Shown here piece after piece: positions 1-64,000 of a DNA stretch of 64,000 nt. Origin of the DNA: Paracyclopina nana (taxonomy: Eukaryota > Arthropoda > Copepoda > Cyclopoida > Cyclopettidae); contig JAGUCH010000008.1 in the NCBI GenBank assembly GCA_019096065.1, positions 1,865,001-1,929,000 on the forward strand. The letters are read 5' to 3'. The position numbers and the translations under genes are program-made. The notes beneath the pieces are model-generated. The model saw only the letters and a list, made by a program, of their open reading frames with translations. It searched no databases and was not told the origin of the DNA. Position 1 is the first letter of the stretch. The number at the start of each line of letters is the position of its first letter.

Positions 1-2129
1 CCAAAATGTGGTCAAACCACAATAAACTAATTAGTCAATAATTGAACTATAACCTGCTTGTCTCGGTTCATTAATCATGAAATTTCTAGGTCAATGCTAT
101 GAAGTATATTTCTTATTTTGAGAAAACTAATGATTAAGCAATGGTTTGTTTTTCAAACTGCTCACATGGCAATGCAATAAATGGGAAAGTAATGGGACTC
201 AGTTGTCATCTTTCAGTTCCATTTAGGTTCTTGTGTATGAAATTAAATTAAAAAAAGTTAGAAGTTTCCTCATATCAAGATTCTCCTTGACTCAGAGTAC
301 AAAAAACCAGGGAAAACTGGCTTGCCTAAAGTTAGTCTCGCCTGATTGGCCTTACTAAAATGTTGCTCACTTATTCACTTTCCACTTTCAGCAGTGTAAA
401 AGGAGATATATTCTTCTTGGTGATTTTTGACCCAATTCAAGTACTGGCAATCAATCAAGCCCTTTTCCTTACAGACCTTGACATGGAAAAGTGAGATCAA
501 TTTTCTTCTTCAGCATGAAATCATCCATATATAATGTAGTGATACCCCCAACAAAGGGTGATTTTGAGCAAAACAAAATTATTAAAATTGTATTGCATTT
601 CTTTCATAGGCAATTGCACAAATAAGTGAAGCATTTTCTTTTTGCTGGGAGATTTTTCCTTTTTTTGCAAAACGGACTGACACACATGTCTTTTGCCATG
701 TCATATTTGCCAAAAAACAATATGCTTATGGCAAGATAACAATTGCTGTAGGCCAATTATTTACTTGAACTTGAAAAGTAAATTGCCTTCTTGTCCCATT
801 TTGCTATATATGGAGCACATTAATTTCAGTTTTCAATCAAATCTTGATATTTTTCCATTATTTTTCCTCATCTGGTTTCTTGGATGAAATTCTGAGCCTT
901 CAGAGCCTTATTTGATTTTGCAGAGCCTTGTTGAGCCTTGCATAAGCTCTATCTTGAATTCAGTTTCAAAATCTTTCTTAAAAGTACTTTTCTAGCTTGT
1001 GTTGATTCAACTTGTCATTGTTTGTTGCTTGAATTGTTTGATGATTTTTATAATCTTGGCAAAACATGCCCTAGCATGCTTTTATCTCGTTTTCCTATGA
1101 TAACTTAGATTCTACTTTTTGTCTGATTTCTCCTTGATTTTGCTCAATTTTCCCCACATCACTCCCATTTTCTTCTCTCTTTTTTATACTAGTGCAGTGC
1201 AACAAAGAGTCGCTTTGTAAATCCAGAGAAAAATATAATAAATTCCTTTGACAGACTCGTCTTTGTGTCCACAAAAAGGGAGAAGCTCAGTAGAATGCTG
1301 TGGAAAAACCACCAGCTCAAATATTGGACTTGTTCAAACATTTGGGCTTGGCAGCATCCAAAAGATCATCATTTTCAAGGGTGTTTTCTTCAAACCCTTC
1401 TTCTAATCAAGAGCCACATTCACGATTTATCTTTTATCCGGCTGCCGCTGAGTGACAAACCTTGAAGGTGACTGGACGAAATTTGCCAGAGAAATGCCAC
1501 ATCTTTCAGATGCACAAATAAAAAGCGAAAAACGTGAGGGCAATTTTTGCAAACCAAGGGGGAAAATTTTGAGCGTTACTTTTTTCATGTGTTTTTACTC
1601 TCAAAAGTTTGTCAATTTTGACTTTCCATGTCGCTACTCTTGCTGCTCATAGAGTATCTACGTAATCTCCAAAAGGTGAAAATTGTGCAGAAAAGCCACG
1701 ATTGAATGGTTTTCTGATGTGACAAGAATCACGCTACCCACACACAAAATTCTAAGGGATTTTGAGGTTCTTGCAGTAGCCAGCTGTAGTAAACAACACC
1801 TGCCTTTTATGGTAATTGTCAAATCATCAGATATGCAAACTGTGTCACAAATTCCTGCCAACCAAGACTGAGAGAGAAACTTGATTGCAAAATAAGATGT
1901 GTGGCCTTAGACATGCAAAATTAATTACTTCTTGCCATACACACAGTGTAATTGAAAATAGTCACGTGATCCTCAAAGCTGCTAAATCTTACATATTATT
2001 CAAAAAAAAAACATTTGCCCAGGTTCAGTAAACTAACCTGAGTACATTGTTATGCAAAAACAATGCTGTCTTTGATTGCTATTTGATTAAATGATTTAAT
2101 TCCTATTATTTTGTCATTTGACTTTTCAG
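1..2129. other. AT-rich non-coding region upstream of the RhoGAP exons
   Basis: No convincing exon or RNA gene is visible. The short open frames here lack family resemblance and paired splice sites. Because the first RhoGAP exon seen opens mid-codon after a good acceptor (ending at 2129), this stretch is probably intron or 5' untranslated sequence of that gene, with earlier exons outside the window. Confidence 0.5.
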
Positions 2130-5100
2130 ACCATGAACCCATTGGCCTGAAGATGTCTTGGTCCAAAAAGAGGCACAGTTTGAAGTCGCAGAGGGAGAGT
2201 TGGGCTGAGGAAGTCATTGCAGCTGCCATGAGAACTGCCAATGAGAAGCTGGACATCTCTGACGACCATTTCCACCACCAAGAAGGCGGTGAAGATGATC
2301 CCAAGACTGATTATGATGATGATGAAGGAATTGTCTCTGATGAGTCTTCTCCACCCTCATCCAGCAATGATGAAATCCTCTTGGAAGAAATCGAAGAAAT
2401 AATGCCTTTTGACGAAACCACAGAAACAAGGTTCACGCCTTTAAAGGACAAGGTACGTCATTATTTGAAACCAGCATTTGAAGTGCGATGTTCATCTATT
2501 CTAAAATGCAAAAATGACTCAAGTCTTTGTGGCAAAGTAGCTTGATCAACTCAAATATATAGCACAACAAGCTATTATACAGTCTGTCCCGTAGATTTCT
2601 GTACACTTTGAAATCAAAAGTTTGTGTTAAAACTTCTGGAAATACTCGACACAATGGATACTGTTGGAAAGCTTGAAACTTAAGCCATCTTTTTTAGTTT
2701 TGAGATTTTTAAAAAGTATTAATTCAAATTTAGATTTAGACCTCAAAATTGATAGTTACTCCAAATTCACGCCCATTTTCACTGATTTTTTTGATGAAAA
2801 GTCACTTTCACAAAAAAATTATTTATTCAATTTCACATAAAATTGGTTAAACATTTGATCTTCATAAACAAAAAATCCCAAAGATGTGATGTTTAAAACA
2901 CTAATTTTGAAACTTTTTTAGTAGGCAGTGGCCTTATTGTCTTTTTTTTACTGAAAAATATCCTTTTGAATCATCCACCTTTCTGATGAGCCAGCACAGG
3001 CTGCAAGATTTTTTTTTGATGAAAAAATGTCAAAAAAATAGCCAGGATTAGCTTAGCTGAAAATTTGGTCAATGATAGCCGATTTTGGCAAATTTGCTTT
3101 TTTGGGAGAAAAATTAAGGGTACTTCAGGAAAATTAAGTTTTCTCATTTTTTTACTTTTAATTTCTTTTATCCATTGAAGCAAAAAAAGATGGCAAAAGA
3201 TTCAAGCTTTCCAATGATATCCATTGTGTCTAATATTTCCCGAATTTGTAACACAAACTTTTGATTTCAAAGTGTACAGAAATCTACGGGACAGACTGTA
3301 TATGCAACTTAAGTATCATTTCCATGCATTGAAACAGAAAAAATAGTGTGTAAATGAAATTATTAACTTTTTTTTCAGTTCCACAAGTCCAAATCTACGA
3401 TGTACTTGCATGAAAAGGGAGGAAAGGGACACCACCAAAGTACAAATAACGGTAATGTGGTGAGGTTTCTTCGCAGCCTCGTTTTGTCCTCTAAGCATGG
3501 AGGCAGGAAGAGTAAGAGTCGCGTCTTTGGCAGAGACTTGAGGCTTCATCTCGGAGAAGTCAGACAGGACAGTAAGTTGTACAGCGCAACAATTTACTTG
3601 GACTCACGCAACCTCTTTGCAGTTCCTCCTATTTTGAGAGTTTGCTCCAAATGCATCGAACACCGTGGAATTGTGGATGGAATTTACAGGCTTTCTGGAA
3701 TCTCCTCCAACATCAGAGCCCTAAAGTAAGCTGTCATACTTGATATATGAATATACAGAATCGGACACCCAAAGCGCGCATTTTGGCAGAATGTAACCTT
3801 TCTAAAGTTGATATGGTTAGACTTGAGAAATGGGACTTTTTTGTGCTCTTACAGAAGTGCTTTCGAGTCCAGTCTGGCGAAAAATCGGTACTACGAGGAC
3901 AAAGACGTGGACGTGGTTGCTTTTCCAATTGAGGTTGAGGATCCGAATGTGCGACAGGATGTGCACAGCGTGTCCTCCCTGCTCAAGTTGTACTTTCGCG
4001 AGCTGCCAGATCCACTGTGCACCTTCAAATTGTACGAACAATTCTTGACCGCAGCCAAATTGCCCGAAGATCTGAGGTTGAGTGCGATGCGAAAAGTGGT
4101 CAAATTCCTGCCAAAAGAACACTTGAGGTATATCGAATGGTTCTTTTTTTATGACATATCTCGAAATCCCCGAGTTTCAGTTTACTAGCTTTTGCATTAA
4201 ATATGTTGCAAAAACTTTTTCGCCACCACTTGTTGGATGGCGCCACCGTACAGGGGGAATGAAATACCAGACGACCGAATTTTAGCTTGAAACCTTGCAT
4301 ACGCAATATCCGCGCAAACGTTTCTCTATCTAGAGAATAAGAGCTGATTTTGAAATTTATCATGCTAGATGGCGCCACTGTAAGGTAGTACAGCTGTTTA
4401 CGCATGACGCTTTGACGGAAAAGTGTGACAAAAATATTTTAAGGTTACGCACTCCAATGCTGCTAAAAGTTGCCAGTATTTTCATAAAACAGCCCAAATC
4501 ACTAATTACGTGATGAAAAAAGTTTTTATCTGGTAGCGCCATAAAAGCCAACATTTTTTAACTCTGCTCTGATTGGTCTAAAAAAAGGCGGAAATTTTCA
4601 AATTACATTGCAATTGAAGAACTTCAGCATTTTCCCGCTATTTTCTGCTGATTGGCCTGATTTTTTTAAACTAAGTAGCATGAAATGTAATAGGGATCAA
4701 ATATTATTTATCGAATTTTTGAGAAATCATATGGGAAGGCCAATTTTTTGGCAAATTTCGAATTGCTATTTAGCTGCCTCTGTAGTGAACATACTACACG
4801 GCTTTTCACGCTAGGGTGCGCTGACTGTACTACGTAACAGACGCCATCGTTCCTTATTATATCAAATCTCTGAGATTGCATAGAGTCCAAGTATGCTTAT
4901 TTTGTTTGCATCCTTTCCAGAACGCTGGAGTACCTAATGAGGCATTTGCACAAAGTTTCCATAAAGGGCCATGAAACGGGGATGACAGCGAAGAACTTGG
5001 CCATTGTTTGGGCGCCCAATTTGCTGCGAAGCAAAGACATCGCCAGCAACAGCACCAGCTCCAATTTGAAAGACATTGCCCTGCAAGCAGTCTGCACTGA

Positions 5101-8100
5101 ATTCCTGATCAAATATTGCGATTTGCTATTTGCTCCCCATCTGCCCACCGTTTCCCTGGAGAAATCATTCGAGCTGGGCATTATGCAGAGTGGAAATGAG
5201 GAAAAAGAAATCGACATTGATCGGGAAATCGTCAAGAGAAGGCCCAAGTCCATGGCATTCGTCGATGGCCAGTTTTCAGCTGTCGATCATCAGCTGACGC
5301 GATGCACCTCCAGCATCTTAACCAGTCCATGCAACTATCTACGCAACCAGGTATCATTCTTTAAAAATGACATTTGGAAATACACTGAAAATCAATGTGC
5401 AGTTTCAACACCTGGTTTAGCTAGCCTGCTCAAAATATGGCACACATATGCATGCGTACCTGCGTGCATGTGAGTGCACGACGAGGTCATCAAGGCACTC
5501 CCTTGATTCTTAGAGTCTTACCTTTGCAGGACTCGTCGCCACAAATTCCTCAGCCGTTCGCCAGCTCAGTGCACGTTTTGGCCAAATCCAGGCCTAATTC
5601 CACCAGCTCATCCTCTCAGGAGCCCTCAGAAACGGATGTGGACGGAGAAGTGGACCATCTTCACTTAAGGTACAGCCATAAATTTGCAATCGAAAAAGGC
5701 TCATAGCTGACTCATGAGTCGTTTTTCAGCCAACTGCCATTTCAATGAACAGGCTTCAAGCAACAAAATGAAGCTTATTTTACTTCATAGGCAAACTTGT
5801 AGGATGACTGATATAAGAGAAATCGGGTTGCTTATAGCTACTGAGAATTGAGCCATTTTTGAGGGTTAGCTCAGCGTACTAACAAAAGTAGCCGCCTAAT
5901 TATCAATTCAAGGCTATGACAGCGTCAAAACTTGAGCGCAGAAGAATAATGAGGATAATTTTTCAGTTTTGAGCAAGAAGAAAATGAAATGAAGATGATG
6001 AGCTGCATTTTTGATGATGAGGATGAGGAATCATCCTTCTCCTCTTCAGCTTCTTCTACAGCTAGTCCCAGTCCCAAGAAAGAAGATTCGAAGCGGGAGA
6101 TACCTGTTAAAAGGATGAATTTCAAGGAAAGATTCATCATGAAAAAGAAGACCAAATCTGAGGAAGAGGGAAGAAGTCAAAGTAAAAAAGTGCAAAGAAG
6201 TGCCTCTGCTCTTTTCAAATCCAGCGTGAGCAAGGTTATCATATTGCCAAAAAAGAAAAAAAATGAGCAGCCACCCATTTCTCCAGTGGAGCCAGAACCA
6301 TGTAAGCAATTCCAATTGGAGAACCATCCGAGTCTAAATGTTTTTTCATAGATAAGAAAGTTGAAGAGGAGAAGGAAGCTGCCATTTTGAACGGAGTCAC
6401 TTTCAGCAATCTAGGTAATTAGACTATATAAGTCAGAATCTAGCTGAGATTGAGGTCATACTGAACTGTGACCAGCTTGGCTCAGCTGTAGCTGCTAAGG
6501 GCAAACAGTATTGAAAGCTATGATTGGGAAATACAATGCTTGGAAAGGCCGTCTCCTTTTGATGGAAAATAAATAATAGTTGCCCAACAAAGAAGCATTC
6601 TTTGTACGTAAATAAAAGGCACCACTATTTTAGTATGCCCACACACTCATCTAGAAGAGTGATTTGGCTTGTGTAAATCAAGGTGGAGCTAAAGCAATTA
6701 CTTCACTCTGGTGGTCATGCTACATTGCTGCAACCTTTTCGTCTTCTCAAAATACATGCTTGCCTTACTTAATAAAAGCGAAGTAAAGTGGGAGAAAAAA
6801 AGGTACGAACTGATTGCTTTCCAGAACGGTCCATTTCCCTGGATACTATGTTGACTTTGAAAGATAAATGTAGGAAATCATGTGAACAAAAAGATCATCT
6901 GGATAATCTGCAAAGTAATCCTCATTTTTAATCAAAATAATTTTGCCAGGAGAAGATATACGAGACTTTTAAGCTGCATAAGCAGAAGGAAGTTGCTGGC
7001 CATAAAAAAGTGGCAACTAAAAGTTTGCGTGACATTTTTAGAAATAAAATGAAATAGTAACTCTTTTTGTAAGTGCATTTTGTTTCAGAATGACGTAGAT
7101 GCCATCCAATGTATAATCACTCAGTGAGACAGATTTTGTAGCACCTTTTCGCTCAAGTTCAGCTTTCCTTGATAATTGAGATTTACAACGCTTTATTGCG
7201 TTGCTGCTTTTGTTTGAAAAATAATTTAAACTTGCGCTTGATATGTGGTCAAGGCAACCAAAGCAAATATGAATCACATTGGCAGGATCTGTCAAACTTA
7301 CACAGAAAGACGATATTCCTACACTTTACACAAGCACAATATACGTTAACAGGGAGTAAATTAAGCTTAGAGTTGGTTCACAGAGACTTTGTTAAAATGC
7401 AAATAAAGCCAGGTTTTTATGTGGGCCCTAAAGTTTTATCTTTAATCTTGTAAATTGGGAAAGGCTGAAAAAGTTTTTTAGGGAGGCTGAGATAAAATAG
7501 ACCCTGCATGCTCCCATATCTCGTATGCCATGCTCATCTGCTGACAATGAAAGAAAATACCGAATGAGCCAATTTTGCCCCTTTAAAAACTCAAAAGGCT
7601 ACTTTTGAAAGCTTCTTCCTCAGCCAAGATTTATGCTTGATTTTATATGTAGATGAGCATAACTCTTGTGTAGAGAGAATGCTTTTCCAAGAATAAAGCT
7701 TATAAATCAGAGCGATGCAATGTGGCATTATGACATACTATCTATGAAAACTGCAGCCAGCAGACTAAATTGCTCTCTTTTTCAGGCCAAACTACCAGTG
7801 GTGGCAAAACCATGGATTCCATACCAGAAGAGCTGCTTGCTGATGCCAGTAATCAGCAGCTAGCTTTTGACAACCAGGCCTACCTGGGCCTAGCTTTTCA
7901 TGCCCAAGATTCAGGCCTGGACTCAGCACCTTCCTCCTTTGATGATGAGGCTCCAGCCTATGAAAATATTGAGAAATATGAAAATATTGATCCCCCATTG
8001 AACTACCAAAACTTGGACTTTTCTCCGCAGCAACTGGCAGAAGAAACTAGTGCAGAAGAGTACGAGAATCTCAAGTTTGAAGAAGAAGAGGAATTGCTAT

Positions 8101-8730
8101 TTCAGTCGACCTATCAAAATGTAGACTTTGCCAATCAACCTTTCAAAGCTACTCCGGTGTATGCCACACTCAAAAAAGCTCCCTTGGGAGCTCCAATTGC
8201 CAAAGCTGAGGGAGAGGATGAAGAAGAGGAAGGCCCTGTGTACGAAAATTACGACTTTCAGGCAAGTAAAATTCTAATTCAAAATGGAACGTGAATAATG
8301 GAACGATTTTTAGGAGGAAGCTATCTACCAAAATGTGGTAGTGAGTCCAAACGGCAAGTTGGTGCCAGCTACCAGCTCAGAAGAGAAAAAATCTAGAAGG
8401 AAATCGTTGCCACCTTCCACAGATGTGTATGCCCAAGTCAAAATGCTTAAATTGTCTGTGCAAGAGGTGAATAATTTGATTTCACCATCGAGTGGGGAGA
8501 AAAAGCAAACACCTCTGGTACCTCTGCAGCCAGTTGAGTCAAAGTTGAGCAAAGAGCAACTGACGTTCAGCAGGAATAACAACACTAACACAAGCGTCAA
8601 GAGGTGCAGCAATTTCAAAAACATTTTGTACAAATTCAATGTAATGAGCCAGCAGCAAAACACTTCTGGCAGCCATGAGAAGCTGAAAGTGGCCAAATCA
8701 ATGTCGAATGTAGCCACGGCAAAATCTTGA
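2130..8730 (+). CDS. Rho GTPase-activating protein, ARHGAP32/33-CdGAP type (5' part probably missing)
   Basis: The gene encodes a GTPase-activating protein for Rho-family GTPases. Exons that join in frame are 2130-2452, 3379-3571, 3623-3725, 3855-4127, 4921-5350, 5530-5669, 5967-6301, 6352-6414, 6825-6869, 7786-8261 and 8314-8730. The RhoGAP domain spans 3.5-5.1 kb. It contains the FGRDL...HL opening, the arginine-finger motif GIYRLSG (Arg codon at 3688), the HSVSSLLKLYFRELPDPL block and the MTAKNLAIVWAPNLLRS helix. The order and wording match CdGAP/ARHGAP31-33 proteins. The N-terminus is acidic (DDD, EEIEEI). The first in-frame Met is at 2153, but the exon opens mid-codon after an acceptor, so upstream exons are likely, and no SH3 or PX domain is seen. 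The tail is low-complexity, then carries a run of YENI/YQNL/YENL/YQNV motifs (7.9-8.4 kb). The 51-bp intron at 3572-3622 is a multiple of three without a stop. The 6870-7785 junction is the least certain. Confidence 0.85.
2580..3298. mobile_element. Tc1/mariner-like non-autonomous element (MITE) in a RhoGAP intron
   Basis: Terminal inverted repeats of roughly 110-120 bp start CAGTCTGTCCCGTAG and are mirrored at the right end. The element is flanked by TA on both sides (2578-2579 and 3299-3300), the target duplication of Tc1/mariner elements. The 719-bp body has no transposase-like frame. It lies inside the intron between 2452 and 3379. Confidence 0.8.
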
Positions 8731-9179
8731 AAAACTCCTCCTCCTTAATGAATTTTCTCAAGACTGTGATATGCAATGATTGTATTTATAGTAAACCTAC
8801 AACTGAAAATGCATTTCCGAGTAGGAAAGTCACCACTCTCTATTAATCAACTTGACATTTCTATTTTACGGTAGATCTTACGCCAAATCCCAGCAGCTTG
8901 AATGTCTATTTCTCTTGTTACCATAATTCCTAATTATAAATGTTGCATGAAAGCCTGGCTGTAACAAGGAGTAAAAAAATGTGCTAGTGCTTTATCTGCA
9001 GCAGCAGCTGTGGCTTTCCCCAGGAGGAATTTTTCCAGCACAAAGTTTCCTCCAGCATTATGCACTGTTACTCAAGATTTTTTCTATATACATGATTGTT
9101 AAAGGCCCCATTTGATTCTATCTTCAGGGCTGTCTACCGTAACCCTCAAGCACCTAACTTAGGTTAAAGTGCCATGGAT
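8731..9179. other. Convergent intergenic region, no gene seen
   Basis: This holds the 3' untranslated regions of the RhoGAP gene (plus) and MRI1 (minus). I see no further exon, RNA or repeat. Confidence 0.5.
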
Positions 9180-11277
9180 TTACTCTGCGGTTATGACATA
9201 AAAAGCTGCATTCCTGCAATCAATTCCTGGAAATGGCAAAAAAGTTCTTCAGGCCATTTTTCATAATGTAGTATAGTATATACCTTTGGAAGCAATCAAG
9301 GCTTTGGCAGAACATTTGCACAAAGTGATTTCTTCCCCTGGTCTATCTTCAATTGGAATGTCTTTGCCCGTCAAAGCGGCAAAATCGATGGTGGCAGTGG
9401 GAGCTGCAATGTAAAAAGGCACATTGTGATGCTTGGCATTAATTGCAATCTGATAGGTGCCAATTTTGTTGGCAGTATCTCCATTACGAGCAATGCGATC
9501 AGCGCCCACTACCACAGCATCAATTTCCTGCGGCGAAAATGGTTCTCAAGTGGCACGGGTTTTTGAGTGGAATTACAAACCTGATTGGCCATTAATGAGG
9601 CCACAGCTGAGTCACAAATCAGTTTGGCAGGAATTTTTTCGTAGACCAGTTCGTAAGCAGTGAGCCTGGAACCTTGGTTGTAGGGCCTGGTCTCAGTGCA
9701 GTACGCCAGTTCCAATCGATTTTGCTCATGTAGTGACCTGATTACACCCAATGCAGTTCCATAGCCTCCGGTGGCCAGGGAACCAGTGTTGCAGTGAGTC
9801 AAAATTCGCACTTTCTTCTTGGCCGAACTCATTCCTCCAACCGCTAGCAAAAAATGGAAGATGTGTCTTCAAACGCTTTTCAAATCATTCAATTTCTTGC
9901 TTGATGTCATGTTTGCCGCCAGATTGTTATGGCGAAATGGACTGTAATCAGGGTTTTGAATCCATAAATGAGCAACAAATTGACTCATTGGAAAGCATTC
10001 TGCACCATCAAAGTTGGCTTGATCGTGATTTGGGATTGGAATGGCAACGCTAATTCTTATATCCCGTTCATGTGCAAAGTTGCTTTTCGGAAAGTAAATA
10101 ATTGTCATAAGGCAACGGAGTTTTACTATCAAACCACTTAACTTCTCAACTAGTTGAACCAGGAATCGAGTTAACAAATTTAGGGCAATATTCCGATAAA
10201 CATTGATTATTTCACCTGTTTCTTACATGTAATAACTCTGCAATTTTTGAGTTGGTTCATGTGAATTTGTGAGAAACATATTGATTCAAAAGTAACCAGT
10301 TTGGCTCTGAAATTGAAACTTTGAGTGTTTACTTTTCAATAGTCTTAAAATTGACCCGTTTTTCATAAGCATTAGCCCGGTTCCAACACGGGATATCAGC
10401 ATAGTGCAGTATGGTAAACCAGTAAAGTCAAGTTGAGCTGAGCGCGCGAGCTAGCTGTAACCTCACTATGCTAAAAAGTCAAGTTACGTCTCTTGACTAT
10501 GCTGATTTTGCTTGTTGGAACCGGGCTATTGGCATCAGCGGAAGTTTACTTTTGCGTTTGTCATAAGACAATTTTTCTCCTTTCCATAAGGCGTTCGACG
10601 TGCATTATCGTAAGGAATTTGGGGGCACATGAACGGGATATTAGCCCTGCTGAAGAATGTCGGTTTTTTCCTCTCACCCGATAGAATCTCATCAGCTCCA
10701 AATTTTGCCATGGTTTTGTTGTCTCTGATGTCTCTCGGCAACAATTGCTCGCATTTTTCCAAAATAGCCTCCTTCAGATCCCTCACATCGTGGAATTGAT
10801 TGATGGATTCATCAATGAAATCTGACATGAAAAACCGCCACTTAAAAGGGACCAAGATCAAAGCTTTTTATCTCTACCTCTGACTGCATCGCATTCAATC
10901 CTTAAATTGACTCCAGTGGGCCTTGAGGTCACTAGATGATCCAGTTTTTGCCTTGACCATTGTTGAAGCTCCTCAAGGCTCCAGCTGGCCACATTTAGCC
11001 CCGATAATTCAACAGCCAGGCTCAATAAGGCAGCAATTCCGATTGCAGGTGCTCCTCGTACCTTCGCATGAGCTTCTTTTCAAATTCCCTTTCAGCTAAA
11101 AAGTTTCTGGCTTCCTCGAGCTATGAGGGCAATATTTACCTGCATTTTATTGATGACTGCCCAGCCATCTTCGACAGTGGAAACACGAACATATTCATGC
11201 TTATGTGGCAACTTGACTTGGTCAAGCACCAGCAAACTTCCTCTTTTGTACTCAAAAGCCTCGAGAGCCATCGTCAT
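9180..11277 (-). CDS. MRI1: Methylthioribose-1-phosphate isomerase
   Basis: This enzyme isomerises 5-methylthioribose 1-phosphate to methylthioribulose 1-phosphate in the cytosolic methionine salvage pathway. Exons on the minus strand are 11277-11140, 11061-10878, 10821-10678, 9843-9581, 9527-9284 and 9226-9180, and all join in frame. The start [15 protein letters not shown] is the usual MRI1 N-terminus. Further family blocks are [38 protein letters not shown] (catalytic Cys), [18 protein letters not shown] and [22 protein letters not shown] (catalytic Asp). The last exon is odd. After LIASKG it encodes only about 15 residues, [15 protein letters not shown], where the family has G-I-x-x-W-N-P-A-F-D-V-T-P and some 20-30 more residues. 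W, P and D are each replaced by one-base changes and the protein stops early. It may be a divergent but working enzyme, a recent pseudogene, or one whose true last exon I missed. Confidence 0.9.
10373..10528. mobile_element. Short inverted-repeat element in an MRI1 intron
   Basis: The ends are perfect inverted copies starting TAGCCCGGTTCCAACA, and similarity continues inward (ATCAGCATAGT). The element is about 156 bp with no coding capacity, which is typical of a MITE. It is nested inside a wider 17-bp inverted repeat (around 10060 and 10627). No clear target duplication is visible. Confidence 0.65.
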
Positions 11278-12955
11278 TTACCAGTATTTTAGAGGAGACG
11301 ACAAGAGCAACACAAAAGAAGCACACAAAACTGAAACAGGATTCTGAGATAAACAGCAACAACACAACAATGAGAAGCTACTTCCAAAACTGATAAAACT
11401 TGCTTTTAGCTGAGTTGGAGCCGCAATAAGCATATACAATATAGTACGAATGAGAAATGTGATGCTGCAATATAAATGGGACGAATATGGATGGCATTTT
11501 GTGGGCTAACACTTAGTTTAGCGGGAAATCAATTGAAGAAAAGCTAGAGGATCGAGGTGTGAGAATGGTGGATTTTTGACCCAATTTTATTGCCAACAAA
11601 GGTCAGCCAGAAAAGGCCAGTCTTGCAAGTAGTTGGACCGTGACTCTTGTGTTGCAACTAGGTATTCTCTTGAAATAAGGAAATTCCTTCCTACACTATC
11701 CCAGTGAAAGCCTTTTCCTGCTTCCATGTTCGAGTAGGGGCCATTCTAGCAAGGCCTTAAAAAACAAAGGCCACAAAGCCCTTAATTTTCAATGCTAGAA
11801 AGCTTCAAAGAACCTTGAGGCATTATGGTGCAAAAGTAATTGTGGTGCCAGATAAGAGATCTGTAGAATGCAGCCATTTTTATGAAATGGCGTCCCATGT
11901 GCTCCTAATGCCTTCAAGGCCAGGATTTATTCTGGACAATTATGCCTTTAAAAGCCACCAGCAAGCAAAGTAAGTTGTTATGAAGAAGTGGGTTTTTTTT
12001 CTTCGCTTTCTTGGTGGTAAGCAAAATCGATACACAAACAGAAGAAAATAAATAGTGCTAGCTAAGGTTCATCCTTCATCAAGTTTGCTCTAACAATTAT
12101 CATGAAGTGGAGAAAGCAGAGCAACATCAAAAATGACAACCATCAAAGGAAGCATTCCGTATGAGTCACTCATAACTTTACACAAAGACAAAGTTCTTAA
12201 AGGCGTGGGTGGCGTGCGTGGGCGGGCCGGTACGGCGAACGCACATGACCTGCCCGCGCCCGGCGCGCGCAAAACTAGCATTAAATATGTGAGAAGAAAA
12301 CTTTGATCAAGAAAAAGGCTTAGTTTCGTGCACTTTTTCCCCGCGATACCAATAATTTTCTGGTTAGTGTTTTTTATATCCAGGCTTTTTGATCAATCGA
12401 TCCCAGTCGGAAAACGTGTTTTCATAAAGAGCCATTACTCTTCTTTTGAATGTTCTTGTTGTAGTGCACAATTACAAAGCAAGGAGGAAGAGTGTATTGC
12501 AGAATGCTAAGTTTGTTATATCGATAAAAGACACTTTCTGACGCTCTTTTGACGCTTGCCAACCAAGTTAACCAACTCTGGCTCTATTTACGGATCCATT
12601 CTTGGCAACTTTGGTCCCATGGGAGCGATTGGCTTTTCAATGTCAAAAAGGTCAAAATTTCACCATCGAAATCAATATTAAATCAGAGATAAATTGGCAC
12701 GCAAGAATTATGATAATAAAGTAGGATAAGCTTTTGCCAAAGAATACGAATGTACAGCGTGTCCCGTCAATTTGCGTGAAATGCGCTAGATGGCGCCTCT
12801 GGTATATTGTCAAATTTGTATTGCATCAATTTTGGATGCACTGCATGATTTAATGGTTTGGCATTTGGCATTGTTAACCAGGAAATCAAGTTCTGAAGTG
12901 TGTCCTTGATGATTTGTGCTTCTTAACACTCCTAAAACTGTTTGTATATATGTAA
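11278..12955. other. Non-coding region between MRI1 and tRNA-Tyr
   Basis: No credible exons. It contains the MRI1 promoter side, a GC-rich patch at 12200-12270 rich in GGGCG and CGCGC, and near 12754 a sequence like a mariner terminal repeat (TACAGCGTGTCCC). Confidence 0.45.
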
Positions 12956-13041
12956 CCTTCGATAGCTCAGTTGGTAGAGCGGAGGACTGTAGCTGGCAAG
13001 CAGATATCCTTAGGTCGCTGGTTCGAATCCGGCTCGAAGGA
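12956..13041 (+). tRNA. tRNA-Tyr (GTA) with intron
   Basis: The acceptor stem CCTTCGA pairs with TCGAAGG followed by discriminator A. The D arm is TAGCTCAGTTGGTAGAGC and the T arm contains GGTTCGAATCC. Anticodon GTA lies in GGACTGTAG, followed directly by a short intron (about 13 nt) at the canonical position after nucleotide 37, then ATCCTTAGG. Four tRNA-Tyr copies with different introns occur in this window. Confidence 0.92.
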
Positions 13042-13243
13042 CATTTTTTTTCTGTGGTACTTTTATTTTTTGGACAGCCTGTAAAGTTGCTTCTGCTACC
13101 TGAGCTTTGGTACCATGAGTCACGCGAATTAAGTGTGTACCTGCGAGTCTGCTGTTGTAGTTATAGCTACTGCATCAAATGGAAAGCAGCTTTTCCCTAG
13201 TAGTAGTAGTGAAAGTCTTCCCTTGGAACAATATGTAAAAGAG

Positions 13244-15963
13244 ATGACCACTGTGTCATCCATTGTTGCTGCCAACTCTTCCGAATTCATGACTAAAACT
13301 CCATTCCTCAAAGCCAGAAGTGTCTCCTCCTCCTTCGAAGATGAGGAGGAGGAGGAAGAAGAACCTCTGCCACAGCCTCTGGAAGAGGTTGATGATGACC
13401 ACCGAATCGAGATCAGCAAGAGGAAGGTGTCCAACTCTCTGCCAGTGGTGAACAAAATGAACCAGCATGTCTACAATGATCACCAAAACCCCGCAAAAGG
13501 TAACCATTCTATTTATGGTTTCTTTATAAGCACCACGCATCTTCTAGGACTCAAACGGTACAAAATCCTCAGTTTGATTGGGGATGGCACTTACGGATTG
13601 GTGTACATGGCCAACAATGTGGAAACGAGGGAGAAGGTGGCCATCAAGGCTATGAAACGAAAGTACCACTCGTGGGATGAGGTCATGGACTTGCGTGAAG
13701 TGAAATCCCTGAAAAAGCTCCACCATCCCAATGTGGTCAAGCTCAAAGAGGTCATTCGCGAGAACTCGAGGCTGTACTTTGTCTTTGAGTACGTCAAAGG
13801 AGACCTGCTAGGCCTCATGCGCGAAAAGGCCGAGCCTTTTCCAGAGTTCTGGATCAGATCCGTCATTCAGCAAGTATTGCAGGTGACCAAATTTAATTTT
13901 TTCATTTCACTCAAAAGAGGTGACGCAAATCGCTTTTCGCCTGTTTGCTCTTCAGCCTGTTTCAGCCTTACTTGACTAGAAATCTAATTTGCATACGAGC
14001 TGTAAAATATTATTCATTCCAGGGCTTGACTTATATGCATCGCCTGGGCTTTTTTCACAGAGACCTGAAACCCGAAAACATTCTTGCAACTGGGCCAGAT
14101 GTGGTGAAAATCGCGGATTTCGGCCTAGTCAGGGAAATTCGCTCTTCGCCGCCTTACACGGATTACGTCTCCACTAGATGGTACAGTGGTCACAGTCTAA
14201 ACATGCTGCAGCTAGGCAATACGCGTACATTTATCTTCCGCATGTTGAGCAATTTTCCGTGATGAAGTGCATCATTTAACAGCTTTCTTCTTCCTAGATA
14301 TTTCTCCAATATGGCCCAACATGTTGCATCAAGGCCGAAATGGCTCCTTTTTTTAGCGTTAAGAATGTCTCTCACTTTTTTGAAAAACTTTGTTCAGCAG
14401 AGCAAAACCACTGTGCGAAGAAGAGGGAAAACTTTTTTAAGCCGTAGTAGAAGGAAACCAATAATTCTAATGCACTTCTTGAGGGCCCAACAAGAAAAGT
14501 CTTTGGTTGCTCGCAAATTTTGAAAAATGCCTCCTTCATTTGGTCTTTCAGGTACAGAGCCCCCGAGGTGCTGTTGAGGTCGACCAATTATAACTCGCCA
14601 ATTGACATTTGGGCTGTGGGTTGCATAACCAGTGAACTTTACACCAAAAGGCCACTTTTTCCTGGTAAGTGAGCTTTTCCAACTCGAAAGAGCCATAAAT
14701 TACCAAAAATATGCTAATCGATGCTAGCCGCCAGTGCGCGCATGCCGCACTGGCACGCCTGCCCATTTCAAAGGCCTTTTGAAAAAAAAGAGTGCAATAA
14801 AGTAGTTCTGTTTTTCTGCAGGAACTTCCGAAATCGATCAGCTGTACAAAATTGCTTCCATCATGGGCACACCTGGACGAAATGATTGGCCAGATGGTTA
14901 TGTTCTTGCCAACAACATGAGCTTTCGATTCCCCACCTTCTCCCCAACCCATCTCTCCCAAGTCCTGGGGCCAAGATCATCAGCCAGGGCCGTCTCATTT
15001 CTCTACGCTTTACTCGCTTGGAATCCATCCTGGAGGTCATCAGCTCAAGAGGCGCTCAGACACTCGTACTTTAGAATGTCCAACAACGGCCTCAATAACG
15101 GCCTCAAGGCCGACCTCAACAGTCTCTACCCCGAGGACAAGTGTGAGGCTGCTGAAACAGAGTCCATGCTGTCGCTATCGCTCAGACCTAGAAATAACGG
15201 CCTCCTCGATCAGCAGCAGCAGTCTCAGCAGCTGCAGCCTCTGGCGGCCTCGGGGAGGATGCCACTACCATTAACTGAAATTGAGCCTCATTTCTCCAGA
15301 GATTTGGCCAGAAGATTGACCAAGCAAGCGTCAGAAGAGAGGCCGAAAAGCCCCCAACAGCAGCCGCAACAGCAACAACCTTCCAGCCTCGAGGATGACC
15401 TCCATGACCTCATTTCAGCTTTCAGCCTGGACTCATCCAAACGAAGTAGGGGGAACCGAGGCCGACTGCTGATCTTATCCCCTCCAAAGGCCTCGCCCAT
15501 TGGAGCCAGTCTAAGGTTGACTAAAAGGCAGCCTCAGAAATTGACGAGGTCGTCGCCGTTCCAAAATACTTACCATTCTAATGGCCTCCACTTTTCACCC
15601 ACTGCAACCAAATTCACCTTGCTCTATGGACATCAGCAGCCTCCAACTTTTAAAATTGTCTCTCCATCCAAGCTTGGCTTGGAGGCTGCAAGAGAGGCTG
15701 TCAAGCAGCCTCAAATTGAGGAGATCATGGGCAAAAGAATTGGCGGCCCTTCATCTAAGTTGACTCACCACCAGTTCAGGAGCCTGCCAGACTTTGTGAC
15801 CAAAAAGGCCCCAACCACGACTCAAATTCTGAGGCCGCGGCCGGCAGATGAGGCCACAATCAATGTCAACGGAAAGGGACTGGTTAATGCAGCTGATGCT
15901 GATCAGCAACGAGCGCCAAGAATACAAGTGAGGCCCGACTGGGCTGCTAAATATCTCAAATGA
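13244..15963 (+). CDS. MAK/ICK (RCK family) protein kinase
   Basis: This is a Ser/Thr kinase of the CMGC group related to MAK, ICK/CILK1 and C. elegans DYF-5, which act at the cilium tip and control cilium length and intraflagellar transport. Exons are 13244-13499, 13548-13882, 14023-14180, 14552-14664 and 14822-15963. Kinase landmarks are P-loop GDGTYG, VAIKAMK, the family signature [25 protein letters not shown], the TDY activation motif and [12 protein letters not shown], then [15 protein letters not shown]. The long disordered tail is rich in Gln and Ser and ends [10 protein letters not shown], like the conserved end of MAK/ICK proteins. An unusual acidic N-terminal extension of about 85 residues precedes the kinase domain. 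13244 is the first in-frame ATG, but an upstream exon is possible. The 48-bp intron at 13500-13547 keeps the frame open, so retention would add 16 residues. A poly(A) signal AATAAA is at 15985. Confidence 0.92.
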
Positions 15964-16054
15964 CCAACAACTACTATTTTCCATAATAAAAACAAACGGC
16001 AACAGCTGACTCTGGTTGAACAGGGTTGACATCACACATTGACTTGAAGGAGGT

Positions 16055-16610
16055 CCTAACCCAAACTCTTTACAACACCCAAAAAATATGCATTTTCTGA
16101 AAGCTTGTGTTCTTAGGGTTCTTTCGGTAGTAATTTAAAAATCCTGGCCTATGGCTTCCCATAACATAAAATTTTCAAAAACGTCTAGCACCTACAGTTT
16201 ATTATTTTTTGAGATTATTAATAGCAATGACCCCCTCTAAAAAAAGAAGATCTAACTTTTTTATTTCATATGCAAGTCTGTAAAACGCACTCAAATTGAG
16301 ATATTTGCTGCCAAACTTATTATGCAAAATTAATCAAGTTAGCAGTAATCCACTTTTAGCATCGCTCTCCGTTTCTGTTCATCCTAGCGATTTTACTATG
16401 AAGTAATTTAAGTTTTATTTTTGAATGGTATCGGGGGTCATTAAAGCTACCTATCCCCAAAAAATGAGCCATTTTTGCGCAAAACGTTTTTATTTTTATG
16501 TAATTGGAAGCGATAGGCCAGGATTTTTATTTTATCACCATATGAACCCTTGGGACATAAGCTTTCAGAAAATATATAATTATTGGGTGTTGTAAGTAGT
16601 TTGGGTTAGG
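16055..16610. mobile_element. Inverted-repeat MITE between the kinase and KMO genes
   Basis: Long imperfect terminal inverted repeats of about 120 bp start CCTAACCCAAAC and include a matched block around TTTCTGAAAGCTT and ATCCTGGCCTAT. The centre has no coding frame. No certain target duplication is seen. The superfamily is unassigned. Confidence 0.75.
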
Positions 16611-16933
16611 TCCTTTGTCAGGTCAATGTGATCATATTTGTAGAGAGCCTAAACTTGAAAGCAAATGCCGTTTTGAGCGAAATCTCTACTGCAAGAAAGC
16701 TAACTTTTTCCATCTCTTGCAGACTGAGAAAAAGGCCTAAAAAAATGCACAATTGAATAAGAAGACATCAAAAGAAATGTAATTGGCCATATAAAAAAGC
16801 ATCCAGCTCCTTTGAAATTTGAGTGTGGAGCAATATTGGAATGGCATTTCTCCCATCCAATGTTATAAATGCCGCCGTTCAATATTTTATGCGTAGGATC
16901 TATTTTTGCTACCTTCCCTTGAAAAAAAGGAAT

Positions 16934-19690
<2,757 letters not shown>

Positions 19691-21258
19691 CTTTTCCGTT
19701 TGATCTTGGCCAAAGTAGAAACCTTTGCTGAATGACAATGTGAAAATTGAGCTTGCATAACACCCAAAAAAAGCTTATCTTGCTTTACGCAACGACGGCT
19801 CTATATCACGCAGCGCAGGGTCAAAAACGAGTTTGTTGTTTTCATCTGGTTTTGGTCAGCATTCAGCTGTGACCGTATAGTGATGCGCGGCGATCAGCGT
19901 TGTGCCCACGCACGATGGGGGGAAAGGGGCAGAAAAAGGCTCATTTTCGGTTTTTGTTCCCGCAGTGAGTCCCGCACAGTAACAACCACCGCCAAAGCTC
20001 TTGACTTTTTCCACCGAATTCCAATAAAGTGATCAATTGACTGCTCCAAGTTCTTGTTAGCGCCCGCGCATTCATGCAAAATTACTTTACAATCGAACCT
20101 TGTAAATTGCTTTAAAAAAACAAGGATATTACAATTACGTAATGCTATGTAAGCCCCACAAATAGCCAGCTTGTTGCTTACCCCACTAAGAATGGACATT
20201 ATTCAATGAAGGATTGTTTCAGATTTTCCTGAAGAGCTTTCTTTTTCAATCTTAGTTTGATGCTTTATATTAGCAATTGATGACATCAATTATGGAAATG
20301 CATTTCTCTATGTAACTAATTGCTTTATTCATTGGATCATTGCACTCAGGAGGAGGAGGCAAATTGATGATTTGAAACCCTGTAGCTGCATGACGAAGAA
20401 AAATTTTAAAATAGCACATGTAACGCACATTATAGGAACCCGAAGTCAAGCTGACTGCACTAGATGGCACTGAGTTCAGACGGCTTGACGTCATCAGTGC
20501 GCGCGCGTAGTTGACACGTTTAACAAATGAACTGCCAGATGTGAACTATATTAAAAAGTCAAAAAGAGCCAGCTCCCTCGTACAAAAACGCCACTTTAAT
20601 AAAATGGGTCAATCTGGATACACTTTTAATTAGTGTTCTAGCTTGCCCGTAAGCCAGCCCAAAGGCCAGCCTGTAATTTGAGGAAAAGATGGAATTTCAG
20701 GAAAGATAGCTCTCTAAATATAGTGAGATGTAAATATAATTGGTCAATTTGAATCTTAGACACTACTTAAGCTTGTAAAAATTATACCTTACGAAAAATA
20801 ATCAAGAAAATAAGGCATTTTGCTCATTCAGACGGCGCTACGAAGTCAGCAATCAGCCGTCTGAAATCTTATGAGCTTGCCGGTAGGATAAATATGGTAC
20901 GATTTACGGTTCCCTATAGTTTATAGTGTATAATGTAATGATTCCATTAGAATGGCGAATAATAATTTCTTTGAAAACAATAGCCAGACATTTTGCGGTG
21001 TGAAGTTCAACAAAAAGTCTCCAAGTTGAGGTTTTCATTCTAGTGCTTTCATTCTGAAGGGATTTGCCAGGATTTTCTCCTTTGACTGTGTCAATTTACT
21101 ATTTGTGCTTCTTTTGGTGCACACTTGTTAAGGAAAAGAAGCAGGAAAGAGACAAGCCCGAAGAATCTCAGAACTTGTGCACTTCACTTCAAAGGAGATG
21201 AAATAGCTCAGCTTCATTGCATCTCAGCTGAAAATAGCACAAACATAAATGACGCTCA
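19691..21258. other. Upstream region of KMO, no gene seen
   Basis: No convincing exons. It contains a perfect CRE-type palindrome TGACGTCA near 20486 and several copies of TTCAGACGGC in both orientations (about 20473, 20828 and 20868). These could be KMO regulatory or repeat sequences, but nothing in the sequence alone decides this. Confidence 0.4.
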
Positions 21259-21263
21259 TAAAC

Positions 21264-21503
21264 TGTTTCGAGAGGACGACTACCGCGGCCTCTGCGATGG
21301 AAGCTTCAAAGTTCTACCGCCTTTGTAGCTTCATACAAAGAAATGAAATAAAAGATATATAAAAAACACAACTCGTTCGTTTGGTATCGGATTCGGTTCT
21401 GTCGCTTTATTGAGATAATAAGCTGAAACTTGCGCTAAACTCAGTAATGAACAAGAGAATGTACTGTTGAGAATACAAGGTACATTGAAACGGGGTTCCA
21501 ACA
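21264..21503 (-). repeat. 3' LTR (left copy)
   Basis: This is a 240-bp copy bounded by TGTT...AACA. Compared with the right copy it has two one-base deletions and two substitutions. On the minus strand it is downstream of the polypurine tract, so it is the 3' LTR. Confidence 0.9.
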
Positions 21504-21515
21504 TCCTCCCCCCAA
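21504..21515 (-). other. Polypurine tract of the LTR element
   Basis: On the minus strand the bases immediately before the 3' LTR are TTGGGGGGAGGA, the expected plus-strand primer site. This fixes the orientation of the element. Confidence 0.85.
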
Positions 21516-21882
21516 GTTAGGCCACGAGGCCTAACTTACAGCTCGCCCTCAGCAGTGGCTTCACTTCCAGGCTTGCATCAAACGCCAATTTGAAAGTGAT
21601 GATGGACGCCTTGCCTCCAAACCCATTGTAGACCTCGAAAGAGACCATCATGTCAATGAAAGTTGAAGGGAGCCAATTAAGCAAAATTATTCTCCAAAAC
21701 GAGCATAAGGACATGGAATATGGTCATTGCCATAGCAGCGGTGATCAAATGCATCGTTTTTACAACTTGCGGCAAGGCATCTTGTTCTTCATCTCCTTCT
21801 TTTGGGGCAGTCCAATAAGCTTGTCAAAAGTGGGTAGGGATGTCAGCAGTGATGCTGGCATTGAGGCCAAGGGGTGTTGATC

Positions 21883-22561
21883 AGCAGCAACATTTGGGAC
21901 AGTGATTCCAAGATCACCAGCCTAACTGGAGGATGAGTCAGACATTTTGGTTATACCACTTCTCCCGTTTCTTCATTGCAACATAAAGAAAGATGGCAAA
22001 GAAGGGGGCAGGCCCAAAACCCTGGCAGAAATTGCTGCAGTGTCAACCTCGCGGTTGGCAGCTAGACGTCAGCCCATCTCCATAACCTCAAGATCCATTG
22101 AAGGTGCTGTGCTGGCGACAGCATCATTGGGAACTTGATGAGGAGAACTCCCACAGCCCATGCCCCCGATCGGCTTTGGCTGCAAGACGGAGATCCTCAA
22201 CTCGTCCTGGGCATTGTGCAGTGACCAGCAGTGGCATCATTTGGGACAGTGATTCAAGAATCACCAGCCTCAATGGAGGATGGGGCAGACATTATTTCCG
22301 GTTGTACCACTGTTTTCTCTTCATTGCAACATAAAGAAAAATGGCAAAGAAGGCTGGACAGAAACTCCTGCAGCGCCAACCTCGCGGTTGGCGGCCAGGT
22401 GTCGGCCCATCTCCACCATCTCAAGCTCTTCAAAAGCACACATTGAATGTGCTGGGCTTGCGACAGCACCATTGGGGACTTGATGAGATTTCCCACAGCC
22501 CGTGCCCCCGATCGGCTTTGGCTGCAAGACGGAGATCCCTTGTCCTGGGCATCAATATTGT
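21883..22561. repeat. Tandem duplication inside the LTR element (two units of about 340 bp)
   Basis: Two diverged direct copies run 21883-22220 and 22221-22561. Both share CATTTGGGACAGTGATT, TTCATTGCAACATAAAG, ACCTCGCGGTTGGC and CCCCGATCGGCTTTGGCTG. Divergence between units exceeds that between the LTRs, so the duplication is older than the insertion. Confidence 0.85.
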
Positions 22562-23236
22562 GGGAAGCTGAAGAGCGAGAGTCAGATGAATGGCCATGTG
22601 AATCTAAGTCCAATAAAGCATCCTTGTCCACCACTTCCAGAACATCACTTTCGTTTGAGTTATTTGTAGCAATTTTCTATAATCGTCTGAGCATATTGCA
22701 GGTGACTGCTGAGGCCTGACTTATACAGCATTTAGTCATATATTACTCAAAAATGCCAAAAGCAAAGCAAGCAGCAGCCCCGCGGCTGTTGTCTTCTTTT
22801 GTCAGTCTCCCCTCTCCAGGTCCAATCTTGAACATCAGCTAAGAAGGGTGATCCCATAGCGTCATTGGTCGATTTGTTCAGTTTTTTGAGGTGGTCATGG
22901 TAGCTTGCTAAGTTTTTGGCAGCTGCAAAGCTGCCAAACATTTGATGCTAGCAAACTTAAGCATGCTTTGTCCAAGGTGGTACAGGTGGAGGTCTTGACC
23001 TTCTTCCAATCCTTGGAATCCATGAAGCCAAAATCAGAACGCAAAATAAGACATGACAGGGAATTGTTGGCCGCGAGGCCAACATGAATTTGAAGCAAGA
23101 CGACTTCAAAATGGCTCCCCCCATTTTTTCTAGAGAGAACCAGTGTTTTTTGCAGGTGTTGTGCCCGAGTTCCTGGGCATTACATATATCTAAAGGTACC
23201 GGCGGTTACCTGGGCAGCCGCGAGGCTGCCTGCAAT

Positions 23237-23254
23237 CCCGGGTCGCTTGCACCA
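23237..23254 (-). other. Primer-binding site of the LTR element
   Basis: Two bases inside the 5' LTR, the minus strand reads TGGTGCAAGCGACCCGGG. Its complement ends CCCGGGTCGCTTGCACCA, which has the form of a tRNA 3' end with CCA. The primer tRNA species was not identified. Confidence 0.8.
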
Positions 23255-23256
23255 GA

Positions 23257-23498
23257 TGTTTCGAGAGGACGACTACCGCGGCCTCTGCGATGGAAGCTTC
23301 AAAGTTCTACCGCCTTTGTAAGCTTCATACAAAAGAAATGAAATAAAAGATATATAAAAAGTACAACTCGTTCGTTTGGTATCGGATTCGGTTCTGTCGC
23401 TTTATTGAGATAATAAGCTGAAACTTGCGCTAAACTCAGTAATGAACAAGAGAATGTACTGTTGAGAATACAAGGTACATTGAAACGGGGTTCCAACA
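23257..23498 (-). repeat. 5' LTR (right copy)
   Basis: This is a 242-bp copy of the terminal repeat with TGTT...AACA ends, followed by the right target duplication TAAAC. On the minus strand it precedes the primer-binding site, so it is the 5' LTR and carries the element promoter. Confidence 0.9.
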
Positions 23499-23503
23499 TA
23501 AAC

Positions 23504-24063
23504 AAGCACCTGAGTGATTATTCTTGAGCCAGCCTTTCTTGTATTGCTGGTTTTTTTACGCTGATAAAAGTAAAAATAGCATTTTACTACTGTTTTGGCT
23601 AGCCTTTGGTAAAGTGAGAGCTTGAGCTTTGCGGCACGTAACATTTTTTCAATTTTTGCATTTTTTGCAATTTAAAAGCCACTCGTTCATCACGAGTGTC
23701 TTGCTCATTTTGCAGTGAATTCAAGGAAACGTAACCTAACTTGCAGCTTAAACAGATACTTATCTGTCATCACATAGTGAAAGTTTCTTTAGTTAAGCAA
23801 AAGTCAATTGCTGTTGAGCACTTTGCGCGGCTTTTATATCAATTTTTTGGCTTTGAAGTTTTTGCATGACTTTTTGGAGGCTGGAATTTTGAGTGCGCCT
23901 GTTGCGCGCGGTGCGCCGTTTCTTTCTTCTGCTTCGTCAAAGAGGAGGACAAAAGTGGAGGCCGTGGTGTGGAAAAGGCCGGAGAGCCTCAATTCTTTCG
24001 CGAGCCTCGGATCGATTGGAGGTCCATAAAATTGCCAGCAAGCATCCTCTCACCATCATCACC
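23504..24063. promoter_or_regulatory. Upstream and 5' leader region of the amine receptor
   Basis: This 560-bp stretch between the LTR element and the receptor ATG has no gene. The last 150 bp are purine- and CG-richer and probably form the 5' untranslated leader. The LTR insertion lies only about 560 bp upstream of the start codon, so it may affect receptor expression. No core promoter element was identified. Confidence 0.4.
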
Positions 24064-27000
24064 ATGAATTCCTCCAACTTCTACGCCATTGACGAGTTGC
24101 CCGGTAAGACCCGCCATTACGTAACGAGGCCAGTGTGCTAATTAGTGAGGGGCATGCTTATATAGCATCTACAAGAGTATTTCTCATGTTGTATTGGGTC
24201 ATTACTCAAGGTTTTTGCCGTTGAGTCACGTCTTGTACTGCATGCTTTAATTGAGCAATAAGCTACAAAACTAGTTTTATTTGTCTTCTTGGCGTTTTTC
24301 TATCTAAGAGCCTCTTCCAAGCCAATTTTGGTAGTTTTCTACCTCTGAATCATCGCAAGTTGCCATTCAGCTCTGCATAATTTGCGCAAATCATGGATGA
24401 CCAGCTATGAAGCATTTTTTCGGATCTGCACAAATCATATTTGGTTAACAAATTGCTGCATTTGCAGGGATGGAAGCCGACTTTGTAAAAGCTCTTTTCT
24501 TATTAGGCAGTTGGAAGAATTTTTCCTTCTTTCAGCCGAGGATGCCAACGGTTCAACTGTGTACTATTCCTCACTTTTTGGCACTGATTTGGCCATGCCA
24601 GAATGGGAGGCCTTGGTCACCATTTTCTTCTTGTCCATTGTGGTCATAGTCACCGTCATTGGCAACATTTTGGTGATCATCAGTGTCCTCACTTACACTC
24701 CACTCAAGATCACTCCAAACTACTTCATCATTTCTTTGGCAGTGGCTGACTTGACCGTTTCAGTCTGCGTTCTGCCATTCAATGTGGTCTCCATAGTTCT
24801 TGGCAGATGGGTGAGTGGGGTTTAGCACGAAAAAAGATGGCACGATAAAGGGCATCCTTTTTGGGATACCGCCTTGGGCCGAAAAGTGTTTCCAGATGGC
24901 TTGATTTAGTCATCATGTTCATCGCAATGACAATAGCCAATAGATATAATTGTTCCAGATTTTTGGCTCAATGTTCTGTAAAATGTGGCTGACCTCTGAT
25001 GTGCTCTGCTGCACAGCCTCCATTTTGAATTTGTGCGCCATCGCGCTGGACCGCTACTACGCTTTGCACGACCCAATTGAGCATGCTCGCCGGCGAACGG
25101 TCAACTTTGTGCTCGGCATGATCACTCTGGTTTGGTAACTAAAATGAGCCGCTAATTAGAGCTGTGAGAAATGGCCTTTACTTTAGGTTAGTCTCCTGCC
25201 TCATTTGCTTGCCTCCCCTCATTGGCTGGAATGACTGGCCAGAGGTCTGGACCAATGAGACACCCTGTAGGCTCACTGAGGAGCCAGGCTATGTGGTATA
25301 CTCATCCATGGGCTCCTTTTACATTCCCTTGGCCATCATCATCTTCGTATACATCAAGATTTTCCAGGTAATTCAATCTGAATAATTCATGGTCTACGCT
25401 AATGGATTCCACTACGAATCAGATCTGTCACTGTCAGGCCTCATTAAACCATTTTTGCTTCTTTTCTTCCCTTTGTGCTGCGGTACTGCTGTAACGCCGA
25501 TATTTATTCCGGAATAGCCACATGCACAGCGCTAGCTTTTTAAGCGCGAATTTAAGTTATTTGCGATCGAGGGCTATGTAAATCATGATTAGTAGATAAA
25601 AGAGGCTACCGATCGCTTAGAGAGGGAGCGTAACGCGCACTTGACAAGTGAGCGCACTTGACGAGTGAGCGCACTTAACGAGTGAGCGCACTTCATGAGT
25701 GAGCTCACTTGACGAGTGAGCGCACTTGACTAGTGAGCATACATCCAAACTAGTGAGGATATCGTAGCTCTGTGAAGAGGGTTACTAGTTGAATCATGAG
25801 ACGACCAGATTGTGATCAAAGCAACGAACTCAATCTTCCGCTTATGGATGAAATAAAGCAGGAGTCCGCAAGAAGCGTAACCGTAAAAATACCATTACAC
25901 AGTGGTTAAAAATGCCGCTTTCACGCTCATCCCGAAAAAGTCGCGAAATTTGACGTAGCATCTTTTTCTTATAGCCGTAAGCTAAAAACAGGCTATCATA
26001 GCTCCTCATTCCGCGAATTTCCGCGCTCAATTTTAATTGATTATCCTAAAATGGTGTCTTGGCTATATTTTTTGTCACAGTATCATGATTACATTCGATT
26101 CCAAACAAAAATTATAGCTGCTTGAAAATAGCCAAAAATGGCTCTTCTACTATTTTTCCAAAAATGGACTTTATCCTAGAAAAATTGATTTTTAAGGCAA
26201 ACTTTCATCTTAATTTGTCAATATCTACTAATTTTGACACTTTTGATAGTCTAGAAGTTATTCAAATAAGAAGCTGAAAATTGGTCTTGAAATGAGGATT
26301 TGGCGATTTGACAGAATTTCTAGTGAGCGCGAAAACGGCTTTTTTGTCCACTGTGCATTATATCGCTTAAAAAAATTAATTTTTCAGCTAGATTACTATG
26401 CAGGCCTTCACTTTCGGCAATTCCCGCCGCAAAAAAGTGCATTTTTCGGGGAGTCATCTCGGAAATTGCAGCGGCAATCATAGAAAGAGAGAGCGGAAAC
26501 GCTAACGTTGCTAATTTTGGCTCCTTTCATACAATACGAATATAGTATATTGTGTGAGGTTTTCTCTGTAGCAGTGCTACAAGCTAGCGAGTGCCGAGGT
26601 AATTTTGCGTGAGATGATTGCTCTCTTTCTTTGCAGAATACTCAAAAGAGGCTGCGGAAACGCGCACAAGCCTCCAATTTGCAAGTGCTTTCCAAAACGA
26701 CCTCGGCCGGTTTACCCAATAAAACAGTCACTAAAGTTGTGGTCAGCAACACCAATGGCGACACCCATGAGATGATGTCTGGCTCTGTGGAAGCGGGTGA
26801 ACCTGCCATTCTCACCATCAAAGAAAATGGCAGCTCGGAGGAGAAAAAATCCTTCATTGACAGTGTAAGCAATCACTTATACTTGCCGCCATTCAAAAAG
26901 AGTTTCCAGATCGTTGCGATTAAAGTTGGCCTTTTTTCGTATTTGTCATTTTCCTTTTGCACTTAGCTTAACCTGTTTTTGAATGGTCTCTGAGGATTTT

Positions 27001-30000
27001 GATAATAGCCCTCGCGTAGGCACGATTGTGAAAGCCCTAATTTGATGCTAGCTAATTACTACGTCGTTTTCATGGCTTTATAGCTTGCATTTTTCCGGCT
27101 AGTGCCGTAGAAGCTGAAATTGCATCAAAAGAACTGCCTGATCAACCATCACAAATAAAAAGAGCCCTAAAAAGTACATATATTAGGGCATCGCATGTTT
27201 TCTGTTGCATTGAAGAGGCGGTAAATGAGTTTTTTCCTGAGTGAGAATTACTCACATTTGCTGGCACTTTTGTATGGATCGCTATAGTTATATTGAAGAT
27301 TGATTATTTTACTTTGGGAGAGCACGCAACCCTTTACATACTTAATTGCATGAACACGGTTTTTGATCTATTTTTGTACACATGTTCTCAGGTGAAAAGG
27401 CTGAAAAGTGGGAGCCCCAGGTTTCCTCGGTCAAAAATGCCGCTGGAAGCCCAAGACTCACTGCTTTCGAATAATCCACAGCAGGCAGACATGCACAAGT
27501 TCATCAATGAAAAAGCCAAAATATCGCTGTCAAAGGAGAGAAAAGCTGCCCGGACCATGGCAGTCATTGTCACGACCTTCATTGTCTGCTGGCTGCCCTT
27601 TTTCCTCATGTACGTTATCCTGCCATTCTGCAGGACATGCTCACCAAGCCCAAAGGTAAAGTTACTCGCCTCAATTTCAGCTCATGCCACCAGCAAAAAG
27701 GATACAAGTCCCAAGGGACATACAACTATACCATGGCGGGAAATGACAATTGCTTTTCCGCGATTTGTAAAAAGGAACATATATCAATCCATCAATTTGG
27801 TGGTTGAAGAAAACATTCATGATGCCTAAGATTGATTCTGAAAAACCTCCATTATTTTTTAGTGCAACAAAACTTCATCTCATCACTTTGGCTCATTATC
27901 TTACGCGTCTTTGATCGTGGCATGCTTACGGTTGTTATCGCTTCTTATTTTACTGTCATCGCAGCCTCGTCAGTAAATAAGAACAGATAGTGGCTCATTA
28001 TCTTCCGCGTCTTTCATCGTAGCATGGTTGTGGTTGTTATCAGTTCTTATTTACTGACGAGGTTGCGATGTCAGTAAATAAGAAGCGATAACAACCGTAA
28101 CCAAGCCACGATCAAAGACGCGGAAGATAATGAGCCAGTAACCGCAACCATGCTACGATCAAAGACACAGAAGATAATGAGCCTTTGGCGAGTTTTCGGT
28201 AACTTTTAATAGAGGGCGTTCTCATATCGCAGTTTGGTCTAACCAAAACTGATTTTAGTTAAACCACGCTGATTCTGGTTAAACTAAACGCTACAAGAAT
28301 GCTGACTTTTGTCCGGACAAAAGTCAGTTTGGTCTAACCAGTATCAGTTTTGGTTTAACTAAAATGCGATATGAGAACGCCCTTAGTTTTCCAGATTTTT
28401 GAAAGGTGTTCGAGCGATCCCAAGTTTTTGAAAATAATTACCAAGCTTTTTCAATTAAGCAAAAATTTCACATTTCAAGCATTTTTAAAAAGCAGTTGAA
28501 AAACGTTCAGAAATTCTCGAATAGGTTTTGCTCCACAGATCCACAATTTCCGAACAGCACCATTAAAAATCTTTTTATGATCATGGTAATAAAGATGGTA
28601 ACAAAAAGGCAGAGGTACTTAGGTTTTAGGTGAAAAAATGGTATTGGCCTTTTTTCCCTTGTGAACTTAAATCCTGAAGAATGTTGGCCCTAACTACATT
28701 TGCACCATTAATCATTATCACCAAGCATTAAGCAAGTGACTAATGAAATTAAGGCATGTATCGTGAGTGAAATCAAGTGGCAAGTGATGCGCTAATTCCC
28801 CAGCTTACCTGAGTGTGAAAGACTAGTTTACCATTGGAAGTAAGAAGCTTTTTTGCAATCTATGAGACCTCATGGCGTGCGGTGCGCTTACATTTGTCTG
28901 AATTAGGAAAAACAATGTCTGTGGGTGAGAGACGACATTTGCATCAACAGTAAATTATTTCTATGAAAAGATTTAAGACTGGCTCTTGGGCAAGGAAGAG
29001 GAGGCTCCTTGATCAAAGATTTTTTCGTAATGAGTTCCTTCAAAGAGATGAAAAAAACCCAGAATTTTTCACTACACTCCGTTTTTAGAAGTACGAGACG
29101 CCACCGTTAGATGGCGGTCCTGAAAAGATGAGCTACTTACACAATAAATATACATTTAATTGATCATTGTGATTATATTTGGCCATAAGGACTCATCATT
29201 GAATGAAATTCTTGAAACTTGACAAAGAAGCAAAACAGAATTCATGGCCTTCAGCGCTGCTCATTTGAAGTACACGGGTTTTAACTGGAAGTATCAATAC
29301 TTTTTTAATTTTCTGGATCGCAAATAACATTAGATTTCCGTGATTAACTCATTCTAACCTTTCACTCAAACCGAGTAAATCTTTCGCCTTTTACTAAAGA
29401 TTTCCGTGGGTGAGAGGTGCAAATAGAATAGAGACATATTTATATTGGCTTCATTCAATGAAGCTGTTATCTGTTAATTTGTAAAAATTTAGTTCCTAGA
29501 GGGACTCAGGCAGATGGCACTGTGCGCTAAGTGAGGTCATTATCGGGTGACTTGACGCTATATACGCCAAGATGATATCTGGGTGATCGGGCCAAGAAAA
29601 GTCGGGCTGGGGTCCGGCTCGGGCTTTCAAAAAATGACTCGGGTCGGGCAGGGCCTGAACTTTTTCAGGCTTCGGGCTTTTTAGGGCCGGTCAAAAAATG
29701 TTACGGGCTTTTCGGGCCGAGATGAAATCTACTATCTTTCTGGAAAAATCTGAATAAAAATCCCCTATTTACTAAAGGTTATGCAAATGAAGGGTTGAAA
29801 AAATGCCTCTCTTCTTAGTAAATTATGGCAGAAGTAAGCATTTTGCCATCTGAGATGGCACAAGCTTTCAGCCATCTAAACCGCTAGGCGAAATATGGGC
29901 CGATTACCAGTGCCCTATCATCAACAAATATTAATTAGTCCTTTATCATTTGATTTCAGCTAACAGCGTTCATAACCTGGCTGGGTTATGTCAACTCCAC

Positions 30001-30082
30001 CCTCAACCCAATTATCTACACCATATTCAATGTGGACTTTAGGGTGGCGTTCAAAAGAATCATCTCGTGCAGGAGTAACTAA
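24064..30082 (+). CDS. Biogenic-amine GPCR, type-1 tyramine/octopamine receptor-like
   Basis: This is a rhodopsin-type plasma-membrane receptor, most like arthropod TAR1 (Oct-TyR). Exons are 24064-24103, 24536-24810, 24959-25134, 25187-25367, 26637-26864, 27392-27655 and 29960-30082. TM1 contains [23 protein letters not shown]2 contains [21 protein letters not shown]3 contains WLTSDVLCC, whose Asp binds the amine, then ALDRYYAL (DRY). TM4 and the second loop give [13 protein letters not shown], nearly diagnostic for this receptor group. TM5 contains [13 protein letters not shown] with the agonist serines. TM6 contains VCWLPFF and TM7 has [13 protein letters not shown]. The long third intracellular loop is RKR-rich. 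The N-terminus has an NSS and an NGS sequon. The loop between TM6 and TM7 is Cys-rich. AATAAA occurs at 30121. Ligand identity (tyramine versus octopamine) cannot be decided from sequence alone. Confidence 0.92.
25630..25760. repeat. 17-bp minisatellite in a receptor intron
   Basis: Six to seven copies of GTGAGCGCACTTGACGA in tandem, with degeneration at both edges. Each unit contains GTGAGC, which resembles a 5' splice site. The array lies in the intron 25368-26636. Confidence 0.85.
27890..28183. repeat. Nested foldback (large inverted repeat) in a receptor intron
   Basis: A unit starting GGCTCATTATCTT and containing CGTCTTTGATCGTGGCATG occurs twice in direct order (27890 and about 27991), then twice in reverse orientation up to 28183. 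The centre is flanked by TTATTTACTGAC / GTCAGTAAATAA. The whole block can fold into a hairpin of about 290 nt. It is a likely foldback transposon remnant with no coding capacity. Confidence 0.85.
28213..28383. mobile_element. 171-bp MITE with TAG target duplication
   Basis: The ends are inverted copies of AGGGCGTTCTCATATCGCA. The body contains repeated (A)GTTTGGTCTAACCA and its inverse, plus a central TTTTGTCCGGACAAAA palindrome. TAG flanks both ends (28210-28212 and 28384-28386). The superfamily is unassigned. Confidence 0.8.
29098..29417 (+). repeat. Dispersed repeat, copy 1
   Basis: It starts GACGCCACCGTTAGATGGCG and ends with a hairpin (AAATCTTT...AAAGATTT) followed by CCGTGGGTGAGAG. The last part shares a 32-base identical core with the copy at 33.8 kb. 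The middle is diverged. It is in the last receptor intron. Confidence 0.6.
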
Positions 30083-30120
30083 AACTGTATGTGCTGTAGC
30101 ATATCTGTAAAAGATCCTGA

Positions 30121-30126
30121 AATAAA
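30121..30126 (+). terminator. Poly(A) signal of the amine receptor
   Basis: AATAAA lies 39 bp after the receptor stop codon and only 60 bp before the next start codon. Any cleavage site would fall inside the leader of the following gene. Confidence 0.55.
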
Positions 30127-30180
30127 TGTTTACTTTAGAATGCTCGAAACTGGTATCATGATCGAGTGTGTTTGTGCAAA

Positions 30181-31235
30181 ATGTTGAGGCAACTTTTTCT
30201 GCTACTTTTCACGTTTTGCACAACTTTTGTGAAATCGGAGCCCTGCTTCGCTCCCACTGAGCTCAATTTGATACTCATTGGTGCCAACTGTGATGGGACG
30301 CCAAGCATGACAGACTTTGAGTGTGGCAAGGCCATTGATGGAGATCCAAACACAATTTGGCATCCAGCCAGCCAAGATCATCAGTATTTTGAATTGAGAA
30401 CCAAGCGGCCAGTGGCTTTCACATTTATGGAAATTTTGCAGTACAACTGGGTGCACGGCCAAGCCAGAGCCATCGAGTGAGTAACATTGGAAAGCAAAAG
30501 AGTAGCACTTTGTTAATGAATAAATCACCTTGCCAAAGAAAAAAAGGTGTATTTGCAAATATTTTTATTGCAGGGTTGACATGCACAGAGGGCCAAAAAG
30601 CAGGTTTTCCATTTCACTGTGGAAGCCTGACCAATGGGAGAGGGCTGTTTTACCATTTACCGTCACCACCGACCACATCTCCATCAAAGTCACCCAACTC
30701 CACCATGCCATGTTTGGGGGGCTCAGAGAGCTCAAGCTTTTTGGCTGCTACTCAGCTAGCAACAACTTGCCAATTATCAGGCCAGATTTTGAATTGCCAC
30801 CTGATTACTCCGAAACCACGAGAAAACCAGATTACGAGGTAACATTGCTTCTGTCATTGTGAAAGATGTGATTGTAAGCAAGCTGCCACTCTTTAGGGAA
30901 CCACTGGCCATGATCCAGCTGTTATTGGCTCCATTGTTGGTCTCATCATTGGGCTCTTATTTACAACAATCATGTGTGTGCTTTGCTTAATTGCATATTG
31001 TGGCCGAAAGCAGCATCCCACGCAAACACTACTCAATCACGCGAGTTCAAGATCAATAGCAAAGACCAGCTCTTCTGGACTGTCTCATCTCGACTTGGTC
31101 TCGCTCAAGTCCGGAATGTCAGCCAAGTCTGGCAAATCCACGCTCTTGCTGTGCAAAGAAAATGGCGACCAAATTGAGGTCATCACCGAGGTTCACCAAG
31201 AGGAAGAGGAGAAATCTGTGCATGAAATCATTTGA
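30181..31235 (+). CDS. Single-pass membrane protein with discoidin (F5/8C)-like ectodomain
   Basis: Exons are 30181-30476, 30574-30838 and 30897-31235. The start at 30181 gives a signal peptide (MLRQLFLLLFTFCTTFVKSE). Next comes a domain of about 160 residues containing CGKAIDGDPNTIWHPAS, ISIKVTQLHHAMFGGLRELKLFGCY and hydrophobic strands, which resembles F5/8 type C (discoidin) domains that bind carbohydrate or lipid. A transmembrane helix follows (VIGSIVGLIIGLLFTTIMCVLCLIAYC), then a Ser-rich cytoplasmic tail ending in an acidic stretch. The specific orthologue is not recognised. The gene begins 98 bp after the receptor stop and is followed 86 bp later by the next start codon. The family assignment of the ectodomain is by motif only. 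Confidence 0.8.
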
Positions 31236-31262
31236 TAATACATGATGTTGATCCATGCATGC

Positions 31263-31284
31263 GATCACCAATGTTAAGGTGATC
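31263..31284 (+). other. Intercistronic hairpin
   Basis: A perfect 7-bp stem GATCACC / GGTGATC with an 8-nt loop lies in the 86-bp gap between two same-strand genes. A strong acceptor-like pyrimidine tract ending TTCCTTCAG follows, 10 bp before the next ATG. Confidence 0.45.
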
Positions 31285-31321
31285 TTACTACTCAGCATTT
31301 TTTCCTTCAGTTGCACTCGCA

Positions 31322-32631
31322 ATGCGGTCAAGCACAGTAGCTGTTTTACTGCTGCTTTTTGCCAATGTTAGTGCAGCTGAGCAGAACTTTTGCTCGGCTA
31401 AAGATGACTGCGAGTCTGCTTTGACACTGAAGCCACTTTTGGAGGAACCTCCCGAGTTTTTCCATGAGCAAAAGCTATTCTTCATTGAGAGCTCCGGCAG
31501 AGACTTCCTCTTGACCAGGCAAGCTTGTGCAGTGGAATCGGCTGTGCACAATGCGGATCTACCTCAAATTATTGTTGCCATGACTTCACCCACTCTGAAT
31601 GCGCACGGAAACAATGCCACCTTTCAAATTGTCTCCAGATTTGCAGAGACCAAAGTCTTTTTCCGCCACGTGCGAATTGAGCAACTGACTGAAAATGTTA
31701 CCTCCATCTCAAAAATGCTGAGTACTATTGCAGCACCGAAAGTGATCGATTCGCAGGACCCGGTTCAACCCGATGCCCTCAAAACGGTGAATTTCAGGTA
31801 AGCCACGACTTTTTGTTAATTATTTGTTGTTTACGTCGTTATTTGCTAGCTCCATATATTTAGCTTTTTAGTGGGGCGAGTCACGCGATAGTCCGATTGT
31901 TATTCGCGCTTCCTTTATGTTCCTTAACAGTGGCAAAAGCTTGCTAATTTGCTCTATATTTATCTGGCAGTGATGTCATTCGGATCTTTCTGATCCATCG
32001 CTTCGGCGGCTGGTATTCCGATTTGGACATGGTCATCCTCAAGCCCCTGTCCAATTTGGGCAAAAACGTGGTCGCCAGCGACACTGTGGACAGAAATAGT
32101 CCAGACTCCGACTACGGCACCAAAGTTTCCAATGCCATTTTCCACAATGAAGCCGGCCACTTGTTTTTGAAAATGTGCATTGACAGCTACCACAAGACTT
32201 TCAATGGTGATTGGGGAAGTGGGGGCCCCACCTTGTTCCAAAAAGCCTTGAATGCGCTTTGTGGAGAGCACATATCTTGGCCCTTGAATCCGGACTTGCA
32301 GAAGGCGGAAAATTGCCAGGGCATGTCCATTTTGAGCCCCAAGTGAGTAGTGTTAAAAAAATTGCTGCGCTACAATCATGAATCTGGGTTTTTTTCAAGG
32401 ATTTTCTATCCCTACCCTTGGACTGAGGCTCCGTTGCTGTTTGAAAACAAACCAGATGCACAGTGGGAAGATGAGTTCAAAAAGTCCCATACCGTCCACT
32501 TTTATGCTACATCGAACAACAGGCATAAGAAAGTGATGCAGAGGAAGTATTATGGCAAAGCAGTACCAGCTTATGTCTATTTGGGCATCAAAACTTGTCC
32601 CCTTTCATATAACAGTGAAAAGTACTTCTAA
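31322..32631 (+). CDS. Alpha-1,4-galactosyltransferase-like glycosyltransferase (DXD)
   Basis: Exons are 31322-31797, 31971-32342 and 32400-32631. The protein resembles the A4GALT / alpha-1,4-N-acetylglucosaminyltransferase family, Golgi type-II membrane enzymes that transfer a sugar from UDP-sugar to glycolipid or glycan. Landmarks are a hydrophobic N-terminus (STVAVLLLLFANVSA), FFIESSGRDFLLTRQACAVESA, then DVIRIFLIHRFGGWYSDLDMVILKPL with the DXD metal-binding motif, and a C-terminal block NGDWGSGGPTLFQKAL followed by a HFYATSNN region. Length (about 360 residues) and motif order fit the family. The exact acceptor is unknown; insect members act on N-acetylgalactosaminyl glycolipids. AATAAA overlaps the stop codon (about 32630). 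Confidence 0.88.
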
Positions 32632-32796
32632 TAAATACTAATGAGCAAATTAAGCATTTGCATTTAGCATTACCTCCATGAAGGTAGAAATGCAGTATTT
32701 ATTGCAATCTTGGCTACGCATCTGCAGGCTATAATTTAACACTGCCTTTCGTTACTATACTTCTTATCCAGTCATGTTATATGGGTTAATGGGGAA

Positions 32797-32984
32797 GTGA
32801 GCCGATCCTTGCGGTACTGCAATACAAGGCCAACTCGTGAAAGATCCGGAGCAAGCTCCCGACGATCTCTCCCCTGACAAAAATCAGTTTAATATCGAAG
32901 AGGACACATGGTCCTCGTATCAGATATTAAGCTGATAAGAACAGATACTACACTTTGATCTTAGCCAAAAGGCCGAGAAGCGAT
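32797..32984 (-). ncRNA. U2 spliceosomal snRNA
   Basis: The minus strand begins ATCGCTTCTCGGCCTTTTGG, the invariant U2 5' end. It continues with the branch-point recognition sequence GTGTAGTATCTG, stem-loop II, the Sm site region (CTGATTTTTGTC), and stem-loops III and IV ending in TTGTATTGCAGTACCGCAAGG. Length of about 188 nt matches metazoan U2. It looks complete. U2 base-pairs with intron branch points in the spliceosome. No proximal sequence element was confidently identified upstream. Confidence 0.96.
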
Positions 32985-35314
32985 ACTGAATAAAACTGTG
33001 CTGCACAATCTAACTCTGTTCACCGGACTAGCCAGCTTTGAGCCAAAAAACTACTCGGTGAAGTAAAAGAGTCAAAATTCATTATTGAAGCTGTAAATTC
33101 AAGTTAGAATTCAAAATCATGCATTTTTTCGGTTTTATTTGCTTTTTGATTTAAACTAAAGATGTTTAAGAATATTTCACTAAATGATACTTTTTAGAGA
33201 GATAGACATTAGGTGGCGCCCTCACTTGACTAAACCTGGCAACTCTGCAACTACTGAGAGTGTTGAGCATGCTGCACCAGCGCCCCCAAGCGGCCAAGCC
33301 TGGCAGCTCCGTACAGAAAGCTGAAACAAAAATGTACACAAAGGCTGAAAAAGTGAATAAAAGAGGCTCTTCTCAATCTAAAATCTGCTGCGTTTGTCTG
33401 CATGCAAGTGGTGGAAATCATTGCTGCAGCTCAATTGAAATAAGGCTTAATGAAATATCCTTCATCAGACATTCCTTTTTCATCTACAGAGCCAGGTATT
33501 ATCAGCTCTCTTAATGCTAGACGCCAACGTTAGGTGGCGTGGAGGGTAAATTTGTGAGATAGGCAAGCATACTTAAGCCATTTACTTACATATGAAATAG
33601 TCAAATGATTCATCTTTTACTTGACTTCCAAATAAGCCTACTTGAGCTATTGCAATTGAATTCGCCTATTTGGCCCTCATGTGGCTGAAAGTCTTTCTAC
33701 CACTGAATTGAACACAGAACTTGCCAGAGGAGGGTTTGAACTAGGAGGAAAACTGGCCACTATTCATTATAACTCAAGTTTTTCACTCAATACGTATAAA
33801 TCTTTCGCCTTTTACTAAAGATTTCCGTGTGTGAGAGACACCAATTGAGACTTAACTTATTTCTCTAGGCTTCATATTTGAAGCTAACAATATTAAAATA
33901 CAAATAATAAAACCTTATATGTGTTAAGTATATGGAATGCCCATCTTTACAATCTGCTAACAAATGGATCCAGAGTAAACTATATGGGGCATTTTTGTTA
34001 TTTGAATGATTTTGGCTTAGTGCTGCTTCCCTGCATGCTCCATTCTATTTAGAAGTGTGAAACAAGTTTTAGAACATGGCTTATTATGTTATGAACTAAC
34101 AGAATTAAGCAATGTCTCATTAAAAAGGTGAGCAAATTTGCTCTAATTGCATGAATATATTTACAGCAAGCATTATATCAGAAGGTGAGGAATATATCTC
34201 ATAAATGAAATTTAGTGTATGATTGGTACCATTAGGAACCTTCAGAAATTGGCTTATACAGCGATATTTCACGCTATATAGCCGGGGTATTGGCATCAGT
34301 TTTCAACTAGCAATAACACCACCTCTCTATTCGATCATTGGTTAGTGTATCGCCACTGCGCAAAGTTACTGAAATTTTGGAGCTGTAACAGTGATACTCA
34401 ACACACAACTCATACTACTTTTGTCTCCACGAAATTTCAAGTAAAATCCTGCATTTTTTGACTAAAAAAGCTCCATGATTCACTTTCATTGATGGTTTTA
34501 GGTATTTCTGAATCCTTTTCAACCTAAAAACCGAGAATTTTATTTAGCAAACTCTCCGTCTAAAATAGGGGCGCCAAGTCACGATTGAATGATGATGCGC
34601 CACCTTGCGGTAGCTTTAGGAACTACATAACAACAACAAAAACGTTTTGCGCTGTGAATCGAAGCAAATTGGCTGTAAAGCAAAATTCTCTGGTATCCTC
34701 TTTGCAAATGCATGCTTTGTCATTTCATTTGCAACAGAATGCTTACTTTAGGATCTTTTCATCAAAAAAGTATGAAAAAGTCTTCGTTTAAATGCTTAAA
34801 GAAGCTGTCTATTTTGATTCACTTAAATCTTGCTATGCAATTTTGCTTATTGTGTTTATGTGTGGGGGGGAGACACATAAAATACAATGTTGATCTGATG
34901 CAGCACTGTTGAGGTCATCAAGGCTTCTTCAAGGGTTCTATGATGAAGCCCAAATCCAATAATTGTGGATTCATCAAACAGAAGGTCCAGTAGAGCATGA
35001 AGCTCTTTGTGTACTGCTCCATGATGCAGCAGCAATGCTGTGACTTCATGCTGAGATGGATTGTGGAGAATATTGAGCAATATCGATTAATTCTTTATTT
35101 TCTTAAGAAAACTTCATAGTGTGTGTATGGTGAGCAACAGGTTAATCAAACAAAGTAACTCACTAATTAACTGGGTTTGTAGCAGCAAGAGTTGTTCCCT
35201 TCATAATGAAGGATTTTTGAAAGCTCTCTTGCCAATTTGAACAGAATGAAAAACAGCAGGTCATGCAGCACAATATGAATGTCGTCAGTCTTAGGGAGCC
35301 AATCCCACCTACAA
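32985..35314. other. Non-coding region between U2 and Dispatched
   Basis: No credible exon is visible. It holds the U2 promoter side, the second dispersed repeat copy (33520-33840), several AGGTGGCG motifs and, at 35094-35099 on the minus strand, an AATAAA that probably ends the Dispatched transcript. Confidence 0.45.
33520..33840 (+). repeat. Dispersed repeat, copy 2
   Basis: It starts GACGCCAACGTTAGGTGGCG and ends with the same AAATCTTT...AAAGATTT hairpin and GTGTGAGAG as copy 1 at 29.1-29.4 kb. Length (about 320 bp) and end sequences agree while the middle has drifted, so these are two old copies of one short interspersed family. Confidence 0.6.
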
Positions 35315-38300
35315 CTAAGCTTTGACTGATCTCATTGGAAGCCAAATGTCTGGCACATCTGGTGTCTTGTTGGGCAAAATGGGATTGGGGTCATATCTGT
35401 CATCTGTGTACAGAATGGTTTCAGTGCTATGGGACAGTGGGTGTCTACTGTAAGAATGATATCTGGGACTGGGCCTTGGGTCCACATAATAAATATCTGG
35501 AGTTACTGAATCCACATGATTCCTTGAACGGGGTAAAGTCTGCCTAATGTTAGCTGATTCGAAGCCAGGAGTTGACTCTGCATCCAGAAACAGTTGATCT
35601 GGATCTATGACAAGCATGTTGCCCAGGGATTGGCTCAGAATTGTTCTTGGCTTGGGCAGAGGTGGGGTTCTTGCCCTGTAAGTGTGTCTGTAAGTGTGCT
35701 CATCAGTGACAACTGTGATGAGGTCCTCATCTGGTGCCAGCTTCCTCTTGCTCCTCTTCATTGAGTTGCTCCTTTCATGGCAGCTCTTGGATCTATTCCA
35801 TCGGGCAGTACTGGTCACTTGGCATATCAACTCTTCTTCAGTGGTCATAGTTGACTCTTGATGATGATTCACTTCTTGATCCATATTGGCAGCCATTGGC
35901 AGGCTTTTTTGCCTGGATCTCCTCCTTCTTCTGGAAGCAGCCACATGTTCAGCTATGACCACTGGAGGATCTCTATAAGGTGGAGCAACATCAAATTTCC
36001 TCGGCATAGGCACTGGAGGCCCCTCAGAAGTGTAAGCAGGTGGGCTATTATATGTCATGGTGTAAATAAAATTATCTTGCAGTTCATAAGCATGTGGGGG
36101 AGGAGGTGGCGGATTGTTGTCATCCGCATAATAGTAGTAATTTGGCTGACCAACTTCTTCGCTGGCCTTTAGAGGATTCTTGATGATTGATTTGATGGGC
36201 TTGTGATGATTTGGCACAACAACTGATGGCACTGGGGTAGACAAGTCAATTTCAATGGCCTCCATTTGCAGCTGCATTGGTACTAATTCAATGACAGTAC
36301 CAGAGCTTCCAGACCTTCTGATCTTTTGATTCAAGTCCACTACTGGCCTTCTGGAGCAGACTGGATCAGCCCTGATTGTTGGGCTGTCACTGTGAACAAT
36401 AGCAGTTTCGAACAGTTGATTCGTGACTACATGCTCAGGCTTATCAAATTCTGGAGGTGGGGCTGATGACTCAATTTCATGATTGTTGTGTATGTGGGGA
36501 GGTGGAGAAGGTGTAGCCTCGCCTGGTGATGGGCTTCTGTCCAATTCTTGAGGCTCTGGTAGGTGCACATCATCTTCTTGGCATATGATAGGATTTCTCC
36601 TGGGTATAGGCAGGGTCACCCTGCCATCCAGAAGGTCCTCTTTGTCCAAGTTCCTATGCTTGAAGACATCATCAGAGATGCTCATGGAGGACCTTAACAT
36701 GCCTGTCTTAGATGATGTATAAGGGGGGTTAACTTGGGCAGCAATTGTGGTGACGAAACTGCTGTTTGAGCCTGACACATGAGTAATTGTGCTTTCAGCA
36801 GATGCAAAGGTCTTCATTGTTGTATGCTCATTTTTTCTTGAATCTTCATGTAATTGTTGTACTGGATAAGGATTTTCATCGACTTGAGTATTTTCCAGCT
36901 CGGCCTCTTCTATTGGAGCTGACTCCTTCAGAATCACTTTGGGCTGCCAGGTTTCCCTCTGGGCCTTGTTTGCTTTCAACCTTTGGCCACAACAAGTCTC
37001 TTCTGGGATGCTATCAGATGTAAAGGTAGTTGGACCTATAATTCTGAGAAATGCTTGCAAGAAAAAGGTTGCAAAGACCCAAGATGTGCTCATTAAAACA
37101 ATGATGAAAGTTCCTATCTGGATATAAGCCAGGACTTTAGAAGGGAGGAGACAAAGGCCAGGTAAGATGGTGGTAAAAGCAGCCATGGTCACCGGGCCTC
37201 CGATATTTGCTAGGGAGTACACCACACATGCCTCTTTGTCAGGCTGGCCTTCAACAAGCCTGGCCTTGGTAGCAGCTGCCTGCTTGAACATCACCCCATA
37301 ATGCAGGGTAAAGTCGACACTTAATCCAATTGCCAAAGTGATAGCCACTGACTCTAGGATATTGAGCTTCCACCCCAGGAACACCAGGATAGCCATTGAG
37401 ACAAAGATTGTAGATGAGATCGTGAGTACAGCAAGAAAACTGAGCCCAAAATTGAGAGTGCAGGCAAAAATGACAATCACAGCTATGCCCATGGCCAGGC
37501 CAATGGCAGACAGGGTGTCTGTCAGCAATGAGCTCTGCACATCATAGAAGCCCAGGTGGCTGAGAAAGAAGCCATTTCTCAAGGGAGCTGGTGCAGTCTG
37601 TATCACAGTAGAGAACCATTCATTGACTGAAGTGTAGAAGGCCTTCATGTCGGCATGGCTGAAGCTGAAGGTCACATTGGAGTCATACTCAACTATGATG
37701 GCCTCCACGCGGTTGGAGGTGATGTTGAACTTGGGCCCGGCCACACCAGGCCTCCAAAAGTCAGTGGGAGTGGCATAGAGGTCGCCAATGGCCAGAAGGA
37801 GGCACTTTTCAAAAATGGGAGTGGTATAGGGGAACATAGAGGCCTGGCAACAGGGTGCCCTGTCTTTGCCTGTCAGCTCATCCTTGCACCTGCGCTCCAT
37901 CCACTCCTTGAAGGTCTCCATGAAACAGTTGGACAGCAAAGGCCCCAAAGTGGGCTTGTAAAAAGGCTGCTTCCTGGCCTGCTCACAAAACCTCAACATC
38001 CACTTCTGAGAGTCTGCACTCGTGATGTCAAAGTCCCTGTCATAAATCAGCTGACCTTTATCACTAGGATTCAAATGGCTGCCCATGTCCACTGGCTGGA
38101 TGCCCCAAATGAACCTTAGGGGCATTTTGTAGCTGATATCTTGCTGCTCATCTTTTTCAAAGCCAAAAAATCTCTTGTAGACCAGGTCATACTTTTCAAA
38201 AATGTGGTTGGCCTTGAAGAGCTGAAATTGCTCTTGGTCAGGTAGGTTGAGCTTGGGATAATAGAAGACCACCATGAGGGAGGCCACCACCAGACTGCCT

Positions 38301-41300
38301 AAGCAAGTGACCCAAGCAAATCTGGGCCTGATGACAGCAAATGGGAGAATTTTCTCGAAAAACACTCTTGGGACATTGGCCATAGCTTGCAAGGCCTGAA
38401 CACAATTGGATGTAGCCACTGCAGCCGAGCTTGAGCAAGTATCCAAATCTTTGCTAGATGCTGCTGGTGGCACCATGGAAAGTGGCCTACCACAACAAAC
38501 TCCTTTGCAATGCTTTGTGTAGAACACCAAGGCAGCTGGGGTCCAAGAAAGCATTAGAGCCAAGTTGCACAGAATGGCCACTCCAGCAAAGATACTGAAA
38601 AAGAAGGAAAATTACCTTGGGATTAGTATGCAAACCTCCACCTCATGCTGCAATATAACCACACGAGCTGCTGCTGCATTCCAGTTAGGCTTAACTGGGA
38701 TTAAACTTAATGAGGCCCCCTGTGCCATAACGAGGAGGACAATATGAAAGCAATTTATCTTTCGTTTTAAGCAACAAAAGTTGTAGGACTTGATTGCATA
38801 TTTTGAAAAGCAACTCGCCCTCCCCGCCACAAGTTATAACGTAAAATGATATGCGTTACCTGAAGCACTTGATGGCAGTGACTGAAGAAATGAAAGATGC
38901 AAAAAATGCAGCTGCTGTAGTGAAAGAGGTAACACACATGGTGAGTGCTGAGTGACCCAAGCAAGTTCGAACCATCGATTCAAGTTGCTCCTCCACTGAC
39001 ACCAAATTGGGGTCCATTTTTGAGTGAGAGTTCCAGGCTTTCACCAGGATGAATGTGTCATCAGCACCAACGCCTAATGGTGATAATGAGGATGTTAGTC
39101 CGACTTTTTAGGGATCTGCCACACTTTACCTATGGCAATGACAGCGGCCAAGACATTCATAAAGGGAAAGAACTTGATGCCACAAATGAAAGTATAAATG
39201 AAGTATGCCAAAGCCAAGGCATAAACGATGGCTAGCAACGTGGCCACAGTAATGAACATAGATTGAGTGTACGCCAAAATGGCAAGGGAGATGAGGAGCA
39301 GGGCAACGGCCATGTACACAGCATCAGCCATCAAGTACTCATTGAACAAGGTCTCCTTCAAGCCCAAATCCATGGCCACAATTTCAGTCCTGTCATCGCC
39401 AATGTTGCCTTCTTCGGACTCTTCTTCGGTCGCCTCCAGAGCATGGAAGTATTCCAGCGTGGCGGAGCTCCTTGCCACCGGCAGGAATGACATGACATAC
39501 CTCAGGTGAGTATTATTGGCCATCACCTGAAATTAATACAAATGCGTGTAAATGGAAGCTGAAAATCAACAGAAAAGTGAAAGGAACACAAATTAAATCC
39601 GAGCTATTAAAAAGCCTGCGCCAGAAAATGGCAGTTTTAATGAAACCTGTGCCCGAGAGTGATATGCTCACAAGCAAAGGTGGCTTTAACAAGTTCTGCC
39701 AATCATTGGCATGCATTGCGTGAGCTAGTGCATAGTATGTAGTAGTATTTCCTCTGTATTTTCACGGTATCTTTACATCATCATCCTGCAGCACTCCTAA
39801 TAGAAATCTATGTATAGAGCTCTGGCAAAAATGCTACAGCAAACACAATGATCTTTTGCAGGGGGAAAGAAAGGGTCCTCTTCATCCATCTCTCTTCTGC
39901 GTAGCATGCTGGTTAAGCTGTTTTCCATCAGAATGAGATAAGGAGCCGCAGTGAAGAAGAATGTATTTAAGCAGTATTTTGTGCAGCCACATTTCCTCTT
40001 GGGATTATGTCACCATAACTTTCTCCACATGTTGTTGTGTGCCTACCATACACTAGACCACTTGTGTTCCTTTCTTACTGCTATAATTTCAAAACTTAAG
40101 ACTTTCATTTTTTGCTCCCATCCCCCCTGAGAATTGAGCTGTAGCATAGTGGTATATGGGAACCTAGTGCAGCAAATTCTGGCAATTAGCCAACTTGTCA
40201 GCGGCTTCTTGGAAAATTCCCCCATCACACACACCTCCAAATCAACTTGTTTGGAAGCACTTCGATCTATTTGCCACGCAATTGATTCAATTACTGCCCA
40301 TGCATATTGTGACTGAAAAATATAGATAAATATGCCGGCTCCAGTTTTTCTCCAATATCCAATATTAATGGTGAATAATGCCAAGGGGCTACTGCTGTGC
40401 TACTGCTGTTTGAGCATATATTTCGTAGATGCAAGAGGGAGATTTGAAAAAATGTCCAGCTCCTTTCCCTTTTTTGACTATAGCTAAGTATCTGCAGCTA
40501 CTATGAAGCTTTTTGTGGAAAACCAACAGAGAACTTTTGAAGAGGCAAAAACTTTGAGAAAAGCTGACTTTTTAATGCATTTTCGCTTGACCAGAGTCCA
40601 AGTGTTCCATTAAGTAAAGACAGAACACACGACTATTTTCCAAATAAAAAAAGGTAAAAACCGCAATTGAATAAAGGTAGAGAGTCCATGGAGCAGGGTG
40701 TAGTTTACTTCTACTTACATTCTCAGGAGACATAAAGTCATGGTCGGTGAGGTAGTGCAATATCGTAAATATGGCATTATGTGTTATGCATTCCCGTGGC
40801 ACCCGAATACACGGCCTCGGATTGTTGAGACAATCTGCCGTTAATTCACCGCTGTGGTAGAACGGCGAGCAACGCTTGAGCAGCTCCAATGTTTCGGAGA
40901 CGTCAGATTTCTGCAAAATTAACCAGAATGGCTATTATCATATCTACAGCCTAATTGGATTACTGCTGCCATAACGAGCACGCACACACACAAATCCGTT
41001 GCGGCCAAGTACAGTAGTCACCAGTATTTGGGCCCAAATGAAATCTGCTTCCCAAAAAGCCATTTTTGCAATCATCCTTTTTATGGCCAATTTGGCGCGT
41101 TTGCAACATTTGACCTTTTTTCCATTTTGACAGCAATGTTTTGAGGCTGTACCTTGATGCCAAAGCAAGATGATCTCTTGTGGAGCAGCCCAATGTAGCC
41201 TCCGAGGCTCCAGCCAGGGCAACAGTGGGCGGGGCCTTTGGTCTCGCAAAGCTCCTTAAATTGAGGTTGAGATCTCAGGCGAACGGAATCCACGGTGCAC

Positions 41301-43226
41301 ATCGAAATTATCGATTCCCAGCTGAACAAAGATTGGTTTCTGAAAGTGGAAAAAATTAGTCCTTCGAGCCGGATTCGAACCAGCGACCTAAGGATGCCTG
41401 CACCTATGCCTCTACAGTCCTCCGCTCTACCAACTGAGCTATCGAAGGAACCCTTGTTACATAGGATAAAAGTTGGCTATATGAAGTGCACGACTTCAAG
41501 GCCATGCATTCATCCGAGGCGAGAATGCGTGAGTACAAAGCCACAGTTTGGCATTTCTGAATATGAAATGCCAACCAACTTTTATCATTCCCAAATTTAC
41601 ATCATTATTCTCGCTCTGTGCTTATGCAGTGCAGGCATCATCCCTTATGATCCCACATTTCACATTAGCCCCTCCTGCTGGTGTCAATGATCCTGATCCG
41701 AGTTTTCATAATTATATGAAGCAGTTTGTACGTAAAAGTGCATTCAAATCTAGCGAAGGATAGGGCAAATGTCCAGATAAATGCAATAATAAAAGCACCT
41801 ACGATGTCCAAGGCAAAAGTTATTCGTGGGCAAAATCATCATATAGGCCTTGCATAGAAAATGTCATGGCAAAATGCGCAAAAGACGCGAGCGTTTTTTG
41901 AGTTTCTGAGCCGGGCCGAAGTCAGCGAGCGTCCAACTTACGTTTTTGATCTGAAAACGACGTGAGCATAGTCAGGCATTGGCTCACCACAGAGCCATCC
42001 AATTCGCCTTTGAATGTATCCAGAGAAGACAGGCTCCGCAATGACTGGCGGTGGATCGAGCAGCACAATGTCCTGGAAAATACCACGCGAGCAAGAAGTG
42101 CATAAATATCATTATTATCATCTAAGAAAGCCAGAGAGAAAACCGAAGAAAAGTGGCCATAAAATAAATTGCCCTTTTGGGGAGCCGGAGCAGCAGCATC
42201 ATTTTTCTGCTAGAAGAGGGCCAATACGACTGGAACCAATAAACCTTTCATGAGGAGAAGAGAGATGAAATCTGGGAGAACTTGAGCGCTCAACAAGTCA
42301 AGCCAAAAAGCAAAAGTGCAAATACGACAGTAGCAGCGGGTGGAATCAATTTGCATGGCGCACTGAGGCCATTTTTGAAGGCCAACAAAGGCTTTAGCAG
42401 GCCTCTCACGTCGTTCTCTTTATGCTCTCCTCTCCTCCTCTCCAAGGGATGCAGCATGTAAAACCTTCGCATGTGCTCGAAAATGAAGCTGTAAAATAAT
42501 ATGGGGAAGGCCTCCTAGGCCTTTGGGCATCTGCAGAAGGTCATAAGAGCCTATTTTTATTTGGTGCCGCACCACTTCAGCCTAGAAAGGCCACCGAAGC
42601 ATTAGAAAGCGATATTGCTAGACTGCGGTACGGCTCCAAGTAACCTTGGCAAGAGGCTGGCGAAAAACTTCTAAAAATATGGGCAATTGCAATTGAAGCC
42701 GGCTCAAATGAAAAGAAAGTGCGACTGGGCAAAGTTAACAGCTGTTGCTTTGGTCTCACCTCCCGGGCTGGCACTTTTCTCTTGAGTCTCCCGCTCGATC
42801 GTTGATTGCCGTCGCTCCTTTTGGACCTTGAAAGCATGCCCTTCGCCTCGAGGGGGTTGGTGGTGAGCGGGCCCACGTGCGAAACGCTGTCGAGCAGGTT
42901 CTCCCAGGCGGTCAAGCGTCGGGCGATCTCCGTGCCGCGCGTTTCAAAGCCCTGCAAAGCGGTACGTGCAAACGCCCCATATTCACATTTTACAACTTAC
43001 GGCTTGAGGATCCGTAAAGTCCGGCAGGTCGTGCAGGGTGAGCGCGCAGAGGATGGCGATCGCGCTCAGCGTCGAGATGGTGACCAACACCGCCCCGGAA
43101 TATCTGGCCAGAAGCCCGGGGTACCTGCAAACTCGAAGCATTGCAATTGCCGTTTGAAACATCGCCATGCACCTACCGAGCCGACAAGCTCTTCATTGCC
43201 CGAGCAAAGCGATTGGCTCTGGTCAT
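35315..43226 (-). CDS. disp: Dispatched, Hedgehog-release transporter
   Basis: Dispatched is an RND-type membrane protein with a sterol-sensing domain that exports lipid-modified Hedgehog from producing cells. Exons on the minus strand are 43226-43177, 43124-43001, 42951-42760, 42072-41942, 41321-41153, 40910-40719, 39526-39130, 39073-38860 and 38594-35315. Landmarks are TM1 after YPGLLARYSGAVLV, then LPDFTDP, GFETRGTEIARRLTAWENL, CCPGWSLGGYI, SMFITVATLLAIVYALALAYF, GADDTFILV, the TSFTTAAAFFASF segment, and a second RND half with [31 protein letters not shown]. The GADD and VDF aspartates correspond to the cation-coupling residues of TM4 and TM10. The final exon alone encodes 1,092 residues and ends in a long Pro/Ser-rich cytoplasmic tail. 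The start at 43226 is the first in-frame ATG. A short upstream frame beginning at 43256 stops immediately before it. The gene looks intact. Confidence 0.95.
41360..41448 (-). tRNA. tRNA-Tyr (GTA) with intron
   Basis: This is the full tRNA-Tyr sequence on the minus strand, with CCTTCGA/TCGAAGG acceptor stem, GGTTCGAATCC T arm and anticodon GTA. An intron of about 16-18 nt (AGGCATAGGTGCAGGC) differs from the other copies. It lies in an intron of the Dispatched gene, on the same strand. Confidence 0.9.
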
Positions 43227-46200
43227 CTCAGAGAAGTTTGGCCGCTGAGGACATGGCTGAAAAGCGGAAGAGTATGTGATGACGGGTTGACCCGCTTGAA
43301 GGTTGGTCAGCTCGGCTACTGAGACGCGTTTGTTTTGATTTTGACGGCGCAAACCCCTCGCGCAAGGTTGCAGACTGGAATCAGCTGCTCCCAGAATGAT
43401 CCGCGCGGCTGTGGAGGGCGCTCAGCCCAAGAGAGCCGCCTGCTCCAATATGGCACGGAAGAAAGAATACCGCCAAACTTCTTCCTACTCCTCCTCTCGC
43501 GCTCCAGACTGACCGACATTTAGTTTGCGCGCCTTTCAAGGGTCTCGAGGGAACCGCGAGCGGAGACCCCATTGATCAAGGATCCGCAATTTGCACTCTC
43601 GCCCACATTTTTGTATCATTGATCGGCATCCTTCGCTCCGTGTCGCTGCGCTCTGGCAGATTGCAGCCGCATTTGCATGAGAAAAAAACACAAAAATGAG
43701 GCCTTTGTGTCGCATTATGTCGGCAGGTACACGCACGCAAAAGTCAGTCCAGACCTTTGGGGCCCGAGTCTTCCGCCATTATTTTCTTCAAAAGAGTAAT
43801 TAATCGAATGAGATGAGAAAATCGATTTGCCAAACAGTCTGGAACTAATTTGGCCCCTGGGAATTTTCGGCATGCAGATTAGAATACTTTTCCTTACTTT
43901 TTGCAGCAGCGTTCTCCAAAAAACAACAATCTCCTTTTTTTCTACTTCTTCCAACGTTGTCAACTTTTTCCTCTCCCCTTTTTTTCAATGCCAGCCAATA
44001 ATGAAAGGCTCTCTGCTATGTGTGGCGGTCACGTTATTGGGAAAAGCGCTCCGCGGTTAATTTTTAAAGAGACGCCCGGGCTTTTTCATCATTATGCCAC
44101 CATTAATTTCAATATTTCCGCGCTCATTAGACGCATCGGCCCGATCCTCAGCAGGTTTTCTCATCGTTACCAGCATTTTAAAAGTATCCTATGTAGCAAA
44201 AAAACCTCTTTTTACGACGCGAGGTATTTAGATGCCCGTCACCTGGTTATGATTAGAAAACCGGCTAAGGATCGGGCCCATGCGACGTTGTCAATCTCTC
44301 GAAAGGGATTCATGCCTATGGGCAAAACCTCTTTGCTCGGCCTTTCCATGCTCAGAAGTCATTGTTCTGCAACGCATCAACTATTTATGACTGCTCGGCG
44401 TTGCTTGCTTTGCGCCTCGTTGCGCAACATTTGAAAAGTGGACGCGACCTCATAAATCACTTTTTGCCGTGAGAACATAATGCGGAATTACTCAAGACCT
44501 TTTTAGATCCCGCGCTGATCTTTTGTGCCGGTGAAGGTTTCTTCAGCCAGCCCTCACGAAGCACGCAGCCATGAAAAAGAAAGTGGAAGACCGTGGGCGC
44601 GAGCACAATGAGGGTGCCCACATTGACAATTACGCATTATTTTCCGCCGTGAAAAATGCTTAGAAGCGAGTTTTGGAGGAAAGGGGCCAAAATGGCGGAG
44701 CAACCTTTAGGCTCCCAACCAAGCCAAATGGGACATGTGATTGTGATCAACACCCATTCCTGTCATTCCGCTTCAATGAATAACAGCACCAAAGAAGGAG
44801 GCAACCAGATTTGGAAAGTCATTTCCTCCCGTTTCAAAGAGTCCGCCTAGCTTCCATTTCCACTGTGCGCATACGCACGCATTTGGAAGGAAAAAGTGCA
44901 CCAGACTGGAAAGTCTGTGAAAAAAAGCAAGGCGAAGCATTAACTTTTATTGCAATCTGGCAAACAATCGTTCCTCACTTTTTCCCATTTTCTAGCTGAG
45001 GAGCAAAAAGAAAGAGATCTGTCAAGTCTTGATGCGTGGCACAGCGCGGGAAAGTTGTTGCTTTCGCTCTTTGCCTCTATCAGGGCCTGACCATTTATGA
45101 CCGCCTAAACGTGGTTGAAAGATCACGCCTAGCTCACTGCAAGGAAAGCCGAAGACACGCAGATATGGCATAACAATGAAGATACCAAAACCAAGGTCGT
45201 TCTCGCAACAAGGTGGGCCAGGAAAGAAACAAAGGTCAACCGCAGCAACATTAGGAATATTGGCCGAGGAAGCCATTTTGAAAGACCTGAAAATTCATCA
45301 CCATTTCAATCATGGGTCACTGAATTCGAATACCTTTAAAAACGTATTCGGGTGCTGGCAATCAATACAATTATCCACATCTACCTCTGTAATATTTGCT
45401 TAACCAAAACACTAAGTGGAAGCAGCGTGAAAAATGCACATGCAGTAAGCCTCGAGGCTGATTGCAGTACAAATACAGTAAACTGATGCCTAACTCAAAA
45501 TCTCATGCTCATTTCTGGCCTTCTATGTACAATGACGGAGCCATTACGCGGCAGAATTGAAAGAAAATCCCGGTGTGGAGACATTTAGTAACTTTGGTGC
45601 AGTTTCAGCATAGTTTTGCATTTTGGCGAGTGCGCTCCTCTGAAAATTTGGCCTTACATGTACACTGGTAGAAGAAAGCTTCGATAAATTTCCTTAATAG
45701 GCAGCCATCTTCCATTCTTGAGATCTGCAGAGTGAATTCTGCAGATGCAGGCTCACACTAGTGTGCATCATGATTGAGAACTCCATTTACACTCCATGGC
45801 ACCTGGAGAGCATCTCGAGTCATTAGGCTCAAATGAGCAGGCAAGAAAATACATTCAAAACTCAGCTATTTTCTCCGAATTCATAAGTCAAAGGAGCTCA
45901 AGCCGGATTATTGGCGATGAATTTACTCATCTCAAATGAGGATTTAAATGGCTTCCACATTTTTTGCTGCAGCACAAAAAATACTACTACCGTAGTTGTC
46001 GGCGCCACCTGGTGACTGCCAGTGTCTCTTTATAAGCCATAAGGTGCTGTAAATGGACCATAAAGGGCTCTCAATGAAAATATTTCCTTTACCTATGCCT
46101 TTTTTTCCAAGGTGGTGGAAAAAGTGCAATTTCAAATCTAATGTGATCTCCCAACAAAAAAACAGAAAAGCAATAATGAAAAAATGCACTTTATTCCCCC

Positions 46201-46806
46201 AGCTTACTCAACCAACATAAATTCATTTTGAGATTTTGCTCTCCAACTCCTTTTGGAAAAGTGGAGAAAAGCAGCACAAAACTTTGGAATGTCAAAAGGA
46301 ACAATTATAGTTTTTGTATGCTGAGCCACAGCCCGGGAAAAAGCTTCTATTCTTTGCATTCTGGTGAGATATCAAAATGGATGCCACAACAATAGGAGAA
46401 ACGAAGGTGCGAAGGGGGGGTCTTAAAAGAAAACGAGGTAAATTGGCCATTTGGGATCAGAATGAGGAAAAGATTGGATCACTAGTTTCATCAGCATAAA
46501 ATAGCATTTCGCGAGAGAAAGAACTAATAAAAAACAACATCCCATAAAACATGTACGTACTAAGTTATAGTGAAAAGCATCCTCTATTTTCTGTCAGAAG
46601 TGATGCTACATACACAGCATTAGGGAAAAGATTTTCCTTTGAAAAAACCATAATTGCATTACTCGCTTAAAGGCAATATCAAAGACTCTGCCACTGCGTG
46701 CTTCTTTCTGGTCCCACAAGATGCGTGGCAAAAAGAAGCTTTCCTCGCCATCAAGAAACATTTCCAATAACAGATTCTGCCTAGCTGTCAGGCGGGACAA
46801 AAATTG
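43227..46806. other. Intergenic region upstream of Dispatched, no gene seen
   Basis: The first 600 bp are GC-richer and probably the Dispatched promoter and leader. The rest is AT-rich with no exon or RNA that I can support. Open frames at 43.9-44.4 kb show no family features. A perfect CTCF-like site CCAGGTGGCGCC (minus) is at 46001-46012. Confidence 0.4.
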
Positions 46807-46897
46807 TCCTTCGAGCCGGATTCGAACCAGCGACCTAAGGATGCCTGCTAAGATATCCAACTACAGTCCTCCGCTCTACCAACTGAGCTATCGAAGG
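46807..46897 (-). tRNA. tRNA-Tyr (GTA) with intron
   Basis: Intact acceptor, D and T arms and anticodon GTA on the minus strand. The intron (about 19-20 nt) begins TTGGATATCTTAGCAGG and is nearly the same as that of the broken copy at 47.4 kb, which lies head-to-head some 450 bp away. Confidence 0.9.
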
Positions 46898-47342
46898 CCA
46901 CTTTCTTGTTATGAGTAGACATTGTAATATATTTTATGTCAGTCATAGAAGGTACAAAAGGCTCAGAAATAAAGCTTGTTGCACAAAGTTGAGAATTCAT
47001 CTTCCAATTGGACTGCTTTTCAGTGCATTTCATCAGAGCATTTTGCAGTAGTGCGCGCGCGGTGCAAAAGTTTGCAAGCTCTGTAGCAGCATCTAGATAA
47101 AGTAGATCATATATATTAAATTCGATATTTTGCCCTCTCCGGCTCCAAAATGCTGTCATTTGCATAATATGTAGCACAAATGATGATGGCTTCTCCCATA
47201 CTGGCATCGATCTTCAGCCATGCACGAAAATGTTGCTACAAAAATTGATGCACCCGCTAGGCACTAAGTTATCTTGTATTCATGGGCTGTCAACTTTTGA
47301 TTTTTATATAAATATACCACAATGAACGAATAACTCCAGTCG

Positions 47343-47448
47343 CCTTCGATAGCTCAGTTGGTAGAGCGGAGGACTGTAGTTGGATATACTAGCAGGCATC
47401 CTTAGGTCGCTGGTTCGAATCCGGCTCGATTTGATTTGATTTGAAGGA
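47343..47448 (+). pseudogene. tRNA-Tyr pseudogene with TTTGA-repeat insertion in the acceptor stem
   Basis: The copy matches tRNA-Tyr from CCTTCGATAGCTCAG through GGTTCGAATCCGGCTCGA. The 3' acceptor strand is then interrupted by three extra TTTGA units (15 bp) before AAGGA. The 3' strand is thus displaced, so normal stem pairing and 3' processing are disrupted. The intron is close to that of the 46.8-kb copy. Confidence 0.85.
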
Positions 47449-48440
47449 ATTTCAATAGCTAGAAAATGAAAATTCCGAATACATTTTGCTAGCCTAGCTG
47501 TATTTCAGCGAGCGTCTACATGTGAGGGGCATAATTTATACCAGTACATTATTTTTGGGTTGTGTTTTATTGCCTACCCATTTCACGGTGAGTGGTTTTA
47601 CAATGTTTTGCTGAAATAGCAGCTAGAGCAGTAATAATACAGTGTGACCTTCAAACGTCTGGTATCATCTACGACTCGAGCTCTTTTTTCTACTTGGTCA
47701 GAACGGATTTTCCCGGCTCAAAATGGGTTATTTATAGGAAAGTCAGAGCTACGGGCCAAAGTAGATCTTTGTTTGCTCACCTTCGAATCCGCTACATTAT
47801 TTTGGCTGGTTGCAGTGGATTCAATTCAGAAAAAGGCCTAATTGGTGAGAATAGCTCACACTATGCATAGTCCCTATTCTGTATTTTGAGGACACTCAGC
47901 GACGGAAATTGTTAGGGGACTTGTCACGTATTTTTCCCAACTGCTTACTTTAACCAACAGGATCCCAAGGAAGCACTGAGGGGAAACGTCACCTAAAAAG
48001 CCCTTCTCCATGTTCAAGTAGGATGATGAAGTGAAGCGGCGCTTTTTTCTGGCTGCTGTGCCACCAGTGCCATCTGGTGTAATAATAAGGTGCCTTAAAA
48101 AGTGGAGCAGCTCACAGAAAAGCAGCAGCTTCCTTTAGCTCCGCAATATATTAACTTTTGTATATGTGACGTAGTGCCTGGTCTGCATTATGTGTGGTGT
48201 GTCACACACATCTACCAACTTGCAAAAATGTCATGGAATTTAATTCAATTCCGCCCATGCACTATAAGTCTCAAAAAAGAGGGCAGATCATGGTCGAAGA
48301 GCAGAAACCTTTATCAAAATTCACAGCCTCTCTGTAGTTGTCAGGATAAAAAAAAGAGATAAAGTAAACTTTTTTTGAATTATGTAGACCAACTTGGATC
48401 CCGCTTTTTAAAATTCCTTCAGCAGCAGCAGCAGACTTAC
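47449..48440. other. Intergenic, no gene seen
   Basis: AT-rich sequence with no supported exon, RNA or repeat. Confidence 0.4.
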
Positions 48441-49368
48441 CAAGTCCCAATATGGGAAAGTTAGAAACGGAAAGTTGTTTCAGAGCATTAACTGTAATCT
48501 TTGCAAATCCATGTTCATAATTGAGCTCTTCCAGATGGCGCTTCTGCTGGTCTGCCAACAACATGCTACTCTAGACATGGGCACATAAATCATTTGCTTC
48601 AATGTAGTGTAGTTATTAATGGATATTCCTCCAAAGACAAATGGCTACTTCTGTCACCCAGTGATATGATATGATGATCTCACAGCAGAAAAGAAGAAAG
48701 GCAAGTTTGAACAGCGATTTCCCCAAGGGAGAATTCCTTAATTCTCAAATGAGTTCTTGCCAAATTGCCTGGGAGGCTGCTTGCACATAGAGTTTGTGAT
48801 CAGATTTCAAACGAAAATGCTGCACATGCTTTTGCTGGGCAAACTGAACTCTTGATCCAGATTAAAATTAACTCATCGTGATGGAGTGAGAAGTACCAGC
48901 TGCCCTTTACCTGAGGGAAAGCAATTGCAATCTGGAGATTGCCCAAAAGTGACACACTCTCATGATGATGATGATGATGATCAAATTGGATTGGCTAACT
49001 TTCTTGGCCCTCATTAGAAACTTTGATATTCATAAGATACTCTAAAATCTCACACGCAGGTGCAACAACGGCTCGCGCACTGAACTTAATCCCCATGAGA
49101 TACATTTGGAGGTATACCATTAATTATGGATATGGCATTCTTACCGTATCTCGCTGAATGTGGGTGGACTCGGTGGCGAAAACAGGCTCCTTGCGCTCGG
49201 AGGTGAAGGCCACAACTACTGCAGAAGAAGAAGAAGAAAATTGATGTACAAAAGCACAAGGAGGAGGAGAAAGCGCAAGAAGAAGTATGGGAGTAGCGCC
49301 ACTCTACTACTTACTGGATAGGTGTCCAAGGCGGTGCTTTGCCGGCTCGGATAATTTGAGCCGAACAT
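48441..49368 (-). CDS. Possible three-exon gene of unknown function
   Basis: Three minus-strand blocks with good splice sites could form one gene: 49368 to about 49312 (MFGSNYPSRQSTALDTYP), 49218-49145 (VVAFTSERKEPVFATESTHIQRDT) and 48570-48441 (SSMLLADQQKRHLEELNYEHGFAKI...). The last two join in frame. The first joins in frame only if a weaker donor four bases beyond the strong GTAAGT is used, since otherwise a stop results. The product is not recognised and a continuation to the left was not found. The exons look codon-like (a charged helical stretch), but the whole model is tentative. Confidence 0.3.
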
Positions 49369-50261
49369 AGTGAATCTAAACTGTAGAATACGCAACAAAA
49401 AGTTGATCCCACATAAAAATCAGAAAATAGACGGCAATGGATTCTTTTTCAAACTAAGTAGAAATAGAATCACTTGGATAATGGGGAAAACAAATAGATG
49501 GATTTCACAAAAACGCTTCGCTCAAATGGCAGTTTCAAGTTTAACGCAAATTAATGTTGCATTGTCATACTGCTCTCATCCATTATAGCACGCGAGATGA
49601 CCTTTATTCTCAACATTGCATTACGATGCGCCAAAAATCACAATGGAGTAAATTCACAATGGCCGACAGCCAATAACTGAAAAACGTAAATCTGGTAGTA
49701 GATGAACGCCGCAATAGGTGAACAAATATTGGTGAAGCTGGGCGAGCACAAAGGAATATTGTATTTCTTTGGTTCCTTAATGAAGTATGGGCAAGATGTA
49801 CAGGCTGAAAAAAGGCCACTTATGGCCCTAAAGGTTGTATAGCATGCAACACAGATGCTCAATTAAGAGAGCGCCCATACTTGCTCAAAAAGATATGAAA
49901 GTCGCATGGAAAGGTCAACGCTTGGAGGAGCCTCTGGGGTTGAGGAGCAAGGTGAGAAATCCTTTGATTTACAGCCCTGTGAAGTGGATCAATACATTCG
50001 GGATGTCGCAGACAGCACTTGAAAGGCTGAACTTTACAAGGCAGTGCGTGGTGGAAAAAGTTGAATTGGATCGTTTTGCCCACTTGCAAAACTTTGCTCA
50101 CATCTTTGATGTTTTTTCCAATGGTGTCACGAGCGCAGCGGAGAATACAGACTTTTTTGTCTAAAAAACGACGCGTGCAACTGATTCGTATTCCTTCCAC
50201 GCACATTTAACGAATAATACAAAACATTGTTGTTGTTTTCAACCACGATGATCAGGAGGAA
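49369..50261. other. Region with unresolved open frames
   Basis: Open frames exist on both strands at 49.64-50.2 kb (109 codons plus, 115 codons minus, 74 codons minus with hydrophobic segments). None has a recognisable domain or a coherent exon structure, so none is called as a gene. Confidence 0.35.
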
Positions 50262-53200
50262 CTAATAAATATCGTTGAGATTGAGAATGACCGTCTCGTA
50301 ATTCCTGGCCATTTCCAGCTCTTTAGTAGGCGTGACAAATCCGTGGAAACTTTCGGGCGAGGAGGGTATGGAACCCGAGTGCTTTTCCTTGTTGTGCCCC
50401 TCTAATCCGCCAGGCTTGAATGCCACTTGGCACACCTCGCACACCTCGAGCAGGTGGCAGAGGACACTGTGGGACTCGCGGCAGTGCTTGCGCAAACCCA
50501 CCACGCTTTTGAAGCTTTTCTCCGCCGGGCTGCTATTGCTGAGTGGGCAGAAGGGGCACTTCCAGGAGGCCGGCGCGGGTTCGGTGCACACGTGGCCGCT
50601 CGTCACAAACTCCTGACAAGTGGAGCACTTTTGCGGCTGGATCACCTCGACCTTCTTGAGGATTGTGGTCATCACTCCCGTCTTGCTGTTGGGGCTCTTG
50701 ACCACGATAATCCGAGGATTGCTGCTGCCACTCGACCCATTACTTATACTCGTCGTTGTCGAGCTTGACGAGGATTGCAGGTTGACCGATATGGTCGTCT
50801 TGATCGTGCTGCTGGCCTTCTCTTCCCTAGGCTGGGGCACCTGCTTCAGTGCGGCCACGTGGGTCGTCGTGGTCAAGGGATGATCGCGCTCTTGATGCAA
50901 ATCGCGTTGAGAAACCGTCACAAACACCTACAAATACGATCATGAGCACGCTCGTGAAGTAAAAGCAATAGCTCGTAGTTACCTTTGGACACTGGTTGCA
51001 GAAGCAAATGCTCAACTTGTTGTGATTGAGCCTGCAATGCTTCCTCAAGCTCTTGGCAATACTGTACGTTTTCGGGCATTTCGGGCACAAATACAAACTC
51101 TCTTCACTGTTGTCACCAGGATGATTATTGAGATTAGGCTTCAGCAGACTCTTGGCCTGATGAACGGCGCTTACGTGGGCATTTTTGCCACTCGCATCCT
51201 TGAATACCAAGGAGCACTCGGTGCACGCGTGAATGACGCAAGACGCATCGTGACACGTTTTCACGTGCTTCTGCAATACTTCCACGTTGAAGAAGCTCTT
51301 CGGGCATTTTGGACAGTCCAGATGACCGCCATCTTCATTGCTGCCGCCACCGAACGCGTGGTTGGCCGCCACGTGGCCGGACTTTTGCGAGGGGTCGAGG
51401 AACACCTTGTCGCAGAACTTGCAACACGTCAACGTCACATGCTCGTTGTGCGTAATTTTGACATGCTTACGCAAACTGTCCGTCAACTTGTACTCCTTCT
51501 CGCAGTCAAAGCACTTGTAGAAGTGCTTCTCCGACCGGTGCTCAACCAGCGCGCTCTGGGACTCGAAATTCGTCTGGCCGCACACGATGCACGCGATCTT
51601 CGGCCCAACGTGAGCAGTAGCGGCAGGCGGGCTGCTGATCTTCTTCTGGCTGACCACGACCACGTTGGCGATGCCGTCATGGTCATTGTCCATGTGGTCT
51701 TGAGCTTCGTCCGCGGACGTGAACACGAGCGTGCACGTCTTGCAGAAGAAGGGCGTGTCCTCCCCGTGGAACTTTTTGAAATGCTTCCTCACCGAAGTGG
51801 GGTACTTGAACATCTTCAGCGGGCACTCCGGACACTGGATGGGATGCATGGACTTGATGTGGTCCAGCACTTGGTTCTCAGACTCGAACGTCTCGTTCGC
51901 ACGACAATACTCGCACGGGATCCGGTTCTTCTCGCAACGGCCCGCCAACTTGGACAGCGACTTCTTGATGGCGCCCAACACCCCGGGGTGCATGATCTTC
52001 TCGACCAAAATGGAGTTGTTGCGCGAGCAGCTGTTCTCGAGGTCCGAAGATCCGGAATCCGTCGAGGACGAGTCAACCATGCTATTGACCACGCTTTGCT
52101 GTTGGCCGTCTGCATGCTTCTCGTTGATGTGGTGGGCCAACTCTGGCTGGTCCTTATAGCAGTTGCCGCAAAGGTGGCAGCACAGCAGCTCATTCGAGAT
52201 GTGGGCCTTCTTGTAGTGCTTGGCCAGTCCGGACGTGGTCTGCAGGTGGCGAGGACACTCGGGACACTGATAGGCGTGGAACTCCTCCACATGTTGCAGC
52301 AGGTACTTGCCAGACTTGAGCATCATCTTGCAATTGTGGTACTCGCACTGGAAACCAGATCCACCTCCACTACCCTGATGGTGATGCTGATGCTCAACAA
52401 TTGCATGGGCCCTCAAGTGCAATTGGGAGTAAAACACGTTGTTGCCGCCAGAACATTGGGAGCACTCAAAGCTGCGCAAGTTGTGGTGCACGTTCTTCAC
52501 ATGGGTCTTCTTGCTCTCCAAATCCTCGAGAATCTGAGGACAGAGCGGACATTGCAGGGCATTGCTCTTCAATGTGAAACCAGGAGGGGAGGACTTTTTG
52601 GCAGCACCATACTGGCCAATCTTGTGAAAGGTGGCCAGGTGCTTTTCTTTGGTTTCCACAGATAAATACACTTTGTGGCATAGATGGCAGGTGGTGTCAC
52701 CGCTGCTGCAACTGCTACCACTGCCACCCTTCTTCTTCATCATCAACCCGCCACCTTTTTTCATCCGACCGCCACCTTTGTGCACCTTCTCCATGTGGAC
52801 CTTCAACTGCGACTTTTGCTGAAAGGCCTTTTTGCACACTGGGCAAGACAAGAAGGGCTTGAGGCCAAAATGCACGTTCTTGATGTGCTTCTTCACCGAC
52901 CCAATTGTGAGGAGTTGGGTGTTGCACAATGTGCAAAAGTAGTCTCCTTTGGAGCAGTGCAAATTCAGGACGTGAGACATGACTTCTTTCAGCCGGAATA
53001 AAGCAATGTTGCAGACGAGGCACTTCAAGCCTGAGTCCTCGTGGTTGTGGACTTTGGCAGAGCTTTGCAGGGGCTCCAGAGGCTCCACAAGGTGATCTGG
53101 ATCCTGCAAAATGCCGTCCAGTAGCATGTAGCCTTTGGCCTCCAAATCGTTCAGAGTGAATGGAATGTCCAGCGGATCTTCCAAGTCATCGGACAAATCC

Positions 53201-53484
53201 TGAAATCATGAAATTATAACGGTATTTTTCATTTTATCAGGCGTTAAAAGCTAAATCTTCTTCACCTTCATGAGCCAATCTTGGTTGTCGTCCACGTTGA
53301 CGGGACTGCCATTGTCCAGGTCCCAGCCCAACTTGGACTGAAGCTGGTTGAGACCTTGACCCAAGAGCACGTCCTCGCCGCTGGGATCCTTGAGGAAGAA
53401 ACTCGTCGGGCCGGGGTCCATGATGACATCGTCAAACGCCGAGCCAAATGAAGTCGGGTATGGGAAAAATCCGAGGTCCTCCAT
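50262..53484 (-). CDS. Multi-C2H2 zinc-finger protein
   Basis: Exons on the minus strand are 53484-53266, 53199-50983 and 50927-50262, and all join in frame. The start MEDLGFFPYPTSFGSAFDDVIMDPG opens an acidic N-terminal region of about 130 residues without a known domain. About 14-16 C2H2 units follow, many with the spacing C-x2-C-x12-H-x3-4-H and CP-x-C wording (CPVCKKAFQQKSQLKVHMEKVH, CDKVFLDPSQKSGHVAANH, CPKCPKSFFNVEVLQKHVKTCH). They are separated by irregular linkers with Gly/Lys and Ser stretches rather than the TGEKP linker, so it is not a KRAB- or Kruppel-type array. A basic Ser/Thr-rich segment and two last fingers near the C-terminus follow. It is probably a nuclear DNA- or RNA-binding protein; the orthologue is not recognised. 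Coding GC is high relative to the surroundings. Confidence 0.88.
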
Positions 53485-56400
53485 GTTTGCTAATCCTGCA
53501 AAAGTTGAGCCAGTTTTGATGATACAATCCTCGAGCAGCAAACCAGTTTCACCCAGATGATCAACGCAATCACTTTCATCACAATCAAAGCGACTGAGCT
53601 AAGCGTTTCAAAAACATTCACCTGTGAATAGCGCCATTTGACGTAATATGTCAATAAACAATTGCGGCTCATTGGCGAAAACTCGCCAAATGACTCACGG
53701 TCGCTTAGTAACTGTTGCCATTTGACGGAAAACGCAAAACGTAAACAATGACTGGAGAGAAAAGATGCAAACGCGCAAAACAAGCCGTAAAAAGTGGCGA
53801 GGAGGGCAAAAACCCGGCAAAAAATCACCCAATTCCGCGGAAGGACGCAATAGCCAGGTATGAACCAAAAGATTTCGGCCCCTACTTTCAAAATGGCCGA
53901 ATCACCGCGCACTCGCAAGGTTAGGTGCGATTTTCAAGCATTTTACTCACAGATGTCGGTTAAAAGATGAAAGAATGTTTCGCGGAAAAAAGTCGATGAA
54001 CCCGGTTTTTTGTGAGAGTGCAGCTGTTTTGTAAACATTGAGAGGCCTCACGCGGTTCGATTTTCTCTATGCGCGCCTCTCATTGGCCGAAACGAGCACA
54101 CTGCTCGAAAGCTCGGCCAATCAGCGGACACCTAAGAAAAGGGCCGATTTGCCGGGAAAGAAAGATGGAGGTGGCTAGCCGCAAGCATAGCAAGGCTAGG
54201 TGAATCAAGCTAAGCAAGGCTACCACCGTCATTGTCTCGGTCTTTGCTCGGATTCAATCGCATCTTTTCGGTTTGCTCATCAATATTCATCATCGTCATT
54301 TTCTTTTAAAAGGCCCCTCGGTCGTATATACTAAATACCGCACACAAACGTAACGCACCGCACACTACTAAATACCACACACAGTAAAATATACACATTA
54401 ACTTTCCTTTAAATAATTTGACAACTCAGGCTGTATAGTGTGTGGTATTTAGTAGGCGAGCATACTAAATTCCGCACACACTTGAAAATACGGCAAAAAA
54501 AACCCACCAGATTCTGGTTGAGATAACAGGATTCACACATTATTAAATGTGTTCATGCTTACTCGTATTTCTAGTCACTAAAAATTAATTTGTGTTTTCC
54601 TTCAGCCAGTTTCATAAGTTCGTTGATATAATATAATATAAAAAGTAGTGTGCGTATTTAGTATTTTGCGTTACGTTGCGTTTGTGTGCGTTATTTTGTT
54701 TGTACCCTTATCGGTTGATCCACCAGAAACTACTGCGACGTACCCGGAATAATCTACAATTTACTAAGATAGGACAGGAATATAATCTACTCAGGGGGGT
54801 CTCGTAAGTGAGTTCTTGACGCAAGTTTTGCATGCTAAAATCACCAAATCTGTTTGTCTAAGCCTAGGTGGCGCTAGTAGTTCTTACTACATAGCGCGTG
54901 AGCTCAAGTGACGTGTCAGTCATGGAAGCAAGCGGGCTAATCTCACGCGTCTCCAACAGAGCTCCTAGATAAGTTCTGTCTTTTTTTAAAAAAGTATGCA
55001 ATTTGGGCACTTTTTGATAATTTAAGGCTGGTTAAGGAAATTTTTGGAAGTGAAATCCACAGAATTCTATTGAAATTTTGTCTTGAAGCCTACCACAGCT
55101 CAGTCAGACTGTGTGCTATAGTAAAGCAGCGATAAGAACTCACCTTATTACTATAGATCATCTTGAATCTACTAAACTACAACTAGGCCAGCAAATTAAT
55201 GTATGCAAAATAAACATTAAGATCCTATCTGACTTTGAGGATCAGTTGTCATGGTGGTAGGTCTAGTGTAGATGCAGTTCCTAGTCCGTCACAGTAGTTT
55301 CTATAGATAGCAGTATCATAACAAAGACATACCATCTACCGACTTTTTTGAAGAAACACTTGGGAGTTGAGTTCAAAATCATGTTTTGTTTTGATAGGTC
55401 GAGCCACTTTTTTTAGGGCGGGTAATTTTTTTAAATGGTTACTTTTTTACTAATGCATAGCATCAGGACTCTTAACATCTTGGTATTGAGTGTCTCATGT
55501 ATATCATAGCCTTAAAATCATTCTATTTTACCGTAATGAAGTAATCCTTTTAAAAAATTCAATACACTAATTTGCTTGGGTCTTTATTTCGAACTACTTC
55601 TCCTGTCGCAAAAACGCGGTAACTCAGTTTTTCTTCTCCTGCAGTGTCAGCTGAAAATCCCAAAAGTTGCCCATGAAGGCCGCTGGGATCGCCCTACATC
55701 AATGTTATTGTTATGATGCTGATGTGAATAGAGACCCAAATCATAACATTTTGTCGCTATCTAGTGTAAAAATATGGGAAATACTGGTTTGAAAAGGGAT
55801 GCGACAACTTTTTTGTTGACAAAATGGTGCAATTTTTTTTCAGGTGCACATCCCTTAAAAAAGCAGACATAATTCTGTTTTTTCTTAAGAAAAATAAAAG
55901 GTCTCTATTCCCATAGTGTCTTGGTAGATGCCATTCGAGCACCATTAAGGAGTAGTAGTAGTTTGCATTTCTAGCAATTCTGGCGTTTTGCTTTGCTTAA
56001 TAGACCTTGAAGGGCTCATAGTAGTAAACCCTGATGAAACATCTGGTAACGCTGCAACCTCACATAATTGAGGTGATTTGTGTCCCAGTGAAGTCTTTTA
56101 TAATACATTGCTCTCTGTCATAGTAGTGGGAAAGCAAATGGATGAGACACAATGAGAAGACAAGCCACTGTGACTGATACAGAAATAATTCTGATTTTGG
56201 CTCTTTTGATTAACATGTTGGCAATTTGAAAGTGTACAATTTTCACACCTGGTACCTCCCTATTTTGGTCAACACAATGAAAAGTCATAGAGTACAATTT
56301 TCTTAGCCTGATTTGTCAAAAATATTTGACACCAACCGCATTCTCAGCGTGATGTCAATTCATAACATCTGGTCAAGAAAACTTTTCCTGGAAAATCACA

Positions 56401-56572
56401 ATATTGAAGAGGAATTCTTGAATTCAAGAAGACTTTTCTATGACTGACAAATTCACCATAACTAGCACATTTTTATCAGTTGACTCGAGCTCAACTTGGA
56501 AATACATTGAGATTAATTGGGTTCATTCTTAAGGAGAAAAACTAATATGATTGTAGCAAATATTTTCTCAAG
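53485..56572. other. Zinc-finger gene promoter side and left flank of the Polinton
   Basis: The first 700 bp probably contain the promoter and leader of the zinc-finger gene. The rest holds the inverted-repeat element at 54.3-54.7 kb and AT-rich sequence without exons. The left end of the Polinton must lie in here, but I cannot place it because its partner end is outside the window. Confidence 0.4.
54330..54697. repeat. Inverted-repeat element with CGCACACAAACG ends
   Basis: The left arm contains CGCACACAAACGTAACGCA and ACTAAATAC. The right arm reads the inverse (TATTTAGTATTTTGCGTTACG, then TTTGTGTGCG). An internal pair (GTGTGTGGTATTTAGTAGG / ACTAAATTCCGCACACA) adds further symmetry. It is about 370 bp with no coding frame, probably a MITE. 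Confidence 0.65.
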
Positions 56573-56764
56573 ATGGGAAATAGCAATGGTCAACACCAAA
56601 GACAGAACCCCAAATTAGTGAATACAGCTTCAGGGAAGAAGGTTTCTTCCAAATCGCTCCACAGACGGCGCAAACGCAACAGACGTCGTCGTCGACGCCC
56701 ACGCAAAACTCTGGGATTGATGATACATCAAATGTGTGAGACACTCAAACGTCACCACATTTAA
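56573..56764 (+). CDS. Small Arg-rich core-like protein of the Polinton
   Basis: 63 residues with a central block of about 20 residues that is mostly Arg/Lys (RRRKRNRRRRRRPRK), followed by a short helix (TLGLMIHQMCETLKRHHI). This is protamine-like, and similar small basic proteins in adeno- and adintoviruses condense DNA in the particle. Position next to the integrase and convergent to it fits an element gene. Assignment is from composition only. Confidence 0.5.
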   Translation: MGNSNGQHQRQNPKLVNTASGKKVSSKSLHRRRKRNRRRRRRPRKTLGLMIHQMCETLKRHHI

Positions 56765-56866
56765 TTGTCTCTCCCTATCTCAAATATTGAGTTGGAAGGA
56801 ATATTCACACACCCCTGAATTGACCAACACAATGTAAAGTCAAAATGTTTTATTGTTGTACATCAT

Positions 56867-57817
56867 TTATACAAAGAGTTCAGAAATAGAGATGGGAGAA
56901 AATTCAGAGTGCAAAAACTTGCCATCAATCATTGAACTTCCATCTAAGCTACTTATGGTATACAATGGAATGGGAAACTTTTTGTCAATGGCTACAATAC
57001 GAAATACTTCATTGGCAAATTGTTCATGGTAGGCTCTCTGAAACCTAGAGGTTGGTTTTGAAATCAAAACAGTTTGTCCAATTTTAAATTTTGGTTTCTT
57101 GGTTTTCACTTTTTTATATTTCACTTCATTGAGTCCTCGCACTTGTGTTTGTTTCTTTGCACTTGCTTCTACTTCATTGGGAGTGCATTGCAAAGAGCGA
57201 TGCTTGGTGTTGTTGTACAACTCAGTAAGTTGGTCAAGAGCATCCACAAACTTTGAGGTTTGATTTTCCAGCAAGTACTTGGAAATCTTTACTTGAATGG
57301 TCTTTTGAAAGCGTTCAATCATTGCTGCCTTCCCCAATCTTGTTGGGTGATACATTTCAATACCATGCTTTGCTAGATAGGTCTTCATTTTCATATTTAC
57401 AAACTCTAAACCCTTGTCACAAGTAAGAACTTTAAAGTCACCAAGGTGAGTTTGATGCAAGTTGGTGAATGCTGCCAATACAACATCAGCACTCTTTTTT
57501 TGGAGGGGAACACACCAAGCTTTTTTGGTGAAGCAGTCAATGACAGACATGATGAAAGCATACCCATCATTGGTTTCTTCTTGACGATGAAAGTAAAACA
57601 GGTCTAGGGCTAAGGTTGCACGTGGATGATAGACATAAATGGGAATATGTTGCTTTGCGCGTCTAGACTCGCGAAATTTAGCAAAAGAATCATATTTTTG
57701 GAGGAGTTTTTCAATTTTTCTGCGTGACAATGCCTTGTCCAAGTAGTTGTAGATTTGCTCTACACCACCATAGCCAATGGGGCTTTTGTGGTTTAGGTAA
57801 AGCTTATCCAGAGACAT
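56867..57817 (-). CDS. Polinton DDE integrase (retroviral-like, F54H12.3-type)
   Basis: 316 residues. The RNase-H-fold core has Asp72 (LALDLFYF), Asp134 (LTCDKGLEF) and Glu168 (KAAMIERF), giving D-x61-D-x33-E, close to the D,D-35-E of retroviral integrases, so all three catalytic residues are present. A C-terminal SH3-like region (KFKIGQTVLISKP) follows. No N-terminal zinc-binding HHCC or chromodomain is evident. The enzyme joins element ends to host DNA in the nucleus. The start codon lies inside the end of the TFIIB-like gene (14-bp overlap), so the two are probably co-transcribed. Confidence 0.93.
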   Translation of the reverse strand: MSLDKLYLNHKSPIGYGGVEQIYNYLDKALSRRKIEKLLQKYDSFAKFRESRRAKQHIPIYVYHPRATLALDLFYFHRQEETNDGYAFIMSVIDCFTKKAWCVPLQKKSADVVLAAFTNLHQTHLGDFKVLTCDKGLEFVNMKMKTYLAKHGIEMYHPTRLGKAAMIERFQKTIQVKISKYLLENQTSKFVDALDQLTELYNNTKHRSLQCTPNEVEASAKKQTQVRGLNEVKYKKVKTKKPKFKIGQTVLISKPTSRFQRAYHEQFANEVFRIVAIDKKFPIPLYTISSLDGSSMIDGKFLHSEFSPISISELFV

Positions 57818-58982
57818 TAGCTTTTGTGTGTGAGGTCAACAATGGAGAAACACTTCTTTTTTTCCTCTTAAAAGTTTTAATGGTAGCTTCACGAAAGGCT
57901 GTGGCTTCTGAAGCACCCTGTGCTTCTGAAGGCACTGCCCCGGCCAAGGTAGTGACATGTGAGTCTTGATTGGTGTGCACAAGACCAGATCGCATCATGG
58001 ACCCAGAAGTTTTGAACATTTTCAAGTTGAAGCGATTGATTGCTTCTTTGCTGATGCCTGCAATATCTTGAACATCTTTGTTCTTGCGAATGCTCTTTAA
58101 GTGACTGTAGTAATCATCATCTCTCAATTGGGCCAACGCAATTTGAGCTTGAAGCTGTGATTTCGATTTCACCTGAACAATGCATTGCTTTCTTTGAAAA
58201 GGTGTTAGTTTGGAGTGCTTCTTAGTTGCAATCTCCTTGCGAACAAAGTCTCCAATATGACAAGCCACAATTGTGGCAGGTGAAAAGGAATGATCACTTC
58301 TCATGTAAGCCAAACGTTTCTCAATCTTGATGGCATCTTGACGCTTGATCCCAAGCTTCATGGCAAAGCGAAAGGCCAACTGCCGAGGCTCAATATCAAC
58401 AGACTCTGGAAAGAGCTGTTTGGTTTTCTTCTCCATTCTTTGTTGCATGCATCCAGAGGCTCCAGTCATCTCTCTCAAGGTGAGTGGCACTCCCTCACGC
58501 TTCACCGATTCCATAAAGCAAGCAGCAAAGAGATCTTTGCAAGGCTTGACCGTATGATCTTTGCAAGTAGAATTGAACAGTTCATTTGCATGCACACCAA
58601 ACCTTTCAGGGAGCCCAATGCGATTGCACAGCTCTGCAGCATCCATGTTGTCCTCATACAATGCTGATGCAAATGCGTGCTCTTCCCTCTCTTCATCATC
58701 TTTGAGTTGATAAGGTTGGAATGCAAGACTGCCCAATTCTTCGCCACAATCCGTACAAACAGTAGCAAAGCCATCAACATTTTCAACTGTATTGAAATGC
58801 GGACACCCAGAAGCAGATTTGAGAGATTGGGCAGACTTGCGAAAGCGCTGACCAACTTCAAAAAAGTCCAACACTTTGTGACAGTCTAAACAGTTGGTGT
58901 ACATTCCATTGCGACTGTCCTTGGTTCTCGGATGCAAACATCCAGAATTGCCATTCTGATTTGATTGACAAAGTGTTGACAT
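57804..58982 (-). CDS. TFIIB-like transcription factor encoded by the Polinton
   Basis: 392 residues. Two zinc-ribbon motifs come first: C15/H17...C31/C34 and C60/H62...C76/C79, the second reading GFATVCTDCGEELG as in TFIIB ribbons. A cyclin-fold repeat spans about 120-185, with LPERFGVHANELF and KREGVPLTLREMTGASG corresponding to the TFIIB segment RQEGVPRTFKEI. A second cyclin repeat spans about 195-265, with SFSPATIVACHIGDFVRKE like the RSPISVAAAAIYMAS segment. The tail is basic (KTFKRKKR). TFIIB links TBP-bound promoter DNA to RNA polymerase II and sets the start site. The gene overlaps the TBP-like frame by 97 bp in another frame and the integrase by 14 bp. Similarity is structural and pattern-level, not close. 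Giant viruses have TFIIB-like genes, but I know of none in animal Polintons. Confidence 0.85.
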   Translation of the reverse strand: MSTLCQSNQNGNSGCLHPRTKDSRNGMYTNCLDCHKVLDFFEVGQRFRKSAQSLKSASGCPHFNTVENVDGFATVCTDCGEELGSLAFQPYQLKDDEEREEHAFASALYEDNMDAAELCNRIGLPERFGVHANELFNSTCKDHTVKPCKDLFAACFMESVKREGVPLTLREMTGASGCMQQRMEKKTKQLFPESVDIEPRQLAFRFAMKLGIKRQDAIKIEKRLAYMRSDHSFSPATIVACHIGDFVRKEIATKKHSKLTPFQRKQCIVQVKSKSQLQAQIALAQLRDDDYYSHLKSIRKNKDVQDIAGISKEAINRFNLKMFKTSGSMMRSGLVHTNQDSHVTTLAGAVPSEAQGASEATAFREATIKTFKRKKRSVSPLLTSHTKANVSG

Positions 58983-59500
58983 TGTGGAACAGTCTTGCAG
59001 CCTAGAATCACAAGCTTTTTATTACGGAAATAAAACAACCCAGTGGGTCCTCCAACGGAGCCATGGCTCTGGAGTTTAATGCACACCCCAGAATAGGACT
59101 CGCGATTCTGTCTTATCCAAATATGGTTGTGGGAGGAGTGAATGAGGCGATGAAAAATAGGCTGATCAATTTGAGGGAGAGTGGTGGTGACTGAAAGATT
59201 ATCAATCACAAAATCAGACAAGTTTCCATCTCCAACCAATGCTTGCAAAGTGTCAATTCCATATTGGATGCTACCATGATTTTTTATTCCTGTGAGATTG
59301 ACATGATGACTTGCATGCTTGCCCAACTTGAAAACACTGAGTCTCAATTTGTCTCCACTCACAAATATCAGCACAAAGTTATTGTAGTGTCGAACTGCAA
59401 AACCCTTGTCTTGACACCGCATCAACAAATCAGACATTGAGATTGCACTGCAAGTGACATGACCTTTGATGTTGACCACACACAAAGGCTCTTGAAACAT
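58886..59500 (-). CDS. TATA-binding-protein-like factor encoded by the Polinton
   Basis: 204 residues built of two similar repeats, about 7-90 and 96-187, the layout of the TBP saddle. Repeat 2 aligns without gaps to the TBP core at GLFYFRNKKLVILGCK (TBP: LLIFVSGK-IVLTGAK allowing one residue) and has ESYSGVCIKL where TBP has ELFPGLIYRM. Repeat 1 has NFVLIF and SVFKLGK...NLTGIK. The four intercalating aromatic positions of TBP are filled by Phe42, Phe57, Tyr136 and Phe158. The N-terminal domain of cellular TBP is absent. It lies head-to-head with the capsid gene, the two start codons 29 bp apart, and overlaps the TFIIB-like gene. Sequence identity is low, so the call rests on repeat architecture, the aromatic positions and the TFIIB-like neighbour. 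Confidence 0.78.
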   Translation of the reverse strand: MFQEPLCVVNIKGHVTCSAISMSDLLMRCQDKGFAVRHYNNFVLIFVSGDKLRLSVFKLGKHASHHVNLTGIKNHGSIQYGIDTLQALVGDGNLSDFVIDNLSVTTTLPQIDQPIFHRLIHSSHNHIWIRQNRESYSGVCIKLQSHGSVGGPTGLFYFRNKKLVILGCKTVPQCQHFVNQIRMAILDVCIREPRTVAMECTPTV

Positions 59501-59529
59501 GCTGACAAGGAGACTGCTCTTAAGAAGCC
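59501..59529. promoter_or_regulatory. 29-bp divergent gap between TBP-like and capsid genes
   Basis: Only 29 bp separate the two start codons, and the capsid may start at ATGs 9-12 bp further in. Both core promoters must therefore overlap coding sequence or lie within this gap. No clear TATA box is visible in the 29 bp. Confidence 0.4.
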
Positions 59530-60924
59530 ATGCTTGTTATGATGACTGATCAAATGGATTCAAAGAATTTACCAAGAAGGGTGGGTCTTGGCTCATTGAA
59601 CTCTGATGAGAATGTTCTCTTTTCTTCGAGGCTAGACCTCTTCAAGCCTGAAAAAATAGATGCATCCATCATAAATTCAAATAGGGTCCAGTACTCCACC
59701 CTCTCTCCCTTTGATGGTACTGTTGATACTGCAGGGAGAGTGTACTCATTTTTAGTGACTCCCCAGGGAACATCCTACATTGACCTACAATCTGCAAGGC
59801 TTGTGGGAAGCTGGCAGCTAGTAAAAGTTTCAAATGGAAATGATGTCAGCATATCTGCAACAGATGACATTTCAGTCATATCTATGGTGCCTGCTTCCCT
59901 TTTCAAGTTGACAAGCATTAGCATCAACAATTGCGAAGTTGTATCAAGTGCCAACTTTTTGGGACCCATCAAAGCCTATTTGGAAAATGTCTTTTCATTT
60001 AACAACACCCAAAAGTCCACCTATTTGAAAACCACCCAACACTATTTAGCTGGACCTGACGATCAAGATGATACAGTCAACAAAGTGGTAGCTGGAGACA
60101 CAACATCTGGATTTGCCAAACGCAAAGCCCAGTTTTGCAATAACAAGGCACACGAGTTTGTCATACCCATCAATGCTGATTTATTCAACATGAACTACTT
60201 GATGATTCCCGGAGTCACCATTCGTTTAGACCTGATGAGAAATGACGTCAACTTTTCATTGCTTGGCACAAGTTCAGACACATTTGCCATCAGGCTCAAA
60301 TCTCTAAAATTGGAGATGACTCATGTATCTGTAGCTGAAACAGTGGCAAACCACCATGCTAGCCTCATTCTAAAAGCACCCTTACGCTACCATTTGCCAC
60401 AAATTAAAGTTTCATCACATACTGTTCCTATTGGTGTCTCAGGAGCAACAATCAACTTGGCTCAAGGAACATTGCCCAACCTTGTACTGGTTGGTCTCAT
60501 GCACCAAGACCAGCTAACAAGTCGTTCAAAGAATCCTTTCCACTTCCCTCATTGCAATCTCAATTCAATTTACTTCTCAATCAATTCAGCCATGTACCCT
60601 TCACGCACCTACCAACCAGGATTTGAAAGCGGAGGGAGCACATTGAGAGAGTATTTGGACCTAGTGCAAACGCTCAACCTCGACAACAACCTGAACACTA
60701 AAGAATTCACATACCAACAGTTTCGTAAGGGTCATTCATTGTATGCATTCAACTTGTCAAAGTGCTGTCTCTACCACCGTCATCCCATCAAAACTGGAGC
60801 CTTGGAGCTCCACCTTGGATTTGCAAGCTCTCCAACAACTCCACTGGAAGTCATTGTCTACTCGCTACATGCTTCAGAACTTGTCATTGATAAGGACAGA
60901 ACTGTCAACTTTATGATTCATTAA
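59530..60924 (+). CDS. Polinton capsid-like protein (double jelly-roll type, F54H12.2-like)
   Basis: 464 residues without introns. The opening (SRLDLFKPEKIDASI...VQYSTLSPFDG...GTSYIDLQSARLVGSWQLVK) is typical of the protein family that travels next to the integrase in animal Polintons, often labelled F54H12.2-like, and is taken as virion capsid protein. Beta-rich segments run throughout, with a NFHFPHCNLNSIYFSINSAM-type block (60.54-60.59 kb) in the second half. No transmembrane segment is seen. Whether it is the hexon-like or another jelly-roll virion subunit I cannot settle without structure prediction. The frame is complete, which argues that virion functions were recently under selection. 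Confidence 0.75.
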   Translation: MLVMMTDQMDSKNLPRRVGLGSLNSDENVLFSSRLDLFKPEKIDASIINSNRVQYSTLSPFDGTVDTAGRVYSFLVTPQGTSYIDLQSARLVGSWQLVKVSNGNDVSISATDDISVISMVPASLFKLTSISINNCEVVSSANFLGPIKAYLENVFSFNNTQKSTYLKTTQHYLAGPDDQDDTVNKVVAGDTTSGFAKRKAQFCNNKAHEFVIPINADLFNMNYLMIPGVTIRLDLMRNDVNFSLLGTSSDTFAIRLKSLKLEMTHVSVAETVANHHASLILKAPLRYHLPQIKVSSHTVPIGVSGATINLAQGTLPNLVLVGLMHQDQLTSRSKNPFHFPHCNLNSIYFSINSAMYPSRTYQPGFESGGSTLREYLDLVQTLNLDNNLNTKEFTYQQFRKGHSLYAFNLSKCCLYHRHPIKTGALELHLGFASSPTTPLEVIVYSLHASELVIDKDRTVNFMIH

Positions 60925-60963
60925 TAAATTATACGACAATGTTGAGTTGAAAATGCATGTTAT

Positions 60964-62133
60964 TTACTTTTTTTGAACAGGCCATAGTTTAAAAGAATTA
61001 TTTTTCTTTGGTCTTCCTCGTTTTCTTGGCATTGATTCTTGTGTGGGAACTTCATCTGTTTGATTCATTTTACGCTTCTGTGGCTCAACTTTTGCTGGGG
61101 GTCCAATACTTTTTCCTCTTCGTTTACCAGAGTTACGCTTACCTTGGGCAACTCGTTTACGCTTGTTTTTTGATTGGTTCCATTCAGGATCCTTTTCATC
61201 CAAACCATGAACATTCATCATGTGCCTTTGTCTAGCTCGCTCAGTCTTGCATCCTTGGTTGCAATAAATGCAAACCAATTTTTCTGGTGCAGACGGCACC
61301 GGTGTTTTTGGTCTTTGAGGTTGGTTAGTTGCGTCCACACGAATATCGAGGCTGTGATGAGCCTTGCAATGGCGATACAGTTTTGGTTCACTCTCAAAGG
61401 TCAATTCGCATAAATCACAACGCCAAACTCTTTTAGTCCTAGGTTTAGTCATGAAATTGTAGGGATCAACGTCAGAAATACTCTCAAAGCTAATTTCAGA
61501 TTCAACTTGTGGTTGTACAGCTACAGCCTCAGTCGCATTCTCATGCACATTTGTTGTATTTGTTGCTTGTGTGGTTGTATTTTCATGGACTCTCTCCACG
61601 TGGTGGGTAAGCAAAGATTGTGTTTTGTAGGATGATGCACAATAAGGACAGTCAAATCTTGGACGCTTTGGTGGGAGGGTAGGAGTTTGTGAGGGTTCAT
61701 GGCTTGTGATCTGGGCTGGAAGTGGTGTTGACGTGTGTCTTGGGTCATCTAAAGTCTGGGAGATGTCTGGTAGATCAGCAGTGACCTCTGAAGCCTCTAG
61801 AGTCATTTGACTCTCATTGGTAGACGCTGGTAGCTCAGGAGTGAGGGAGGGAGGAGGAGCTACTGAAGACTCTGGAGTCATTTGACTGTCATTGACAGAT
61901 GGCAGGATGTTTGGCTGCAATGTGATTGGTGCTAGAATGTGTGGAGTGGATGGTGGCAAAACATCAGCAATTTCATTCATCATGTTGTCTTGCCCAAGGT
62001 TAGTTGTGGGATGTGGATTTAAATTATACAGTAAATTGACTTCGTCTTCATCCAACAGGGCCAACAGTCTTGTATAGAGTGCAAATGGAATGAGAGCAAG
62101 TTTTTCAATGCTATGCGTGTCCCTTGCCCTCAT
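60964..62133 (-). CDS. C2H2 zinc-finger / AT-hook protein of the Polinton
   Basis: 389 residues. The N-terminus (KLALIPFALYTRLLALLDEDE) resembles the start of a common Polinton late protein. A Pro/Thr/Ser-rich stretch follows, then three C2H2-type units (CPYCASSYKTQSLLTHHVERVH; CDLCELTFESEPKLYRHCKAHH; CIYCNQGCKTERARQRHMMNVH). A very basic tail follows, containing an AT-hook core (RKRGRPKK). This suggests a nuclear DNA-binding regulator or packaging factor that gained fingers. It overlaps the upstream small gene by 23 bp, so it is likely co-transcribed with it. Confidence 0.72.
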   Translation of the reverse strand: MRARDTHSIEKLALIPFALYTRLLALLDEDEVNLLYNLNPHPTTNLGQDNMMNEIADVLPPSTPHILAPITLQPNILPSVNDSQMTPESSVAPPPSLTPELPASTNESQMTLEASEVTADLPDISQTLDDPRHTSTPLPAQITSHEPSQTPTLPPKRPRFDCPYCASSYKTQSLLTHHVERVHENTTTQATNTTNVHENATEAVAVQPQVESEISFESISDVDPYNFMTKPRTKRVWRCDLCELTFESEPKLYRHCKAHHSLDIRVDATNQPQRPKTPVPSAPEKLVCIYCNQGCKTERARQRHMMNVHGLDEKDPEWNQSKNKRKRVAQGKRNSGKRRGKSIGPPAKVEPQKRKMNQTDEVPTQESMPRKRGRPKKNNSFKLWPVQKK

Positions 62134-62452
62134 GAAAGCAAGAAAGACCTACCCAAGCGAGCTTAAAGATTTCAATCAGACTTGAGATTTGGCACAACAA
62201 GCGTTTTCTTTTTTCAACAGCGACAGATTTATTGCAAATTTTTTTTATCAGCTTATGTTGACTATGAACAAGCTTTCTTAGTCTTGACTTGATTCTTGTA
62301 TCAAAAGCTACAGCTGTGCTGTAGCAAACGTTAAAGATAGCTTCGCAAAGAGCATTGACTCCACATGCGTCAAGGTTTTGGATAATGTCAATGGCTCCTT
62401 CTTTACAACGGAGTAGTGCCTTGATAATGCAAAGTGATTTTTTACGAGACAT
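62111..62452 (-). CDS. Small conserved Polinton protein
   Basis: 113 residues: MSRKKSLCIIKALLRCKEG..., NALCEAIFNVCYST, RLRKLVHSQHKLIKKICNKSV, KRKRLLCQ. This order (short helix, Cys-Glu helix, basic helices, LL-Q) is a small protein seen repeatedly near the packaging ATPase in invertebrate Polintons, whose members usually end in a Gly-Gly-Phe-Leu hydrophobic tail. Here the tail is different. Function unknown; a minor virion component is the usual guess. It starts 27 bp after the ATPase stop. Confidence 0.6.
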   Translation of the reverse strand: MSRKKSLCIIKALLRCKEGAIDIIQNLDACGVNALCEAIFNVCYSTAVAFDTRIKSRLRKLVHSQHKLIKKICNKSVAVEKRKRLLCQISSLIEIFKLAWVGLSCFHEGKGHA

Positions 62453-62479
62453 TTGTTCTAAAAAACTGTATCTTGTACC

Positions 62480-63322
62480 TTAAGTGCGTGCATTCTTTTC
62501 AAGGTAAGCAATGAGAGGACGTTCAAAGCTAAACATGTTTGTCCGAAGGCGTAAATGTTCTGGGCATTGTTGCTGAAAAACAAAAAAAAATGCATGCAAA
62601 GGAAAATCAAATGCAATTGGATTACCTGAAAATCAATGACAAGGTAACCATAGCTATGACTTGTGGCGTCTTTGTAAGCATCAATGACAAATCTTGTGTG
62701 GTAGGGACGAAACTGACTCGCAATGCTGATCATATCACGAGTTGACCTTGGATTTTTTGTCAGGACAAACACCTGGCTTTGTAGTGAGATTTGCTTGTAG
62801 ACAGGACTTTGAAAAAATATAGATTGACTGACAAAAATGAGCGAAAGCTTGAGATGGTGAACACAAACAGTGACCTAAAATGGAAAGAGTGCATCATGCA
62901 AAGGACATGCAAATGAATGAAATGACTTACTGCTTCGATGAATTCAATAGATTTGAGAGTTGCCAATAGTTGATCATCAAATATGATGAGGAGTGAACCA
63001 CCCTTATTCTTTTCAGCTCTTGCCAACGCTTTCAGCTCCTCCATACTAATCATGCGTGCGATGGAATCATCAATCAACCCTTCACGTCGCATATCATTAT
63101 ACATTTCTTGGTTTTCTTTGTACACCAAAAAAACCCGGGTTGGTGCTGGTGAAAAAATACGATGCTTCTCTTTGAGCGCATTGTACACAAATGTAGTTTT
63201 GCCAGACTGAACAAGATGAAAAATATTTACAAATGTACATTTATTTTTATTTTCAAAATTGTTACTTTACTAGGTCCAGCAATGAGAATGCTACAAGGTG
63301 TTTCAAAGGAACATGAATACAT
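62480..63322 (-). CDS. FtsK/A32-type genome-packaging ATPase of the Polinton, four exons
   Basis: Exons on the minus strand are 63322-63266, 63206-62931, 62874-62626 and 62572-62480. They are separated by introns of 59, 56 and 53 bp, all phase 0 with GT-AG ends. The spliced product is 224 residues, the usual size for this family. The Walker A loop (GPSK|SGKTT) is divided exactly by intron 1. Walker B is LLIIFDDQ. The C-terminal blocks KNPRSTRDM, DAYKDATSHSYGYLVIDF and LRLRTNMF match A32/Maverick ATPases. The enzyme pumps DNA into capsids of adintovirus-type particles. Without splicing no functional ATPase is encoded, so expression depends on the host spliceosome. Start chosen as the ATG at 63322, giving a 12-14 residue lead to the P-loop as in relatives. 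Confidence 0.9.
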
Positions 63323-63405
63323 GGTGAGTCATGAGATCATTTTAAAATAGTTGGCTTTCTTAGGTACAGTGGAGATCATTAGTTGTGTATCAAGTGTTTG
63401 TCAAG

Positions 63406-64000
63406 CTAAAAATGAAGACGATGGGGACAGGTGGTTGACCAATGCCACAAAGAACCGCAGCGATAGCATTGACCATACGGAGGCTGTGGGGGATAGGGCA
63501 GATTGCTCAAGAGAGGCACGGTTTGCCATGCTGCAGTCATCATGGGATTGGATTGGAACTGTTGTGCACGCTGTTGAGCATGCTGTTGAGCATGCTGAAC
63601 ATGTCGCATGGCCTCCAAATGAAATTGGAGTCCTTGCTGAGTAAATGGGTCAGAAGGTTCCAATGCTGCAGCAGGACCAGAGGGTCCAGACATTGCCGAA
63701 AGTGGAGGTGCTGGAGCCAGCACAAGAGGTTGTGGAGGTGGGTCAACCACCTCTTCTTCCTCTACTGGTATTGCATCCTCAAGTTGAGGCTCTTGCATCA
63801 AGATGTGTGCAACTGCCTCTTCTACTTCTTCAGCTCTTGCAGTCTCTTCAGCAACAACATTGTTGCTCTCTAGGTCGTCTTCCAGAGCATTTCCAGGCTC
63901 CACAAATGCCAAAGGTGATTGGGCAATTGGGACTGGAGCATCCAACACCAAGGGAGCATCAATCCAGAATTGATCCTCTTCCAATAGCAAAAGCTCATCA
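63406..64000 (-). CDS. Proline-rich zinc-knuckle protein of the Polinton (5' end outside window)
   Basis: The frame is open to the window edge. The visible part is acidic and Pro-rich (VEEEEVVDPPPQPLVLAPAP), then has a Gln/His/Ala stretch (HVQHAQQHAQQRAQQFQ), and ends with a CCHC zinc knuckle C-x2-C-x4-H-x4-C (CYRCGSLWHWSTTC) close to the stop. Zinc knuckles bind single-stranded nucleic acid, as in Gag proteins, though nothing else here is Gag-like. It lies 83 bp upstream of the ATPase on the same strand. Function unknown. Confidence 0.65.
   Translation of the reverse strand, partial: DELLLLEEDQFWIDAPLVLDAPVPIAQSPLAFVEPGNALEDDLESNNVVAEETARAEEVEEAVAHILMQEPQLEDAIPVEEEEVVDPPPQPLVLAPAPPLSAMSGPSGPAAALEPSDPFTQQGLQFHLEAMRHVQHAQQHAQQRAQQFQSNPMMTAAWQTVPLLSNLPYPPQPPYGQCYRCGSLWHWSTTCPHRLHF

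Follow-up and report, generated by a model that had tools for sequence, protein, structure and literature searches.

TBP and TFIIB are the cellular proteins that place RNA polymerase at the starts of genes, and the usual assumption for animal Polintons is that the unmodified Pol II machinery of their host transcribes them. African swine fever virus encodes homologues of both factors, B263R and C315R, which have been proposed to act at the virus's own promoters, together with a Pol II-like polymerase (available text of PMC7458399), while the poxvirus factor VITF-3 is an atypical TBP/TFIIB-like heterodimer with a tripartite TBP fold that serves a viral RNA polymerase (available text of PMC12917281). 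In the algal virus CpV-BQ1 a TBP is accompanied by two TFIIBs, and the virus has been proposed to redirect host Pol II (available text of PMC12085832), while thaumarchaeal integrative-conjugative elements carry TFIIB genes, mostly located beside a ParB-like gene, the term TBP being absent from the text of that source available to us (PMC6563490).

The window, by which we mean the whole 64,000-nucleotide stretch that was analysed (C8:1865001-1929000, in a surveyed genome of 92 Mb in 10 contigs), contains one end of an integrated element of 22.1 kb that encodes a TBP-like and a TFIIB-like protein in adjacent genes (Table 1). Like African swine fever virus, this element encodes both homologues, however, no RNA polymerase was recognised among its listed ORFs, as judged from the ORF list and Pfam matches. 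As in poxviruses, TBP-like and TFIIB-like factors occur as a pair, but the element TBP consists of two ordinary repeats. CpV-BQ1 is nearest in logic owing to the proposed redirection of host Pol II, although it is a large algal virus and not a Polinton, and the likeness is drawn from its description. The thaumarchaeal elements likewise represent mobile DNA with a general initiation factor, albeit in archaea. In its overall make-up the element resembles Polintons/Mavericks (Polintoviricetes; adintoviruses in animals), with which it has in common the inverted repeats, a 6-bp flanking duplication, a PolB of the protein-primed type, a retrovirus-type integrase and a weakly assigned capsid-like gene, but from which it differs by a TBP/TFIIB pair that is not described for them in the portions of the literature available to us. 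An earlier note on this DNA knew of no description of the pair in Polintons or adintoviruses, and in agreement with this no description for Polintons, Mavericks or adintoviruses was found in an open-access literature of 5.39 million papers, a body that does not cover most subscription journals. In the available text of a paper on Polintons (PMC11071308) the terms TFIIB, TBP and transcription have no occurrence, and the accessible portions of papers that join Polintons with TFIIB treat the latter as a giant-virus marker, or have giant viruses or archaeal elements as their topic.

Structure and copies of the element

On most counts the element is a Polinton, as had been proposed in the earlier note, this being supported by the inverted repeats, the 6-bp duplication, the integrase and a PolB gene in pieces. 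Its ends were placed by the inverted repeats, at window position 55957 and at about C8:1943046, past the window end, the partner of the left repeat being located at C8:1942717-1943050. The sequence AGTAGT is present on both flanks of the window copy, the exact edge of the element being ambiguous because AGT repeats there. Further copies of this family, designated family A, lie at C2:6440510-6462156 and C9:3980348-4003015, and both ends were located for three copies. The PolB gene of the window element is situated outside the window in four pieces, which align in order with the 1066-residue PolB frame of family B (E 8e-21 to 6e-45); of the four, Pfam detects a single piece (E 0.032), while PF03175 (PolB) is matched above cut-off in families B, C, D and G. 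A separate element at C3:938685-959244 carries the inverted and tandem repeats common to family A and, in the 6 kb of it that was read, none of the family A genes.

Table 1. Features of the element within the window (positions are those of the window)
Feature	Position	Strand	Evidence or remark
AGTAGT, left copy of presumed 6-bp target-site duplication	55951..55956	.	identical six bases just past the right end, which lies beyond the window
Left terminal inverted repeat, left end of element	55957..56287	.	93% identity to partner, query 4-338
Retrovirus-type integrase	56867..57817	-	PF00665 E 9.8e-8, at family cut-off
TFIIB-like gene with a pair of zinc ribbons, two cyclin-type repeats and a basic tail	57804..58982	-	profile and pattern evidence
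TBP-like gene, two TBP repeats	58886..59500	-	profile, hhalign and residue evidence
53-bp stretch between divergent first ATGs of TBP-like and capsid-like genes	59501..59553	.	CTTAAG at 59519-59524
Major capsid-like gene, assignment weak	59554..60924	+	PF21738 double jelly roll E 0.014, under cut-off
C2H2 zinc-finger ORF	60964..62133	-	PF13894 E 4.3e-8
Small basic ORF	62111..62452	-	without Pfam family
Putative ATPase-like gene, exon pieces	62458..63266	-	P-loop-like SGKT by eye
Element ORF running off the window	63406..64000	-	open frame within inverted-repeat bounds

The earlier note had placed two overlapping genes, TFIIB-like and TBP-like, side by side next to the integrase, and its coordinates for both were found to be right. 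The TBP-like open frame (58886-59536) comprises 216 codons, or 204 amino acids from its first ATG, and overlaps the TFIIB-like gene by 97 nt; the TFIIB-like frame (57804-59018) comprises 404 codons, or 392 amino acids from its first ATG, and overlaps by 14 nt the integrase gene, whose open frame extends over 56867-57835. On its other side the TBP-like start lies 53 nt from the divergent start of the capsid-like gene, which was set at 59554 because the relative P0003 begins at the matching methionine. PF21738 is matched by one of four members of the capsid-like family and no capsid was matched among solved-structure sequences. The alignment of this family obtained seven matches in the protein search, the best being 70% identical. 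For the putative ATPase-like gene the Pfam search returned no ATPase family. Three candidate GT-AG introns of 53-64 nt (63270-63207, 62930-62875 and 62625-62573) were chosen by eye in this gene among five pattern matches, and such introns would make its transcript nuclear and spliced.

The TBP-like and TFIIB-like proteins

Taken singly, the two window proteins are matched under the Pfam cut-offs. The TBP-like protein obtained PF00352 as the sole family listed (E 0.023) and matched no TBP among solved-structure sequences, while the TFIIB-like protein obtained PF00382 as the top of two families (E 0.088) and human TFIIB among solved-structure sequences (E 0.0044). AlphaFold single-sequence models of the two proteins had mean pLDDT values of 36.5 and 36.6 and were not confident. 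Profiles were constructed from seven TBP-like proteins (A1) and six TFIIB-like proteins (A2) of the families present in this genome, leaving out near-identical copies and broken rows (the second family D copy and the split family E TFIIB); the candidate L008 (24 bits) was dropped as it obtained no match by A2. The earlier note had named the lack of any TBP or TFIIB match as an outcome against it, and this outcome did not occur. A1 matched 35 solved-structure sequences, 34 of which are named TBP or TFIID, including some fusions (best E 1.4e-16), the remaining one being named only as an ECU04_1440 protein. A2 matched 16, of which the first ten are TFIIB (best E 5.8e-25); they are followed by three TFIIIB entries, either subunits or fusions, with E from 3e-4 to 0.011, then by a cyclin-like subunit at 0.013 and finally by two unrelated sequences at 0.03 and 0.3. 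PF00352 was matched by all seven TBP-like members (best 1.4e-10) and PF00382 by five of six TFIIB-like members (best 9.5e-10), with PF08271 being matched by two of these six, under cut-off. In the genome search with Pfam, TBP was found above cut-off in families B-F and TFIIB in families B and E, and individual members of families B, D and F matched the NCBIfam models of archaeal TBP and TFIIB, with scores that fell well short of the strict cut-offs of these models. These comparisons indicate that the two genes encode a TBP homologue and a TFIIB homologue, as judged at the level of sequence profiles.

That the TBP-like protein consists of two TBP repeats, as had been claimed, agrees with hhalign, by which two canonical TBPs were aligned to A1 along residues 20-194 of the 216-residue window frame (probability 96.7, E 3.9e-10); direct comparison of repeat 1 with repeat 2 of the element TBP was weak (E 0.058 over 20 columns). 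A separate alignment with canonical TBPs was set aside, the register of repeat 1 being judged wrong. The functional roles given to the positions compared below follow the TBP literature. The claim of aromatic residues at all four intercalating positions was borne out, as F54, F69, Y148 and F170 correspond to the DNA-kinking positions and these are aromatic in all seven aligned proteins. Residues N22 and T82 are invariant, N113 is present in six of the seven and the second conserved TBP threonine in one, while the stirrup glutamate, a TFIIB contact of TBP, is retained in six. When A1 was compared with 3872 open frames of all loci it matched the element TBP frames and the host TBP (E 3.6e-11) and nothing else; the host TBP gene is distinct from those of the elements and lies in pieces at C3:5094770-5095344, and a second host TBP-type gene at C1:12294725-12295313 gave no A1 match among these frames.

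The description of the neighbouring protein as two TFIIB-type zinc ribbons followed by two cyclin folds was likewise upheld. In the window TFIIB-like frame the ribbons have the form C-x-H-x13-C-x2-C with equal spacing, starting at residues 27 and 72, and the alignment of A2 with human TFIIB spans both cyclin repeats, the second of which has a long insertion in the window copy relative to the other families. The Cys/His pattern is present in all seven sequences inspected from families A-F (the six A2 members and family E), there being two ribbons in family A and one in each other family, with the spacing C-x-H-x13-C-x2-C in A, D, E and F and C-x-C-x12-C-x2-C in B and C. The stretch between ribbon and core, where a B-reader and B-linker would lie, appears to be short, especially so in families B and C.

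Linkage and conservation of the gene pair

The TBP-like gene is present at 14 loci representing six diverged families (A, that of the window, at three; B at one; C at three; D at two; E at three; F at two), and the order capsid-like, TBP, TFIIB, integrase was observed at all 14, the capsid-like match lying on one side of TBP and the TFIIB-like and integrase matches on the other. In families E and F an additional ORF is located between TFIIB and integrase, and several genes are broken at the second family D copy and at the family E loci. Absence of the pair from other copies, the second outcome that had been named as adverse, did not occur in this genome. The C2 copy differs from the window copy by 2 nt in TBP and 4 nt in TFIIB, and from the single pair formed by the window and C9 copies dN/dS values of 0.21 for TBP, 0.19 for TFIIB, 0.07 for the integrase and 0.06 for the capsid-like gene were obtained, these being rough values because the genes overlap. 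The pair sits inside the inverted repeats of the element, and the retained gene order across the loci of six families, the dN/dS near 0.2 and the conserved aromatic residues establish that it belongs to the element.

The same genome contains Polintons of a further family, G, in which a related capsid-like gene was located six times; four of these genes have both integrase and PolB matches nearby, and the other two have PolB only. Neither A1 nor A2 matched in five pieces of about 3.7 kb each from this family (L035-L039), nor was a pair found there by the genome Pfam searches, which also missed family A. From the family G pieces searched it appears that not every Polinton requires the pair. Outside this genome, the protein search with A1 gave two matches, both read as canonical TBPs, and that with A2 gave none; in IMG/VR the TBP-like, TFIIB-like and capsid-like alignments and P0004 obtained 229, 41, 88 and 3 pattern matches, respectively, with no confirmed relative among them.

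Possible functions of the pair

We consider it probable, though by no means certain, that the element encodes a private TBP-TFIIB pair which recruits host Pol II to the promoters of the element. A Polinton lineage would have acquired both genes before the present families split, and retained them as one module between the capsid-like gene and the integrase. The TBP-like protein may attach to AT-rich promoters of the element and bend their DNA, its TFIIB-like partner would dock on it through the cyclin repeats, and the zinc ribbon of this partner would bring in host RNA polymerase II. As no RNA polymerase was recognised in the element and the candidate introns point to the nucleus, host Pol II would be the natural partner of such a pair. 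If so, the element would represent an endogenous virus or transposon with a promoter code of its own making, choosing its promoters rather than relying wholly on the host, and it could thereby slip host control at the promoter level. It would also provide a present-day comparison for the gain of transcription independence by DNA viruses, the subject of the nuclear-escape debate (available text of PMC10328495). Such highly diverged TBP-TFIIB pairs further constitute material for asking what the minimal needs of promoter recognition are.

The divergence across families is very high, the window proteins being 23-25% (TBP-like) and 20-27% (TFIIB-like) identical to those of the other families, and together with the shortness of the segment that separates ribbon from repeats in families B and C this would suit captured folds that have given up initiation for a role in replication, packaging or DNA condensation. 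We regard such a repurposing as unlikely, as both partners of one known complex lie side by side and their DNA-contact residues are kept. The partly retained partner surfaces, namely the stirrup glutamate and the zinc ribbon, could bind host partners, in which case the pair would compete for host initiation factors and lower host transcription; this appears slightly less plausible still, as side chains that kink DNA would be superfluous in a decoy, yet aromatic residues persist at each of the four positions, and the presence of the two genes together at every locus suits a working pair better. It is also improbable, and more so than either of these, that the pair marks promoters and thereby guides the adjoining integrase. 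Targeting of the retrotransposon Ty3 depends on TFIIIB. Ty3 integrates upstream of Pol III-transcribed genes (available text of PMC8632968), and a comparable role would accord with an integrase that neighbours the pair at 14 of 14 loci and overlaps it in family A, but the protein in question is TFIIB-like and not TFIIIB-like, and even the nearer of the tRNAs predicted in the window, two in number, is separated from the window insertion by about 14.5 kb. Chance resemblance, or host exons misassigned to the element, might be invoked from the sub-threshold Pfam matches of the window proteins alone but is regarded as refuted by the recurrence of the pair in six families and by profile E-values down to 1e-16 and 1e-25, and by the separate host TBP gene and the position of the pair within the inverted repeats.

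Sequence motif upstream of family A genes

If the pair indeed recruits host Pol II, the genes of the element would be expected to start at element-specific promoters, in family A perhaps at CT(2-4)A(2-4)G near the start codons. The search for a shared upstream motif, which the earlier note had suggested, gave a divided result, as such a motif was found in the family of the window and was absent from the other families tested. Seven of eight family A starts have the sequence CT(2-4)A(2-4)G in the 60 nt that precede them, against a background frequency of 2.9% for 60-mers from the element and 1.7% for those from the host; the ATPase-like, penton-like, RING, 63406 and L073 ORFs of this family were excluded from the count because their starts are uncertain. 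The motif was first spotted by eye as CT{2,4}A{2,3}G and later widened once to the symmetric form. The capsid-like and TBP starts share one site, and among 108 patterns of the same form CT(2-4)A(2-4)G scored at six of seven independent starts, the runner-up scoring at one; in null sets of 2000 random draws and 2000 shuffles the best score of any pattern was four. It was found at none of the 11 starts tested in families B, C, D and F (of 14, with D_INT, F_TBP and F_INT dropped and family E outside the set).

Other candidate signals gave little: TATA[AT][AT] is present in the 150 nt upstream of two of 22 starts, exact 8-mers shared upstream of starts were no more numerous than in shuffles, and the idea of a late-promoter-like TAAG was dropped following inspection by eye. 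It is possible, though on balance we doubt it, that the lineage has a dedicated system of promoter recognition, in which the family A pair reads a site of the CT(2-4)A(2-4)G type and passes it on to host Pol II, the remaining families using sites of their own. Were this so, a nuclear element would have taken up part of the transcription machinery, a step which the nuclear-escape idea of giant-virus origin assumes for the past. As a putative promoter site of family A the motif is a lead, no more. The distance of its sites from the ATG ranges over 8-57 nt, a wide spread for a TATA-type box. Comparison with the C2 and C9 copies, conducted for three of the four sites, with that of the small basic gene as the exception, established that the site is kept in five of six comparisons.

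Relatives of the element and its surroundings

Two elements of about 20 kb on contig C3 (C3:938685-959244 and C3:8272219-8293684) have in common the inverted repeats of family A, to which the window's Polinton belongs, and are perhaps non-autonomous derivatives; in the first 6 kb of the former (L075) tandem repeats were found and no family A genes were recognisable. The integrase resembling that of family C was observed as inverted pairs of approximately 17 kb at three loci, and one of the sequence pieces from these pairs, L046, carries an IAP-like ORF with BIR and RING domains (PF00653, E 2.4e-20) together with only the tail of a TFIIB-like gene.

In family G, a further Polinton family of the same genome, an integrase match was obtained near four of the six places that have capsid-like and PolB matches, and the TBP/TFIIB pair was not detected by profiles on L035-L039 (~3.7 kb each). 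The host repeats bordering the window's element have many near-identical genomic copies. In Ephemera danica, the gene model B566_EDAN015148 (P0006), matched by the capsid-like alignment, is a single predicted protein combining capsid-like and integrase parts.

Locations of the features described (C, contig; L, sequence piece)
Feature	Location	Pieces	Profile match
Two host repeats immediately left of the window's element	window 54792-55165 and 55303-55730		
RING-finger ORF in the window's element	L072:67-438 = C8:1929067-1929438, minus strand		PF14634, E 1.1e-6
Inverted pairs of family-C-like integrase	C7:4631886-4649281; C9:2262738-2280144; C3:1719048-1736449	L043, L046, L047, L049, L050, L056	
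PolB at family-C-like inverted pairs	C7:4635947; C9:2266793		
Family G, capsid-like and PolB matches	near C1:16556k, C2:15982k, C3:4103k, C3:9957k, C4:2811k, C9:6278k
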